From assembly GCA_021432635.1 (NCBI GenBank), contig MU270035.1, forward strand, positions 248,001-312,000: 64,000 bases of DNA, read 5' to 3'. The notes below the pieces were generated by a model. That model was not told where the DNA came from. It saw only the letters and a program-made list of their open reading frames with translations, and ran no database searches. The translations under genes were made by a program, and so were the position numbers. Below, piece by piece: positions 1 to 64,000 of the stretch. Positions within the stretch are counted from its first letter, which is position 1, and each line of letters starts with the position of its first letter. Source of the DNA: Thozetella sp. PMI_491. Its lineage: Eukaryota; Ascomycota; Sordariomycetes; Chaetosphaeriales; Chaetosphaeriaceae.

Positions 1-425
1 GCACGCATTGGTCGCTTCTCCTAGTGTCGGTCATCGATGGCATCGCGTTCCACTATGACAGCCTCCACGGCTCCAACTGGTCCGAGGCCCAGTCGTGCAC
101 GCGAAAGCTGCAGCAAATCCTGGCCCACCAGCTCAAGATGAGCGTTAACATCCGCCTGCTTCAGCTGAACGACTGCCCCCAGCAGGAGAATATGAACGAC
201 TGCGGCGTGTTCGTGTGCATCATCATGCGGCACCTCCTCATCAAGCGCCTGCTCAATGCGAACGCCAACGAGAAGGTGTCCATGTCGATGAAGGACAAGC
301 GCATCGACAGCTATGGCGGCCGCAAGGAGATGCTCCGCATCATCGAGAGTCTGCGCAAGGAAGGCGAGCGGCGGCGCAGCGCCAGCCCCTACGCCACCTC
401 CCGCACACCCCCGCGCATTGAGTGA
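1..425 (+). CDS. Ulp1/SENP8-like cysteine protease, 3' part only (5' end outside window)
   Basis: This is the C-terminal part of a peptidase family C48 (Ulp1-type) protein that removes a ubiquitin-like modifier, SUMO or NEDD8, from substrates. The reading frame is open from base 3. It shows the catalytic triad in order: His in HWSLLLV (bases 6-26), Asp in HYDSLHGSN, an upstream-positioned Gln in CPQQEN, and the nucleophile Cys in NDCGVFVC. The HWSLL...FHYDS...N spacing resembles the deneddylase SENP8/NEDP1 branch more than Ulp1/Ulp2, but that assignment is inference. After the catalytic Cys come about 75 residues ending in a basic Arg/Ser/Pro-rich tail and a TGA at 423-425. The N-terminal part lies before the window, so total length cannot be judged. 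It converges on SLX9 downstream. Confidence 0.85.
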   Translation, partial: THWSLLLVSVIDGIAFHYDSLHGSNWSEAQSCTRKLQQILAHQLKMSVNIRLLQLNDCPQQENMNDCGVFVCIIMRHLLIKRLLNANANEKVSMSMKDKRIDSYGGRKEMLRIIESLRKEGERRRSASPYATSRTPPRIE

Positions 426-980
426 CGGGGTCCCCGTAAGGACAGGAGGCACGCTGGGCATTTGCTTATGCGAGAACAGACGGGGAGACGACGGCCAGGA
501 CCTGCGAGGAGTTAAGGAAAGGCAGAAGGGCAGAAAAGGCACTGCGAGGCGTTCAAGGGAAGATACGAATATCACGCAGTTACGGTTTATTTTCCCCCTT
601 TGTATGGTTTAGTACAACGGCATATTTCATTTGAGCAAAAAACATCGGGTATATCGATTGCTTTCATGTCATGCTTTTTATGGAAAGGCTGTGAAGCCCA
701 GAACAGCACCATCTTTAGCATGGCCGTAGCAGCCCGGCCTTGACCGGTGAACAGACCCCCGTGGTAGCCCTCAACCTGGGACAGGTCGATGGTGCCACCA
801 TCGCCCAAACACCGTCCCTCGTGGAGCCTGAGATGAATTATGAACAACCGCCAAATGCTCTTGTCGTGAGGCGGCGCTCGGGTCTGGACATCAAGGCCTG
901 GCCCGCCGAGGACGACATAGTCAGTGCCCAGAGAGTGAGATATCTCAAGCGGATGATATGCAAGCCACCCCCTGTATTCC
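426..980. other. intergenic, convergent 3' ends
   Basis: This stretch lies between the stop codons of the protease (+) and SLX9 (-) and presumably holds both 3' untranslated regions. A 171-codon open frame on the minus strand overlaps it, but its composition is not protein-like and it runs into the SLX9 coding region in another frame. I see no other gene. Confidence 0.6.
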
Positions 981-1696
981 TCAGCTATTCGACATAAACG
1001 CAGGGTTCTGCTCCATGGTTGAGGATATAAAACTCCGCAGTGCTGCCCACCGGTTGGATGGGGCCGAGGCCGGGGCTGGCACTGACTCTGCCTGGGCTCC
1101 ATCTTTCTGCGACTCTTGCTGGCCAGAACCCGCTCCGCCCTTCTTCTTCTTTGTGGCGGCTTCCGGGGCAGCCTCTTTGACCGTCGCCAATTGCGCCAAG
1201 TTGAAGCTGAATCGCTGCATCTCGCCCCTCACCAGCTGCTCCTTGCGCTTCAGGGCACCGGGCCGGCTCTTGAGGCTGTGGTGTCGCACCTTGCCCTGCT
1301 TGGCCTGCTCGGCGTCCATGGACCCATCCATCTGCATGTCTTCCTTAATGTCCGCAAGCGCGTCGGCCATGGTCTCGAGCGTCGTGACGAGCTTCTTGCT
1401 CGGCCGCCGGCGCTTCTTGGCCGCGGGCTGCCGTGCCTTCTGGATCTTGGACACGAAGGCGCTGTGCTTGATGATCCGCTTGTCCTTTTTGCTGCTGAGG
1501 AAAGAGTCTGTCACGGTATTGTCTTCTCGGTGCACCTTGCGTGGCAGGGTCGGGTCTGCAAGCCGGGCAAGCGCCTTTTGACGGGCGGTGATGCGCTTGC
1601 GCGGGGCGGGAGCGGTCGGGGCCTAGATCGGAGGGTTCGCGTTAGTGAATCGGTTCTCTTGTCTTCCGAAGGAGTGACGTAAGAAACAAATACCAT
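981..1696 (-). CDS. SLX9: Ribosome biogenesis protein SLX9
   Basis: A nucleolar protein of 214 aa that in yeast acts in pre-rRNA processing and 40S subunit maturation and export. Exon 1 is only the start codon (1696-1694). The intron is 1693-1623 (GTATTTG...CTAAC...TAG, 71 nt) and exon 2 is 1622-981. Splicing gives M-APTAPAPRKRITARQKAL, which joins the basic N-terminus typical of the family to conserved blocks: RRPSKKLVTTLETMADAL (about 75-95), FSFNLAQL (about 150) and the C-terminal RWAALRSFISSTMEQNPAF. The frame in exon 2 is open upstream of the GTG at 1535 as far as the acceptor and has no in-frame ATG, so the ATG-only first exon is the simplest start. It shares a divergent promoter region with UBA4. 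The identification is firm; the tiny exon is inferred from frame and splice signals. Confidence 0.88.
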
Positions 1697-2328
1697 ATTT
1701 GTGAAGTTTCTCTGGGATCTCTGGCGAGCTGCCTCTAAGCTTCCTGCTACAAGGATGGCGAGGTTGTGTCGAGCGCTGCTTCACCGGCGTGCTCTTGCTC
1801 GCCAACTTTTTAGCGGGGCACGGCGTGTGGGTGGGTGAGGGAGAGTTTCTGCTCACACTCACCGCTCTTCTCTGCCAGTCAATTACAATGCCACCCTGTA
1901 TCTCTGTTAGCTTGGTACAAGGCAGCTTCCAGCCAAATTTGAGGACGTGAAGCCAGTAAACGGCCTTGTAGGCTGGTTGTTTGCTCTTTTAGCTCGCTGC
2001 TGCCATTTTATTTTGCTCCTTTCTGGGCCCGTAAGCTCTTTGTGTCTTGGTTAAATATTCTCTTGTGGTCTGCAATAATAAATGCCAGGCAGCGGCTTTT
2101 ACCTCTCGCACTAACAAGCAAACAAACCGGGGGTATATTGTACCTTACGGAGGAAAAAGCGGCACCCAGGCTGGGGGGTGACCCTATCTCCGCTGGTAGC
2201 CGAAAGCAGATGCAAATAGGGACTCTGGTAGCCGGTGTGTGAGTAATGCCCAAGCGGCCTACTATACCCCCAGTATCGTGCTTGTTGGCCTCCAGGCGAA
2301 GGCATAATTGAGGACAGCCTTTAGGATA
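1697..2328. promoter_or_regulatory. divergent promoter region SLX9 / UBA4
   Basis: This 632-base gap lies between the start codons of SLX9 (-) and UBA4 (+), so both promoters must be here. I see no clear TATA box and no supported gene; open frames on either strand lack protein-like composition. Confidence 0.5.
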
Positions 2329-3922
2329 ATGGAGCAGCTTGTCGACGAAATCAAGCAGCAGCTTGCGCACCTGCAGGGTGTCGAGGATGAAGAGTCCTTG
2401 GAGCTTGCTCGCGAGTTTCGTGACAGGTTAGCTGCTCGGCAACTCGCCCTGAAGCAAACTCGGTCTGAGGACGAGCTGCTGGGTAACCCTGCTCCGGCTG
2501 TCTCGACTTCTCCATGGCCCCTAGAGCCAGAAGAGTACGACCGGTATTCTCGCCAGATGATTGTGCCGGGTGTAGGACTTCAAGGTGGGAGATGGCTCTA
2601 AGACTTCTACTCTAGAGACTCGCCGCAACTGGGGCTAACACCGCCCAGGTCAGCTCAATATTCGTTCCGCCAGAGTGCTTGTCATCGGAGCAGGTGGCCT
2701 AGGCTGCCCGGCTGCCACCTACCTTGCCGGTGCCGGCATTGGTACCGTTGGCATCATAGACGGGGACACTGTAGAAGTCTCGAACCTGCACCGCCAAATC
2801 GGACACTCTACTGCAAGAGTGGGCATGAACAAGGCAGACAGCCTTATTACATATCTGAAGGGCCTTAACCCCTTGGTGCGGTACCGGGCACACAAAGAAA
2901 ACTTGAGGCCGGACAACGCCAGGGAGGTTGTGGCTCAATACGATGTAGTCCTCGACTGCACAGACCGGCCAGCCGGCCGCTACCTCATCTCAGATATCTG
3001 CGTCTTGCTGCAGAAACCGCTCGTCTCGGCCGCTGCCCTCCGCACTGATGGCCAGATGATCGTTCTGAATTGCCCCCCGGTCCCACCAGGGTCCAAATAC
3101 GGGGCCCCTTGCTACCGCTGCGTTTGGAGAGACCCCCCGCGACCTGAGCTCTCGATGACGTGCGGCGAATTTGGCGTCCTGGGCCCGGCCGTCGGCGTCA
3201 TGGGCGTGTTGCAAGCGAACGAGGCAATCAAGCTCATAGCGGCAGGCCGGCACCATCCATCGCCCGCCCCGGAGCAGGCGTCGGACCCAGCTCTCCTAGT
3301 CTTCGCCGACTGGAAGAGCTTCGGCATGGACCGCTCTGCCATCCGGTCCGTTGGGATGAAACGGAAGCTAGCCTGTGTGGCATGCAGCCCGGCCCGGACG
3401 ATCACCCTCGAAGGCATAGCGGCCGGCACGCCCGACTACGACGATTTTTGTGGTCTCAACTCCCTCCATGATACCTCTCTGCCCCCCTCAGCGCGCATCG
3501 CGCCCGCCAAGTATCAGGCCATGGCCGGCGCTCTGCCGACTTCCAGTGAGAATTCGGGAAAGCACCACATTCTGCTTGACGTTAGGGAGCCAGAACATTT
3601 CTCAGTATCATCACTCCCCGGTGCCGTGAACGTGCGGTACCGAGACGTGTGCCGATGGCTGGCACGCTATGATCCGTCAAGCCCGCCCGTCGCATCCCCC
3701 GCGAGCGGTCCAGCTGCCGAGGCTCAGATGCCCTGGGAGGATGACGGGCATGCAGGAAAAGATATATGGGTGGTGTGCAGGACGGGCAAAGACTCACAGG
3801 ATGTGGTGGCCAAGATGCTCGCCAAGGGCATGGATCGGAACGGAGAGGTCCGAATAGGCGACATTGCGGGTGGTATGAAGGCCTGGAAAGAGCAGGTCGA
3901 CCATAGCCTACCTTTTGTTTGA
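2329..3922 (+). CDS. UBA4: Adenylyltransferase/sulfurtransferase UBA4 (MOCS3-like E1)
   Basis: A cytosolic E1-like enzyme that adenylates and then thiocarboxylates the ubiquitin-like protein Urm1, supplying sulfur for tRNA wobble-uridine thiolation and driving urmylation. Exons are 2329-2584 and 2649-3922 with a 64-nt intron; the product is 509 aa, slightly longer than usual. In order: an N-terminal helical segment (1-60), a ThiF/E1 adenylation domain starting at YDRYSRQM with the nucleotide loop GAGGLG (about 98-103), zinc-binding Cys pairs CYRC (about 240/243) and CVAC (about 328/331), the E1 Cys in SMTCGEFG (about 257), and a C-terminal rhodanese domain with persulfide Cys in VVCRTGKDSQ (about 462). 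All key residues are present. The start is the first in-frame ATG, followed by EQLVDEIKQQL. An Ala/Pro-rich insert (about 430-450) lies in the rhodanese domain. Confidence 0.95.
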
Positions 3923-4373
3923 GAGCTGTGGTATATAGGCCGTCGGATCTTATTATTCTGCTGTCGGGCTGCTCTTGGTAAACACGGCATAGGGATCGGC
4001 AGAGCTACAGGTGTTGGGCTCGAGTTTGGTATAGAGGGGGCGTCAAGGTGGCAAAAATAAGCCTAGGGTTCATAGGGAATCAAGGAGGAAAGGTTCGGAA
4101 AGAGGAGAATATGGTTCTTCCGATTGTGAGATTCGGCCGTGGATATACTACAGGGTTGGGGAGTGCACTGAACGCCAATGGCCAAAGAAGGCCAATAATC
4201 CGCAAATAACATCGACAACCAAAGGCAGGTCTTCTTTGCTTAGGAATACCGCTGGTGAATAACTCATCATCCGTAGTGCAAAACATAGTGCTGCCTTTTT
4301 TACCCCCAGCCTTTGCTATCAAGACACATTCTTTAGACTCCGTGGAGGCAAGCTCGCCCGAGCCCGCAACCGC
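3923..4373. other. intergenic, convergent 3' ends of UBA4 and PAM17
   Basis: A 451-base gap between two convergent stop codons. It presumably contains the 3' untranslated regions. No coding-like frame or RNA gene is visible. Confidence 0.5.
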
Positions 4374-5259
4374 TTAGAGGAATGTCGTTCGTTTCTTGTT
4401 GAACGCCCTCTGGTCCTTCAGCCACTGTCGGTACCCAGCTACGCTCTGGATTTTCTCTCCATAGTAATCAGGCACTAGAGGGGGGGTGGGATGTTAGCAA
4501 AGTCCCGATCAGCTCTTGGTAGATAAACATACCAGGGTTCCCCATAGAACTCGCGGTTGGGTCCACCCGGTTCTTCTTGATGCGTGCGAAGAACTGACTC
4601 TCCTTGACCGCCATCTGCGCCTTGAATTTGCTGTTCAGCATGTAGAATCCGAAGCTACCCAGGCTCGGGCCCACGAGCCAGCCCAGCCCCGCACACGCGA
4701 AGGTCATGAGGCCCATGGTCACGATGGGGTCGAGCGGAATCTGCGTCACCATGGGCTCTGCGATGCCAGTGAGGAGGAACATGGTGCCTCCGTATCCAAA
4801 CACCAAGGCCGTGGCGACACTAAAGCCCAGCTGCCACCACCGCCGGGTCTTGCGCAGCTTGAAGAAGGTGTTCCAGTCGAGCGGCGCGCCAGCGCCAGGG
4901 GGGAGTGCGGCCGAGGCGGCGGCGGCAGCGGCAGCCGTAGCATCCAATTCGGCGTCGCTGATCGGCTTGCTGCTATTGTGGCGGCGGGCAGCAGGCACAA
5001 CCCGGGGGCGGAAGAGGATGGCCTTGGAGGGAAGAGGTCGGGCGAGGGTCGACAGGTAGCGGGGCGCCTGCGAGGCCGGGGCCTTTATGCATCGCGGGGA
5101 GGGCTGCGAAGGGGCGGGAAGCTTCATTAGGATCGAGAGGGAGGCTGTGAGGCCGGTCGAGTGCGGGCAGGCGGCACCACGAAGTAGCATACCCGCCTGG
5201 AGGCCCGAGGAGCGCGTAACGCCGGAACGCAGCATCGTGGTCGTAGTTGAGGTCAGCAT
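4374..5259 (-). CDS. PAM17: Presequence translocase-associated motor subunit PAM17
   Basis: An inner-membrane subunit of the TIM23-associated import motor that helps organise Pam18/Pam16 during matrix protein import. Exon 1 is 5259-4533 and exon 2 is 4474-4374, separated by a 58-nt intron (4532-4475); the product is 275 aa. The N-terminus is rich in Arg, Ser and Thr and poor in acidic residues to about residue 95, as expected for a mitochondrial presequence. The conserved core begins at DWNTFFKLRKTRRWW (about 128-142), followed by two membrane segments (about 143-166 and 178-205) and the matrix-side sequence GFYMLNSKFKAQM. Exon 2 supplies the conserved tail DYYGEKIQSVAGYRQWL. The start chosen is MLTSTTTTM; a second Met at residue 9 is also possible. 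No in-frame ATG lies further upstream. Confidence 0.93.
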
Positions 5260-5894
5260 GATCGGCACCAGGCACGTCGTCAATTGGGAAGGGTCAGGTT
5301 CGGTTGAAGAAAACAGAAGGAGAGAGGTGAATGAGTGGAGATGGGTCAAGGTCAAGAGGGCGTTGATGGTCGACGACCGTCACAGGGAGGAGAGCTCGCA
5401 AACTGGGAACCTAACCGTCGAAACCCGGCAACGATCAAGCTTGGATGAGCTTGATGTGGGTTTTTTTCCCTTGGCCTCAGGCCGACAATGGGCTTAAGCG
5501 GGTAGCCGTGCTCGATAAGGCGGATAAGCCGGCCCCAGTAGCGGGCTGGGCGGGGTGGTGTGTGGTCGGGGCTGGCTTCCATTAGAGAGAGCTCGAGCAG
5601 CCAGCATGCACCAGCGAATGAAATGCTACGCAATTGACTATGAGCAACAAGCAAGCAGCCGGCACTTGAAGAGCCATCCAAATCCCGCCTGGGTCACAGC
5701 CGGGGACCAGTCTCGGTCCCAACATAGATGTGCACATAGATACACTAGGTTTGCCAGGTACGGTATACAGAATTTATGGTAGGTGAGGGTATCTCAAGTG
5801 TATCTACCACTGGCATGTTGCCAGGTCTGGAATCGGCTAATCTTGTTCTCCCAAAAAGGTCTAAACCAAAACATACAGAACTCTTCCCGGAGGG
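5260..5894. other. intergenic upstream of PAM17
   Basis: This gap holds the PAM17 promoter and the 3' end of the thioesterase gene, both on the minus strand. Open frames here read through CT-rich leader sequence and do not look coding. I see nothing else. Confidence 0.5.
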
Positions 5895-6452
5895 CTACAA
5901 CTTCTCGCGCGCCTTGACCCACATCGCCTCTGCTGTGGCGAGCACCTTGCCCTCCCCGTCCTCGATGCTCTGGCTGAGGTAGAACTTCCTCCCTTCGACC
6001 CGGTTCAGCCGTGCTACGCCCAAGTAGGTGCCAGGGGTCTTGATCGGTTCTTTGAACGTGGTTTTGAGATAAGCCGTCAGGTATTGGGCGACGGGCAAGG
6101 CCCCTCGCTCAATGTTGGCGACCGTCAGCGACCCCATCAGCTCGTCCATGATGCACATGACAGCGCCGCCGTGCAGGATATCGGTGAAGCCGTTAAGGTC
6201 CCGTCCCACGTGGAAGACGCCCTTGAGCTCCCGGAGCAGCTCGCGCGGCGACGCTGGCTCTTCGTGGACCATGAGGAAGGCCGAGATGGTATCCTGGCCT
6301 CTGAGCGTCTTGCTGAAGAAGAGATCCTGCCCGTCCGTCCGAAGAATCCTAGAGGGCAGCACCTGCGTCGTTTGGTTCGGGGCGCTGAGCAGCCGCGCCA
6401 CCCAGGGAACGGTGGAGAGCCGCGCCCGGACGGCGCCCAGATCTTCTTCCAT
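5895..6452 (-). CDS. Hotdog-fold acyl-CoA thioesterase-like protein
   Basis: A single-exon gene for a 185-aa protein of the PaaI/4HBT-like hotdog thioesterase superfamily, which hydrolyses acyl-CoA thioesters. The signature is LHGGAVMCIMDE (about 93-104), the HGG-containing loop leading into the long hotdog helix that carries the active-site acidic residue. Beta-strand-like segments follow (ARLNRVEGRKFYLSQSI, then VLATAEAMWVKA near the C-terminus). Length fits a single hotdog domain. The start is the ATG at 6452-6450 (MEEDLGAVRARL); the frame extends upstream only through non-ATG codons. No targeting signal is obvious. The substrate cannot be told from the sequence. Confidence 0.85.
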   Translation of the reverse strand: MEEDLGAVRARLSTVPWVARLLSAPNQTTQVLPSRILRTDGQDLFFSKTLRGQDTISAFLMVHEEPASPRELLRELKGVFHVGRDLNGFTDILHGGAVMCIMDELMGSLTVANIERGALPVAQYLTAYLKTTFKEPIKTPGTYLGVARLNRVEGRKFYLSQSIEDGEGKVLATAEAMWVKAREKL

Positions 6453-8025
6453 GGAGAGGGGGTTGGAGGCTGAGAAACAGCCACTTCTTAAAGCAGCCGG
6501 CGATATAGGCTCGTTCACGTCAGATATGCGAGAACATCAGAGAGGTTCGTGAGGGAAAGGAGGTGGTTACCTATCGCATATGGCCCGTCTTGACAGGAAC
6601 TGGAATGCGGGCGCAGGAGCCGAGGTTCAGGGCCGAGGCTCTAGCGGCTTATAGACGGTTCTGTGCGCCGAGCTCTTGCGGGGTTGAGCTGGGGGATAGC
6701 GGGTAGGCCAATAAGCAGACAGGCCCAGACCGCTAAAACATGGAGCTCGGCACGCTATAGTTAGGGGCACCCCCGGCAGGCATTACCAAAAGGCAAGCAC
6801 CTGACAGGGTCGTATCCGGGAGCCCGAAATGGTAAGGAATGGGCTATAGGCTACTGTACCTGAAGCTGAGTTCGGGGCGAGTATCAGAGCAGACCAATGC
6901 CCCAATCGAATGTTCAGGTTAGGTAGCTCTGCCTGTTTGCCTTTCCAAACTGCACTTTGCCAGATACTTCTGTGACGTTGCGTCTAGTTCGTTCCACTCA
7001 CGGCCCCAGTTTGGCTATAGGACTTTGCCTACTGAGTCTTTCGAGTATACAGGCCGAGCAACTACCCATACCCACTTAGGTTTTGGAGGCCCAATCCCAA
7101 TTCGCTACAGAAGTGGATGGTTCTCTTCGGCATCTCAGGCCTCCTTTGCCTGACTTCGAAATCAGGCTCAGAAACGCAGTGAATTCATCTAGCAGACACT
7201 ATTCCTAAGAATATAGCACATGCAGTGATTAAGTTGCTCGTACGGTTTGCACCAGTTGTGCCGACGGAGGCACCCGAAAGAGCCACTTGTCTCTCACCAG
7301 GATGTGCCAGTCAGTGATGAGACAAATAAAGTTGGCGGGTTGGGTCGCAACTGTCCGACCAGCGGAGGAGAGCGGTGGCCACAGGCACGCCATAAGCCGT
7401 AAGCCGCCGGGGCGTCTACGCCGAGATGAGTCTCTGGGCCACTTGTCGTTGCGAAACGACTTGAGGCATAAAATCTAGCGCAACCCCTCCTCCAGAGTCC
7501 TCAACCACCAAGGTGGCTATCAAATCCTTTTTAAAGTGGTCGGTGTGGAATAACGGGAAACTCGCTTTCCTCCTTCAAGGCGGCGTTGCATTCACAATTT
7601 CATTCTCATCGGCTTGATACAGATGCACTGAGCTGCCTTCTTGGTCCAGATCCTGAGTGCGCTGTGCATTGCTCGACAGCGTATTAGTGCCCAGTTCGGC
7701 TGAGGCCCCTACCGGACCTGAGCCCTGAGGTGCAGCAGGTGGAACCAATTAAAGCAAGCACGAGGCACAGGCTCTGACAGCGCAGTGACAAGGCCCCACA
7801 TCCACCTCATGTCACTAAAAGTAAACATCCTCCACCAAACTCGCTATCGCATCCAGATTCGCGTTCCCTCCGGGGATCGATGCGCCTTCGTTACATTTCC
7901 CTTTTTCGACGCGACTCACGGCGCGAACTCGCGTCTCTGCGCATGTTTCTACTCCGGCTCTGACCGAGGCTGTCCCTCGAGGGCGTCCCTTCCTTTTCTT
8001 TGCGCTCCCCGGGTTTCGTGAGGAA
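6453..8025. other. intergenic, divergent between thioesterase and chromodomain genes
   Basis: About 1.6 kb without a supported gene. It must hold the promoters of the two divergent genes. The last 250 bases before 8026 are pyrimidine-rich, as in fungal leaders. I looked for a tRNA around the TTCGA motif at about 7147-7165 and found no matching stem. Base composition is lower in GC than in the coding regions. Confidence 0.5.
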
Positions 8026-9894
8026 ATGATGGCTCCAGGACCTCTTGAGCAGCTCCGATCACCCGTTGTCGTCGAGGTGGAGGGTTTCCGACGATACAAG
8101 CCCGGTTCAGGTCCCCCGTTGCAGCCCATCACCCTCGTTCCGCGCCGCGACTCGACCGCCTACATCGTCAACAAGTTCGTCGCGCCGATTGGTGCGCTAC
8201 CTGGTGCGGAGGGCCAGCGTCGCATGCAATACTTGATACGATGGAGAGACCTTCCCGGCGCGAGTGCGACCGTATCTGCCACGAAGGTGCTCGACTATGT
8301 CTCGCCGGCCGAGCTGGAGGAGTGGGAGTACAACGAGCTGCTGCTCCGGGAGGAGGAGGAAGAGCGCAGGCGAACAGGGGAGAAGACAAGAACGGTGCGG
8401 ACTCCGAAGCAGCCTGCCCGGCCCCGCGGTCGTCCCCCAAAGGCGCGCGTCAAGGTAGAGCCGATCGACACGCCCGAGTTGAGCGAATCGGAAGAAGCCC
8501 TGATTGCGCAGAAGAAGGCGTCGGGACCTTCGCTTTCCACTCCACGAAAGAGAACGCTACGAGAACTCCTAGACGACGCCCCCATTGTAGAAGAGACGGG
8601 CGACGACGACGCCTCGGACGATGCCGCTATTGCACGCCAGCTGGAAAGCGAGCCGGCCGTAGTCAGCCTACGCGAGTGTGGAGATTTAGATGCGATGGAC
8701 CTGGATGAGCCACTGGATTACCAACGCATAAGAGGAGGCCCGGTCAAGACTCTCATAGAGGATTCGTCGCGGTCAAGCAGCGTGCTACCGGAACCCGCCG
8801 CGCCGCCGACCTCTGTACGCTTAACACACCCCCAAAACCTACTTGCCAAAACAGCCAAGATGCGTGAGAAGGGCAACAGCAGTGACCCAAAAACGAAGCG
8901 GGTCAAGTCCTCCCCTCCAGCTGCGCCGTCACTTACGAGCACGGCATCTCAACGGAAGAGGAAGCCACCGAAGGAAACACGCCCTTCTCTGCCTAAAATG
9001 CCCGCAACAAGAGCCCCGAGCTCATCCATCCCATTGAGCTCCTCGCCAGCTACGCCCACCAGAATTCATCCCATGTTTGCCAAGAAGTTCCGAGGTGGCC
9101 AGTCGACTGGCAGTTCCAGCACGTATCTCCATCCGGCTCCCCTCGGCCAGAAGAGTACCCAGGCCTCCACACAAGCCACGCCCGGCCGGGAACCTAAGGT
9201 TCATCCGGCACTGTCGCAACAGAAAAAACCGCTGGTTCACCCCTACAAGATGACTCCAGCATCTTCCCGAAGCACCACCCATGGGAACGGCACATCAGGC
9301 CAACTAACGCCCTCCCATGGATTCACCCCCGCTGCCTCGAGTATATCGTCAGCTCCATTACCCCCAACCCCATCTCCAAAGCCACCTGCTTCCCAATCAA
9401 AGAGCAAAACCCCGAAAGAGAAGAAGATAATACCTGAGCCAGAGGAGCAGCACTGGGAGGTTAAGAGACTCCTCGACGACCGGCGCCGTTACAATGCTAG
9501 GAACAAACTGGTGCATGAGTATCAAGTCCTCTGGGCGGGCGACTGGCCACCCGATCAAAATCCAACCTGGGAGCCGAAGAAAAATATCTCCAAGGTACTG
9601 ATCAAAGAGTACCACGACCGTATAGCTTCGCAGGGTAAAACACAGCGTACTTTACTTTCATACATGCCAGAGAGGCGCTATTCTAATGTGGCGGAGGCAT
9701 TTGCCGGCGACCTTGCTCACGAAGAGGATGAGCCTGAGGCAAGCAGCGAAGACCGTTCGAAAGAAGAAGACGACGAGACAGACGAGGAGATAGGAGATGA
9801 CAAGCTGGTTGTGACGGAGGAAAAGCAAGGATCCTCGTCAGCCATTAGCGAGAAGCCCAGCACTCTGCTTTCCATCGGTTTGACGGCAAGCTAG
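8026..9894 (+). CDS. Chromodomain protein with AT-hook
   Basis: A 622-aa intronless gene for a predicted chromatin protein. The C-terminal chromodomain spans about residues 475-535: HWEVKRLLDDRRRYN begins it, then HEYQVLWAGDW and NPTWEPKKNISKVLIKEYH, including aromatic residues of the usual methyl-lysine cage. An AT-hook-like core (PRGRPPK, about 133-140) suggests DNA minor-groove contact. Near the N-terminus, MQYLIRWRDLPG and ELEEWEYNELLL (about 66-108) resemble a second, degenerate chromo fold. The middle (about 140-460) is disordered, rich in Pro, Ser, Thr and basic residues, and the tail is acidic. Two ATGs are adjacent at the start. Roles like those of the Neurospora HP1/CDP-2/CHAP silencing proteins are conceivable, but orthology cannot be assigned. 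Confidence 0.85.
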   Translation: MMAPGPLEQLRSPVVVEVEGFRRYKPGSGPPLQPITLVPRRDSTAYIVNKFVAPIGALPGAEGQRRMQYLIRWRDLPGASATVSATKVLDYVSPAELEEWEYNELLLREEEEERRRTGEKTRTVRTPKQPARPRGRPPKARVKVEPIDTPELSESEEALIAQKKASGPSLSTPRKRTLRELLDDAPIVEETGDDDASDDAAIARQLESEPAVVSLRECGDLDAMDLDEPLDYQRIRGGPVKTLIEDSSRSSSVLPEPAAPPTSVRLTHPQNLLAKTAKMREKGNSSDPKTKRVKSSPPAAPSLTSTASQRKRKPPKETRPSLPKMPATRAPSSSIPLSSSPATPTRIHPMFAKKFRGGQSTGSSSTYLHPAPLGQKSTQASTQATPGREPKVHPALSQQKKPLVHPYKMTPASSRSTTHGNGTSGQLTPSHGFTPAASSISSAPLPPTPSPKPPASQSKSKTPKEKKIIPEPEEQHWEVKRLLDDRRRYNARNKLVHEYQVLWAGDWPPDQNPTWEPKKNISKVLIKEYHDRIASQGKTQRTLLSYMPERRYSNVAEAFAGDLAHEEDEPEASSEDRSKEEDDETDEEIGDDKLVVTEEKQGSSSAISEKPSTLLSIGLTAS

Positions 9895-10805
9895 GAATTG
9901 TATTACCACAAATCGGCCGGGAGGGATTCAGATGAGCGTGAATGTGCAAAAATACCGTTTGCCTCCAGAAGCCATCCCAGACCCCGACGCGCTACGGACA
10001 CGACATAGAGGCGAAAGTCACGCTAGAGAAGCGAGAGTCACGAAGGAACGCGATGATGAGGACATGGCTAGCTTCTCTGCAGGGTCTGCGCCTTCGCAAA
10101 CCGTGGACGAACCCGCAGTCTATACACAATACAAAAAAAGTTAACGCATGGCGCTCGCTACGCCTCATTGATAGGCTAGCTTGCCCAGCGAAGCTGTTGG
10201 TGAATAGCAGCTGCTCGTGTGAAATATCAGATAGTGCATGTTGTTTGTCCAAGGTATAAATGTAAAGAGCCACACTCGTTGAGACGCGTAGAAACATTAG
10301 GTTTATTCCATAATCACAGTTGGAAAAGTGACACCGGTTAAGGCAGAAAGATTTAAGAGCGTAGAAAGAAACTAGAGAATAGAAACCTAAGACTAGCAGG
10401 GCCCTACTATGGAGTGAACCGTTGGAAGTTCAACGGCCATCCCACTAAGACTTCCCGTGCGCTATCTTTGTCTTGTTCCTCCATTCTCTCTAGAAGCATG
10501 GATCCCTTCGATGTTGAAGTGCGGAAAGCTAGTAGCTGTCTCTGCTGCCTCTACTTCCTAATAGGGGTAAGCAGAATCTCGAAGCGTCTGGGTGAATAGC
10601 AACACCAGAGGATGACGAAAGAGAAATAGGAAAAGGAATGCCATGGCAATGCTGATGTGGGATGTTGACGGCATCATGTTCCGATGCTCTATGGAAGTTC
10701 CTTCCAAACCGGAACTCTACTCAGGGGCGAGAAACGACTAGATACTACCACGAATGAGTGTAGAGAGCCTTAGAGTTTATCCCCTTTTGCTAATGCCACT
10801 TTCAT
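9895..10805. other. intergenic, convergent 3' ends
   Basis: A 911-base, comparatively AT-rich gap between the 3' ends of the chromodomain gene and the unrecognised minus-strand gene. Several short open frames occur but none has protein-like composition. Confidence 0.45.
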
Positions 10806-13211
10806 CTAGATGATGCTCTCATATTGGCCCAGCCTTGTCCACTCATAGGTTGACTGGTCTTGGGAGTTATTATCTCGGGCGTCTTTGGGGTCAACGCTGG
10901 AAAGGGGGGTTCCGGGGGAGGAAAGTACTTGCGCAGTGGGTGAAACCTCGACAAGAGAAGAGGTCTTGCGGCATGTGTCCTGGCTGAGAGGAACACGCTC
11001 TGAGGCAGATGATGCTGCTCTATCGAAGGGGTTGCCAATGAGTCCGCCCTGGATAAGCCCTCCTCCTGTCTTTGATTCGGGCTTATTGTGGTTTGGTTTG
11101 GTGGCGTTGGCCATAGGCTGATCACCACCATTTTGCTGGATCTGCTGCTGGATCTGCTGCTGGATCTATGCCACGGAGAAATTTTCAGCTAAAATCCTCT
11201 TGAGTGTCGACATGGCTTGGGTGTAGTGGGACTTACCTCCGCCGGTAGGGAAATTCCTGCCGTCTTGAGTTCATCTTCCAGCTGATACTGGGCCAGACTT
11301 TCCCAGTATTCTTTGGGCTATTCACCTCATCGGGCGATTAGTAGGAGTTGGCGGGGGATAAATTAGGCCACTTACAAGGTCCATCGGAACTCCCGACTTT
11401 CTCATGATCTCTTCCTCTTCGTTGAACTCCCGAAAAAGCTCCTGCTGAGACTTGCAAACTGTTTTGATGTTCTCAGGTATGATTGGCAAGCCATAAGCCT
11501 TGCACTTCAGAACGTACGCCAAACGTGACTGTTTCTTGATGAACCGGTAACACGATATGATCTTTCCATCTGCCTCTCTTGGCGAGGAAGGATTGTCTCC
11601 TCTCGGGGTTTCTACCTTCAGTTTTTGCTCCTTCTCGATGGATTCTGTAATATGAGCGGGCAAGAGCGGCATCGGCCGTATGGCAGGCGCCTTGATACCG
11701 CGATGCTCCCTGTCAAGCTGCGTGAATATGTCAACAATTGTAGGTATGGTATCCGTTCTGATCTGCTTCCTGGCCTCCTTCTCTAACTCGATCCGGAACT
11801 GGTATGCTCTGTTGCGGTCCGCATCCCCAAGAGCTTGCTCTAGAGACACATCCCAAAGCCGATGCCGATGGGAGTACCTAAACTCAGTACTATAACGACC
11901 GACCGGTAGAGGCCTAACGGGGATTTCCCTTTGTTCTCCGAACCGTTCGTAGATTTCGGAGGCTGTGAGCTTGTACTTATGGATTTCGCCGCTGCGGAGC
12001 CCAAATAACTGGAGGAGACTGGGACGTGGTCTGTTTAAGCCACTGAAAAGATCCACTTCCATGCCAGTGCTGGAAACAACACCAGGGCGCTCTTCCACTG
12101 GACGTAGGGGAGAGTCCTGAACATACGCAGTCATATCGAGCATGGGAGAATCGCAGGGGTCGGTTCCGAAGTCCACCTTCAGATCGCGTAGAGGGTGATG
12201 GAACTTCACTAGCTCCCACTCGACATAGTTTCTTAAATTGATTGCGTCCCGAATGTTGTACGTAAGGAGATGTAAGCGGTGAGTTATCAGCTTATTGATT
12301 TCCCGCTCGCGGACCTGGGCTCCTGGGGAGCCGCCATTCGGCCGACCGCGGAAGGAGTTCGTCAAATTAAGAACGGCGAGGGCATTGTCGGTGAGAGATT
12401 CCGGTATCATACGCTCGGCGTATACTTCGTCAAAGAAGACCGAAGGCTTCTTCCAGAATTTGGAAGCGACGTGTTTTAGAAACCCTTTGAAATACTTCGT
12501 CTTCAGTCCATCCAAAACTAGATGCCGCGAAGGATGCACGCCTCCAGAGTGAGGAAAGGTATTGGACTTCATAGGAAAAGTTGGACTGTTAATCATGTTC
12601 ACAGAACCGAAGCCCATGGTATCCAAAACCACTGGCCATGGCGTATCATTGGCAAGCATACTCAGCTGTTCGAGGAATTTGACCGCTCCGCCGGTACTGG
12701 TGAAGAAGATAAGGACTCCCTGGCGACCTGATCCCCATGGAGGGGTGTCGACTATCATAGCTCGCTCAATGGAGCCTCCTCGGACTCGTGCGAGGACCTG
12801 ACTGAGCCTTGACTCATAGTTGTCGTTGGCTGAGAATATCTGGTTGATGAGGACGGCCCTACGATAATTATCGGGGTTGTCGCCGCGGATGCTGTTCAAA
12901 GTACCGGAGGGCCCATGTTGAATGCCTGGGGCAAAGCTGATACCATGTGTAATAGCATCGGTGGAGGTGATTCCCCCACGCAAGTGTGGGATGGAGCAGT
13001 CCCTGAGCAAGAAAACCGAAACCGGCTGCGGCTCAGAGAGGTCAATCAGGTCAGAATTGGCACTACTAGCAAGATCGATCAGATCCTCCGTGTCGCCAAT
13101 ATCAAAATGGTCAGCCAAGTTGGTTCTATTATCGAGCTCGGCGAGAGTAGAGATGATAGAATGCGCCGCCATGCTACCAATAAGGCTAGCAGACATGGTT
13201 GCTGCTGCCAT
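10806..13211 (-). CDS. Unrecognised conserved-looking fungal protein, 758 aa
   Basis: A three-exon gene: exon 1 13211-11376, exon 2 11317-11237 (27 codons), exon 3 11165-10806, with introns of 58 and 71 nt, all phase 0 with good GTAAGT donors. I do not recognise a named family. The segment VRGGSIERAMIVDTPP...GVLIFFTSTGGAVKFLEQL (about 145-185) has the strand-helix pattern of an RRM-like fold, which is inference only. The middle and C-terminal parts are rich in charged helices. Exon 2 encodes PKEYWESLAQYQLEDEL, and exon 3 opens with a repeated IQQQ. The tail is polar and Asn/Ser/Pro-rich, so probably disordered. No signal peptide or membrane segment is seen, suggesting a nuclear or cytosolic location. 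Codon use is less GC-rich than in its neighbours. Confidence 0.8.
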
Positions 13212-15786
13212 GAAACTTGAAAGAGAATTTAAAGACCAATCAAAGCTACCGAGCCGCCGAGTTGAACTTATGGAGAGCTGAAGTTGAGGGAATCGCTCAG
13301 CTAAGGCAAGGGAATGCGCTCTGTGGGATGAAGCTGGTAGTTGTGACCAGATATTTCAGTGAAAGTTGTGGAGCAGATCAGGCATAATTAGCAACTCCCC
13401 TCAAGCTAGTGAGTGGTGCGTTGATTAGGGACAGGCTATGATGCCTCTCGGTTTTTACGAGAAGGGTTCCAGGAAGTGATAGGATTGGGTACGTATCGTA
13501 GTGCTTTCTCTCGAGCGAGACACTGTAGAGCATAGTGTTGATATGCGAAAAGGAGAGGACGAGGATTCGGGCACAGTTGAGGAAGAATTCCCTTAATGTT
13601 CTCCCATATGCTAAGATTTTCCGACCGAAATAGCGGACAGAAAAAGACGTAGACTGAAGAAGGGAATAGAGCGGTTGGAAAGCGCTCAACAATCATGGTT
13701 GTGAATAAACCCCTTCAAAGCTCTACCTTTGGCTGTTTGTGAGGAACCTTCAAGGGCAAGTGGTAAATTAGATAAGCTTCAGAAGCATGCCAGTTGAAAT
13801 ATAAGTTGGTCTGGCTAGAGAGGATGCATCATCTTGAGAAATTGTCAGGTCAACATGATCTTGTTGCTACGGCTCAGCTGTGGAGCCGAGAGTACATCAA
13901 TAATGAGCTCGGAGCATAAAGCAGCAGTACTTCTCAGGAACTCGATTCCTTTGCCAAAGCCTTTTAGTTTCATTTCTCTATGAATCGACGTAGAAAATAA
14001 GGTGTGGCTAATGTAGGGTGCTCCGAGGCATCGATATCTGATACGTTGGAGTCGACATGCCTTTCAGTTTACTAGAGCTCAGGATGGTGGATCCGGCTTC
14101 TGAGAGCCGTGCACCTGTGCAAAGTATTCTGAAAATACATAATGTTATCATTTAGAGCGAGGGGTTATTTTGCAAGGATTCATAAGGTCGGCCTACCCAT
14201 CCCTGAGAGAAATAAACAAATGCGCCATGTGGTTTACGGGTATAGCTACCCTCAACGCCTCCTTCGACGTCTCTAAGGGCTAGGGAAGGAAACTCGGGAA
14301 AAGTCTATGTTTCCTGATAGAAAACCTCTAGGGTTGGCTGGCTCTACCGCGTGTTCTGCTGGTGCGCAAGACCGCCACGTACTCGTAGCGTGGCGGGCAA
14401 AGTGCGGGAAAGGGACATCCCGCAATGGGTCGTTTCCCAGCCTACGATCGCGATCGAGGCAGCAAGTTCTTCTACTGGGCCAAAGCCGGGCCAGCTTGCG
14501 CCGCAATCGCAGAGATGCCTGTGCAGGGATGACGAATCATGATGGCCACTCTGTGTTCCCAAAGACGGGACGCAGCTTCTGGGCTTGCTGGCTCTGCAGG
14601 CCTCGAAAGTCTCTGATGTCATTAAGCATGAGAAGAGGAGCGGGTTGGCGCTGGGCGGTGACCAGCAGAGCGCTAGGGCCGACCGGGGCAGGCATCGGCG
14701 ACTCGAAACAGCATTGGTGCCTGCGCGTCCATCCGAGCCGGCGGGCCAGACAAGAGCCGGCAGACGGTCTAGCAGTGCATGAAATTGAAGCCATCGTGAT
14801 GAAAGTCTGGGCTATTTTGACCAGGGCAAGGGAACTGAGGGCCCGTGTCTTCCCTTCGCTTTTTTTGGCGACGGCTGGGAACGGAGCTGGTCCACCGAGC
14901 CCTGGCCCTGGCTTGTGGGCTTACTGATATCATCACTCATAGTCGGTTTTTTGGGGCCATTGCAAGTCCTGCATCCCTGGCAGAAATCGCTCCTGGGTCC
15001 CGGCTCTATAGTCTCTGGTTTTATCTTTTGCCCACCGAATATGTGCAGACGAATCAAGTGTGATGCGGTGAGCAATTTTGTACTCCTCCGGCTTGGAACC
15101 TTGGCAGCATCTGCGAGTGATGATGGAGGGGGGAGGGGGGGGAGCTCCTCCTTGGTCTTTTAACAAAGAGAGAAAGAGCAAGTAGGACGTCAGACCTGTC
15201 CCTCGTTCCTACCTTCCCTGTCGTGTCCCACCACAGCCCGGATCCTCCCTACTGTAGTATTAGCTGACCGCCCAGGAGAGGAAAGCTGGAGCTCTTCCTC
15301 CATTATGGCAATGCTCTCCTCTTCCTGCAATTGGGCCCACCGCGCGCCGTCTTATGTCAGTGTAGCTGTGCTGTGCTAGGGTGAGGCACCTTAGCTTCTT
15401 GCAATCGCAGTAGCTCCTACCCCGCCAGCCACGATCTCGAGTCCCAGCCCAGTCCCATCTTATTAAACCATCACCTCAGCCCGTCAGCGACCGCCCTGTT
15501 GTTCCACTTCTGGTCTCGCAATTGTTCTCCCCATGTGCAGTCTCGATAGATAGGAAGCTGCTGCCACTCCTTCCGCTCCTATAACAATCCCCCTCCCTCA
15601 CCAGGCTCTCGGCCGTACCGGCCTGCCCGTTGCTCGTTTCTACTGCAGCTCCGGCGCTCGAAGTGGGGGAGTAGAGAGCTTTGATCCCGGCAGCTCCGAC
15701 AATCTCCAGTTTTCCGCGACGTGGGGCAGCCGAGCTCCTGCTCATCCAGACAGCGGGGGAGCTTCCCCCCTTTCCCTTCTCTCAGC
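13212..15786. other. intergenic, divergent between unrecognised gene and GDB1
   Basis: About 2.6 kb holding two promoters and leaders. It contains a G-rich run at about 15125-15143 and pyrimidine-rich sequence just before the GDB1 start. Open frames of up to about 200 codons near 14.3-14.9 kb overlap on both strands and have no recognisable motifs, so I do not call them genes. Confidence 0.5.
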
Positions 15787-18700
15787 ATGGTACCCAAAAC
15801 CATGGTTTCCAACGAGGTCTACCTGCTGCCCCTCAACGACGATGGCTCGCCCCAGGTGCCTGGCGAGTACATCTACCTTGCGCCCAAGTCGCAGGACCCT
15901 TTGACGATTCGCTTTGCGATCGAAGGCACCTCGAGCATCTGCCGTCATGGCAGCTTGTGGGTCAACATCCCCGAGCAGGGCGCTGAGTTTCGACGAGACA
16001 AGTTCCGGGAGTTCAAGTACGGTGCCCCGCCATGCGCCGGTCGAGCGATTGACCTCAGAATGCTGACCCCGACGCACCTAGGCTTGTCCCCGACTTCAAC
16101 CGCACCATCGAGATCTCGATCCCCATCCAACACGCCGGCGCTTACGCCTTCTACACCACCTACACCGCCCTGCCGGATCTGACCAAAGATATCCACGCCA
16201 GCGACGTCCCCAAGCTCGAGAAGAAAAAGACTCAGCTGTACTATATCGATGTTGCGCCGCGCCTCGTGCTCGATGGCCGGCCGCTGCCGCTGCCCGCCTT
16301 GTCCGTCTTTTCCATCATTAGCAAGTTCATGGGCAAGTACCCCAATGACTGGGAGCGCCACCTCCGCGGCATCAGTGCGCGGGGCTATAACATGATTCAC
16401 TTCACCCCCCTGCAGGTGCGCGGGGCGTCGAACTCTCCCTACAGCCTGTACGACCAGCTCGGCTGGGATCCCAATTGCTTCCCGGAAGGCGAGAAGGACG
16501 TCCAGAAGCTAGTCCAGAGCCTTGAGAAGAACCACTCGATGTTGAGTCTGACAGACATCGTGCTGAACCACACGGCGCACAACAGCGCCTGGCTACTGGA
16601 GCATCCCGAAGCGGGATACAACTTGACCACTGCCCCTTGGCTGGAGTCGGCCTATCTCTTAGATACGAAGCTCCTGGAGCTGGGCTTTAACCTAGAGAAG
16701 CTAGGGCTCCCGACCGAGCTGACCTCCACAGACGACCTGATGAAAATCATGGATGCCATCAAGACGCAAGTCCTAGCAGAGATCCGGCTGTGGGAGTACT
16801 ATGTCCTGAACGTAGACCGCGACGCAGATGCCGCGGTCGAAGCCTGGGTTGTCGGTAAAGGCGACACAGTCTCCACCGAGGGCGTGAAGGGCGCGAGCCT
16901 AGAGGACCAAGTCAAGTTCGTCGTGGACAAGGGAACGAAGGGCAATGATCGGCTTGGGGAGCGATTTCGCCGGAAGATCGACCCTAACGTCGGCGCAGCC
17001 TTCATCACTGCCTTCCTCGGCAAGTACAACAGCGACGCAGACCAGCCGGCCGCCCACAAGACAATGACCGACATCCTTGACGTCATCAACGTGCGTTTCT
17101 ACAAGGAATACGACGAGGAGGTGGCCGAGATTCTACAGCAGCTCTTCAATCGCATCAAGTATGTCCGTCTGGACGAGCATGGCCCCAGGCAGGGGCCGAT
17201 CAACCAAGAGAATCCCCTGATCGAAACGTACTTCACGCGTCTTCCCATGAACGAGAAGACGTCCAAGCACAAGAAAGAGGACCTCGTCCTAGTCAACAAC
17301 GGGTGGGTATGGGGAGGAAATGCGTTGGTCGACAACGCGGGCCCGCAATCGCGAGTCTACCTCCGCCGCGAGGTCATCGTTTGGGGCGATTGCACCAAGC
17401 TTCGGTATGGTGACCGACCGGAGGATAGCCCATGGTTATGGGATCACATGACCAAGTACGCTCGCATGCTAGCGAAGTACTTTGCCGGCTTCCGCATTGA
17501 CAACTGTCACTCGACTCCATTGCACGTTGCCGAGCATATTCTCGATGAGGCCCGTCGTGTGCGGCCCGACCTTTATGTCGTTGCGGAGCTGTTCACGGGC
17601 TCCGAAGAGATGGACTACGTCTTCGTGAAGCGACTCGGTCTGTCTTCCCTCATCCGCGAAGCCATGCAGGCTTGGAGCACCGCCGAACTCAGCCGACTGG
17701 TGCACCGACACGGTGGGCGGCCTATTGGCAGCTTCGAGGTCGACGAGGTGTCCAAGGCTGAACCACGAAGCCCGACGCGCGAGAACGGCGAGATGTGGAA
17801 CGGCAGCGAGGTTGCCACGCGCGAGATCATCCGCCGCATCAAGGCTGTGCCCGTTCAGGCTCTATTCATGGACTGCACTCACGACAACGAGGTGCCAGCC
17901 CAGAAGCGTGATGCCCGGGACACCCTCCCCAATGCGGCCCTCGTCAATATGTGCTCGAGCGCGACTGGCAGCGTGATGGGTTATGACGAAATATACCCTA
18001 AGCTGGTCGACTTGGTGGGTGAGACGCGCATGTATACATCGGAGTCGTCCAAGAACCCTCCGACCGTTGGAGGGGGGAAGAACGGCATTGGAGGGATCAA
18101 GAAGCTGCTGAATCAGATCCATACTCTCATGGGCAAGGATGGCTACGACGAGACGCACATTCACCACGAAGACCAATACATCACCGTCCACCGTGTGCAT
18201 CCAGAATCACGGAAGGGCTACTTCCTCATTGCGCACACCGCTTTCCCCGGCTATGGCAACGGAAATGGCGCTTTCAATCCTGTGCATTTGACAGGCACTA
18301 AGGCCCAGCACCTCGGTAGCTGGATGCTTGAGGTCGACGTCGGCGAAGAAGCTAAGAAAGAGGTACTCGAAGACAAAAAGCTCTTGCGTGGGCTTCCCAG
18401 CCGCGTGATCGATCTGCCCGGCATCCGCATGGAAGTCAAGGCAGACGAAACCGTCATTTCCGTCCGTGACCGGTTCCCCCCCGGAAGCATTGCGCTGTTC
18501 GAGACCTGGATCCCCGCCGCGGAACACTCAGCGGGTCTCGACACGTTTGTGACGTCGGGTGCTAAGGAAGCAGTGGCCGAACTGGACTTGGTCGACCTTA
18601 ACTTCTTGCTGTACAAGTGCGAGGCTGAGGAGCGCGACTGGAGTGACGGCAAAGACGGCACTTATGATATACCCGGATACGGGAAGATTGTCTACGCCGG

Positions 18701-20609
18701 TCTCCAGGGCTGGTGGAGCATCCTGAAGGACGTCATCCAAGACAACAACCTCGCTCATCCGCTGTGCCAGAATCTGCGCGACGGTCAATGGGCACTGGAC
18801 TATACCATCGGCAGACTAGAGCGGGCGTCCAAGACTGAGCTCTACGGCCGCTTGGAAAAGCCGACAGTTTGGCTCAAAGAGCGGTTCGATGCCATCCGCA
18901 GCATTCCAAGCTTCCTGCTCCCGCGTTACTTCGCTCTTGTTCTACGAACTATTTACCTGGCAGCCTCGGACCGAGGTGTTGAGCTTATGAGCAAGCACAT
19001 CCGCCAAGGGCAGTGGTTCCAGCAAAGTCTCGCCATGGTCAACGTACAGCAGACCGGCCTGGTTAAGTCTGCTTCGCTGTATCCCAACCGGCTTGTGCCA
19101 TCCCTCGCAGCTGGCCTTCCGCACTTCGCTGTCGAGTGGGCTCGCTGTTGGGGGCGTGATGTTTTCATCTCGCTGCGGGGACTGTACCTGGGAACGGGCC
19201 GGTTTGTCGAGGCCAAAGAGCATATTCTCGCCTTCGCTAGTGTGCTGAAACATGGCATGATACCCAACCTGCTCGGCAGCGGCAAGACGCCACGGTACAA
19301 TGCGCGCGACTCTATCTGGTTCTTCCTGCAGTGCATCCAAGACTACACTCGCATCGCTCCCGATGGACTTGCCATTCTGGACGACAAGGTCAAGCGACGC
19401 TTCCTGCCGTACGATGACACGTGGTTCCCAAGCGATGACGAACGTGCGTATAGCAAGGAGAGCTCGGTCCGCGAAGTGATCCAAGAAGCACTCCAGCGTC
19501 ATGCCACCGGTATGAAGTTCCGTGAGGCGAACGCTGGCCCCGGCCTGGACATGCAAATGAGCGATGCAGGCTTCAACATCGAGGTCAAGGTAGACTGGAG
19601 CAACGGCCTCATTTTCGGCGGTAATCAGCACAACTGCGGGACCTGGATGGACAAAATGGGCGAGAGCGAGAAGGCGGGTAGCAAGGGTGTACCGGGCACC
19701 CCTCGGGACGGCGCAGCCGTGGAGATCAGTGGCCTCCTGTACAGCACTGTGAAGTGGCTTGCTGCTCTCAATAGCAACGGCAAGTATGAGCACGCCGGAG
19801 TCAAGAAGTCAGACGGCTCCGAGATCTCGTATGCCGACTGGGCGGCACTCGTGAAGGACAACTTTGAGCGCTGCTACTTCGTCCCGCTCACAGCCGCGGA
19901 AGACTCTAAATACGACGTCAACCCGGCTGTAGTCAACCGGCGCGGTATCTACAAGGACCTGTACAAGTCTGGGAAAGAGTACGAGGATTACCAACTTCGC
20001 CCTAACTTCCCCATTGCTATGACGGTCGCCCCAGACCTCTTCGACCCCTCGCACGCTATGCACGCCCTCTGCGTGGCCGACTCGGTCCTGCGTGGGCCAA
20101 CAGGCATGGCAACGCTCGACCCGGCGGACCTCAATTACAGACCATATTATCGCAACAGCGAGGATAGCACCGACTTTTCCACTTCGAAAGGAAGGAACTA
20201 TCACCAGGGCCCGGAATGGCTTTGGCCGACGGGATTCTTCCTCCGAGCATTGCTCAAGTTTGATCTCGCACGCCGAAAGGAGGACGACGCAGAGGGCCGC
20301 ACTGAGGCCTTCCAGCAGGTCACGAGGCGGCTGATCGGCTGCAAACAAATGATCCAGCAGAGCGTATGGGCAGGGCTGACGGAGCTGACCAACAAGAACG
20401 GTGAAGAGTGTGCGGACTCGGTAAGTCTTAGCTACAATGCAACTTCCCTGGTCCAAGGGCGTCCCGTACTAACTATACTGCGTTCACAGTCGCCCACGCA
20501 GGCCTGGTCTGCCGGCTGCCTGATCGACCTATACATGGATGCCGCCGAAGAACAGGCCAAGACTGGCGCCGGGCACGCTGGCGAAAGTCAAACATTGCCG
20601 CTGAGATGA
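15787..20609 (+). CDS. GDB1: Glycogen debranching enzyme (4-alpha-glucanotransferase / amylo-1,6-glucosidase)
   Basis: A bifunctional cytosolic enzyme that moves maltotriosyl units from glycogen branches and then hydrolyses the remaining alpha-1,6 glucose. Exons are 15787-16016, 16082-20420 and 20490-20609 (introns 65 and 69 nt); the product is 1,562 aa, close to other fungal enzymes. Splicing restores FREFK-LVPDFNRTIEI at the first junction and ECADS-SPTQAWSAGCL at the second. The GH13-like half has the nucleophile Asp in GFRIDNCHSTP, the acid/base Glu in VVAELFTGS and the third acid in MDCTHDNEVP. The GH133-like glucosidase half has WGRDVFISLRG and GGNQHNCGTWMDKMGES. All expected catalytic motifs are present. 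A second in-frame ATG at 15802 is an alternative start. The second intron is a multiple of three and has no in-frame stop, so retention would insert 23 residues. Confidence 0.96.
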
Positions 20610-21772
20610 GCAAAGTGACTGCCGAGGAGGCTAAGGTGGTATGTAAAATGGACCAACGGGTGGGCGCACCGCGAAGAAGGCCTCAGATAGGGCCTATGGA
20701 ACATATATATGCCTATGACCACAAGCAATGGGATGGGCAAGGACCGGAAGCAGCGCTCGGATTTGGCCCTAAGGGATGAGCTTGGGGGCAGCGTAATGAG
20801 AATGCATCTCGCAACCGTAGTTAGCATACCCCCTTTGATTGAAACGCACGTCATGATTGTGAACAGAATAGCCTAGTTACCACCGAGTGTGGGGTCCTCC
20901 GGCTCCTCATACCCTCTGCCTGTGATTAATTTGTTCGGTACGTCGACTTTAAACCAAACTAGACAGCGCTTTTAGGACCATGTAAATAGTGCTCACAGCT
21001 TGCACGGTGCTCCAAAAGATCCGCATGAGGGCGAAACACTTCCGGATCAGTACCAAATTGCAGATTACTTTCAGCCGTGCGGCCAGGGAAGGATCATATC
21101 ATGATAATAATAATGATGACGCCATCTATGAAAACACGAATATAGCAGAGAGCGAGGGGTAAGTACAGAGTGAAGTCAGTGCCCCTATTCAGTCAACACG
21201 CCCATCATCCCTATCCACTGTGCCAGCATGAATTCCCTACAAGCCAATGGTGCCGCCTCCTCGTGATCTCAATGCCTCATCCGCTCGGGTAAAGTGGGTT
21301 TCCCCGATGCGAGATGCGCAGCCGTCAGTTAGTTGGACGTAGGTGACTCTCTTTACACCCGTTGTCCACCATTCTACATGGCCGCCCCATCTAGCCCTTG
21401 TTTCCAACCCTGCCGATTCCCCTCGCCATGAAAGCTGGGGCCACCAGCCAAGTCCGTCTTGACTCCTGCACTCCAAGACCATCAACCATGGACGGATAAA
21501 AGATGCATGGGACGGGTGAAGAAACGAAAGAAAAAAAAGAAAATGTCGGGAGATCCGAATGTCTTTTGCGACCCGGAGGTCAGGTGCGGTAGGTACAGAG
21601 TGCAGGTATGGTGAAAGAACCTCGGAGGTTCGGGAAAGTAGGTCGGAAATGCAGTGTTGAGCCGGCTAGCCAGCCAGGCCCTTATCCAGACACCCGAAGG
21701 AACGCCAGAGACCGTATTAAATAGTGTAATCGTTTCGTTCTTCCCGGAATCGCTGCCGGCGTCCTAGGGGCA
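20610..21772. other. intergenic, convergent 3' ends
   Basis: A gap of about 1.2 kb between the 3' ends of GDB1 and the membrane protein gene. It includes an AT-rich stretch with an ATAATAATAATG run near 21102-21118. No coding-like frame is seen. Confidence 0.45.
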
Positions 21773-22598
21773 TTATGTCCGTTGGCTGACTGTCCACTTG
21801 TTCCTGGTCTTTGGTTCCTTTTCTTGTTGGCCATACACACCGGCCGAGCTGATGGGGGCCGGCATGAACATGCCAGCGCCGGGCACATGGATGGAGCCTG
21901 CTTGGCTAGCGTTGGGAACAATACGTCCGGATTCTGTCGCGCGGGCTAGGTTCTTCCCGAGGGCGTACTGCCTGTCGCGCTTGGCGAGGTATTTCCTGCG
22001 CCAAATGCAGGCGCCAACCCAGATTCCGGCGATGGCAAGCACCATGATGATGAGAAAGATAACCCATTGGTAGTGGGTAGAGATCCTGCAAGTCTTGTTA
22101 GCATGTCATGTCGAATCCGGACTCAGTTGTCATGATTGGAGCATACCAGGTGCCACCACCGCCACCCGAGCTATTGCCTGTTGATGCTGAGCTAGTGCCC
22201 GTCGACCCGGCGGTGGTTCCTGTGCCTGTCCCGGTAGTCTCGACAGCGGCTTGGCCAATGTTCGCACAAAAGCTCGTGTACCACGACTGAATAGTGGCAA
22301 GTCCCGTGGCGGCGTCCGTGCCTGTGCACTGGTTGTCGCAGACACCCGCAGTTCCAGTCGAAAAGGCCTTCAGGACGGCGTTGTTACAGAAGCAGGAATC
22401 GTAGGAGCTCGCATCGGCGGTGGGTGCGGCAGGAGGGACACAGGCTCCGTTCGCATCGTATAGCGGGCCACAGTTGGCGAAGCACCCCGTGAGGGGGAAG
22501 AGGGTAGTCACAGGCGAGCCAGCTGTATTGTAAGGTTAGGAACTGGGCTGCTAGATCACAGTGAAGGCTAAGCACTGGTGGGGAGGGAACATACCCAT
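21773..22598 (-). CDS. Cys-rich single-pass membrane protein (fungal integral membrane protein)
   Basis: A 230-aa protein from three exons: 22598-22595 (four bases, ATGG), 22522-22147 and 22085-21773; introns are 72 and 61 nt. Splicing gives MAGSPVTTLFPLTGCF and, at the second junction, GGGTW-ISTHYQW. The N-terminal 90 residues carry eight Cys (TGCFANCGPLY, CFCNN, CDNQC, SFC), probably disulfide-bonded outside the cell. A Gly/Ser/Thr-rich stalk follows (about 95-125). One strong membrane segment, QWVIFLIIMVLAIAGIWVGA (about 131-150), is followed by a basic stop-transfer sequence WRRKYLAKRD and a cytosolic tail. There is no classical cleaved signal peptide. The layout resembles fungal surface sensors or integral membrane proteins of unknown role; I cannot assign a function. 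Confidence 0.8.
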
Positions 22599-25500
22599 TG
22601 CGTCAAGTCGATAGTAATGATTGGAGTTGGAAGAAGATAAGCGGACGAGGCTGCGACAATGTTTGCCGGGTAGCAGGCAGCTGCGGTCTTCGGGTGGAAA
22701 AGCCGACGCAAGACTAAGGGCTAAGCTGCGGGGAAGCCGCCCGACAAAGGTTATGCCAAGAGGCGACAGCAGATGCAGTCTTTGCGAGTCGGGTGGTGTG
22801 GTGATGATACCCGCCAAGGCGAACGGCGACTGGCAGAATGGGAAAATCCCGCTCTTCTGATGGGCGAGCGAGCGACGGCTTTGATGGGATGGTCGGGCGA
22901 GGCCAGGAGCGCTTGGCAGTCTTGGTCGGTCTCAATTGACGTAGTCGATTTTTAGAGCGACACACCACAGACCGTTTCGTCTGGTGTGTTGTCGGTGGGC
23001 TGAAGTCGCGTCCACGAGTCGTTCGATGGTTGGGATGAGCGAGCGAAGACAGCAAAAATGGCGCCTGAGGGGATCGTAGGACAGCAGTTCTGGGCACTGA
23101 GTGCGAGAAAAACCGGGGTCTGTCGCGGATCTGCCGACTTTCTATTTTCGTCGGGGGGCCTGGAATGCGTGCACGTCGCGCGATCTCTTTGACGCTGATT
23201 CAGATGCCACCTCTTCAAAGAGCCCGTCAAAGTTGGAATGTCCTCGTCGTAGAGAAGACCGGTCGCCGTCGGGTCGGTGATCCAAGGGGAAGGAGGACGC
23301 GGGAAAACGAGTGTGTCGACTCCGGAGGGTGGTGGTGGAGGAGAAGGGATGGCGATGGCCGGGCGGGATGAGGAGAAATGAGAAAGGTACGAGGGAAGGA
23401 AGCGAAATATTGGATATGCGATCGGATTGGGCAGAGAAACGCAATCCGTTGAAGGTGGGACTGGCTCTGCTGACCCAAAGTACGCACGGACCAAGACAGG
23501 CTTGCGCAGCGAATTAGCGCACATGGGGCCTGCTCTTTTTTAGGTCTTTTCTTTACGGGAAACGGTACGCTGCAGGTGAGCCTAGCTTTGCCAACCTTTT
23601 TTGCCAACCTCGTATTTTGGGAGACGGCCACTTGGGGTTCGGATCGACGGCCTTGCCCGGTGCTGTCGGTGCTGTCAACGTCGGCGGAGAAAGACGATGG
23701 GGGGTCACCAGCACCCATGCAATGTTCATCCACCTGACAAAGTCTTACGTAGGTTGTCCTCCGTAGTGTTTCGGGGCGTTGTTGCTGCTTGAGAAATGCA
23801 CGCAGGCAATTGTGCACACGGAGAAAAAAATTACAATACGTACGAAATTACAGAGGCAGCTCGCACCGTGCCGCCAAGCCCCTTCGGCGTCGAGTACCCA
23901 AGAAAACGGCACTGTAGACAATGCCACACTCCATGGTCTTATTTGGGCCAAGTTCCAATCAAGCGCGTCGTCAGTGTACATCGGCACGCACACACAACAC
24001 GACAACACCCAGGCACTTGGCGCGGCAGATGGGCAAAAAGGAAATTGTGCTTCTCGTTTCTCTCTCTCGTCCCTCGGCCTCGCCCCTTCTCGTACACTGA
24101 GAGATGTGTGCGGGCCTGGGTGGAGCCAAATGTTTCTTTTGTTTCTTCTCGTGCTGCATCGATTGCGTCGCCCTTCCCGCCGCTCCCTTCCCTCACTGTC
24201 TCACGACCCGATCCTTCAAGGGCTGAGACGAACCCACGGCGCGCACGCACGAAGATCAGATCCCCGCTGTGCAGACAGGAGCCTATAATTTACCGGGAAC
24301 TCAGAGTTTTACCCGCCAGCCCCAATTGGGACCCGTTTAGATTGACGTCATGCGGCCCTGGGCCACGCTGAGCGGCCCAAATCTGTTTTAGGGGTTTAGT
24401 CCTACTTTCTGTCTCCTGCGACGCCAGTCGTCCGGTTGGGTCGGCGTTCTTGTGAGCACCAACAACATGTCCGCCCGACGGTGCAGCCCCTTCCCTCCCC
24501 TGGAGGAGCCACCGAGCCAGGCTTCTGGGTCCCTCGCCGCACCACTGGAGCCGGCTGAGACGGGCCGTCTCGTCCAACCAAGCCCGATCAAAGGAAAGGC
24601 GGTGGCTCGCCGACCCCTTAGTCTACTATGTAGCAGAGCACAGCCCCCCCGCCCTTCAATTCCGGACACCTTCGCAGTACGCAGCCCAGTCAGCACTCTG
24701 AGGCATTGTCATGGTCAAAAATGCCCCTGATCCATTTCCACCATGTCAGAGCTCCCAGGCTGTCACTGACACCACTACGGGCATTGACCCCAAGACACCG
24801 CCATGGCCAAAGCCCGGACAAACTGTAGAGATGCAATCACCGTTGCCCAATGCAGGGGTCCATTAGCTTCTACGGAGTAGATACGGAGTCGCAATGGCTG
24901 CTGCGCCGTGGACTATTACTCCGTCTGTATCTCGCAGGCCACTCTTTGGCACTGAGTAAGCCAATTGTGGTGAAGTTACTGTTTGCGTACGTACCACTGC
25001 TCCGTCTATACGAGGTGCATCCTTGCCAGCCGCCCTGCACCCCTGGTCTTGATTGAGGGGCGAGGGGCGGTCTCGCTTTGCCCCTTTGGGATTCCTTCGG
25101 CCCAGTCCATTGAATCCCAGGCACCCCAGATTCCGTCTAAATCTCTTGGCGGCGCCCAACTCGGCGGGAGGAACACTATTCCCTACGCCACCACATGGCA
25201 CTCCGGCACCACCGTTGGTCGGCCAGGCCTAGGAATGCGTACCGGTCCGTGTATTAACGATGCGGTCGGCGCCGCCTGAGTGCGACATTTCATGGTGGCC
25301 TAACGCGGAAGGGAGCATACATGCAAATTGACGAGCACCTTCAACACGGTCGGAAAGAACAACAGGGGAAAAAAATGATGGGCTGTCTGGAAGCCCTAGG
25401 GTCTCACCATGCTGCCACTGTATTGCTCTCTAGGAGAACGCAGACCGTATTGTATAGATACATAAAGACCCCCGTTTGACCAGAGACTCACGAGTTGACG

Positions 25501-25711
25501 CCAATCTAGTCTATCTCTGCGAAACAAGCCGTACCCAAACGCGTTCCCAAATGACCCAAAGAAATGACCAAGGCTTGGCTCGAAAAAGAGAACATGTGTC
25601 AATATGTCAATGCCCCCCTCCCCTCCCCCTCAAAAAAAGGCGTATATATCCCGAAATCGATCGCGATCGAGTACAGAATGGCGCTGCGGATTCACGGCGT
25701 ATGCTGGCCCA
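22599..25711. other. intergenic between membrane protein and RTA1 genes
   Basis: About 3.1 kb without a supported gene. The first kilobase upstream of the membrane protein is pyrimidine-rich on the minus strand, fitting a promoter plus long leader. Around 24.87-25.02 kb lie several TACGGAGT/ACTCCGTA copies in both orientations. Overlapping open frames on both strands at 23.0-24.7 kb have biased, non-protein-like composition. Confidence 0.5.
24871..24932. repeat. inverted TACGGAGT/ACTCCGT repeat
   Basis: TACGGAGTA at 24871-24879 and ATACGGAGT at 24881-24889 face ACTCCGT at 24918-24924 followed by CTGTATCT. The arms could form an imperfect hairpin with a loop of about 28 bases. A related CTCCGTCTATAC copy lies at about 25001-25012. 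It may be a remnant of a small inverted-repeat element. Confidence 0.4.
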
Positions 25712-26664
25712 TCACGGCTTCCGCTCGCTTTGGCCATAGCCCGAGTCCTCAGGATCGGTGAGCTCCGCCATGGAGGTCTGCTCCACGCTCCGAAGCTGGC
25801 TGGGATACCAGTAAAAGAACCCGGCCATGGTCAGGAACATGAGAGATCCATCGAACACATACACCGGCCACTCGTTGGCCAGGAGGTACCCCTCATTGCC
25901 CATCGCATACTCGACAACGCGGAAGACGTTCCGCACCATGATCGCAAGAGAGGTGGTGTAGAGCATGATCAGGCACGCCTGCCAGGGGACCTCGGACGCC
26001 TGGGTAGTCGCACCGTGGGCTCGGAACCGGAGGTTGAAGTGGAGCGCGACGTAGATAAAGACGGCAAATATGACGACCTGGAAGATCAAGCCCCCTACGA
26101 TGATGTTCTCGCCCATGGTCGGGTTGCCCCCCTTGACCAGCAGGCCGGCGCCGGAGGACTGGATCAAGAAGCTAAAGATGTCGCCAAACACGAAGACACG
26201 GGTCGTCCACCGCGGCGAGATGGGCGAGTACTTGTCGCCCCGGACGGCACGCACACACCGGCCGAATGTCATGTATAACGAGGCGGCGAAGAGCACCGGC
26301 GCCAGGAGCAGGAAGATTGACTGCAGGATGTACGGCAACAGCTCGCCGGTCTTATCGTAGGCAATTGCGCGGCCGATGTATCCGATAACTTCAACTATTC
26401 GTGCCAAGATAGGTCAGTACACGTCCTTTCGGTCCCCTTTTTCATCCCTTCATCCGGCGAGAGGATGGACGGAACAGCCAAGGTCTGAGACGTACAGAGG
26501 CCCCCAATGAAGAATGGGAGGCAGAACCACATGCGCGTGCTGAACATCTTCCAGCCATGGGCAGCGGTAGCCAGGCTGAAGAGGATGATGAAGATGATGG
26601 CGGGGACTCGGCTGGGGATGTACCGCCAGAGATAGTACCCCCCGTGGGATTCGAGGGTCGGCAT
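25712..26664 (-). CDS. RTA1-family seven-transmembrane protein
   Basis: A 283-aa membrane protein of the fungal RTA1/lipid-translocating exporter-like family, members of which affect tolerance to sterol-related toxicants, azoles or sphingoid bases. Exon 1 is 26664-26496 and exon 2 is 26394-25712, with a 101-nt intron; the splice restores FFIGGL-FEVIGYIGRA, a conserved family block. Hydrophobic segments follow the family pattern: VPAIIFIILFSLATA, FCLPFFIGGL, LLPYILQSIFLLLAPVLFAASLYM, VFVFGDIFSFLIQSSG, IIVGGLIFQVVIFAVFIYVAL, ACLIMLYTTSLAIMVRNVFRVVEY and VYVFDGSLMFLTMAGFFYW. The FGDIFSFLIQ, RxxYR-like VRNVFRVVEYAMG and YVFDG motifs are characteristic. The C-terminus is short and polar. It is divergently arranged with a Zn2Cys6 regulator gene. 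Confidence 0.93.
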
Positions 26665-27629
26665 GGCGCGTGCACGTCGGGAGAAGACACTGGGCGATGG
26701 CTTCTATGCTGGCAGTCTAGCCGTGGTGCGGGCACGCGTAGGAGCTTCGGCGTGCTATCGTGGGCGATGGATGCGGACAAGGACAAGAACCAGAGCACGC
26801 CAAGAACAGCGGAGTTGAAGGTGCTGGTATATGTTCAATGCCCGGTATGGCCAAGCATACTACACAGCCTCGCCTCAAGCAGCAAACCCAGGGACCACTC
26901 TAGATAAGTATCTCAGCGAGGGCTGGCAAGCTGGCCACGAGCGGCACTTTCCGTTGCTCCTGCTGCTGCTCCTCCAATACTAACTGATACGAGTACGCGT
27001 ATTAGGTGGCCTGGCTGGCTTGGCACGGCGGAATAGCAACAAATGCATCGTTATCCGCCTTAGTGTCTGCATAATCGGCGAGGCGTTGCACCAGAACTGG
27101 GTAGCACTGTACCAGCAACCTGCCTTTAAAAATCAACCTTCCAGAGTTCGGGGTGGACGAGCCTCACTAGGAGGCGTAATACGCGGGTTCGTCCTGGCAG
27201 CATCGGGTCAGTCGTCACGCTATTGGACCGATCTGCTACCCGGCGGGGCGGCTAGCTTGAAGGGAAAAGCTTGGCTTCCTGTTCATTGGTGCGGAACTAT
27301 CCGGATACTAGTATTAAGTCAGCAACCTCTCGTCAAAGGGGGATGAGGTCCGACACAGTCTCGCCCCTCAAGTGAGGCTGCTCGCCCTCTGCAGCTTGTG
27401 CGTTTATTCCAGCACACATGTTTCGTATCCCACGCCGGGTCCTTGACCCTCCTCTCCATTTGGCGCGAATCCCACAATTAGAGATATTACCCCCGGCACG
27501 CGGCTAGATCCTTGGTTGTTAGGGTCCAGAGCAGCTGGCTCGGACTACCTGAATTGCCGGAGAGCCACTGTCATAGTGAGAGGCAGGTGGGAAACAAGAT
27601 TCTCTGGTCCGCCCCGTGGCCTGCTCCCG
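26665..27629. promoter_or_regulatory. divergent promoter between RTA1-type gene and Zn2Cys6 regulator
   Basis: This 965-base gap separates the two start codons and so holds both promoters. It contains CGG-AACTAT-CCG at 27292-27303, the inverted CGG-N6-CCG form of site bound by several dimeric Zn2Cys6 factors. No gene is seen. Confidence 0.5.
27292..27303. promoter_or_regulatory. candidate Zn2Cys6 binding site (CGG-N6-CCG)
   Basis: The sequence CGGAACTATCCG is an inverted CGG pair with a six-base spacer, flanked by G on both sides. Zn2Cys6 dimers such as Ppr1/UaY bind this arrangement. It lies 327 bases upstream of the neighbouring regulator start codon and 628 bases upstream of the RTA1-type start codon. 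Chance occurrence is possible. Confidence 0.3.
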
Positions 27630-29083
27630 ATGCTTCGGAGAAGCCATAGGAAATCCCGGACCGGGTGTCGTGAGTGGTACGTGAACACCCGCCGCCAGAT
27701 ATGAAGCATCTGCATTTAGGGAGGGTTTTGACCTTCCTTGGTCCGTACCGACCGAGATGCGATTCTGCGACATCTTAGCGAGCCTGACCAACGGATGATC
27801 TTCCTGCTGACCCGTCCACGCAGCAAGCGGCGGCACGTCAAGGTACCGAACTCCCCCGCTTCCGGCGCCCCCGATGGCCAATACTAGTGTTCTAGTCCAA
27901 CGACCTTTCAGCTAACCATGTTATTTTCCGCCGTGCCCAGTGCGACGAGAAGCGCCCAAAATGTATGATATGCACGCTCTCGGATCGAGAATGTAGTTAC
28001 GCTTCGGACTTTCCAGCTTCTAGCCCCGCGCCGGGAGGCAAGTCTTCCCAGCCGCAGACCCCCGCCACTACACCAGTAAGCCCCAGCGATGTGTCCACTT
28101 CCGGGCCACAGCTAGACCAGCCTACGGCCACGGTGCCGAACCTAGCGGATGTGGCCTCTGTGCTCCCGGCTCCGGATCCCGACCTCGACGAGTCCGTGAA
28201 TATGGTGCACATGGAGCTGCTGCTTAACTTCTCCATCGACCATCACGTCCCCGACCTGGTCGGGACCATGAAAGAAGAGGGCACAGCGATCCTACTCAAA
28301 GCCGCCATGGAGGCGCCATACCTCATGCACGAGCTCTTGGCCATCTCGGCGAGCCACCTCGCCACCACCAACCCGGCCAAGTCTGACTTCTACCACCGGC
28401 AGGCCGTACATCTGCAGACGCGAGCCGTGTCGCTCTTCAACGAGACCAAGCTTGAAGTCAACGAGCAAAATTGCGTCCACATGCTCCTGTTCTCCTCCTC
28501 CATAGGGCGTCATCTCCTGACCGACGTCCTGGCGCGCCGGGACCCAGACCTCGGCACCTTCTTGGACAGGTACACTCAGTGCGGCCAGCTGCACAAGGGC
28601 CTTCGGGCCATTGCTCACACCTCGTGGCCGTACCTCCTCAAGACTGATCTGAAGCCAATGCTGGCCTGGGGCTCCCAGCTAGGGAAGATGCCGCTACGCG
28701 GGAATGAATGCGACCATCTCCGGGAGTTGGTCACCTCGTCCACTAGTCTCAGCGACGCCGACAAGGTCGCGTGCGGTGAGGCCATCCATTACCTACAGAT
28801 CGGGCTCGACGGATGCAACGAGGATTCGCCCAGGGAAAACTGGTGCCAGATGATCTTCACCTGGTCCGTCATTGTGCCGCCAGAATACAACGAGCTGGTG
28901 ATGGAGCGAAGGCCGGAGGCGCTGGTGATCCTTGCCCACTATGCTCTACTGCTGCACAATGGTAGGGAGCTTTGGCAGATAAAGGATGCCGGGGTGTATC
29001 TCTTCAACCTCATTACGCAATTCCTCGGGCCTGCGTGGGAAAAATGGCTCGCCATGCCACGGGAGAGGATGCAGCTTGCCTAA
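27630..29083 (+). CDS. Zn2Cys6 transcription factor, sterol-regulator (UPC2)-like layout
   Basis: A 402-aa nuclear regulator. Exons are 27630-27676, 27824-27842 (19 bases) and 27941-29083; introns are 147 and 98 nt. Splicing gives HRKSRTGCRECKRRHVKCDE and continues RPKCMICTLSDRECSYA, a complete zinc cluster with spacing C-x2-C-x6-C-x6-C-x2-C-x6-C (about residues 13-40). Without the middle exon the cluster is broken, which supports the structure. A Pro/Ser/Thr linker follows (about 40-75). The C-terminal part (VHMELLLNFSIDHH..., YLMHELLAISASHLA..., FYHRQAVHLQTRAVSLFNE) matches the fungal-specific regulatory domain found in Upc2/Ecm22-like proteins. The target genes are unknown; the head-to-head RTA1-type gene is a reasonable candidate. 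An ATG upstream at this frame is not available closer to the zinc cluster. Confidence 0.88.
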
Positions 29084-30554
29084 CACGGCGACGTGGGAAC
29101 GACGCACATTATGGAACCTAGGATAGATCCCCCTTGTACATAAGTAGACGATGGCGATGATTCAATGATTTCGAAGGCTGGTTGGGGAAGGTATATATAT
29201 GGGTGTTAGGCGCCGGCGGGTCAAGCCCATGCTGCGCTTTGGTTTGATGCACCTATTGGCGGTATTGCATGGAAACGTTTGGTTAGAATCATGATCGGAT
29301 TCCGCAGCTCTCTTTCTGGCATTTTCTCCGCCGGGCTTTGAATGACACGATATAGAATGCCTGCTCCGAAGTTTAACAGGCATCAGAGCTGCTAGAGGTC
29401 GTGAATAGGTCAGATCATGAGCGGGCAAGGACAAGGCGTGGCCGCTTCTGTTTTAGGAAGCCAAGTTGTTGGCTGCGAGCCTTGGATTGGCTAGCCCTCT
29501 GGGGGCCACACAATTGGCTGACAGCGCAGGTCGCTCTCGGGATATTTTACCATGCTGCAGGGAGCCCAGGGGCAGGTCCGGGTCATGCAATAGCTGCCTT
29601 GACTAAGGTGTTCGAACGCGGGTCACGAGAGGTCCCTGGTAGCACAGTACCACAGTACAGGGCCTGGTGCCGTAGCGTTCAGGCTGGGCAAACGTGCACA
29701 GGTCACAAGCGCAGATGCTCGTTCTGGATGCCGAGCCTCGCGCCGGGACAGAAATCAATAAAAAGGCCGAGATCTGTCCATAGAAAATCGTGCCACTGTC
29801 TTAGTATCGGCGCTGCAGAGCTTTTCGATAAGGCCGGTGGGATCTGCCTCGGCTGGGGGTGGCGGCGCTCTAACTTGGCTAACTGGCTTCTTGACCGTTT
29901 TCCCCCATTTCCACGAGCCGGACAGCTGCCAGTTGGCCCCAAATCGGGCTCGGTCAACGCCGCGCCTCGGCGGGTCGCAAGGGGAAAGCTCGGCACTCGT
30001 CCCGGTCACCTCGGTGCCAAGCCCAGCCCGCGCAGCCCTGGCGCCTATCACATGGCTGAGGCGACCTGAAGCCGGGCGCAAGCGGCAGGCGGTGTGGCTT
30101 TTTCTGCCTTTTTCTGCCTTCATCTGCGTCATTCCTTCCCAAATCTTCAGGGCAGCCAGCCTATGGCCTTCTCAACAGCTGCAAGAGCTCGTGTGGCGTG
30201 GAGCACGAGACCTATACAAAGGTCCAATCCATCCCCTGGCCCGGCGCCTGTCCTCCTCTCTCTTCTGGACTGATGTTGTGCTCACCAACACTGCTCCTCC
30301 GTACGAGACTCGTGAATTCCAGCCCCGCCATTGCTGCCAGCTGCTGCTCCCACACATTTCTGCCACCGCCTTCCCGGCCAAGAAGCGCCAAATCGCCGCA
30401 TTCGCTCTTCTCAACCCACCCGAACTCGCCTCAACAAATTTGGCATCTATCTCACTCGACCCTGAGGATCGCGGTGCAGCCCCGGCCATCTCGTTCACAC
30501 CCCCCAATCCAAGCTCTGCACTGGTCTTCGCGTCGATTGTCGCATACATTCATC
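29084..30554. other. intergenic upstream of GPD1
   Basis: About 1.5 kb containing the regulator 3' end and the GPD1 promoter and leader. The last 280 bases before the GPD1 ATG are pyrimidine-rich and remain open in the GPD1 frame. No separate gene is supported. Confidence 0.5.
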
Positions 30555-31853
30555 ATGGCCGCCACGCTGGGACTGCACGAGAAGAAGCACAAGGTGACGG
30601 TGGTCGGGTCCGGAAACTGGGGCTCTACCGTGGCCAAGATTGTAGCCGAGAATACCCGGCAGCACTCAGAAATCTTCGAGGAAGAGGTGCAGATGTGGGT
30701 GTACGAGGAGGAAGTGACGCTCTCCAAGGACTCCCAGCACTACGACGCCTCGGTTGGTGATGCCCCGCAGAAGCTCACCACCGTCATCAACAAGTATCAC
30801 GAGAACGTCAAGTACCTCCCCGGGATCGCGCTCCCGACCAACGTCGTAGCAAACCCCTCCCTCCAGGATGCGGTCAAGAACTCGTCCATTCTCATCTTCA
30901 ACCTGCCTCACCAGTTCATCGGCAACGTGTGCAAGCAGCTCCAGGGCCACATTCTCCCCTTCGCGCGCGGCATCAGCTGCATCAAGGGCGTGAACGTCTC
31001 GGAGGAGGGCGTCAGCCTCTTCAGCGAGTGGATAGGCGACGGCCTAGGCATCTACGTGGGCGCTCTTAGTGGCGCTAACATTGCGAGCGAGATCGCGAAT
31101 GAGGAGTGGTGCGAGACCACCATTGCCTACGACCCGCCGCCGATGGACAACAGCCGGAACCCGACGCCGCGGACGCGCAGCCCGACCGGCGGCGTGGGTG
31201 CGCCCGACTTGACCATCACCCCTGTCGACATGCAGCACAGGGACGCGCGGGGCCGCAAGAGCAAGACGAGGCTGACGCCGCTGCCGATCGAGTACCCGCC
31301 GCTCGACCACCAGACTCTGAAGGAGCTGTTCGACCGCCCCTACTTCTCCGTATCCATGGTCTCGGACGTCGCCGGTGTGTCACTCGGGGGCGCGCTGAAG
31401 AACATCATCGCCCTGGCCGCTGGCTTCGTCGAGGGTCGGGGCTGGCGCAACAACACTAAGGCGGCGGTGATGCGCGTCGGCCTCCTCGAGATGGTCAAGT
31501 TCGGCAAGGAGTTTTTCGGGGAGACGGTGCACACGGCCACCTTCACTGAGGAGAGCGCTGGCGTCGCCGACATGATCACGAGCTGCATGGGCGGCCGCAA
31601 CTTCCGGTGTGCCAAGATGGCGATCGAGCGCGGCGTTAGCGTCGAGGAGATTGAGAAGAGCGAGCTAAACGGCCAGAAGCTGCAGGGTACGTCGACAGCA
31701 AAAGAGGTCAACGTTTTCCTCAAGGCCAGGGGGCTCGAGCAGGAGTATCCCCTCTTTACGGCGGTCCATGACATCCTCATGGGCACGTACAAGGTCGATG
31801 ACATCCCGAAGCTAGTCGCCAGACAGGCGCATGACTTCAAGAAGAGCCAATAG
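30555..31853 (+). CDS. GPD1: NAD-dependent glycerol-3-phosphate dehydrogenase
   Basis: Reduces dihydroxyacetone phosphate to glycerol 3-phosphate using NADH, feeding osmolyte glycerol and lipid synthesis and balancing redox. It is intronless, 432 aa. The nucleotide-binding loop [14 protein letters not shown] (about 16-29) begins the Rossmann fold; FNLPHQF, GISCIKG and [13 protein letters not shown] follow; the catalytic Lys lies in [17 protein letters not shown], and [16 protein letters not shown] is the substrate-side block. A Pro/Arg-rich insert of about 50 residues (about 200-250, [12 protein letters not shown]...) separates the two domains and is longer than in yeast. The chosen start ([14 protein letters not shown]) fits the cytosolic family. 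The frame stays open upstream to an ATG at 30273, giving a possible 94-residue basic extension. Confidence 0.95.
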
Positions 31854-32757
31854 AGAGGACAGCCAAGAGGCACATGCCAATTGGGGGAAGTGTCGTCCCG
31901 CTACCTTCGCGGGGTAACTACTCGTAGACTTGCATCAACTGAGTACTAGACTTGGCTGGTTGTGGGTAGATTGAGGGCAAAGACAATGGAGGCTGCAACG
32001 CAGCGGGATGAGGGGGCTTTGACTCCCTCTCCTAAATAGAACGAGCTTACGGATACATCGTTGGATCTGGAACGTCGTCACGTCGTGGCCGGAGGAAGGG
32101 CAAGGCCCTATTAGCTGCCTATCGTCATAATAGAACGAGAGCAGTTCCTCAAAGCACCTCGTTCAGTCGGATGGGGCCGGGGGCGGCCGCACTAGGTAGA
32201 TTACTGGATACGTTAATTTTACCGCATAATGTTGTATGCCAAGCCTCCTACGAGCCGCCGGAAAGACCGTGGTCGGTAAGTTAGGTTACTGCAGGGTAAC
32301 TGAGTGAATGATAAGAGGAGAGTATGTGCTTGTTAGACGCCTGCTATTGCCTACTTATTCTCCTATGCGGCAATGATGGGGATAAAAGTACACAGATAGG
32401 CGATGCTATTTCTCGTCATGTCCGGCATATGCAACCCGGGCATTTACCTCTCGTAAGCAGTATTCATCTGCAGGTTCGATACGAGGGCTGACGTGTTAGT
32501 ATTCGGCTTACATAGTCCGGGTGGGTTTGGGGTAGCGAGCGTTCTAGCGAGTATTGTTCGTGTTCGCTATGACTCGCAGTTACCGATTGCTCGCTGCAAG
32601 TATACTCTATCCCAGCCTAGGCCACCGTAGGCCTATGGAGCCCCTTGCCTCATCCGGGGCAGCACAATAGTGCCGAGGCAGGGAGGTGTGTTGCTTTGAA
32701 GGAAGAGGTGCATTATCCCTCGACACTACCTTGGCCTGCGGGGAGGGGGTGGGTAAT

Positions 32758-32775
32758 GGTGGTGGTGGTGGTGGT
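32758..32775 (+). repeat. (GGT)6 microsatellite
   Basis: Six perfect GGT units occur in a generally G-rich stretch of the intergenic region. Confidence 0.8.
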
Positions 32776-34238
32776 TGAGGGGAATATTAATCCTCTTTGA
32801 ACTTGTTAACCTGGTCCTGCTAGATTAGACGGCCGCCCCACCAACGAGCGAATTGGGTGGTACCTCGGGCCTAGGGCCTAAGTGAAGGGCCAAGAAATCT
32901 GCTAGTATACCGTAGTTCCCTTGACCTCGTGAATCATCCTCGGCGACTGAGGTGCAAGCTTTTCCCCCGCGCTTTGGCGGCACGGACGACCCTCTCGGCC
33001 CTTCTCTGAGGCTCGCATCGACGGTACGGTCCTTCCCCGCATTTTAGGCGCTGCCCCGGAGAGGCTGGCGGCGTTGTATCGGCTTCGCCTGGGGAGGTAG
33101 TGAAGGTATGTAGTGGTAATGGTGGTGCTGGAGGTGCTGGTGCCTGAGGACCAGGAGATCGCTCGCTGCCGTTTCGGGAAACCAATTCTAGGTTATGGGG
33201 GGGTCCACTGTGGATTTCTGCGCGCTCCTTCCGAGCACGACCGTCTCAGGCGGCTCTGTCACGGGCTGGCCGCTATGTTGAAAACTTCAGAGGGGGACTA
33301 GCGCATCCGTAACCCCTGAATGTGGGCTGCAAGGCCCTTAGTCCAACGCGCTCCACGATGCGACCCTGCCGTGCCTACCACACCACTGTCTCCTTAGGCC
33401 GGAGAGTTTGTAGGCCGAGAGTCGTTGCTCATAAGACCCGATTGTCTAGTATTCGGCCCGTCCGGTGCTCTTGAGCTCCGGCATGGATGATCTTCAGGGC
33501 CGGACGGAGACGTCGTCTGGGGAAACTGAGGGAGGCGCCATGTGATTTGAGGAGCGAGGCGAACCCCCCCGCATAAGGAGAAGCTACGGTAGCAACCTTA
33601 TTCTGTAAGTGATGCCAGAGCTTGGAACTGTCATATGCTTGCATCCTTGGCAATTCGAGGGAGGCCATTGTGAGAAACTCGTCGGTTCTGGTGCCAGCTA
33701 CGTGTTGGTGCCGCTAGTATCAGAGAGGAGGGGAAAAACACATATGAGGTGCCAATGATTAGTATCAAGCTCCTGAATCCTGGGCAATTGACTCTCCTAG
33801 GCAGAGTGGGCGAGGGATCTAGACGTCATCCTTAGATATAGGATCGGTCGGGAGACATGGGCGCGCAATCCCGGGCGGGCTAGGGGGCCGGCGTGGAGCC
33901 ATGCGGCAAAGAATCACTCGATGCAGCCGGACGTCTATTGAGTTCTCGAAGGCCGCTAAACAGGAGGGATACATGGGGGTTGTAGAGGGCAGGTGTGGGC
34001 AGAGCTAATCCGAGAGAATATATCCTCCTCGCCTCCACTCCTCGATGTCACGTCGTTTATGCCCTCCCCCGGCTCTCGCGAGCGTAGTATCATGACCGCT
34101 AGGAAGAGGGTAGGAGATGGTAGGGGTGTGTAGTCTTGGTTTGTATTATGAAAGCTATGGGGTCTGTATAATCGAGTTGCTGTCCAGGGATGACGACCCG
34201 GGGAGCTCGTGCCTCCGGGGCGAGACGAGCAGGCCTAG

Positions 34239-34244
34239 TATAAG
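34239..34244 (+). promoter_or_regulatory. TATA box of GH71 gene
   Basis: TATAAG lies 97 bases before the GH71 start codon, a suitable distance for a fungal core promoter. Confidence 0.45.
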
Positions 34245-34335
34245 AAGGCTGCGTTTGCTCCCCACTCGACCGCGATAGCCAGCTCTCTCCAGAGTCTACC
34301 CGTCCGCCAGTCTCTGAACCAGCTGTGTGCCCGAC

Positions 34336-36592
34336 ATGGTCTCCTTCAAGTCTCTCGTTGCCTTCTTGGCGACCGCAGGGCTCGTCTCGGCTGCCCCTAG
34401 CGCCGACCTCATCGAGCGCCAGTCCAGTTCCAAGTTGGTCTTCTGCCACTTCATGGTACCTACCCCCTTCTATCCTTCAGCTCTCTCGGTGGCCTCTTGC
34501 TAACACGCCCGCCTCAGATCGGCATCGTCTCCGACCGCTCCAGCGCGGCCGACTATGATGCCGACATGCAACGCGCGAAGGCCTACGGCATCGACGCCTT
34601 CGCCCTCAACATCGGCGTCGACCCCTACACGGACGCCCAGCTTGAGCTTGCCTACCAGTCGGCGGCCAACAACGGCATGAAGGTCTTCATCTCGTTCGAC
34701 TTCAACTGGTACCACCCGGGCTCGGATAGCACCGCCGTGGGCCAGAAGATCGCCCAGTACGCGAGCAAGCCGGCCCAGCTGTACGTCGACAACAAGGTCT
34801 TTGTTTCGTCCTTCGCCGGTGACGGCCTAGATGTGAATGCCATGCGGCAGGCGGCGGGTGTCCCAGTGTTCTGGGCCCCGAACTACCACCCGGATCTGAG
34901 CAGTGCTGCCAATGTCGATGGTGCCTTGAACTGGATGGTAAGTCGATGCCCCTCCAGCACACGAACGTGTCTGTGTCTAGCGCGACTCCTAACTGTCTGA
35001 CAGGGCTGGGACAACGACGGCAACAACAAAGCCCCAAAGCCGGGTCAGAACGTCACGGTCGCGCAAGGTGATGCTACCTACAAGCAGTGGCTCAGCGGGA
35101 AGCCCTACATTGCTCGTAAGTCGCCCTGCTTCTCATGAGTAGAGCAAAAGTCTCACCAGCGTAGCCGTCTCCCCTTGGTTCAGCACCCACTTCGGCAAGG
35201 AAGTCGACTACTCTAAGAACTGGGTTTTCCCTGGTGACCTCCTCTGGCACCATCGCTGGGAGGAAATCCTCACGCTGAAGCCCGACTACATCGAGATCGT
35301 GACCTGGAACGACTACGGCGAGTCGCACTACGTCGGCCCCCTGAACTCGAAGCACACCGACGACGGCGGCTCGAGGTGGGTGAATGACATGTAAGTTCTC
35401 AGCAGTGCTCCCATCTCAACCCCTCAAGCTCTAACCCCACGGTCCCAAACAGGCCCCATGATGGCTGGCTCGACCTGGCCAAGCCCTACATTGCTGCGTA
35501 CAAGGCTGGTGCTAGCTCTGTCAACAGCTACATCACCGGCGACCAACTGGTATACTGGTATCGCCCGACACCCCGGGGCGTGAACTGCGATGCCACCGAC
35601 ACAACGATGGAGCCCGCCAACAACTCCACCGGCAACTTCTTCATGGGCCGCCCCGACGGCTGGGAGAGCATGGACGACAGCGTTTTCGTCGTCTCGCTGC
35701 TGACGGCTGCCGGAGACGTGACCATCACGTCGGGTGGCAACACCCAGAAATTCACCAACGTCCCGGCAGGCGCCCAGGCCTTCGAGGTTCCCATGGGCGT
35801 CGGCAAGCAGTCCTTCTCCCTCTCGCGCGGTGGCAGCACGGTCCTCAGCGGTGACTCTCTCAAGGACATTATCGATGGCTGCATCTGCGGTCTCTACAAC
35901 TTCAACGCCTACGTCGGTACCCTGCCTGCGGGCTTCGCTGACCCGCTCGGGCCCGATGGCTTGGCGCGGTTCAACGAAGGCCTGAAGGTTGCCTGTGCGG
36001 CGACCCCTTCGCTGGGCACCCCGGCCGCGACGCCGAGCTCCACGCGTACATCGACGACGCTCTCGACGTCGACCTCGACCACCCTGTCGACGTCGACCCG
36101 GTCGACCACCACCACTACTACAACGACCACAATGACCACCACTAGCCAGCCCGGCCAGATCACCACGACGACCACCTCCACCACGACGGCTCCTGGGACT
36201 ACTGGGACTTGCGCAGGAGGAACTGTCGCTCCGGGAATGTCTGGAAATGTACGTCATCCTCTGTTCTTTATTACCCCTCTCGTCGCATATCGGAAGCATT
36301 TGAGCTCCTGCTCTTGAGACATACTCCGGTTAGCTACGTAAACATCCACTTTAGCCATTTACTAACACACGGTCATGAACAGTACATTGGTCTCTGCGAC
36401 TTCGCCTGCTCCAAGGGTTACTGCCCGCCCGGGCCGTGCGTGTGCACATCCACCGGCGTTCCTCAGCCGACACCGCCCGTGACGGGCCAGAGAGGCTGCC
36501 CTCTGCCCAACGAGGACGACAGCTACCTCGGCCTGTGTGATTTCGCGTGCAACCACGGGTACTGCCCCGATACGGCTTGCATGTACTGCTAG
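34336..36592 (+). CDS. Secreted alpha-1,3-glucanase (mutanase), GH71 with C-terminal CBM24
   Basis: An extracellular endo-alpha-1,3-glucanase acting on wall alpha-glucan (own wall during autolysis, or that of other fungi). Six exons: 34336-34455, 34518-34937, 35004-35115, 35165-35390, 35453-36248, 36383-36592; the product is 627 aa. A signal peptide (MVSFKSLVAFLATAGLVSAAP) is followed by a short IERQ pro-like segment. The GH71 domain opens with KLVFCHFMIGIVSDRS and contains AKAYGIDAFALNIG, FISFDFNWY, PVFWAPNYHPD, GWDNDGNN and IVTWNDYGESHYVGP, carrying the conserved acidic residues. A Ser/Thr-rich linker follows (about 500-555). The tail has two related Cys motifs, YIGLCDFACSKGYCP and YLGLCDFACNHGYCP, as in CBM24. 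The last intron (134 nt) lies just before the CBM repeats. All splice junctions keep the frame. Confidence 0.94.
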
Positions 36593-36889
36593 GTTGTGAC
36601 AGAAAGGATGCTGCGTTCGAAAGTCGACGCTTAGGCTCGTGAATATCTTCTTAGATTCGTTGAGAATAAGAGAAAATATGTCCTGGAAAACAATGCATTG
36701 TGCATATTGGCACCTGTACCTAGCGAATAGCCATGCTATTTGACTCCAACGAAGGAACCATCTCCCTGTTCGTTATATCCCGGCCGTCGGCTTTAGGTAT
36801 CTTGCCGACCTTATGTGCGCGGGGTAAAAGTGAAATCGTACATGTAATCGACAGATCCCCATCGTCTTTCGTCACATCCAGGGACCCGG

Positions 36890-38248
36890 CTAGATCAAAC
36901 ACCTCTTCTCTTCGTCGATGCCATCTTCTCTACGGTTCCAACCGCATCTCCGCCGTCTCCTGTTGGTTTCATGCCGACTGTCGGCCGTTTCATCTTTTTC
37001 TTCTTGTGTCCTCTCACCATCGCCGCAGAGAGGCTTGATCACGTAGTCATACGAGAGCCAGGCCAAGTTAAATACCACGTTGGAAGTCGCCATCATCCAG
37101 GGGGTCGCCTGCCCCGTCTTGGGGTCTGCAGTGAGCTTATTCAGCTGGATGATGATCAGGACGAATGGTAGCCATAGCGCAAGGAACAGCAGGCGGCCGA
37201 TCTCTTGGGCTCGCGTCGTGATTGTGTATGGGCGAAGGGCGTTTAGGTAGGCCTGGTAATCGTTGGGTAGCTCATGCTCCTTGGCTCCTTCGATGATGAG
37301 CCCCAGATATCGCGCAGAGGCCTGCGCGTAATCAGGCTCGGGCCGCCGGACGGGCAGCACTAAGGCGCGGGCCCAAGACGGAAGCTTGGGATGGGGCTTC
37401 TCGGGCTCATCGCCGTCGTCATCCCCGTCTCGGATAGTTGGATCCCGCGGGTCGTCGGGGAGCCGAGGTAGGGCCAAGGTGTGGGCCAAGAAGGGTCTAG
37501 GGAGATCGGGAATCGGGGGTTTCTCAGGTACGTGCATCCTAGGCGGCAGTGGAATGCACGGTACCATGATGTCGACATAGGAAGAACCACCGCCCTCGGT
37601 CCGGATGATGGTGGCGTAGTCTTCCCGGGAGACCTCGTACACGACCCCAATCATGCCCTTGCGCCAGACCGGGTCTCCTGCCGCGTTGCGCTCGACAGCA
37701 TCGTTAACCGGCGTGCTTGGAAGTGCCTGCCACTGCGGCGGCTTGACCGGTGGGTTGGGTAGGTCCGGGATCTCAGGCGGGAGCTTGGGTGGGTCGGGGA
37801 TCGGCACGGGGGGTTTGGGGATCTTGCGCAAGGCGGCGTTGGCGAAGCAGGGCTCACCGTATGGTATGCCGGGCAAGTCAAATGCTAGGTCGAGCGAGGG
37901 CACTGACACGGGGATAGCGCTTAGAGGCTGCACGCCGCGGGTACCCTGAAAGACCCCAGCGGCCAAGTTGGAGCCATAAGCGAGGTACAGGACGGTACTT
38001 GGGGTGCCGGAGGAAGGGACGTCGGCGGAGGGGACTGGGTCAGATGGGAAGGGTGTAGGTAGGGCGTCGGCTTGGGAGAGACGAGATGAAGTGGTCCTCT
38101 GGAGGCGAGCATATCTTTTGGGGGACGAGGTGACAGGCTGGGTCCGAGGGACAACCTCGACGTCCCGGCAGCGCTGGAAAACGGCGAAGGCGTTGCAGCG
38201 CCGACCGACAGCTGGCGAACCCGAGGTCGGGGTTGCGGTGTTGGACAT
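36890..38248 (-). CDS. Membrane-anchored gamma-glutamylcyclotransferase-like protein
   Basis: A 452-aa intronless protein with a GGCT-like fold. The signature LYLAYGSNL (about 86-94) is the substrate-pocket YGSN motif; FANA and the block GVVYEVSREDYATIIRTEGGG (about 200-220) provides the candidate catalytic Glu in RTEGG. Members release 5-oxoproline from gamma-glutamyl compounds; fungal relatives include GliK-like proteins of thiol detoxification. It is unusual in its long Pro-rich insertions (about 130-170 and 235-300) and in two hydrophobic segments near the C-terminus (LLFLALWLPFVLIIIQL and VVFNLAWLSYDYVI), which suggest membrane anchoring, followed by a strongly basic and acidic tail. It lies between the glucanase and chitinase genes. 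The function is inferred from the fold only. Confidence 0.82.
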   Translation of the reverse strand: MSNTATPTSGSPAVGRRCNAFAVFQRCRDVEVVPRTQPVTSSPKRYARLQRTTSSRLSQADALPTPFPSDPVPSADVPSSGTPSTVLYLAYGSNLAAGVFQGTRGVQPLSAIPVSVPSLDLAFDLPGIPYGEPCFANAALRKIPKPPVPIPDPPKLPPEIPDLPNPPVKPPQWQALPSTPVNDAVERNAAGDPVWRKGMIGVVYEVSREDYATIIRTEGGGSSYVDIMVPCIPLPPRMHVPEKPPIPDLPRPFLAHTLALPRLPDDPRDPTIRDGDDDGDEPEKPHPKLPSWARALVLPVRRPEPDYAQASARYLGLIIEGAKEHELPNDYQAYLNALRPYTITTRAQEIGRLLFLALWLPFVLIIIQLNKLTADPKTGQATPWMMATSNVVFNLAWLSYDYVIKPLCGDGERTQEEKDETADSRHETNRRRRRCGWNRREDGIDEEKRCLI

Positions 38249-38915
38249 GGATATGGCAAGGAGGGGACGGGGACGAAGCGGGTACTATATGGTCAAGTGC
38301 CTATTAGATAAAAACCTAAAGCTGACTGGGTTCCAGAAGATCGCGCAATCGCAGAAGTGGTCGTGTCCTGCCCTTTTTGAAATGCAATGCTCAGGGATCC
38401 TACGGGCTGCGTCATGAGGCGGGCGGGGACGCGCGGGAGGTGTTCCAGCCTAGCGGGACGACCCCGCTGACTAATTCGGGCTCGACGGCATCCCCGCCTT
38501 CCCGAATTCCTACTCGCAACGCAACCTCACCTTCTTTGTCTACTACATTTCGTCCGCCGTCCGTCTCCGATGCACCGATTCGGCCGGCGCCAGGTCGACC
38601 AGCCTGATTAATCCGGACAATGAAGGTAGTCAGCAAGCCCACGAGCTTCTTTCACCCCGCTCGAAATCACTGGCAACTTATTGGATACCAGTCATCAGGG
38701 CGAGACTTGAAAATGGGATTTGTTCATTTCTCATGGCGGGGTTATGCTCGAGTTTAGACTGGGCCTCTACTCGAAGCTCCTGTCCGCAGCTAGACGGGCA
38801 GTGGCTGCTGCCGTCGGCTTGCTGCATGCATAGTCCTCCGCGGCTGGGACCTAGTATCCCGTCCCGCATCTACCCTGTGTCTGTGTCCCTTGGGACTAGC
38901 GAGCGACGCCATCCC
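38249..38915. other. intergenic between GGCT-like and chitinase genes
   Basis: This gap contains the promoter of the GGCT-like gene and the 3' end of the chitinase gene, both on the minus strand. No gene is seen. Confidence 0.5.
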
Positions 38916-40422
38916 TTAGCTGAGGAACTCCTTCACGGCGCTCTGCATCGCCTTGAGGTGCTCCCACTGGTAGCTGTCCTCAGCGAGACTCCACGCCATG
39001 GCGCCTCCGAGACCCCGGCGCACGATGATCTGGGCAAACTTGCGCTCGATGATGGCCGCATTGTCCCAGGTCCAGAAGATGTTGATGCTGGGGTCCCACC
39101 ACCACATGCCGTCGTAGGTAGGGTCGTCAATGCCCTGCGCGAGGGCCTTCTTGAATGAGCCGTTGATGTCGTTGCCCTTGCAGGTGCCGTAGCCGAACTG
39201 GCAGCCTGTCAAGCAGTGCGCATCGGTGGTACCGCTGGGCGCCGGGGTTAGCCACTTCATATCTCTGCAGGGAAACCCCCAAGCTCTGGGGAGGAATCGC
39301 TTGCTTACCAGTTGCCGTACTGGCTGCAGCACGAGTTGCTGCACTTAAAGGTAGTGCCAGCGCCGCACGAGCCGTTGGGGCTGTCGGTGAGGGCCGACGG
39401 GACTTCGGCGAAGACACTGGCCTCGAAAGTCAGAGCGCCCGACATTCCGTTGTCGCTACCGTCAGTGGGGTTCTCCAGCGGGACAACGGGGCATCCCTTG
39501 GGCTGAGAGCAGGTGACACCGGCCTGGGTGGTGAACCACTTGGCGTAGAAGGCAAAGCCGAGGTTCAGCTTGCTCGGGGTGAAGCCCCTGGCGATGAAGG
39601 TGTCGATGGTGTTAAGGCAGCCCTTGAGGTCGTTGTGGAAGGTCGTGGCGTTGTCGCGACGGTTCATCAAGTCATAAGCCATGACCTAGGTGCCGCGTAT
39701 TAGCCTCTCGCAGCCGGTATGCAAACCTAGAAAGCAATAGGAATGAGAGGACAAACTTACGTTGACGAAGTCGACTGCCGCGTTGATCTTGGGAACCTGC
39801 TCCGCGGTGTAGGCGATCATATCGCGAACCAGACCGGGCGCGGCGATGGAAAGCTCCTTGGAGCCGATGGCGGCCTTAATCTCAGCAAGTAGGAGGGGGA
39901 AGGTCTCGATCTCAGACACCTTGCCCGAGTTCGGGTGGATGATGTAGTCATCGCCGTTGCCACCCGGGTACTCCCAATCAACATCAACGCAGTCGTAGCC
40001 GAGCCGGTCGGCGGTGGCCGCCACGTTCTGGGCAAACAGCTTGCGGCTGGTGTCGGTCGCGGCGCCAACGCCGAATCCGGCCGTGTCGCCCCAGCCTCCG
40101 ATGGCCATGCACACCTTGGTACCGTCATCGAACATGGTGCGGAGGTCGGCCACGGACTTGAACGGCGTGTAGACACCGCCCGGGCTGGTCGTGAAGAGCG
40201 ACGAGTTGGCAAAGGCGGTGATGACATGGGTCACGCCAGCCGTCTCGGCCCTGCTGGGCAGAGTCGTGGTGTGGTACCTATTCGAGGGGAATCATGTTAG
40301 TCAATGGTGAGGGAGTAGAACCGGATCCCGGGCTGGAGGGGCTGGCTTAACTGGTCAAAGTAGAGCACAAATCGGGACGCCGACGCGACCGTGGCCAGCG
40401 AGGCGAGAATTGCGGCCTTCAT
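38916..40422 (-). CDS. Secreted GH18 chitinase with internal CBM18
   Basis: Hydrolyses chitin outside the cell. Exons are 40422-40352, 40277-39761, 39685-39309 and 39234-38916 (introns 74, 75 and 74 nt); the product is 427 aa. A signal peptide (MKAAILASLATVASAS) precedes RFVLYFDQYHTTTLP. The GH18 barrel shows KVCMAIGGWGD (third strand) and the catalytic motif DCVDVDWEYPGG with the proton-donor Glu. Later strands are VMAYDLMN and LGFAFYAKWF, and the C-terminal GGAMAWSLAED. Between these last strands sits a Cys-rich chitin-binding type 1 module, SCGAGTTFKCSNSCCSQYG joined across an intron to NCGTTDAHCLTGCQFGYGTC. The CBM is thus inserted in the barrel rather than appended. A TATA box lies about 155 bases upstream. 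It probably acts with the nearby glucanase on fungal walls. Confidence 0.94.
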
Positions 40423-40576
40423 GATGGAAAAAGTATATACAGTGAAGGAAGAAGAACCCGCGGTAGCAGCTCCTAAAGAACGGATGGTGTCGAAGTTCGA
40501 CCCTTTTGGACCCTTGCAGAGCACAAGACAGAGCGTAGGTATGTCTACATTCTACGCCGCGAACGATCGACGTGGC

Positions 40577-40585
40577 GTTATATAT
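40577..40585 (-). promoter_or_regulatory. TATA box of chitinase gene
   Basis: The minus strand reads GTATATATAAC about 155 bases before the chitinase start codon, a strong TATA element in a GC-rich setting. It fits a gene under strong inducible control. Confidence 0.55.
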
Positions 40586-43500
40586 ACTCGCCGCCCATGA
40601 ATGCGCCCGCCATCCGGAAATGACGATGGCCCCCTCAGCGCATGTATCGAAAGCCGGGTCTTGATCAGCAGCCTACTGCAACGTTCCAGGTGCCGGGGGC
40701 ACGCGCGGCGTGCACTCCATGCTCGGCTATCACAGGTGTGTTCCTGGAACAAGGATGCCTCTCCTTTGCCTAGACATGGCGCGCGCCGCTGAGTAGACGG
40801 CAAGGGATTTTCTCCCCAGACTAACGGCTAGGTTGGGAGCAGGACGTTATTCAGCATGGGCCACCGGCACAAAGGTGCAAAGGTTTAATGAGGCGATCCT
40901 TTGCTGCTCACTTGCAGGGGTGCTTACCCCATCAACCCCTATCAGATCGCCTTCTTTTGGGGCCGCCGCTGGGGCTGTGGGATCGATCGCCCGGGCTTTT
41001 AGTAAATGGACAGTTGTCATGCACTAGGATGGCCAATAGTGGCTCAGAGGGGTTATCCTGGCTGGCAAACCAGGCCTGGCCCAACTCCAGTCGGACCCCA
41101 AGGCAAAAAGTTGGAATGCCGAGTCATGGGCGGCGATGGCCAGAGCAACTAGATAAACCTTAAGCAACGAATGCACCCCCGAGAATTCCGATCCGGACTC
41201 TTCGTCGGGTTCCTATTAGGGTCCGAATTTGCGGTGCGAGCTTCGAGCGGGCGGAAAGGTCGCGACCTGCTGCCCATCTCTGCCATCTCACTGTCGGCCT
41301 TGGTCTCGGTCGCACTTACAAAGTGAATGCTAGAAGGAACAGGAACTAACTCCGTAAGATCCCATTGCGGGGCTACATCCCCTTGCTGCCAGGGCCGCTA
41401 GCCTATTAGGACTAGAGACAGCTGGCATATGTTCGCCTCAACTTGCAAGCTATCCAAACATAGAACGGCAAAGGACCTGCTGGGAACCTAGGGTTCCATT
41501 GAGCCAATATCCTCGAAACGATAATTAGATACTACAATGGGAGCCTTACGTCCAAATCACCGCCCAGACCTGTGAATATAGGTAAGTCCCAAAAAAAGTT
41601 CTCTTTTCGATAACGAGTAAGCCGCATTGTCTCCGCAAGGCTGCTACTACAACCAGCGGTAAACAAGGCAGGTATACAACGTAGGATCGCAATCAAGCCT
41701 CCGATCGGGTATTGTAACCTCTAGAGGTCTGCCAACCACATCGAGCCACGTCTGCGACCCCGGGTTATCGGATGCAGTCCCGGGCATATATCCCAGAGGC
41801 CAACTATCGTGGCTGTTCTGCTCTCCTCTGTCGGCCGGCTCATGGCCGCCGTCGCAAACAACAGCAACCTAGAGAGCAGTCGATCTAAGTACTGTCCCAT
41901 CCAGATGGCAAGGGAAGAAAGGCGGCTACACAACTCCGATCATTGGCCAGTCCAGACGCCACAAGTCGCAGTCGCTGCTGCACTACCCAGAGTATCAGCT
42001 CGAAAGCGAATCATGATGAACGAGGCCAATTGGCAGAAGTGAGTACCTAGAGCCGGAATGCCGAGGGCTTCCCTTCCTTTGGGCGCTGTCGTGTACCCCT
42101 ACGACGCAGGCCACGCAGGCCGCATACCTAGATGCAGGCCCGGAACTAGATCCGTTCACTGGTGAGGACAGACGAGAGAGGACGTGAAGCGAGTCCCCAT
42201 ACCGGCCCGTGGGACCATTTTCCGAGCGCTCATGTACAACTTTTGGCCGTGTCACGACCTGTGCTGAGCCTATCTTGCACGTGGGCTGTTTCGAGTCTCG
42301 GCGCACCCGGCACCTTGTTTACCGCGAGAGCGGCCTCCTAGGTATACCCGACTCTTGTTGCCGAGCGAGGTTTCTCTGCAGGTCCTTGTCCACCACACCT
42401 CAAAGATTGGCATGCGATGCGATATCTGCTACGACAGCCGGCCCTGAGGAGCTAGCTCATGCGATTAGGCAGCTATGTCGTGAAACCGAGAGGAGCTCGG
42501 GATAGCCTTGTGCAACTGCCTAAGAAGCGATGGAGTATAGGAACATGGGAATGTTACTATTGTGCCTTTAGAATCGTAAGCATCCGCGTGGGGGTTGTGA
42601 CCTACGGGGTAACATTCTCACCGGTTCCCAAGTTGATTTCGCGGAGCAACTGATCCGAGTGGGCATCTCTGGTGCACCACATATTGCTCAAACGTAGCAT
42701 GTAATATTTGACTTCATTCCAAACTCCAATAATATGTATTATGTTGGACAGGGGCTGTTCCAGCACGAAGGAACTCCAGCAACCACAAGTTTGGCAGACC
42801 AGCATTCGATATAAATCGGGCATGGCAGAGGATGATGTGAGTAAATCCACTGCCTAGGAAGAATTGCTTCTCGGCAGCCAATACGCCAGGTAGAAGGTAT
42901 TAGATAGAAACCGTGCGCTACCAGCATAAATTTTCACATATACAAGCCGCCGAGGTATCGAAGACAATTCCACGCCTCGGCTTTGGCCCGGGGCTGAACC
43001 AGCCCATACCATAGTCGAATGTCTCACAAGGTAATGAGGCACCCAAGACTAGGCGTAACTCCGCGACCAATTGCGACGGCCAGCGGAGCTACTCTGTCCT
43101 CCCCTCCTCGCCGGCCTTCATGGTAGCCGCCGGCCCTCAAGCTGGCACACGCGGGCATGACGGAAACAGCAAGACGTGACGGGTTGCCTTGTTGCGCGGG
43201 ATGCGCTGGCAGCCACACCGGCCAATGGCATAAGCAGCTAGATAGCCCGGAGGACCGAGTGAAGACCCGAGGATAGACGAGAGCGACTAGGCAGTTGCAT
43301 GTCTTAGGCGGTGCGCTCACGGCAGCGATACAGAGGCAGCTCGTAAATGCCCCCACAAGGATTCCTCCAGCCTTGAGTGGTCCGTCACCGGCGCTACACG
43401 ACGGGCGATTGCATGAGGATTCTGCAAGAAGAAAAGATCCAGCCCTTCTTAGACACGTACTCACACCGCTCAAGATGCCGGCGTGGCAGGAGGACTCGAC

Positions 43501-44638
43501 TCGGAGGGCACTTCCCTTGTCACCTGTCCGGCCGCCGTGACATGGCATCAGGAGGCGTACATGATCTCTAGCGAACACGGGATGCCCTCATCCGCACTTT
43601 CTGTGTCCCCCTAGGTCCAATCCCTTGGCGAGGCACCAATGCGGGTAGCCGAGTCGGGACTAAGCATTGCGTGATTATGATACGACACGGCCAGCGCTGT
43701 CCATGTGCGCCAGTGTGCATTTGCACCATGCCCAATACACGATGATGGCTGTTTGACATGAGACCTCGTCTAAGACTATGGCAAGACCGGGAAAGGCGCT
43801 CGAATAGAGGGACGGGGGCCAGACAACTGGCTAGGTTAGGCAACGAAGCTAAGGTAGTTGATGAATTCAGCTATGTCCCCCCCGCCCGTGGGGCACAAGG
43901 ATACTTTACGATATTCCTTTAGGCAATGGCAGCCGTATTTCTCTGACCTTTCTTGCCGCCCCCTGACATCTTTGGTAAAGGGGCTGATCAACGTTATAGT
44001 TAGATGATGTGACAGCAGCACCCCCCTTTGTGCTGGGAGCATGATATCCGGCATGGAGTAGTGGTACAGGCTGTGGTGTTTGGAATACACGCGACTATCA
44101 TGGGCAGGATATAGAGAGTAATGGGCAGATCCATACATATGCACAACAGACCTGGCGAGCTACCGATCCCGACGTGCCTTTGCAGTACCTAGGAGAGCAG
44201 GGGGGGAAGCTGACATGTGTACCATTGACTCTACCATGCAGCATTATCGTCACACCTTCGCCTGCAGGCTTAAGTCCTTTTTTGCGTTGGAAGTAACCGG
44301 CTGTAAGTCATGCCCCAGGATGCTTCCGGAACCCCCACAACCCTAAGTTTCACTCGCGTTGTCGCCGGCATCGGGCCTCCCTAGTTTACGCGAGCACAGG
44401 AACTATGGCCTGAACATGGAGGCTTGAACAGCGGCACGGTTGCTTGCATAAAGGCTCAGTAATCATGCATTCGATCACCGCGAGACCATTAGCGAGCGAA
44501 TAGGATACCAATGTTGTCGTCCACAGCCGAATACCCAGTCGTGAGAAGATCTCGCGCATCGTGGGGTGGTCCGCTGAATAGTACTGCCCGAAGAACCTCC
44601 TATATCCCGGTTTGAAGCGATGATCTAGTTCCTAGGAG

Positions 44639-44646
44639 TATAAATA
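44639..44646 (+). promoter_or_regulatory. TATA box upstream of small hypothetical gene
   Basis: TATAAATA lies 217 bases before the ATG at 44856 and is followed by a CAT repeat and a pyrimidine-containing leader, supporting a promoter for the small plus-strand gene. Confidence 0.45.
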
Positions 44647-44855
44647 GATGCATCATCATCATGAGAAGTAGGTCGAGCTCTTGTAAAGGGTCACGGCTTT
44701 CTCAACTTTCAAATCCTATCCTAGCACTTACCGTGGCGCACCCATCCACTCTCAAGACGAGCTCCATCGTATTATAAATTCTCTGTGCTGGAAGCCTGGA
44801 CACTCCAGTTTTCTTGATCTTGAGGTTATTTCAATAGAACCCAGGATTCTTAAAA

Positions 44856-45446
44856 ATGGCCCACGGAGACTCTGGCAATGGTCTGTGGCGCACACCCCTC
44901 CCGACACGGCCGCGACACTGACATCAATCCTACCCCTAGATGGGAATAGAAACTACCTGAACGACCAGGGGGATCATACCGGAAAGGTTTCTAGCCCCAA
45001 TTGGGATCCCAAGTCAGGCCGGGATGCCGACCACGCCTATGGGGGTAATGGTGGCTACCAAGACTACGACCCGATACCACCTGCGCCTAACGGGCAGGCC
45101 CCTATGGACAAGTGGTACAACACCCCTTCCTATCAAGAACCGTACACGGGTTTTGCGAGCACTAGCAACACGCATTATCAGCAGTCTGGCGGGCATGCCG
45201 CGGTCCCGCAGGGGCTTGGTGATCTCGGTCAAGTCGCCAAGGAGAAGAAATCTTCCAAGAAGCAAGATGGTATAAAGAAGCAGTCCCGCAGCGGTGGCCA
45301 GGGGCACGGCCAAACCGCAGGCTCGGGAAGTCAGGTGTGCCAGCGAGCTCTATCATCACGTGGTGTTTCAAGAAATATTTGGCTGACCATAGTGCCAGGG
45401 CAAAGAGAAGAAGCACAGCTCTCGTACCGATAGGCATAGCCGCTAG
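44856..45446 (+). CDS. Small hypothetical hydrophilic protein, 157 aa
   Basis: A proposed three-exon gene: 44856-44880, 44940-45334 and 45393-45446, with introns of 59 and 58 nt. Both introns have CTGAC branch sites and AG acceptors; the first donor (GTCTGT) is weak. The product begins MAHGDSGNDGNRNYLNDQG, is rich in Gly, Asn, Tyr, Ser and Lys, and ends in a Lys/Ser/Arg/His-rich tail, CQGKEKKHSSRTDRHSR. There is no signal peptide, membrane segment or known domain, and most of the chain is probably disordered. Support comes from the TATA box, in-frame splicing and protein-like composition of exon 2. Nothing indicates its role. It could be lineage-specific. Confidence 0.5.
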
Positions 45447-46137
45447 TCGTATGATGCCAAGAAGCGGAGCAGCAGGTACGGCTCCTCGAGCAAGCCAAGT
45501 GAAACCGAGGTGGGCGCTTCGGGGTGTACACCCTCGATAGGGCTGAGTTAGAATGGTTACACCACAAATCCTTTATTCCCCCATATCTTTGCCCCCCCTC
45601 CTTCTTTTTGTCTTCTTTTTAGGTCCCGACGCAGAATGAAGGTCCAAGAGTCGTCCGGGAAACCATGCTAGACCGGCTCCCCTTGCTGGGTCTAGAAACC
45701 AGAGGGTTGAGAAATTGGTTCTAGTTGGAAGACTCGCAAGGATTTCGTACACACTCTCTACAATGCCGCAGATTGAATCATGATTTTCTGCTTTGCAAAA
45801 GCCGTCCCATTTTCGTGCAAATTGCCCTGCAACGCTGCGGTCCTCAAGCTTCGCATCGCCGAAGATTACATATGTAGATGGACCGAGGCCAATTCTGCTA
45901 GACCAAGACACCACAGCACTGGAATCATCCTGGGGGAAGCATTTTGATCGCAAGCTGGAGATATATTGCAGGCTATCCAACTGGCAGAAAGCCGCTTCAC
46001 CGAGCATGCAGGGGGAGACACATCCCCGAGTAGCAAGATATAAAATACATCATTAGAATGAAAAAGTGTATAGAGGCCGTAGCACATCGTACAACACCAA
46101 CTCCGAACCAACCGAAAGCACGCGTGTCTCACGTGTC
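45447..46137. other. intergenic
   Basis: Holds the 3' ends of the two convergent genes. A 144-codon minus-strand frame (45573-46007) starts with ATG but has no recognisable features, and its codon use is unlike the neighbouring genes. Confidence 0.4.
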
Positions 46138-47725
46138 TCACGGGAAGACGGAGAAGAGCTGCGACCCGTCGGTGGGACAATCGCCCGACACCAGCCTGCC
46201 GGCATCACCAGGCAGGATGCAGGTCTTGTTGTTCTCGCCCGAGGGGGCAAAGGCGAAGCTGAATTCGCCAATGAAGGGGAACAGCTGGTCTGCGTTGGTC
46301 TCTCCGGCTGCATGGGAGTTAGCGGGATGCAATTTATGTGCAGGGGCGATCGTCCAATGAGTACTTACATCCATCAGCACGGCCGCCGCAGGAGAACAGC
46401 GTGACTGTATCTCCAGCCTGGCGTCTGCCATCAAAGCTAATGCAGCCTTGAGTGAGCGAGCTGACAATGAGAGCATTGCCCGGCTTGTTGTTGTGCTTGC
46501 CGGACTCGACCACGTCCCACTTCTCATTGGGCGAGCCGGTGCAGTCTACAATGGAGACGGGGATCAGGTTCTCGCGGAAGTCACCGGCGGTGGGGTCGAT
46601 GAAGAGACATTGGCCGTTAGGCGCGCGGATCTCCACGTTGGTGAAGGTGCGCTTAGCCGTATTGTCGAATGCCTGCGCCTCGGCGACGGCAGTGGGATTC
46701 AGGGTGCCGCCAGCGCCGGACACAGGGACGGGGGTGGTGGGGTTGAAAGTTGGGATGGCACCGTTCGCGGCGGGCGCGCTGCTGGTGGTGACGACGGCAG
46801 CTCCTCCAGCTACTGGAGGGATAGTCTCTGCAGCCTCGCTAGAGGCGGCTGGGGGCTGGACCGTCACCGTCCTCCTCCGAGTCGTGCAGCTGGTGGTGCC
46901 CTTAGTGGCGGAGGAGGCAACAGCAGTGCTCTCGTTGGCCTTGCCGCCCCCGTTATTGGCCGGAGCAGTCTCCTTGGTACCGGTAGAGGTGGTCGTCGTG
47001 GCTGCGGCGGCGGCAGTAGAAGCAGCAGAAGAAGCCGCGGCTTTGGATGTAGCCCCGCCGGCAGCGTTGCCATTCGCCGGCGCCGCGCCCCCAAAGGTGA
47101 AGGATTGGTTGGGATCGGCCGTGTTGCAGTTGGCGATATCAATGACGTTTCCCTTGACAGTCAAGCAGGAACCTGCCTGGTTAAGGGGTTCGAGAGCCTG
47201 CGGGCCGGCGGCGCCGGTGAACTTGAAGAGTTGCGAAGTGGTAACGGCACCACCTCCGTCGGCACGACCACCGCACGAGAAGAGGTTAACCTGGTTGCCA
47301 GCTGCCCGGCGGGGGTCAAAGTTGCCACAGGCTTGGGTGAGGGTGCTGACAATCAGCGCCGCGCCGCTCTGGTCGTTGTGCTTCCCCTTGGTGATGACAT
47401 CCCATCCCTGTCCGTCGGTCGAGCCACATGCTGCGACCTGGATGGGCGTCAGGTTTTCTCGGAAGTCGCCGGACAGCTTGTCTACGAAGAGACACCTTCC
47501 GTCCGAAGTCTATGAGTGGTGGTTAGCCTGAGGCGCTGGAGACAGGGGAGCCTCGGAATTATGCACCTTGATCTGGACATCGGAGAAGGCACGGGTGGCG
47601 GTGGCATCCCGCTGCTGGGCCTCGGCGGTAGCAGCTTCATCGAGAGAAGTCACAGTCCGGGGCAAAACCGGGCTGGCTGCGGACAGGGCCGCACAGAGGA
47701 GAAGAGAAGAGAAGACGGAAGGCAT
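46138..47725 (-). CDS. Secreted protein with two R-type (beta-trefoil) lectin-like units
   Basis: A 489-aa predicted extracellular protein. Exons are 47725-47567, 47509-46369 and 46307-46138 (introns 57 and 61 nt). A signal peptide (MPSVFSSLLLCAALSAASP) is followed by AEAQQRDATATRAF. Unit 1 (about 50-200) has SDGRCLFVDKLSGDFRENL, GWDVITKGKHND, ALIVSTLTQAC and LFSCGGRADG. Unit 2 (about 325-489) repeats these as NGQCLFIDPTAGDFRENL, KWDVVESGKHNN, ALIVSSLTQGC and LFSCGGRADG. The Cys-L-(F/V)-(V/I)-D and Q/K-W patterns are those of CBM13/R-type lectin folds, suggesting carbohydrate binding. A long Ala/Ser/Thr-rich linker (about 210-320), likely O-glycosylated, joins the units. No enzymatic domain is present. 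Long open frames on the opposite strand are by-products of GC-rich codons. Confidence 0.85.
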
Positions 47726-50131
47726 ATTGTTGTTTGTGAGAAGCGAAGGAAGAGGCTCTACGTCGACGTGAGAAGAAGGATAGTACGGCAAGTGTGTGTA
47801 CAGGAAGGAATGGAAGCCCGCTCAACAGGGTAGAGGCAAAGCAGCAAGAAAGGACTGTGGGGGTGAAGAAAAAAAGAAGGAAAGAGTGAAGCTATTCACA
47901 ATATCATGGCACGAAGAGCCGTGAGAGGAGGCAAGAAGGGCAGGGCGGGGCGAGGAGCGGCGAGGCAGTGTACTTATCGATCGTGACCGTACTACCCTAC
48001 TACACGATGCCTTCACACTTGCCCTTTCGAGGCTTCGCGCGGGGGCTTGCCCCTTGTCGCATAGCCAAGCGCTTATTCCCAGAACGTGCCCTTGCAGTGG
48101 TCTGGAGAGGCGCAGAGGTCGCGGTGCCAAACAATCGGGCCTTGCTCTGCAGCTGAGTTTCAAGGGAGTCTGCACTAGCTGTTCTGGAGTGCGTCCTGGC
48201 CGTTTCGATCGCGGCGAGCTTCCATCTGGTTGGCCCAGGAGATGGCTTACAGGAGGCAAGCTTCAGGTCTCTGCCGCCCGTCCGCTGAGGCTGTAGACCA
48301 GCAGAAGCGGCCCAGGATCGCCGGGGGGGAGGGGCAGGGGCAGGGGGAGGGGGGTCTGTAAAGGTCGAAGCTGGGGCCCGAACCTGAGCTTAATTTTCTA
48401 CCTTCTTCGATTCTTTTGCAGGTATGCGTGCCCTGTCTTGGCCACACCTGGACCTAGGAAGAGGAGAAAAGAGCAGCAGCGACCAGGGGGGAGTGGCCTT
48501 AATCGCGTGTCAAAGCTGCACAGCGCAGACTAGAGCCAGTGCCAAAGGGGAAAAGAGCGTGTTTGGATTGAGATTGGTGCAAAGCAAGTCCCTGCATGCC
48601 ATCTGATGGAATCCCCTTGTTGAGCCTCTTGTGGCCCCTTTTGCGGTCGCTGGGGGTAACTCTGGGCGGGATCCTGAAACGGTGCCTGTGAGAGCTTGGC
48701 CCTGGCCCTTGTGCTTTGGTGCCTTTGGGACCCCGACTTGAGACGGCAGCCCCTGTGGCTGTTCGACCTGCGATCTGATTGACCCCTGTCGCGCATCATG
48801 AAAATCGCGGAAATCCCCCAAGGGGCCGGGCCTCGAGCGAGGGCCACCATCCCCGGCGGCAACTGTCAGGAGACAGCAAGAGACTTTGACAGCTTGCCTG
48901 GATGGCCGAGATGACCGAGGTGGCGCGCGACATCGGTACCCTGCCGAACGAGACGGGCCTGTCAGCGGTTTTGGTCATGGGAGGAGATCCGAATTGCCCG
49001 AATGTCGAGGTTGCCTGGCGAGCCTGGGCAGTGAAACAAGCTTAAATTGTTATGTCACGCTTTGGGGTTTCCACCTCCCCCTTCGCTCCCATCCATACCT
49101 ACCTGGTAGCACAAATTATCCAGGTAAAATACTAATTACTGCAGCAGGTGCAAGCTGCACCGCGAGGTACCGTACGCAAAGAATGTTCGGTAGGGGTGGA
49201 GTACGAGTTCAGCATTGCGGACAGGACTTTGAAAAAAAAATAAAAAAATCCAGGTTCGTCCAACTCGGTGCCAAGTGCCGCACGACATGCTGTACTGTAG
49301 CAGGGCGGGCGTTCCTGTAAAAGGTGCCTGTGCCCAGCCCACTTAGCCCAGTGTCTTCGGGAGTGAAGGAGAAGTGAGGGATATCCAGATCTCTAGTTTG
49401 CGCGATCCACCATTCCCATTTCTCGCGACATCGTTGCCGTCACAGAGCATATAACGTTGTGGAGGCATCTGCCGTGCGTGCCGGGCACATCGGCGCTACT
49501 ACTAGATGAGCGGCAGGTGTTTGACGAGAGTGTTACAGGAGATCCTTTACTAGGCACCTTGACTTGGCGAAGGGGCCTGTCGCATGTCCATACCTTGCTT
49601 GCTGCCGGTAGCTCTATACCTAATAATTTAAGCTCAGACTGACTGACTGCCCTCCCTCCGTCAAGGGCAGTCAGGGCTTCTGCGATTAGTGAGGGTGGGG
49701 TAGCAGCAACCGTCCTTACTTCCCCTAGCCCCTCTCCCCTGCATACTTTCCTCGGCTCAAAAGTCTGTGCCAAATCTTCAGCCAACCCACGGTAGATAAG
49801 GTATCTATCTCAATGGCAGCCCATACGTTGGCCATGCAGTTCGTAGGGGCACAAGCGTTTCGGGGACAGTGCCGGTTGGTGATCTGCTTGGGGGCATTGA
49901 CAAGCTCGCGATTGCACCAGGGTAGGCGCCATAGAATCGTCAAGCCAAGACGAGGTGGAGAATGCACCTCACTTTGCCATACAACCCACGTGGGGTTCGG
50001 TGTCCGATTCGATACGCCCCCATGATGCGCCTCGGCCCGCCAAGGCATGGCAGCAACGTCATTACCTACAGCCCATCCCCGGATCGACTGCATCGAGAAC
50101 GGAGAGAAAGGATATACTGGCCCAGGCCGCG
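47726..50131. other. intergenic between lectin-like and DUF3632-like genes
   Basis: About 2.4 kb with two divergent promoters and no supported gene. It contains a conspicuous G-rich tract at 48322-48354 and an A-rich run near 49231-49248. Frames on either strand look like by-products. Confidence 0.5.
48322..48354 (+). repeat. G-rich tract with G-quadruplex potential
   Basis: Five runs of four or more G are separated by one or two bases within 33 bases. It lies about 600 bases upstream of the lectin-like gene. It satisfies the usual G3+N1-7 quadruplex pattern on the plus strand. Confidence 0.55.
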
Positions 50132-50998
50132 ATGCAACGATCCTTAACGATGGAGTCCACTCTCGTTGCTGCCATCCCGCGCGACCCCGCCGCCAACGTC
50201 GACGGCACGGTAGAGAAGTTGATCGAGCTGACGACAACGGCTGCGAGACGGGCACGGGCCGACGACCCCCGCGCCTTGGGGGACCACATATGGCAAGTAT
50301 GGACTTCGGTGCTCGACACCGCTGGCCGCACCCCGCCGGCGCAGCAGAAGACGCTCGTGCGCTTCGTCTTGGAACTGCGCCAAAAGCCCTTGGCGGATCC
50401 GGACTCCGGAGAACCGCTGAAGCACCAGGACGGCTCCATCTGGGCGGACCTACCTACCCTAGGCTGGGTTGCCCGCGATGTTTGGAATTTCGGTAAGTCT
50501 CGCGTCTTAGAGATCTTACCGCCATGCCATCGCTGACCCCCCACGGCAGACGTGCTGGATCTTCGAGCCTCGCAAGAGGACTTAGAGCGCTGGGAGAACC
50601 AGTCTGCCTTCCTCGCCCAGCTCACAGGACTTGTTGAGGCGGGCCAGGATAGCCGCGCCGACTTCTCGCTGTTTGCTCTCTGGGCATTCCGGACGGCCTT
50701 CGAGACCGCGACGGACCGGCCTTCAGTGGCAGCCGTCCGACTCGCGAGCCAGTGGCTCATCTATGCAGGAGACAAGTTGTTCCAGAACGCCAAACAAGAA
50801 AAGAGCTTTCCTCAACGGTCGGGAGCAGAAGGCGACCGGCTTGGCGCGAAGGGATGGACCGGTTTCAACCTGGAGCGATGGACTGTCTGGAAGGACGGCC
50901 TCGATGCCGCCCGCGCGGACCTAGCGGATGAGGGAAGCCGCTCGCTGCTCACGGAAGCCGGTGCCGCCATGGAAAAAGCAATGGCAGCTTCCGCTTGA
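50132..50998 (+). CDS. DUF3632-like fungal protein of unknown function
   Basis: A 269-aa protein from exons 50132-50492 and 50550-50998 (57-nt intron; the splice restores VWNF-DVLDLRAS). Another ATG at 50150 (MESTLVAAIP) is an equally good start. The all-helical pattern with HIWQVWTSVLDTAGRTPP, LVRFVLELRQKPL, LPTLGWVARDVWNF and KGWTGFNLERWTVWKDGL resembles the fungal DUF3632 family, which often occurs as expanded, poorly characterised paralogues. This assignment is from memory of the pattern. No signal peptide or membrane segment is seen, so it is probably cytosolic. It is convergent with the SDR gene downstream. Confidence 0.78.
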
Positions 50999-51255
50999 TC
51001 AGACTCCAATGCTATCTGAGTTGGGAGTATGTGATATCCTCTAGATAGTCGATGTCTCTACATAACAGACCGAGTCAGATCTACCAGTCTTGAATCGTAC
51101 TCGAAACTCTCACAGACTACACACGGTCAGTGGCCAGGCCTTCTAGTGTCGACTATCAAAAGAAATTGCCCCAAGCCAAAATGAGGCGATGATCTCACAA
51201 GGGACGTTAATTGTGACAATACTTGTGTATTACTTTGGCTCTAGACAGCGAATGG

Positions 51256-52347
51256 CTACCTGAGCGCAAGCATATCGACTGTGAGCTCCCACGTCCTGTT
51301 CTCCTTTTCCAAGTCGTAGGCATAGTCCTTCACACCAATGACGCCCGGAATCAGCGGCTGCGAGGTAGCTAATCTACAGTTCTCCAGATACACGCCCCCT
51401 CGGCTCTCCCATTCCCACCCTACAGCCGCGAGCACTGTGGTCGCAGCGCCCTGCTCAGGGCTTTTCATGAAGTTGTAGATCGAGGGATCTGTCTGCCAGC
51501 CCCTCCGGACCTCTTCCGGGATATGCTTTTGCAAGTTCGTAGAAATGCCACCCGGCATGAGGCTCAAGGCGTGCAGTCCCATTGGCCCATATTTCCGGTC
51601 GACGTAGTTTGACATGTAGATCTGGGCCAGCTTGCTCTGTCCGTAGGCTTTGGCAGGGTTGTATGCACCCGGCAGCGCGAGATTGAAGTCGGCGAAGTTG
51701 ATCTCGGATGCGTGGTGCCCCGCGCTTGCGACATTGATCAGGCGCGAGTGGAACTCGGGTGTGGACGCCTGCAGCATGGCGTTTTGCAGCAGGTGGAAGA
51801 GCAGGAAATGCCCCAGATAGTTGGTCGCCAGCTGCATCTCGAACCCATCATCCGTCTCTTCCCGCGTGGGGTTGTTCATGATGCCCGCGTTGCAGATCAG
51901 CACGTTCAGCGTGGGGGACTGCGCAAGAAAGGCATATGCCGCGGCACGCACGGAAGCGAGCGAGCTTGTATCCAGTAGCAGGAGCTCAACGCGGCCGGGT
52001 TCAAGGAAAGACTCGCACGCCGCCGTGCCTCGCTCGAGGGAGCGCACGGCCAGGAAGACGCGCGCCCCGGTGGCGGCGATGGCGCGCGCGGTCTCGATAC
52101 CAATTCCAGAGGAGCAGCCAGTGATGAGGAACACCTACGCATAGAGGGTTAGGGCAGGGTTCCAGGAACTGCGCGAAGCCGGCTGATGCGGCGAGCAGAG
52201 GACAAAGAATCAAAGAGGGCTCCAGAGCCAGATTACCTTGTTCGTCATCCGTCCAACCAGACCTTCGTCCTGGACAATCTGCATGGCGGTGGGGCGGGCA
52301 TCGCCTGGCCCTCCTGTCTGCAAGTGTGCCTGGAGGTAGCGGGCCAT
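51256..52347 (-). CDS. Short-chain dehydrogenase/reductase (retinol-dehydrogenase/WWOX-like)
   Basis: A 329-aa NAD(P)-dependent oxidoreductase. Exon 1 is 52347-52237 and exon 2 is 52134-51256, separated by a 102-nt intron; the splice gives GRMTNK-VFLITGCSSGIG. The cofactor motif TGCSSGIG (about 42-49), the structural NAG (in LICNAGIMNN), the active-site Ser in INVASAGHH and the Tyr/Lys pair in YGQSK are all present, so it should be active. The 37-residue N-terminal lead (MARYLQAHLQTGG...) is usual for fungal members of this SDR group. The substrate is unknown. A GGGGATAAATA sequence on the minus strand about 165 bases upstream may be its TATA element. There is no neighbouring biosynthetic core enzyme to suggest a cluster. 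Confidence 0.92.
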
Positions 52348-53130
52348 GGCTGGTTTGGACCCGCGGGTTCTCCAGAAGGCACGGCAAACAGTGCCAGGCT
52401 TTCGGCTTTACGACGTCTTGGGAACTGCTAGGGCAGCTAGATCGCAATTCCACGATTACGGAGTAAATTTGGGCTCATGGTTGAAAGCGGCACTTGGATT
52501 AGGAGCTAGTATTTATCCCCGACCGAAAAATCGGCGCAGGCCATTGCCCGAAGGTCCAACTCGGCCTGGGGTTGCGCCGTACCCGCCGTGACGTCGAGAT
52601 GTATACCTAGTTTGTAGTCTAATGATTAGTTTTGGCTACCGACCGGGTGGGGGGGGGGGGAGGGAGATAGGCGCGTGTCCGGTGGCTAAGCGCGGATTCC
52701 TATGGCAATGCGAGTCCCGGCAGACAGGCCTCGGAGGTTCCTAGTCGGCTCTAGCGCAATGCACAGTCCCTAACTTACCTAGAAGCCTGGCTCTCGCTCC
52801 AGGGCATCGCCTGCTCCTGACCAGGCTGGCGGCGCCGTCTCGTTCCCTGCTCACTCCACACGATAGGCATCCCCCATTCCACGATCCGCGTAATAAACGC
52901 AGCACCCACTGAGTTCCCTGGATGACACATCCAATTTCGCGGACTATCTATGTACCTATGTAGGTATCTAGTGGTCACCCCGGAGCCGCCTAAGTCTAGA
53001 CAGCTAAGGAAGCGCCGCTTGCTGTGCCTCCCCTGCTTACGCCGAGCGGCACAGATTGCGCAGGGACAACTCCTCCGGGGAGGGAATGTGCAGTGCCTAT
53101 TATTACTCTCCGCGGATAATCCCCCTAATA
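52348..53130. other. intergenic upstream of SDR gene
   Basis: Contains the SDR promoter and the 3' end of the DUF1868-like gene. A run of 12 G followed by AGGGAG occurs at 52649-52665. No gene is supported. Confidence 0.5.
52507..52515 (-). promoter_or_regulatory. possible TATA element of SDR gene
   Basis: The minus strand reads GGGATAAATAC about 165 bases before the SDR start codon. The distance fits a core promoter, but the match is partial. Confidence 0.3.
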
Positions 53131-54033
53131 TCACGAAGTCTCGCTCAGCGGATTTGGATCCCCCAGGTAGAACAGCCGCTCGAAGGCAAACATGTTTTGA
53201 AACCGGCAATACTCGGGCGCGCCCAGCTCAAACTCCCTTGGCATGCTCTCGAAGTGGTCCATCAGGAGCGCCGTCAGCTCCGCCCTCTGCTCGTCGTCCA
53301 GGTGCCGCAGTAAGTAGGCCATGCTCAAGTGCAGGCCGTACTTGGCGTGCTGCGGGTGGCGGATGTGCAGAAGCTCCGCCAGCCGATCCCGCATCGCCCG
53401 GAATCCTCTGTCCTCCTCCGTCGTGCGGAACTCCAGATGCACACCGATTCCCGTCTTGAGCGGGTCGAAGCCCGTGGCGGTCATCCGGAATGGGGGTTTG
53501 CACTGCAGATCAAAGGTCTGGAGCTTCCTGCTAAAGTGCTCCGTGCATTCCTGGAGCGAGGCGCCGGGTGCGAGATCGTCCGGCCAGAAGCCAGGCTTAC
53601 GTACTTGGTCGCACACACCTTCGAACACCGTCATGTGCCAGCTGGACGGTGGGAGCAGGGTGTACAGCGACGAGAGGTGACTGTCTCGCAGTTTGTCGTA
53701 TAGCACTAGCAGGGAAGCATAGAGCTCGCTGTCCAGCGAGAGGTGCGATAAGATGGTGTTTCCAGGAAACGACTGCACATTGCCATCTAGATCGAACTTG
53801 GACGGCACTCCATTTGGGTATTCACGCTTAGGCTTGAGAGCCTGAGTCGGGCTGGACATTGGTGTTATCGGCGTAAGCTCGATTAGAAGACTTGGTCTAG
53901 CCAGTCGAGCCTGTGCCTCGGGGCGTGGAATCGAGAACACTGCAGGGCAGGCCTCCAGATATGTATTTCCGAAGAAGGCCCCTGGTGTGCAAGCCGAGAA
54001 GCCCAGCTCGCTGGCGCCCAGGAAGCCCGGCAT
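53131..54033 (-). CDS. DUF1868 / 2H-phosphoesterase-like protein
   Basis: A 300-aa intronless protein. The core begins at YPNGVPSKFDLDGNVQSFPG (about 71-90), typical of the DUF1868 group, and carries the two short His motifs of the 2H phosphoesterase superfamily: SSWHMTVFEGV (about 130-140) and YGLHLSMAYL (about 235-245). Such enzymes act on cyclic or 2'-phosphorylated nucleotides or related esters; the substrate here is unknown. Two starts are possible: the first ATG at 54033 gives an extra 58 residues (MPGFLGASELGF...) that look weakly amphipathic, while MSSPTQALKPKREYP at 53859 matches the family length better. I list the longer frame because it is open and starts with ATG. Confidence 0.82.
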   Translation of the reverse strand: MPGFLGASELGFSACTPGAFFGNTYLEACPAVFSIPRPEAQARLARPSLLIELTPITPMSSPTQALKPKREYPNGVPSKFDLDGNVQSFPGNTILSHLSLDSELYASLLVLYDKLRDSHLSSLYTLLPPSSWHMTVFEGVCDQVRKPGFWPDDLAPGASLQECTEHFSRKLQTFDLQCKPPFRMTATGFDPLKTGIGVHLEFRTTEEDRGFRAMRDRLAELLHIRHPQHAKYGLHLSMAYLLRHLDDEQRAELTALLMDHFESMPREFELGAPEYCRFQNMFAFERLFYLGDPNPLSETS

Positions 54034-57000
54034 GGCAGCGAAGGAAAGCGAAGGAACGCCAGGGCGAGCGATGAGGGGAGGTGTGTTTCAAGCTGTGGTC
54101 ATTGGTCGAATTTATGGATAGGGTGGGACCTGTGAGCCTCAAGTATGCCTGCCGGACGCTATTTACCAGTGCAGATTCGGGATGCCGGATTGGGATGAGG
54201 CTCTCCCATAGCAAGCTGCTGACTGGCTGTCTGGGCACCGCCTCCGCCTTCCGATATGCCTCGTAACCCCTCCTGGCATAAGGGGGATTGGTCATTTGGG
54301 TCGGGTAGAAGTGGTTAGATCGACAGCATAATCAGGCTCCGCAACGTCTCTCCCAAACGTGGCAGTCTAAGAAGCCATCCAGCAAGGCATCCCACGGTGT
54401 GGGGAAGGGTTCTAATGACCGGTGACGCAGGATAACCTCGGTTGAAGCAGGTTCGCTGGAGATTCGCTTGCACGGGAACATTAAGTCGTCGGCGAGACCC
54501 CGTGCTGTCACCCGTGCACCAATCTGCAGGAAGCTACCCAATGGCCGTCGCCATCGGTGAGAGGAGATGCATGCAAGTCAAGCGATCGCTGAGGGGTCCA
54601 GCAGGACTGCCTCCTCATTTCCCTGCTCACGCGTCCTCATAATTATTGAAAACTCCAGTGAAAAAAGAGACACGATGGTTAAGTATGCTCGTCCTGCGCG
54701 CAAGAGCGAGGCAGATAAGTCTGTCCGAGAGATTATAGAAAAATGAAGGTTCTACGCGGCGGGATGGGCGGCACCACCTGCCACACCTGCCAAGAATGCC
54801 TACCAAAAAAATGACAAAACCAGCCCCGGCTACCTGGTTGGGAAGCAGGCTCTCTAGGCATGCCGATCACAATCTGCACTACTGGGCTGCAGCCGACACG
54901 CCCGAGGACCAGGTGTGCCTAGGTAAGTACCCAGGTAGCTTAGTGTTGCTTCCACAGCCAAGGACGAAAAAAAGTTCGCGGCCCCACGGGCGCTCTCTCC
55001 CGCAGAAAAAAAATCCAAAGCCTGCCAGTTCTCTTGAAACCTTCTCGCGCATACGGGGCGTCCTCTTCAGGCTCCACCTCACGGCTAGGTGCCTATAGTA
55101 GGAGGGGTTGTGGGTCGTGAAATAAGGGGCATAAACAAACGATGCTGCCTTTCGCTCTTGTATTTAAACGACAGAGAAAGAATTGGTGAGGTTATAAGAG
55201 TACTCTACAATTGATCGTTTGATTGAACCAGTTTGAGGGTTTGCAGCGGACCTGCTTGGCTGCGAGGAGGATCTTCATGGACGAAGCCGGGGAGCTGTGT
55301 CAATGAGAAAAATGCAGAATGAAAAGCTCTCTAGAGTCAGGTTATAGGTACGGCAAGAGCGGAGGCCTCAGGATGCGTCACCGGTGTGGAATAGATTCGC
55401 TAGGGAGCTCTTAGGTACCTAGCTATACAGCGCAAAGCATCCACTGCGGACTTGGACATTTGCTCCGGTCAACTTGCCCTAAATTTCCTGTCATCCGCCA
55501 AAAATTGTTCTGCGTCTAGGGCGTGCCAAGATCCTCGAGAGCAATAGCCCCCTCCGCTGCCCTCCCGGCCCTTTCAATTACGCTCAGTATCCTAGAAGCC
55601 CTCTCGGCTGTGGTTTCCACGTAGCATCCTCTAGCTTGCTGGTTCGCCAGCGATAGCGAAGTTGTATCATACAGGAACGCTGCGAGCATGGAATTGGAGC
55701 TTTCATTGCTGATCATTTAGTAACGCGGCGCACGCCGTTCGCGTCGGAAAACCTACTGTGCCGCGATTGGGTCTGGATCCATCTTGGCTGATGTATGCCG
55801 ATTTTTCGTTTGTTACGCGCTTCTGAAGGCTTGCTTATAGTAGGGGCAATGGACGGGAACGACTGGCTACCCTGCTTGGGCGATGATGTTCTTGAAATGA
55901 GGTGGTGTGTTGACATCGTGGGAGAAGAGCCCTTATCGAAGGAACCATCTCTGTGCTGGGATCGGGCCCCTTTTCTTTCATTTGAACGCCTAAGCCTCGC
56001 TTTTTTAAGCCCGCAGCGTGTCGAGACATGGCAAGTTATCATTTGCGTGCTACTCGCTGACAGAGAGCCAGTCTGCTCAATTCATCATCACAAGCCAATC
56101 AGGCGGGCGCCAGTGATACTTACTGTGATGGGTTTTTGATAGGCGCGGATCCCCGAGGGACTGAGGCCCAGGCAGTCGAGACTTGACTGTCGCCAGAAGA
56201 TCACCCCGACAATCTCCATACTTGCGAATCCATGCCCGAGCATATATTGGCGATGATTACGCGGGAAGAGGGGTGGACGGCCGACGCGTGTCACGGGAAA
56301 GTGCCCGGCACGTGCGCTTTAGCAAGGGAAAATCTAGAAGGATCTCGGGTGCCGCCGGCCCAGGTTCCCAGCCGGGGCTTAAGAAATACTTTTCTCGGAA
56401 TGCCGTCTTGTAGACTCTGCTGGTATGTAGGGCCGTAGCTGTCGGGGCAGCGCAGATCCAGGAGGGCGCCCCAGGGTACTCCCCTTACCAAATTCACAGC
56501 ATTGGGCCCACGGCGGTAGGCGGTGCGTGCTTCTCAGTATCAAAGTGAGAGCCCAGGGTCCATGTACCGGGTTTTCTGATGGCAGTTTTAGCCAATGAAT
56601 GCACCAAGCGGTACACCATTGTGTGGATATTGGTTGTCCCAACGTCGCCTGATAGCGATTGCTCTATCTAGAAGGCCCCCAGCGCGTGAAGCTGGTCAAA
56701 AAACCCGCTGCAGCTTTCGGCCGTCCTGGGTTGCCTAACCTGCCCCTCCCAGTTTCTCCCCCCTCCTGCCGTTGTAGCCCCCTCTTTGCCTTCCATGTCG
56801 CTTGTTTTAATGGCCCATGTAGAAAAACTGTCGGATTGTCCTGCTGGGAGCCGACAACAGGTACTGTCCTTGCTCATCGCTTGCTACCGACTTGGACCCG
56901 TTAGGCCAGGTAGACTTCCTTCAACAAGTGGCACAGACATGCTCCCGACTGTCCCGAGTCTGCCGACACCACAGCCCTCCACATGAAAATTTACGGCATT

Positions 57001-57648
57001 AGAGATCTTGAACCCCCCTAAGCGTAAGAAGGAACGGGGCTGAGACTCTGCAAGTTGTGTGGCGTATCGGCGCCTTTGTTTAGATAGCTGAAGAAAAGAC
57101 AGGCCGAAATGTGACTTCATTGATTACATATGCCGCAAGCAAGCACAGGAGAGGCACAAATTTATAGTCCCTTTGACCTTTGACGAACACTACATCCTAC
57201 TGCTTGCTACTCCCGCGGATAGCCGAGCCTGTCGTTTCGGTGACCTGATCAAAAGCAGCGCCAACGACTTCAAACATCGGGACGCGAAGAGAGCAGGGCC
57301 AAAATGTTGATAATATGCGTCACACCCTCTCTCCTGCAAAGAACCTGGCGTCGAACCTGCAGCAGCTGCACGCAACATAACGCCCAGACTACGTGATCCG
57401 GTTGGCGCGGCGTCAGTCATCGCCGCAGGTACAGCGGAGATAATTAGAGAGCCAACACCGCAGAAAGGTGGCTTCAAGTACGGAATAAACGCCATAAACG
57501 TGGCTGAACCGCAATCCTGGATCCTTCTCACACGAAACACAACGGCGCATATCCGAGAAATTTGCGACTAAGCGGAAGTTATGAGCACTCCAGAGTGCCG
57601 CAGGGCTCTCCAGTATATATTTGTTCCTCCTAGACTGCAACACCAACA

Positions 57649-57987
57649 CTATCTGATGTAAGAAATATATAAGCCTAAGATATACCAGTTGTAGGGGGTG
57701 ACTATGTGACCTCCCGGGACGGTAAGTGATACGCCTAGCTCCCTTGCTAACAATATTGCGTTGAGTAAAACTACCGTCAGCTCTGTCCTGTAAACGCGAA
57801 GCGGCACGTCCAGAAGGCCTTCAAAAGGGTCGGAATCGGTCGCTACGAGGCTGGGCTGCGCATGAAACTCGGTGTAGGTGTTGGTGGCTGGAATCCAGAC
57901 TGTCGGGCCTACGTCGCCAATCAACCAACAGCCTGAAGCGCTGACAACTCTTAGTCCGGGTTGGCGGCGAATTCTCTGTATTTTCGC
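57649..57987 (-). pseudogene. coding-like fragment, possible exon relic
   Basis: This minus-strand frame is open for 112 codons after a good acceptor (TTGACTGCAG before 57987). Its translation (AKIQRIRRQPGLRVVSAS, then GDVGPTVWIPATNTYTEF, ELTVVLLNAILLARELGVSL) looks like real protein. No start codon, partner exon or family could be found, so it may be a decayed gene or chance. Confidence 0.22.
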
Positions 57988-58407
57988 CTGCAGTCAAGAA
58001 CGAGACCGGCTGCTAGCGTCCTTTCAATGTATGGTACCTAGATAATGTTCCTGGAACAGGGGCGCGGGCGAAGGGAAGTGTCGCGTCGCTGGGTTGGTGG
58101 AGGGCACGCCTTCTTCTCTTAGACTCTGTCAGACGGGCGAATCTTGTGGCACCGTAGCAGCTCTTATAAAAACAAGCAAGGCGTTCCCAACGCTAGTGCC
58201 CCAGTGCTGCTTTCAAAGGCGCCTCGTCGCATTCAAAACAGCCCCCCTCCCTCCTCCCCGCCGTCTCAAGCTGCAACTAGCAGCTAAAGAGCCTCGACGC
58301 CGGGACTCTGCTTGTCACAACAGCCGATATTTTGCTTTTCCTATAAATCAAGGCTATTCATATCATTCGCACACGCATCGAATATCACAAGGAAGAAAGC
58401 CGTCAAT

Positions 58408-58870
58408 ATGAGTTCCACTCGAGAACTTGGCGCTGGACCGCGCGCCCTTTTGTTGACTACTCGGGTACCTGAGTGCTGACACAGTCTCAGTCCACAATAG
58501 ACTTGGCTTCCGACGCGTCGTACGCGAAACCCTCCGATACATAATCGTTCCAGACCGGCGAAAGCTACTTCGAGCGCCCGCAAATCCCTTAACCTCACGA
58601 GGAGGAGCTCGAAGTACCTCCTATGGTTTCGCCGATCTCGTCAAGCCTGTATCCGAATCAGCTCTAAGTTTGGTATTCGGTGCTCTTGAACAGAGACAGG
58701 AACGGTACTTGACCTTGGCTGATAGCCTCAACAGCATAGGTCACAAAGGTGATATCCCCAGTGCTATTGAAACCTTGCTCGAGGTCCTAGCCAGGCGACG
58801 GTACGCATGGCTCGGGTCCCCAGTCGCTCGATTTCATGCTTGCCAGCAGCTACCAGATACCTTCATTTGA
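58408..58870 (+). CDS. possible small orphan gene or gene fragment
   Basis: The frame is open from 58457 to the stop at 58868-58870 and has protein-like composition (VRETLRYIIVPDRRKLL, SYGFADLVKPVSESALS, ALEQRQERYLTLADSLNS, PSAIETLLEVLARR). It lacks an upstream ATG. A TATA-like CTATAAATC at about 58339-58347 and an ATG at 58408 precede it; an intron 58412-58484 would join ATGA to the frame, but the donor (GTTCCA) is poor. I recognise no family. It could equally be a truncated relic. Confidence 0.25.
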
Positions 58871-59511
58871 GAAACACGATAGAATCAAGAACTCAAGTAC
58901 AATTCGGGGCCAGTGGAAATCATCGCCAGCCATTGGTGGGCGTCCTCGACTTCATTTCGGTATTAACCCAGCCTGGCTCTTTACTCGTTCATGGGGCCCG
59001 CCTTTTCTGTATGCATATACAAGAAGAGAGCCTTCTGTGCAAGATCCGACCAGAGAGCAGCATTGTCGCGGAGGTGGACGCCATTGCTCCATCCTCGGTA
59101 GAACCAGCTCTTTGCGGGGGAGACAGTGGGTGTGCTGCCATTAGTGCCCCGCTGGCGAGCCAATTGCTTCTAATATCGCGATCCGAAGCAGGCTGTTAGA
59201 GACCCGCGAACTCACACGCGCAGCCTATTCCTATCCTACGTAACTCTCGATTCCCCGACAAAGGAGACGGTGTCTAGCCAGCGATGCAACAGGCTTCTCC
59301 CTGAAAAGCCGTCTGTCGGCATCACGAGATCATAGGGAGGTCACGAGTGCAGCATCTCCCAAAGGTCTGCCGCCTTCGAAATGTGTCGAAGATAGCTGCT
59401 TCGGTCAACGGGTGGTCATTCTTACGGGGCTTACCCTGGGCAAGCGCAACAGGCTAATTACAGCCAGGTTTGAACGCTTGAAAGTCAGTAAACGGCCATT
59501 TAGGCCCGTTT

Positions 59512-59551
59512 CTGGCCTATAAAGCTCGTTACTGGCCTATAAAGCTCCTTG
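59512..59551 (+). repeat. 20-bp tandem duplication containing TATAAA
   Basis: CTGGCCTATAAAGCTCgtta (59512-59531) is repeated almost exactly at 59532-59551. A related GGCCATTTAGGCCCGTT precedes it. It may be a remnant of a repetitive element or a duplicated promoter-like motif; no gene start lies near. Confidence 0.6.
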
Positions 59552-60516
59552 TACTCGGATCAATTGTGAATGTTGATTATTCTTACGGCCTATAGTAGTC
59601 AGTCTGGGGTAGTGCCCAGGCTGAACAGCTGTGGATATACTGGGTACATAGTACAGCTACTACGTGCTAAAATTTAGCGTGGCATCCGCCTAGATGCTTT
59701 AGATAATTTTGTAGAATTACATCGTAAGGGAGCATGACTAGACTCGAGGCCAGCGAGACCCAGTATTTAAGTCCAAATCGAAGTCGAAGATTGGACGCGA
59801 CGTAGGCCGTTGCTGGGGTAGAGCAGCACAGACTAATGAAGGGCAGACAGTCGCAGCCGGACTACGACGGTAACTAGCTGGCATCCATAATATCAACGGG
59901 CAGAAGGATTATCCTACTAGTTCTGATATACCTAGACACTGATATATCGCTCGCAAGCCTTGTTGCTAGGCAGTGCTGCTGGCAGGCAATTGTCGTACAC
60001 CCTGACTCGGTAGTAGGGGACAAAATAAGTGGGCTATGCGGGCACGATTGCGGAGCAAATTTGAGTTAGAGCAAAAAGGGCGGGAGGACATAGAATTGCG
60101 TGAGAAGAACTGGGAGCGCTCGAAATATGGCTGTCCGTCGTGCGTGAGTATATGCTCTGCAGAGCTCGGCAAGGAACGCCCACAGCCGGCCTTCCGTCTA
60201 ATAGATGTTCTGGAGGTCGTGTCTGTGGTGCGGAGAGGGGTTTTCTGTAGGATTTGTCTGGCTGCCCGGCCAAAGACTCGTTCCGAAAGGACCCACCCTC
60301 GGAAAATCCAGGAAAATTCTCATCCGCTACCTTCATTGGCTCCGAGAGCTCCACCTTGGCTCTGCCCAAATCCCGTCCGTCTCGCAATTTTCCAGCGAAC
60401 CTCTGTCCTGTTGCAAAAACCTCGTCTAGCATCAATCTCCTCTCCCTCCGCGCGATTGCATCTTCCCTTGCAATTGCATTCCCTTTTTTTCTGGCCCATC
60501 CAGAATACTCTCTAAT

Positions 60517-63500
60517 ATGTTCCGGAACGCCATCCGACAGTCCTCGCGTGCCGTGGGCGCTCTTTCTGCCGCGAGCAGAATCGCCTCGGTGAGTCTCCCT
60601 CCGCCCAGCCGAAGCGACCTCAATTCCATCGAACATGGCTCGAAAACAATCTCAATGGCTTCGCTGAGCCTTCCCCGAGCTCAATTGGGCGTTTTGCACC
60701 GGTGCGAGGGGCGGTGGCGAGCTTTTAAGAGCTCTTCGAGAGCTGCTTGGTGCCAATTGAGGTCTTCGTCGGAACTCGGCTAGGCTAACAGTCTCTGCAG
60801 CGAAATGCCGCACCCGCCTCGATCGCCTTCCAGACCCGGTCGTTCGCCGACGCGAAGGCCTCACCAACCGAGGTCTCTTCCATCCTCGAGCAGCGCATCC
60901 GCGGCGTCCAGGAGGAGTCCAACCTCGCCGAGACCGGCCGCGTCCTCTCTGTCGGGTACGTGTTTATGCCTCAGCCGGGGTTCCTTGGCATCCAGCACAC
61001 AAATCTGCAACACCGACCGTGCCGACCGTGGTGATCAATTGAAGACGCCAACCACCACGCACGAGAGCTATATAACTGTGTGCTGACTTTTCGTGCTCAA
61101 TAGTGATGGTATTGCCCGTGTGCACGGCATGGCCAATGTCCAGGCCGAGGAGCTCGTCGAGTAGGTGTACCCCCTACCTTCCGGACCCGGGCATCCGGGA
61201 TCGCCGCATCAGCCATCTAACCAAAGGACAGGTTCGCTTCTGGCGTCAAGGGCATGTGCATGAACCTCGAGGCCGGCCAGGTCGGTGTCGTGCTTTTCGG
61301 TTCCGACCGTCTCGTCAAGGAGGGCGAGACCGTCAAGCGTACCGGTGAAATCGTGAGTGCTCTGCCGGACGGTCATTTTAGTTTGGTCGTATATTGCGAT
61401 ATTGACACAGTCAGGTGGATGTCCCCGTCGGCCCCGAGCTGCTCGGACGTGTCGTCGATGCCCTCGGCAACCCTATCGATGGCAAAGGCCCCCTCAACGC
61501 CAAGGAGAAGCGCCGCGCCCAGCTCAAGGCCCCTGGCATTCTTCCTCGCCAGTCTGTCAACCAGCCCGTCCAGACTGGTCTCAAGTCCATCGATGCCATG
61601 GTCCCCATCGGCCGTGGCCAGCGTGAGCTGATCATTGGCGATCGTCAGACCGGCAAGACCGCCGTCGCTCTCGATGCCATCCTCAACCAGAAGCGGTGGA
61701 ACAGCGGCAACGACGAGACCAAGAAGCTGTACTGCATCTACGTCGCCGTCGGCCAGAAGCGTTCCACTGTTGCCCAGCTCGTCAAGACCCTCGAGGAGAA
61801 CGATGCCATGAAGTACTCCATCGTCGTTGCCGCCACCGCCTCGGAGGCTGCTCCCCTTCAGTACATCGCTCCCTTCACTGGTTGGTGTTGCCCTTTTCCT
61901 TTCGTACCTTCTTTCCTTTTCATTTCGTACTTTCCTTAAGTTAGGTTATTGCCCCCAGCAGGTTGTTGCCCCCAGCGGGTGTCCGGGGTGCTCCTGTCCT
62001 CTGTGAGACCTCTGCGGAGGATCATGGCTCATGCATTCCCGCCATGTCGGCTTAAATAGCCATCATGGCCTGCTGCCTATGTGGTTGCGGGCTGTCCTCC
62101 CAACAGAATTCGCTCAGAATTCGCCTTGAACCAGCCCAGAACTCAGAACATCACTCGACCTGCCGGCCTCTCTGCCCGCCTGAAGAATGAATTGGTGGCC
62201 AGTAATCGAGTTCATCGATGCCCTCACCTGGTGTACGGTTCACACTGAAGCCCCGGAGTCGTATGTTTGCCCTATCTACAAGCTCGTCCTCAGCGAGGAG
62301 TCCTATGAGGGAATATGCACCGCCACGCCACTCAGCTTCGCTCCCGGCCTGGAGGACGTCGTCAATGCCTCGTCCCCCCCCAGCATCGAGTTTTTCTCTC
62401 GCCTCCCTGCTCTGCCTGCTAGTGTGTGGGCGATATATGCCCTCCTGCTAGAAAAACCCGATGCTGAGCCTAGGCTCTACATTGGCTCTGGCACTAATGC
62501 CCAGAGTGGCGCGGCGGCCCGGTTTCAAGACTACGACAAGCTCAAGCATCTTCCTCGCTTCGTTCAGCAAGCTATCGACTCAGGCTTCACCATCACCAGC
62601 CGTGGCCCCCTATGTTGGGCTCCTATCCCGCCCCAAGAGTTGATTCCTTCCGCCAGAGTTCGCTTCTTCGCCCTGGAGGCCGCCCTATGCTTTCTCTTCT
62701 ATGCTGGTTTCGAAACCAAGCTAGATGCATTCTGGACTGTTTTCCTGCCGTGGACACGCGATACCGTGAGCTGGCGACCCCTATGCAGCCATACACCACT
62801 CATGGAGCGCCCGCATGGCGCTGATGATGCCACCATGACACCTGAGCAGCTCAAGCATTATGCTGCAGAGCGCAAGCGACGCACCAAGGAGCTCATGGCC
62901 GTGAACTCCAAACGTGCTGAGGATAGGGAGCGTGCCCAAGACCTCAACGCCTACCTAGCCCGCAAACGTGCCGAGAAATACGATTGGGATCAGAGAAACA
63001 AGGATCGTGTTCACGATACCGCCGCCGGTGTCAGAGCCCGTGCTATCGCTTCTAAGCGATTCACGTGCACGACTTGCGACATGTCCCTGCAGTCCATAAC
63101 GGCACTCAACAAACATTTCAACACCAAGAGCCATCACGAGGCTCTGCGGCTCGCCGCAGGCGGGGAGGCCAAGCCAGTATCAGCTGCTACTATACGGTCC
63201 CGAAAGTTTGCCGCTGCTAGCAAGAAGAACATGCGTTTCCATTGTTCTCCATGCGACAGGTCGTTCAACATCAAGGGCCACCTGGACAAGCACCGCACCA
63301 CCAAGAAACATCTTCAGAAAATCGCCGAAGCCGGCGCATAGCCTCTGATAGTGCACGCATCCATCTTGGTATCAATTGCTAACCCAAATTCTTAACTTGT
63401 TAGGCGCGTCAATTGCTGAGTGGTTCCGCGATTCTGGGCGCCATGCCCTTGTCGTCTACGACGATCTGTCCAAGCAGGCCGTGGCCTACCGTCAGATGTC

Positions 63501-64000
63501 CCTCCTTCTCCGTCGTCCCCCCGGACGTGAGGCTTACCCTGGTGATGTCTTCTACCTGCACTCTCGTCTCCTCGAGCGTGCCGCCAAGATGAACAACAAG
63601 CTCGGCGGTGGCTCCATGACTGCCCTGCCCGTCATTGAGACCCAGGGTGGTGATGTGTCTGCCTACATTCCCACCAACGTCATTTCCATCACCGACGGTC
63701 AGATCTTCTTGGAGTCTGAGCTGTTCTACAAGGGTATCCGACCGGCCATCAACGTCGGTCTGTCTGTGTCTCGCGTCGGTTCCGCTGCCCAGCTTAAGGC
63801 CATGAAGCAGGTCGCTGGTTCGCTCAAGCTTTTCTTGGCCCAGTACCGTGAGGTCGCTGCCTTCGCCCAGTTCGGTTCCGATCTTGATGCTGCCACCAAG
63901 CAGACCCTCAATCGTGGTGAACGCGTAAGTGCTTCTCTCCAGGCCCTGTTATGTCAGGGGCAGCGGATGCAAAATGATTTGTTGCGCGTGATTAGATCGC
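60517..64000 (+). CDS. ATP1: Mitochondrial F1-ATP synthase subunit alpha, 5' part (3' end outside window)
   Basis: The nuclear gene for the regulatory alpha subunit of the F1 catalytic head. Exons read here: 60517-60588, 60801-60955, 61104-61160, 61232-61352, 61415-61880 and 63404-63924; the window ends in the next intron. 464 codons are visible. The N-terminus ([16 protein letters not shown]...) is a basic, acid-poor presequence with QTRSFAD near the cleavage site. Core motifs: [23 protein letters not shown], the P-loop [39 protein letters not shown] and the family signature [17 protein letters not shown]. Every junction keeps frame. Introns 1-4 are 212, 148, 71 and 62 nt, whereas intron 5 is 1,523 nt and carries a separate ORF. 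The junction across it restores [14 protein letters not shown]. Confidence 0.96.
61943..61976 (+). repeat. 17-bp tandem repeat near the 5' border of the intron insertion
   Basis: AGGTTATTGCCCCCAGC is followed directly by AGGTTGTTGCCCCCAGC, 16 of 17 identical. It starts where a normal-sized intron would have ended, so it may mark the insertion border. Confidence 0.75.
62052..62059 (+). promoter_or_regulatory. possible TATA element of the intronic ORF
   Basis: TTAAATAG lies in GC-rich sequence about 130 bases before the ATG of the nested ORF. An independent promoter would be needed for expression unless the unspliced host transcript is translated. A short upstream frame begins at the ATG at 62023 and stops within this element. 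Confidence 0.3.
62104..62125 (+). repeat. 11-bp tandem repeat in the intron insertion
   Basis: CAGAATTCGCT is followed directly by CAGAATTCGCC, in the leader about 60 bases before the intronic ORF. Confidence 0.7.
62187..63341 (+). CDS. GIY-YIG-like nuclease with two C2H2 zinc fingers, nested in ATP1 intron 5
   Basis: A complete intronless 384-aa ORF on the host strand. The first 75 residues match nothing I know. A GIY-YIG-like nuclease core spans about 80-170: WAIYALL (82-84 in the GIY position), RLYIGSGT (YIG at 98-100), Arg112 in AAARFQDYD as the catalytic Arg candidate, and Glu164 in FALEAAL as the metal-binding Glu candidate. PLCWAPIP and LCSHTPL follow. Residues 217-290 are highly charged and probably helical. 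Two zinc fingers of C-x2-C-x12-H-x5-H type end the protein (C294, C297, H310, H316 and C353, C356, H369, H375), a spacing typical of matrin/JAZ-like nucleic-acid-binding fingers. The combination of nuclease and DNA-binding module is that of a homing endonuclease. GC-rich nuclear codon use argues against recent transfer from mitochondrial DNA. I recall similar GIY-YIG plus C2H2 hypothetical proteins in fungi, but no named function. Confidence 0.8.
   Translation: MNWWPVIEFIDALTWCTVHTEAPESYVCPIYKLVLSEESYEGICTATPLSFAPGLEDVVNASSPPSIEFFSRLPALPASVWAIYALLLEKPDAEPRLYIGSGTNAQSGAAARFQDYDKLKHLPRFVQQAIDSGFTITSRGPLCWAPIPPQELIPSARVRFFALEAALCFLFYAGFETKLDAFWTVFLPWTRDTVSWRPLCSHTPLMERPHGADDATMTPEQLKHYAAERKRRTKELMAVNSKRAEDRERAQDLNAYLARKRAEKYDWDQRNKDRVHDTAAGVRARAIASKRFTCTTCDMSLQSITALNKHFNTKSHHEALRLAAGGEAKPVSAATIRSRKFAAASKKNMRFHCSPCDRSFNIKGHLDKHRTTKKHLQKIAEAGA

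Follow-up and report, generated by a model that had tools for sequence, protein, structure and literature searches.

The window, a 64,000-nt stretch of nuclear DNA from Thozetella sp. PMI_491, runs out within ATP1, the nuclear gene for the F1-ATPase alpha subunit, whose last exon lies outside it and extends to position 312283 of contig C21. The gene has six introns of 212, 148, 71, 62, 1,523 and 95 nt, the sixth ending just beyond the window; the fifth is thus set against five others of 62-212 nt. Removal of all six gives an F1-alpha of 551 aa, which lines up gap-free across the junction of the long intron with the top-ranked alpha chain in the PDB (2xok, which we take to be that of yeast F1-ATPase). 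The features discussed below are as follows, with positions given in the window unless a locus is named.

60517-60588, 60801-60955, 61104-61160, 61232-61352 and 61415-61880, plus strand: ATP1 exons 1-5, from splicing and alignment to the PDB alpha chain
61881..63403, plus strand: ATP1 intron 5, 1,523 nt, GT-AG, phase 1 in Gly291
62187..63341, plus (host) strand: intron-borne ORF of 384 codons and a stop, from ORF reading and comparison with random sequence
62412..62711, plus strand: GIY-YIG-like core, residues 76-175 (A82-I-Y84, Y98-I-G100, R112, E164), from motif and model
62751..62792, plus strand: conserved W-x-RDTV-x-W-x-PLCSH, residues 189-202, the first part of which is also present in the relic
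62841..63050, plus strand: charged region, residues 219-288, predicted by AF2 to be a single long helix at low to middling confidence
63060..63134, plus strand: C2H2 zinc finger 1, residues 292-316, from Pfam
63243..63311, plus strand: C2H2 zinc finger 2, residues 353-375, from Pfam and comparison with the second copy
63379..63383, plus strand: branch-site consensus CTAAC, 25 nt upstream of the 3' end of intron 5
63404..63924, plus strand: ATP1 exon 6, which carries on the spliced alpha subunit
63415..63432, plus strand: exon stretch GCTGAGTGGTTCCGCGAT, close to the insertion on its 3' side and alike in ATP1, ATP2 and VMA1 (three sequences), possibly forming part of a recognition site
L004:3073-3466 on contig C21, minus strand: broken, rearranged relic of the ORF family

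The ORF begins 306 nt into intron 5 and stops 62 nt short of its end. Its expression by read-through from the ATP1 frame was considered and rejected; translation in the host frame would end 18 codons past the interrupted Gly codon. An earlier sequence-only reading had described this intron and its intact ORF on the host strand, with coordinates that prove exact. It had also divided the product into a GIY-YIG-like core, a charged helical region and two zinc fingers. Of the latter two parts, the charged region is predicted, at low to middling confidence, as one long helix, and the fingers are confirmed: zf-C2H2_jaz scores 28.6 bits across two stretches of the ORF (Pfam; curated cut-off 22.6), which makes the product a C2H2 zinc finger protein.

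The same reading had suggested looking for paralogues inside introns of other conserved genes, and a homologue search of the organism's own genome (72.3 Mb, 157 contigs) was strikingly positive. The sole other full homologue, an intact ORF of 385 codons with 38% identity to the one in ATP1, sits in the 1,387-nt GT-AG intron 5 of ATP2 (F1-beta), whose four other introns are 70-94 nt long. In the ATP1/ATP2 alignment of 486 codons, the two ORF-bearing introns split the same aligned codon pair, Gly291 of ATP1 and Gly273 of ATP2, at aligned nt 781 and 782, with phases one base apart. Target-gene specificity is therefore seen in both of the two full copies of this one genome, which share one aligned codon of ATP1 and ATP2. 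By our estimate, even if a second copy is taken to be in ATP2, chance would place it at that codon about once in 486 cases, and ATP2 is itself one gene among thousands. No relatives of the ORF were confirmed among the viral contigs or the bacterial and archaeal genome contigs searched.

Intron 5 of ATP1 starts with GTTGGT, ends with TTAG and splits codon 291 as G|GC. Its donor is less typical than the GTGAGT of the ORF-bearing ATP2 intron; both introns have canonical GT-AG ends and the CTAAC branch consensus. Neither of them matches an Rfam family at E ≤ 1, and with no group I or II signature nothing points to self-splicing. Judged by these signals, the host intron looks spliceosomal and not like a group I ribozyme, in agreement with the sequence-only reading, which had called it a spliceosomal intron of nuclear ATP1. 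Because a single ATP1 and a single ATP2 were found, a respiring cell would have to splice both ORF-bearing introns, and presumably does so.

PF00006 has eight matches in the genome, corresponding to four rotary-ATPase loci, which we take from sequence features to be ATP1, ATP2, VMA1 and VMA2. VMA1 shares the protein motif of the insertion site, as TG-ITLAEYFRD, but uninterrupted, with no intron there. VMA2, read by eye and included in no alignment, does not have this motif; a short intron lies some 8 codons upstream. VMA1 (L023, contig C6, minus strand) has a 121-nt GT-AG intron between VIVYVG and CGERGNEM, a junction that is presumably the position of the yeast VMA1 intein; this intron leaves no room for a long ORF. 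ATP1 intron 2 (60956-61103) and ATP2 intron 2 (L005:2233-2317), both short and ordinary, fall at aligned nt 182 and 178, a spacing of 4 bases.

One way to account for the coincidence is a pre-existing intron shared by both genes in the Gly codon, with one ORF captured and later moved across by recombination in which nuclease targeting had no part. The phases, being one base apart, fit such a history, as does the intron-2 pair, which, at only 4 aligned bases, means that near-coincident introns do occur in ATP1 and ATP2. The alpha and beta subunits, however, separated before eukaryotes, which makes an old common intron at the site itself unlikely; VMA1 has no intron there, and the ends of the two introns lack clear homology. 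Homology of the splice ends was examined as a candidate and is unsupported, their likeness ranking 5th at the 3' end and 12th at the 5' end among 91 pairs. In our opinion, this explanation is improbable.

The assignment of the N-terminal core calls for more caution. We take the GIY...YIG motif pair, together with a catalytic Arg and Glu and their spacing, to be the hallmark of the GIY-YIG superfamily, and both copies carry it as (A/G)IY, Y(I/L)G, R112 and E164. Thus, Y84, Y98-I-G100, R112 and E164 of the ATP1 ORF are identical in the ATP2 copy, with the exception of I99, which is L; the GIY motif begins with A in the ATP1-intron copy and with G in the ATP2 copy. The sequence-only reading was therefore right about the YIG, R112 and E164 residues of its GIY-YIG-like core, whereas no significant profile match goes with them. 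PF01541 (GIY-YIG) is absent at E ≤ 10 from Pfam scans of the ORF, the filters of which may drop weak matches, and residues 62-215 by themselves, like their ATP2 counterpart, match no Pfam family. Scans with Pfam, PHROGs and NCBIfam return zinc-finger families and weak matches, with GIY-YIG absent; the best 60 of 80 matches from a PDB sequence-profile search are mostly zinc fingers and a few weak antibody chains, again with GIY-YIG absent. Genome-wide, PF01541 has two matches, of which only L024 (contig C27:467067-467273, minus strand; 46.5 bits), presumably an SLX1-like GIY-YIG gene, as we name it, is above the cut-off. The other, at C26:207189, was rejected as a relative and attributed to chance, with 20.2 bits, below the cut-off, and one internal stop.

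Profile-to-profile and structural comparisons had been proposed as a check by the sequence-only reading. Against an I-TevI-like profile made from 11 of 13 loci (L043 and L044 being left out as apparent duplicates of L042), hhalign gives the ORF pair a probability of 1.9%, compared with 37.6% for the SLX1-like gene, 38.5% for DenA and 96.8% for the Seg group; the alignment of the ORFs extends over 42 columns under the default settings and over 91 under a looser one. Against eight T4 proteins, the pair reaches 15.5, a value that 2 of 200 shuffles attained, in a comparison that is uninformative because the SLX1-like positive control failed as well (13.0). Both AF2 models have a mean pLDDT near 50, and Foldseek finds no match at E ≤ 0.001. 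Weak structural support comes from VIA-align, whose best match for a low-confidence query model is a GIY-YIG homing endonuclease of the I-TevI/group I intron type. With the full-length AF2 model, long helices and zinc fingers make up most of the 50 VIA-align matches listed, and no GIY-YIG entry was recognised among them; this result says little, because helices and fingers filled the list. On the strength of the motif, the fold order and a low-confidence model, the assignment of the ORF product to the GIY-YIG superfamily is likely.

Both ORFs appear to have been maintained over a long time, given that synonymous sites between them are saturated (pS 0.77, pN 0.46) and that neutral simulations to 40% identity leave a stop-free frame in 0 of 300 runs. 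Identity of the pair at codon positions 1, 2 and 3 is 0.48, 0.58 and 0.34. The longest ORF across 2,000 first-order Markov versions of ATP1 intron 5 has 282 codons against the real 384, and 2,000 random versions of the ATP2 intron give at most 339 against 385. The idea of a dead remnant or chance ORF, with a fortuitous likeness to nucleases in an intron that just happens to be long, can appeal to the missing GIY-YIG profile match, but it has to contend with two intact homologues at one aligned codon and is already contradicted by the simulations and the random-intron lengths. We regard it as highly improbable.

Further information on selection comes from the relic, which lies downstream of ATP1 and outside that gene, some 0.8-1.2 kb beyond the stop codon and on the opposite strand. 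It consists of the two fingers, each in a frame of its own, followed by a misplaced WTRDTV piece, and its main stretch has 74% DNA identity with the ATP1-intron ORF. Changes between relic and ORF affect 32 of 69 synonymous sites compared with 56 of 222 other sites (P 0.0015, two pieces pooled; P 0.07 for the first piece alone), and this synonymous excess points to constraint on the protein in the past. The DNA that separates ATP1 from the relic contains, at L004 about 2674-2870, a string of N and, after it, a tandem repeat whose unit is AGGGCCAGT.

Constraint on two intact copies is also what would be expected of a host gene pair, that is, of a domesticated, immobile zinc-finger DNA-binding protein residing in the ATP1 and ATP2 introns and, for example, coordinating alpha and beta expression. 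The two hosts encode alpha and beta, which F1 holds in equal numbers, and the two zinc fingers suit such a protein. Nevertheless, the catalytic-type Y, Y, G, R and E are all retained at 38% identity, a regulatory role leaves the identical codon unexplained, and the decayed copy 3' of ATP1 lies outside the gene. A host gene pair is, in our opinion, unlikely.

The exon DNA around the insertion bears on targeting. Among 1,439 windows of 20 nt compared between ATP1 and ATP2, the best one starting within 10 nt of the site ranks 25th, and the one centred on the site ranks 1,065th and is thus not unusually conserved; exon likeness at the site is restricted to the 3' flank. Some GIY-YIG enzymes bind long, one-sided sites, and likeness on the 3' side only is therefore compatible with targeting.

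Two intact intron ORFs of the same family occupy one aligned codon, the splice signals of their introns are clean, and motif residues and zinc fingers are conserved, which suggests selfish elements that settled at a conserved site and are spliced out by the host. We consider it probable that intron 5 of ATP1 and intron 5 of ATP2 are related spliceosomal homing introns of a cellular nuclear genome, each with a gene for a GIY-YIG-like nuclease that also has two C2H2 fingers and a long basic linker. Nuclease activity, a cleavage site, homing and a jump between genes would all belong to such a cycle. The nuclease would recognise the exon sequence surrounding the TG-x-x-x-AE-x-FRD codons, which is highly conserved, and cut an allele lacking the ORF-bearing intron; repair from the occupied allele would copy the intron in, and the host spliceosome would take it out again, leaving ATP synthase unharmed. 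The two copies would have a common ancestor, with a past jump between the alpha and beta genes aimed by the homologous site, and each would since have specialised on its own gene. The missing GIY-YIG profile match, the low pLDDT and the Foldseek and hhalign results count against homing, as do the unremarkable site-centred exon window, the limited likeness of the intron ends and the phase difference. The broader proposition is that a family of spliceosomal homing introns belongs to cellular nuclear genomes themselves, and that one of its lineages tracked a single conserved codon across the ancient F1 alpha/beta duplication, having jumped between the paralogues owing to the likeness of their catalytic-domain DNA and then retained a separate cognate enzyme for each gene; this we favour slightly.

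As a whole, the sequence-only interpretation is partly supported; the lifestyle it described as different has a precedent in the spliceosomal homing introns, or "shintrons", named in mirusviruses in November 2025, for which the accessible part of the report counts 334 endonuclease genes harboured by introns, including 132 of the GIY-YIG type (PMC12768974). As described there, shintrons share with the present introns canonical GT-AG ends, the lack of a group I/II signature and conserved core genes as targets, and they carry GIY-YIG, HNH or other endonuclease genes where we find a GIY-YIG-like ORF (PMC12768974). Unlike those viral examples, as far as that part of the report describes them, the introns reported here reside in cellular nuclear genes, encode C2H2 fingers and occupy a paralogous pair at the same codon. 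In the mainly open-access journal literature searched, judged by titles and opening lines of abstracts, no fungal nuclear spliceosomal homing intron and no related use of the term "shintron" beyond mirusviruses were found; its one other occurrence, in a paper with titanium surfaces in the title, was taken to have no bearing. The novel part is thus the cellular, paired, same-site version, the viral one having already been described. The finding is real, unusual and testable. If the homing interpretation is true, a homing element can live in ordinary nuclear protein-coding genes, with the spliceosome replacing a ribozyme or intein of its own; viral shintrons are extended to cells, and there is a concrete route for spliceosomal intron gain and spread. 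The same-codon alpha/beta pair would then serve as a natural experiment in target choice and target change by such a nuclease.

Other homing systems offer partial parallels. I-TevI has an N-terminal nuclease core, a linker, a zinc finger and a DNA-binding tail, and the ORFs follow the same general plan as this and other GIY-YIG endonucleases encoded in group I introns, those of T4 td and of fungal mitochondria; unlike in those, the host intron looks spliceosomal, with no ribozyme, and sequence similarity is not significant. The yeast VMA1 intein (PI-SceI) is removed at the protein level and contains a LAGLIDADG nuclease. It, too, is a homing-type element in a conserved site of the nucleotide-binding domain of a rotary ATPase subunit, yet the codon is different here, and the LAGLIDADG families PF00961 and PF14528 have no match in the organism's own genome. 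Sites a and b of the VMA1 intein are covered in the accessible part of PMC2814812. The Faustovirus capsid gene, likewise conserved, resembles the present case in that its introns, some of which may be spliceosomal, contain GIY-YIG ORFs; it differs in being viral, with non-canonical splice sites and 5 of 12 introns of group I, according to the accessible text (PMC6247863). Nuclear group I introns with His-Cys endonuclease genes likewise place an endonuclease gene in a nuclear genome, but there, in the portion of the account available, the group I introns are in ribosomal DNA and spliceosomal introns interrupt the nuclease gene (PMC9548176), whereas here a spliceosomal intron contains a nuclease-like gene.
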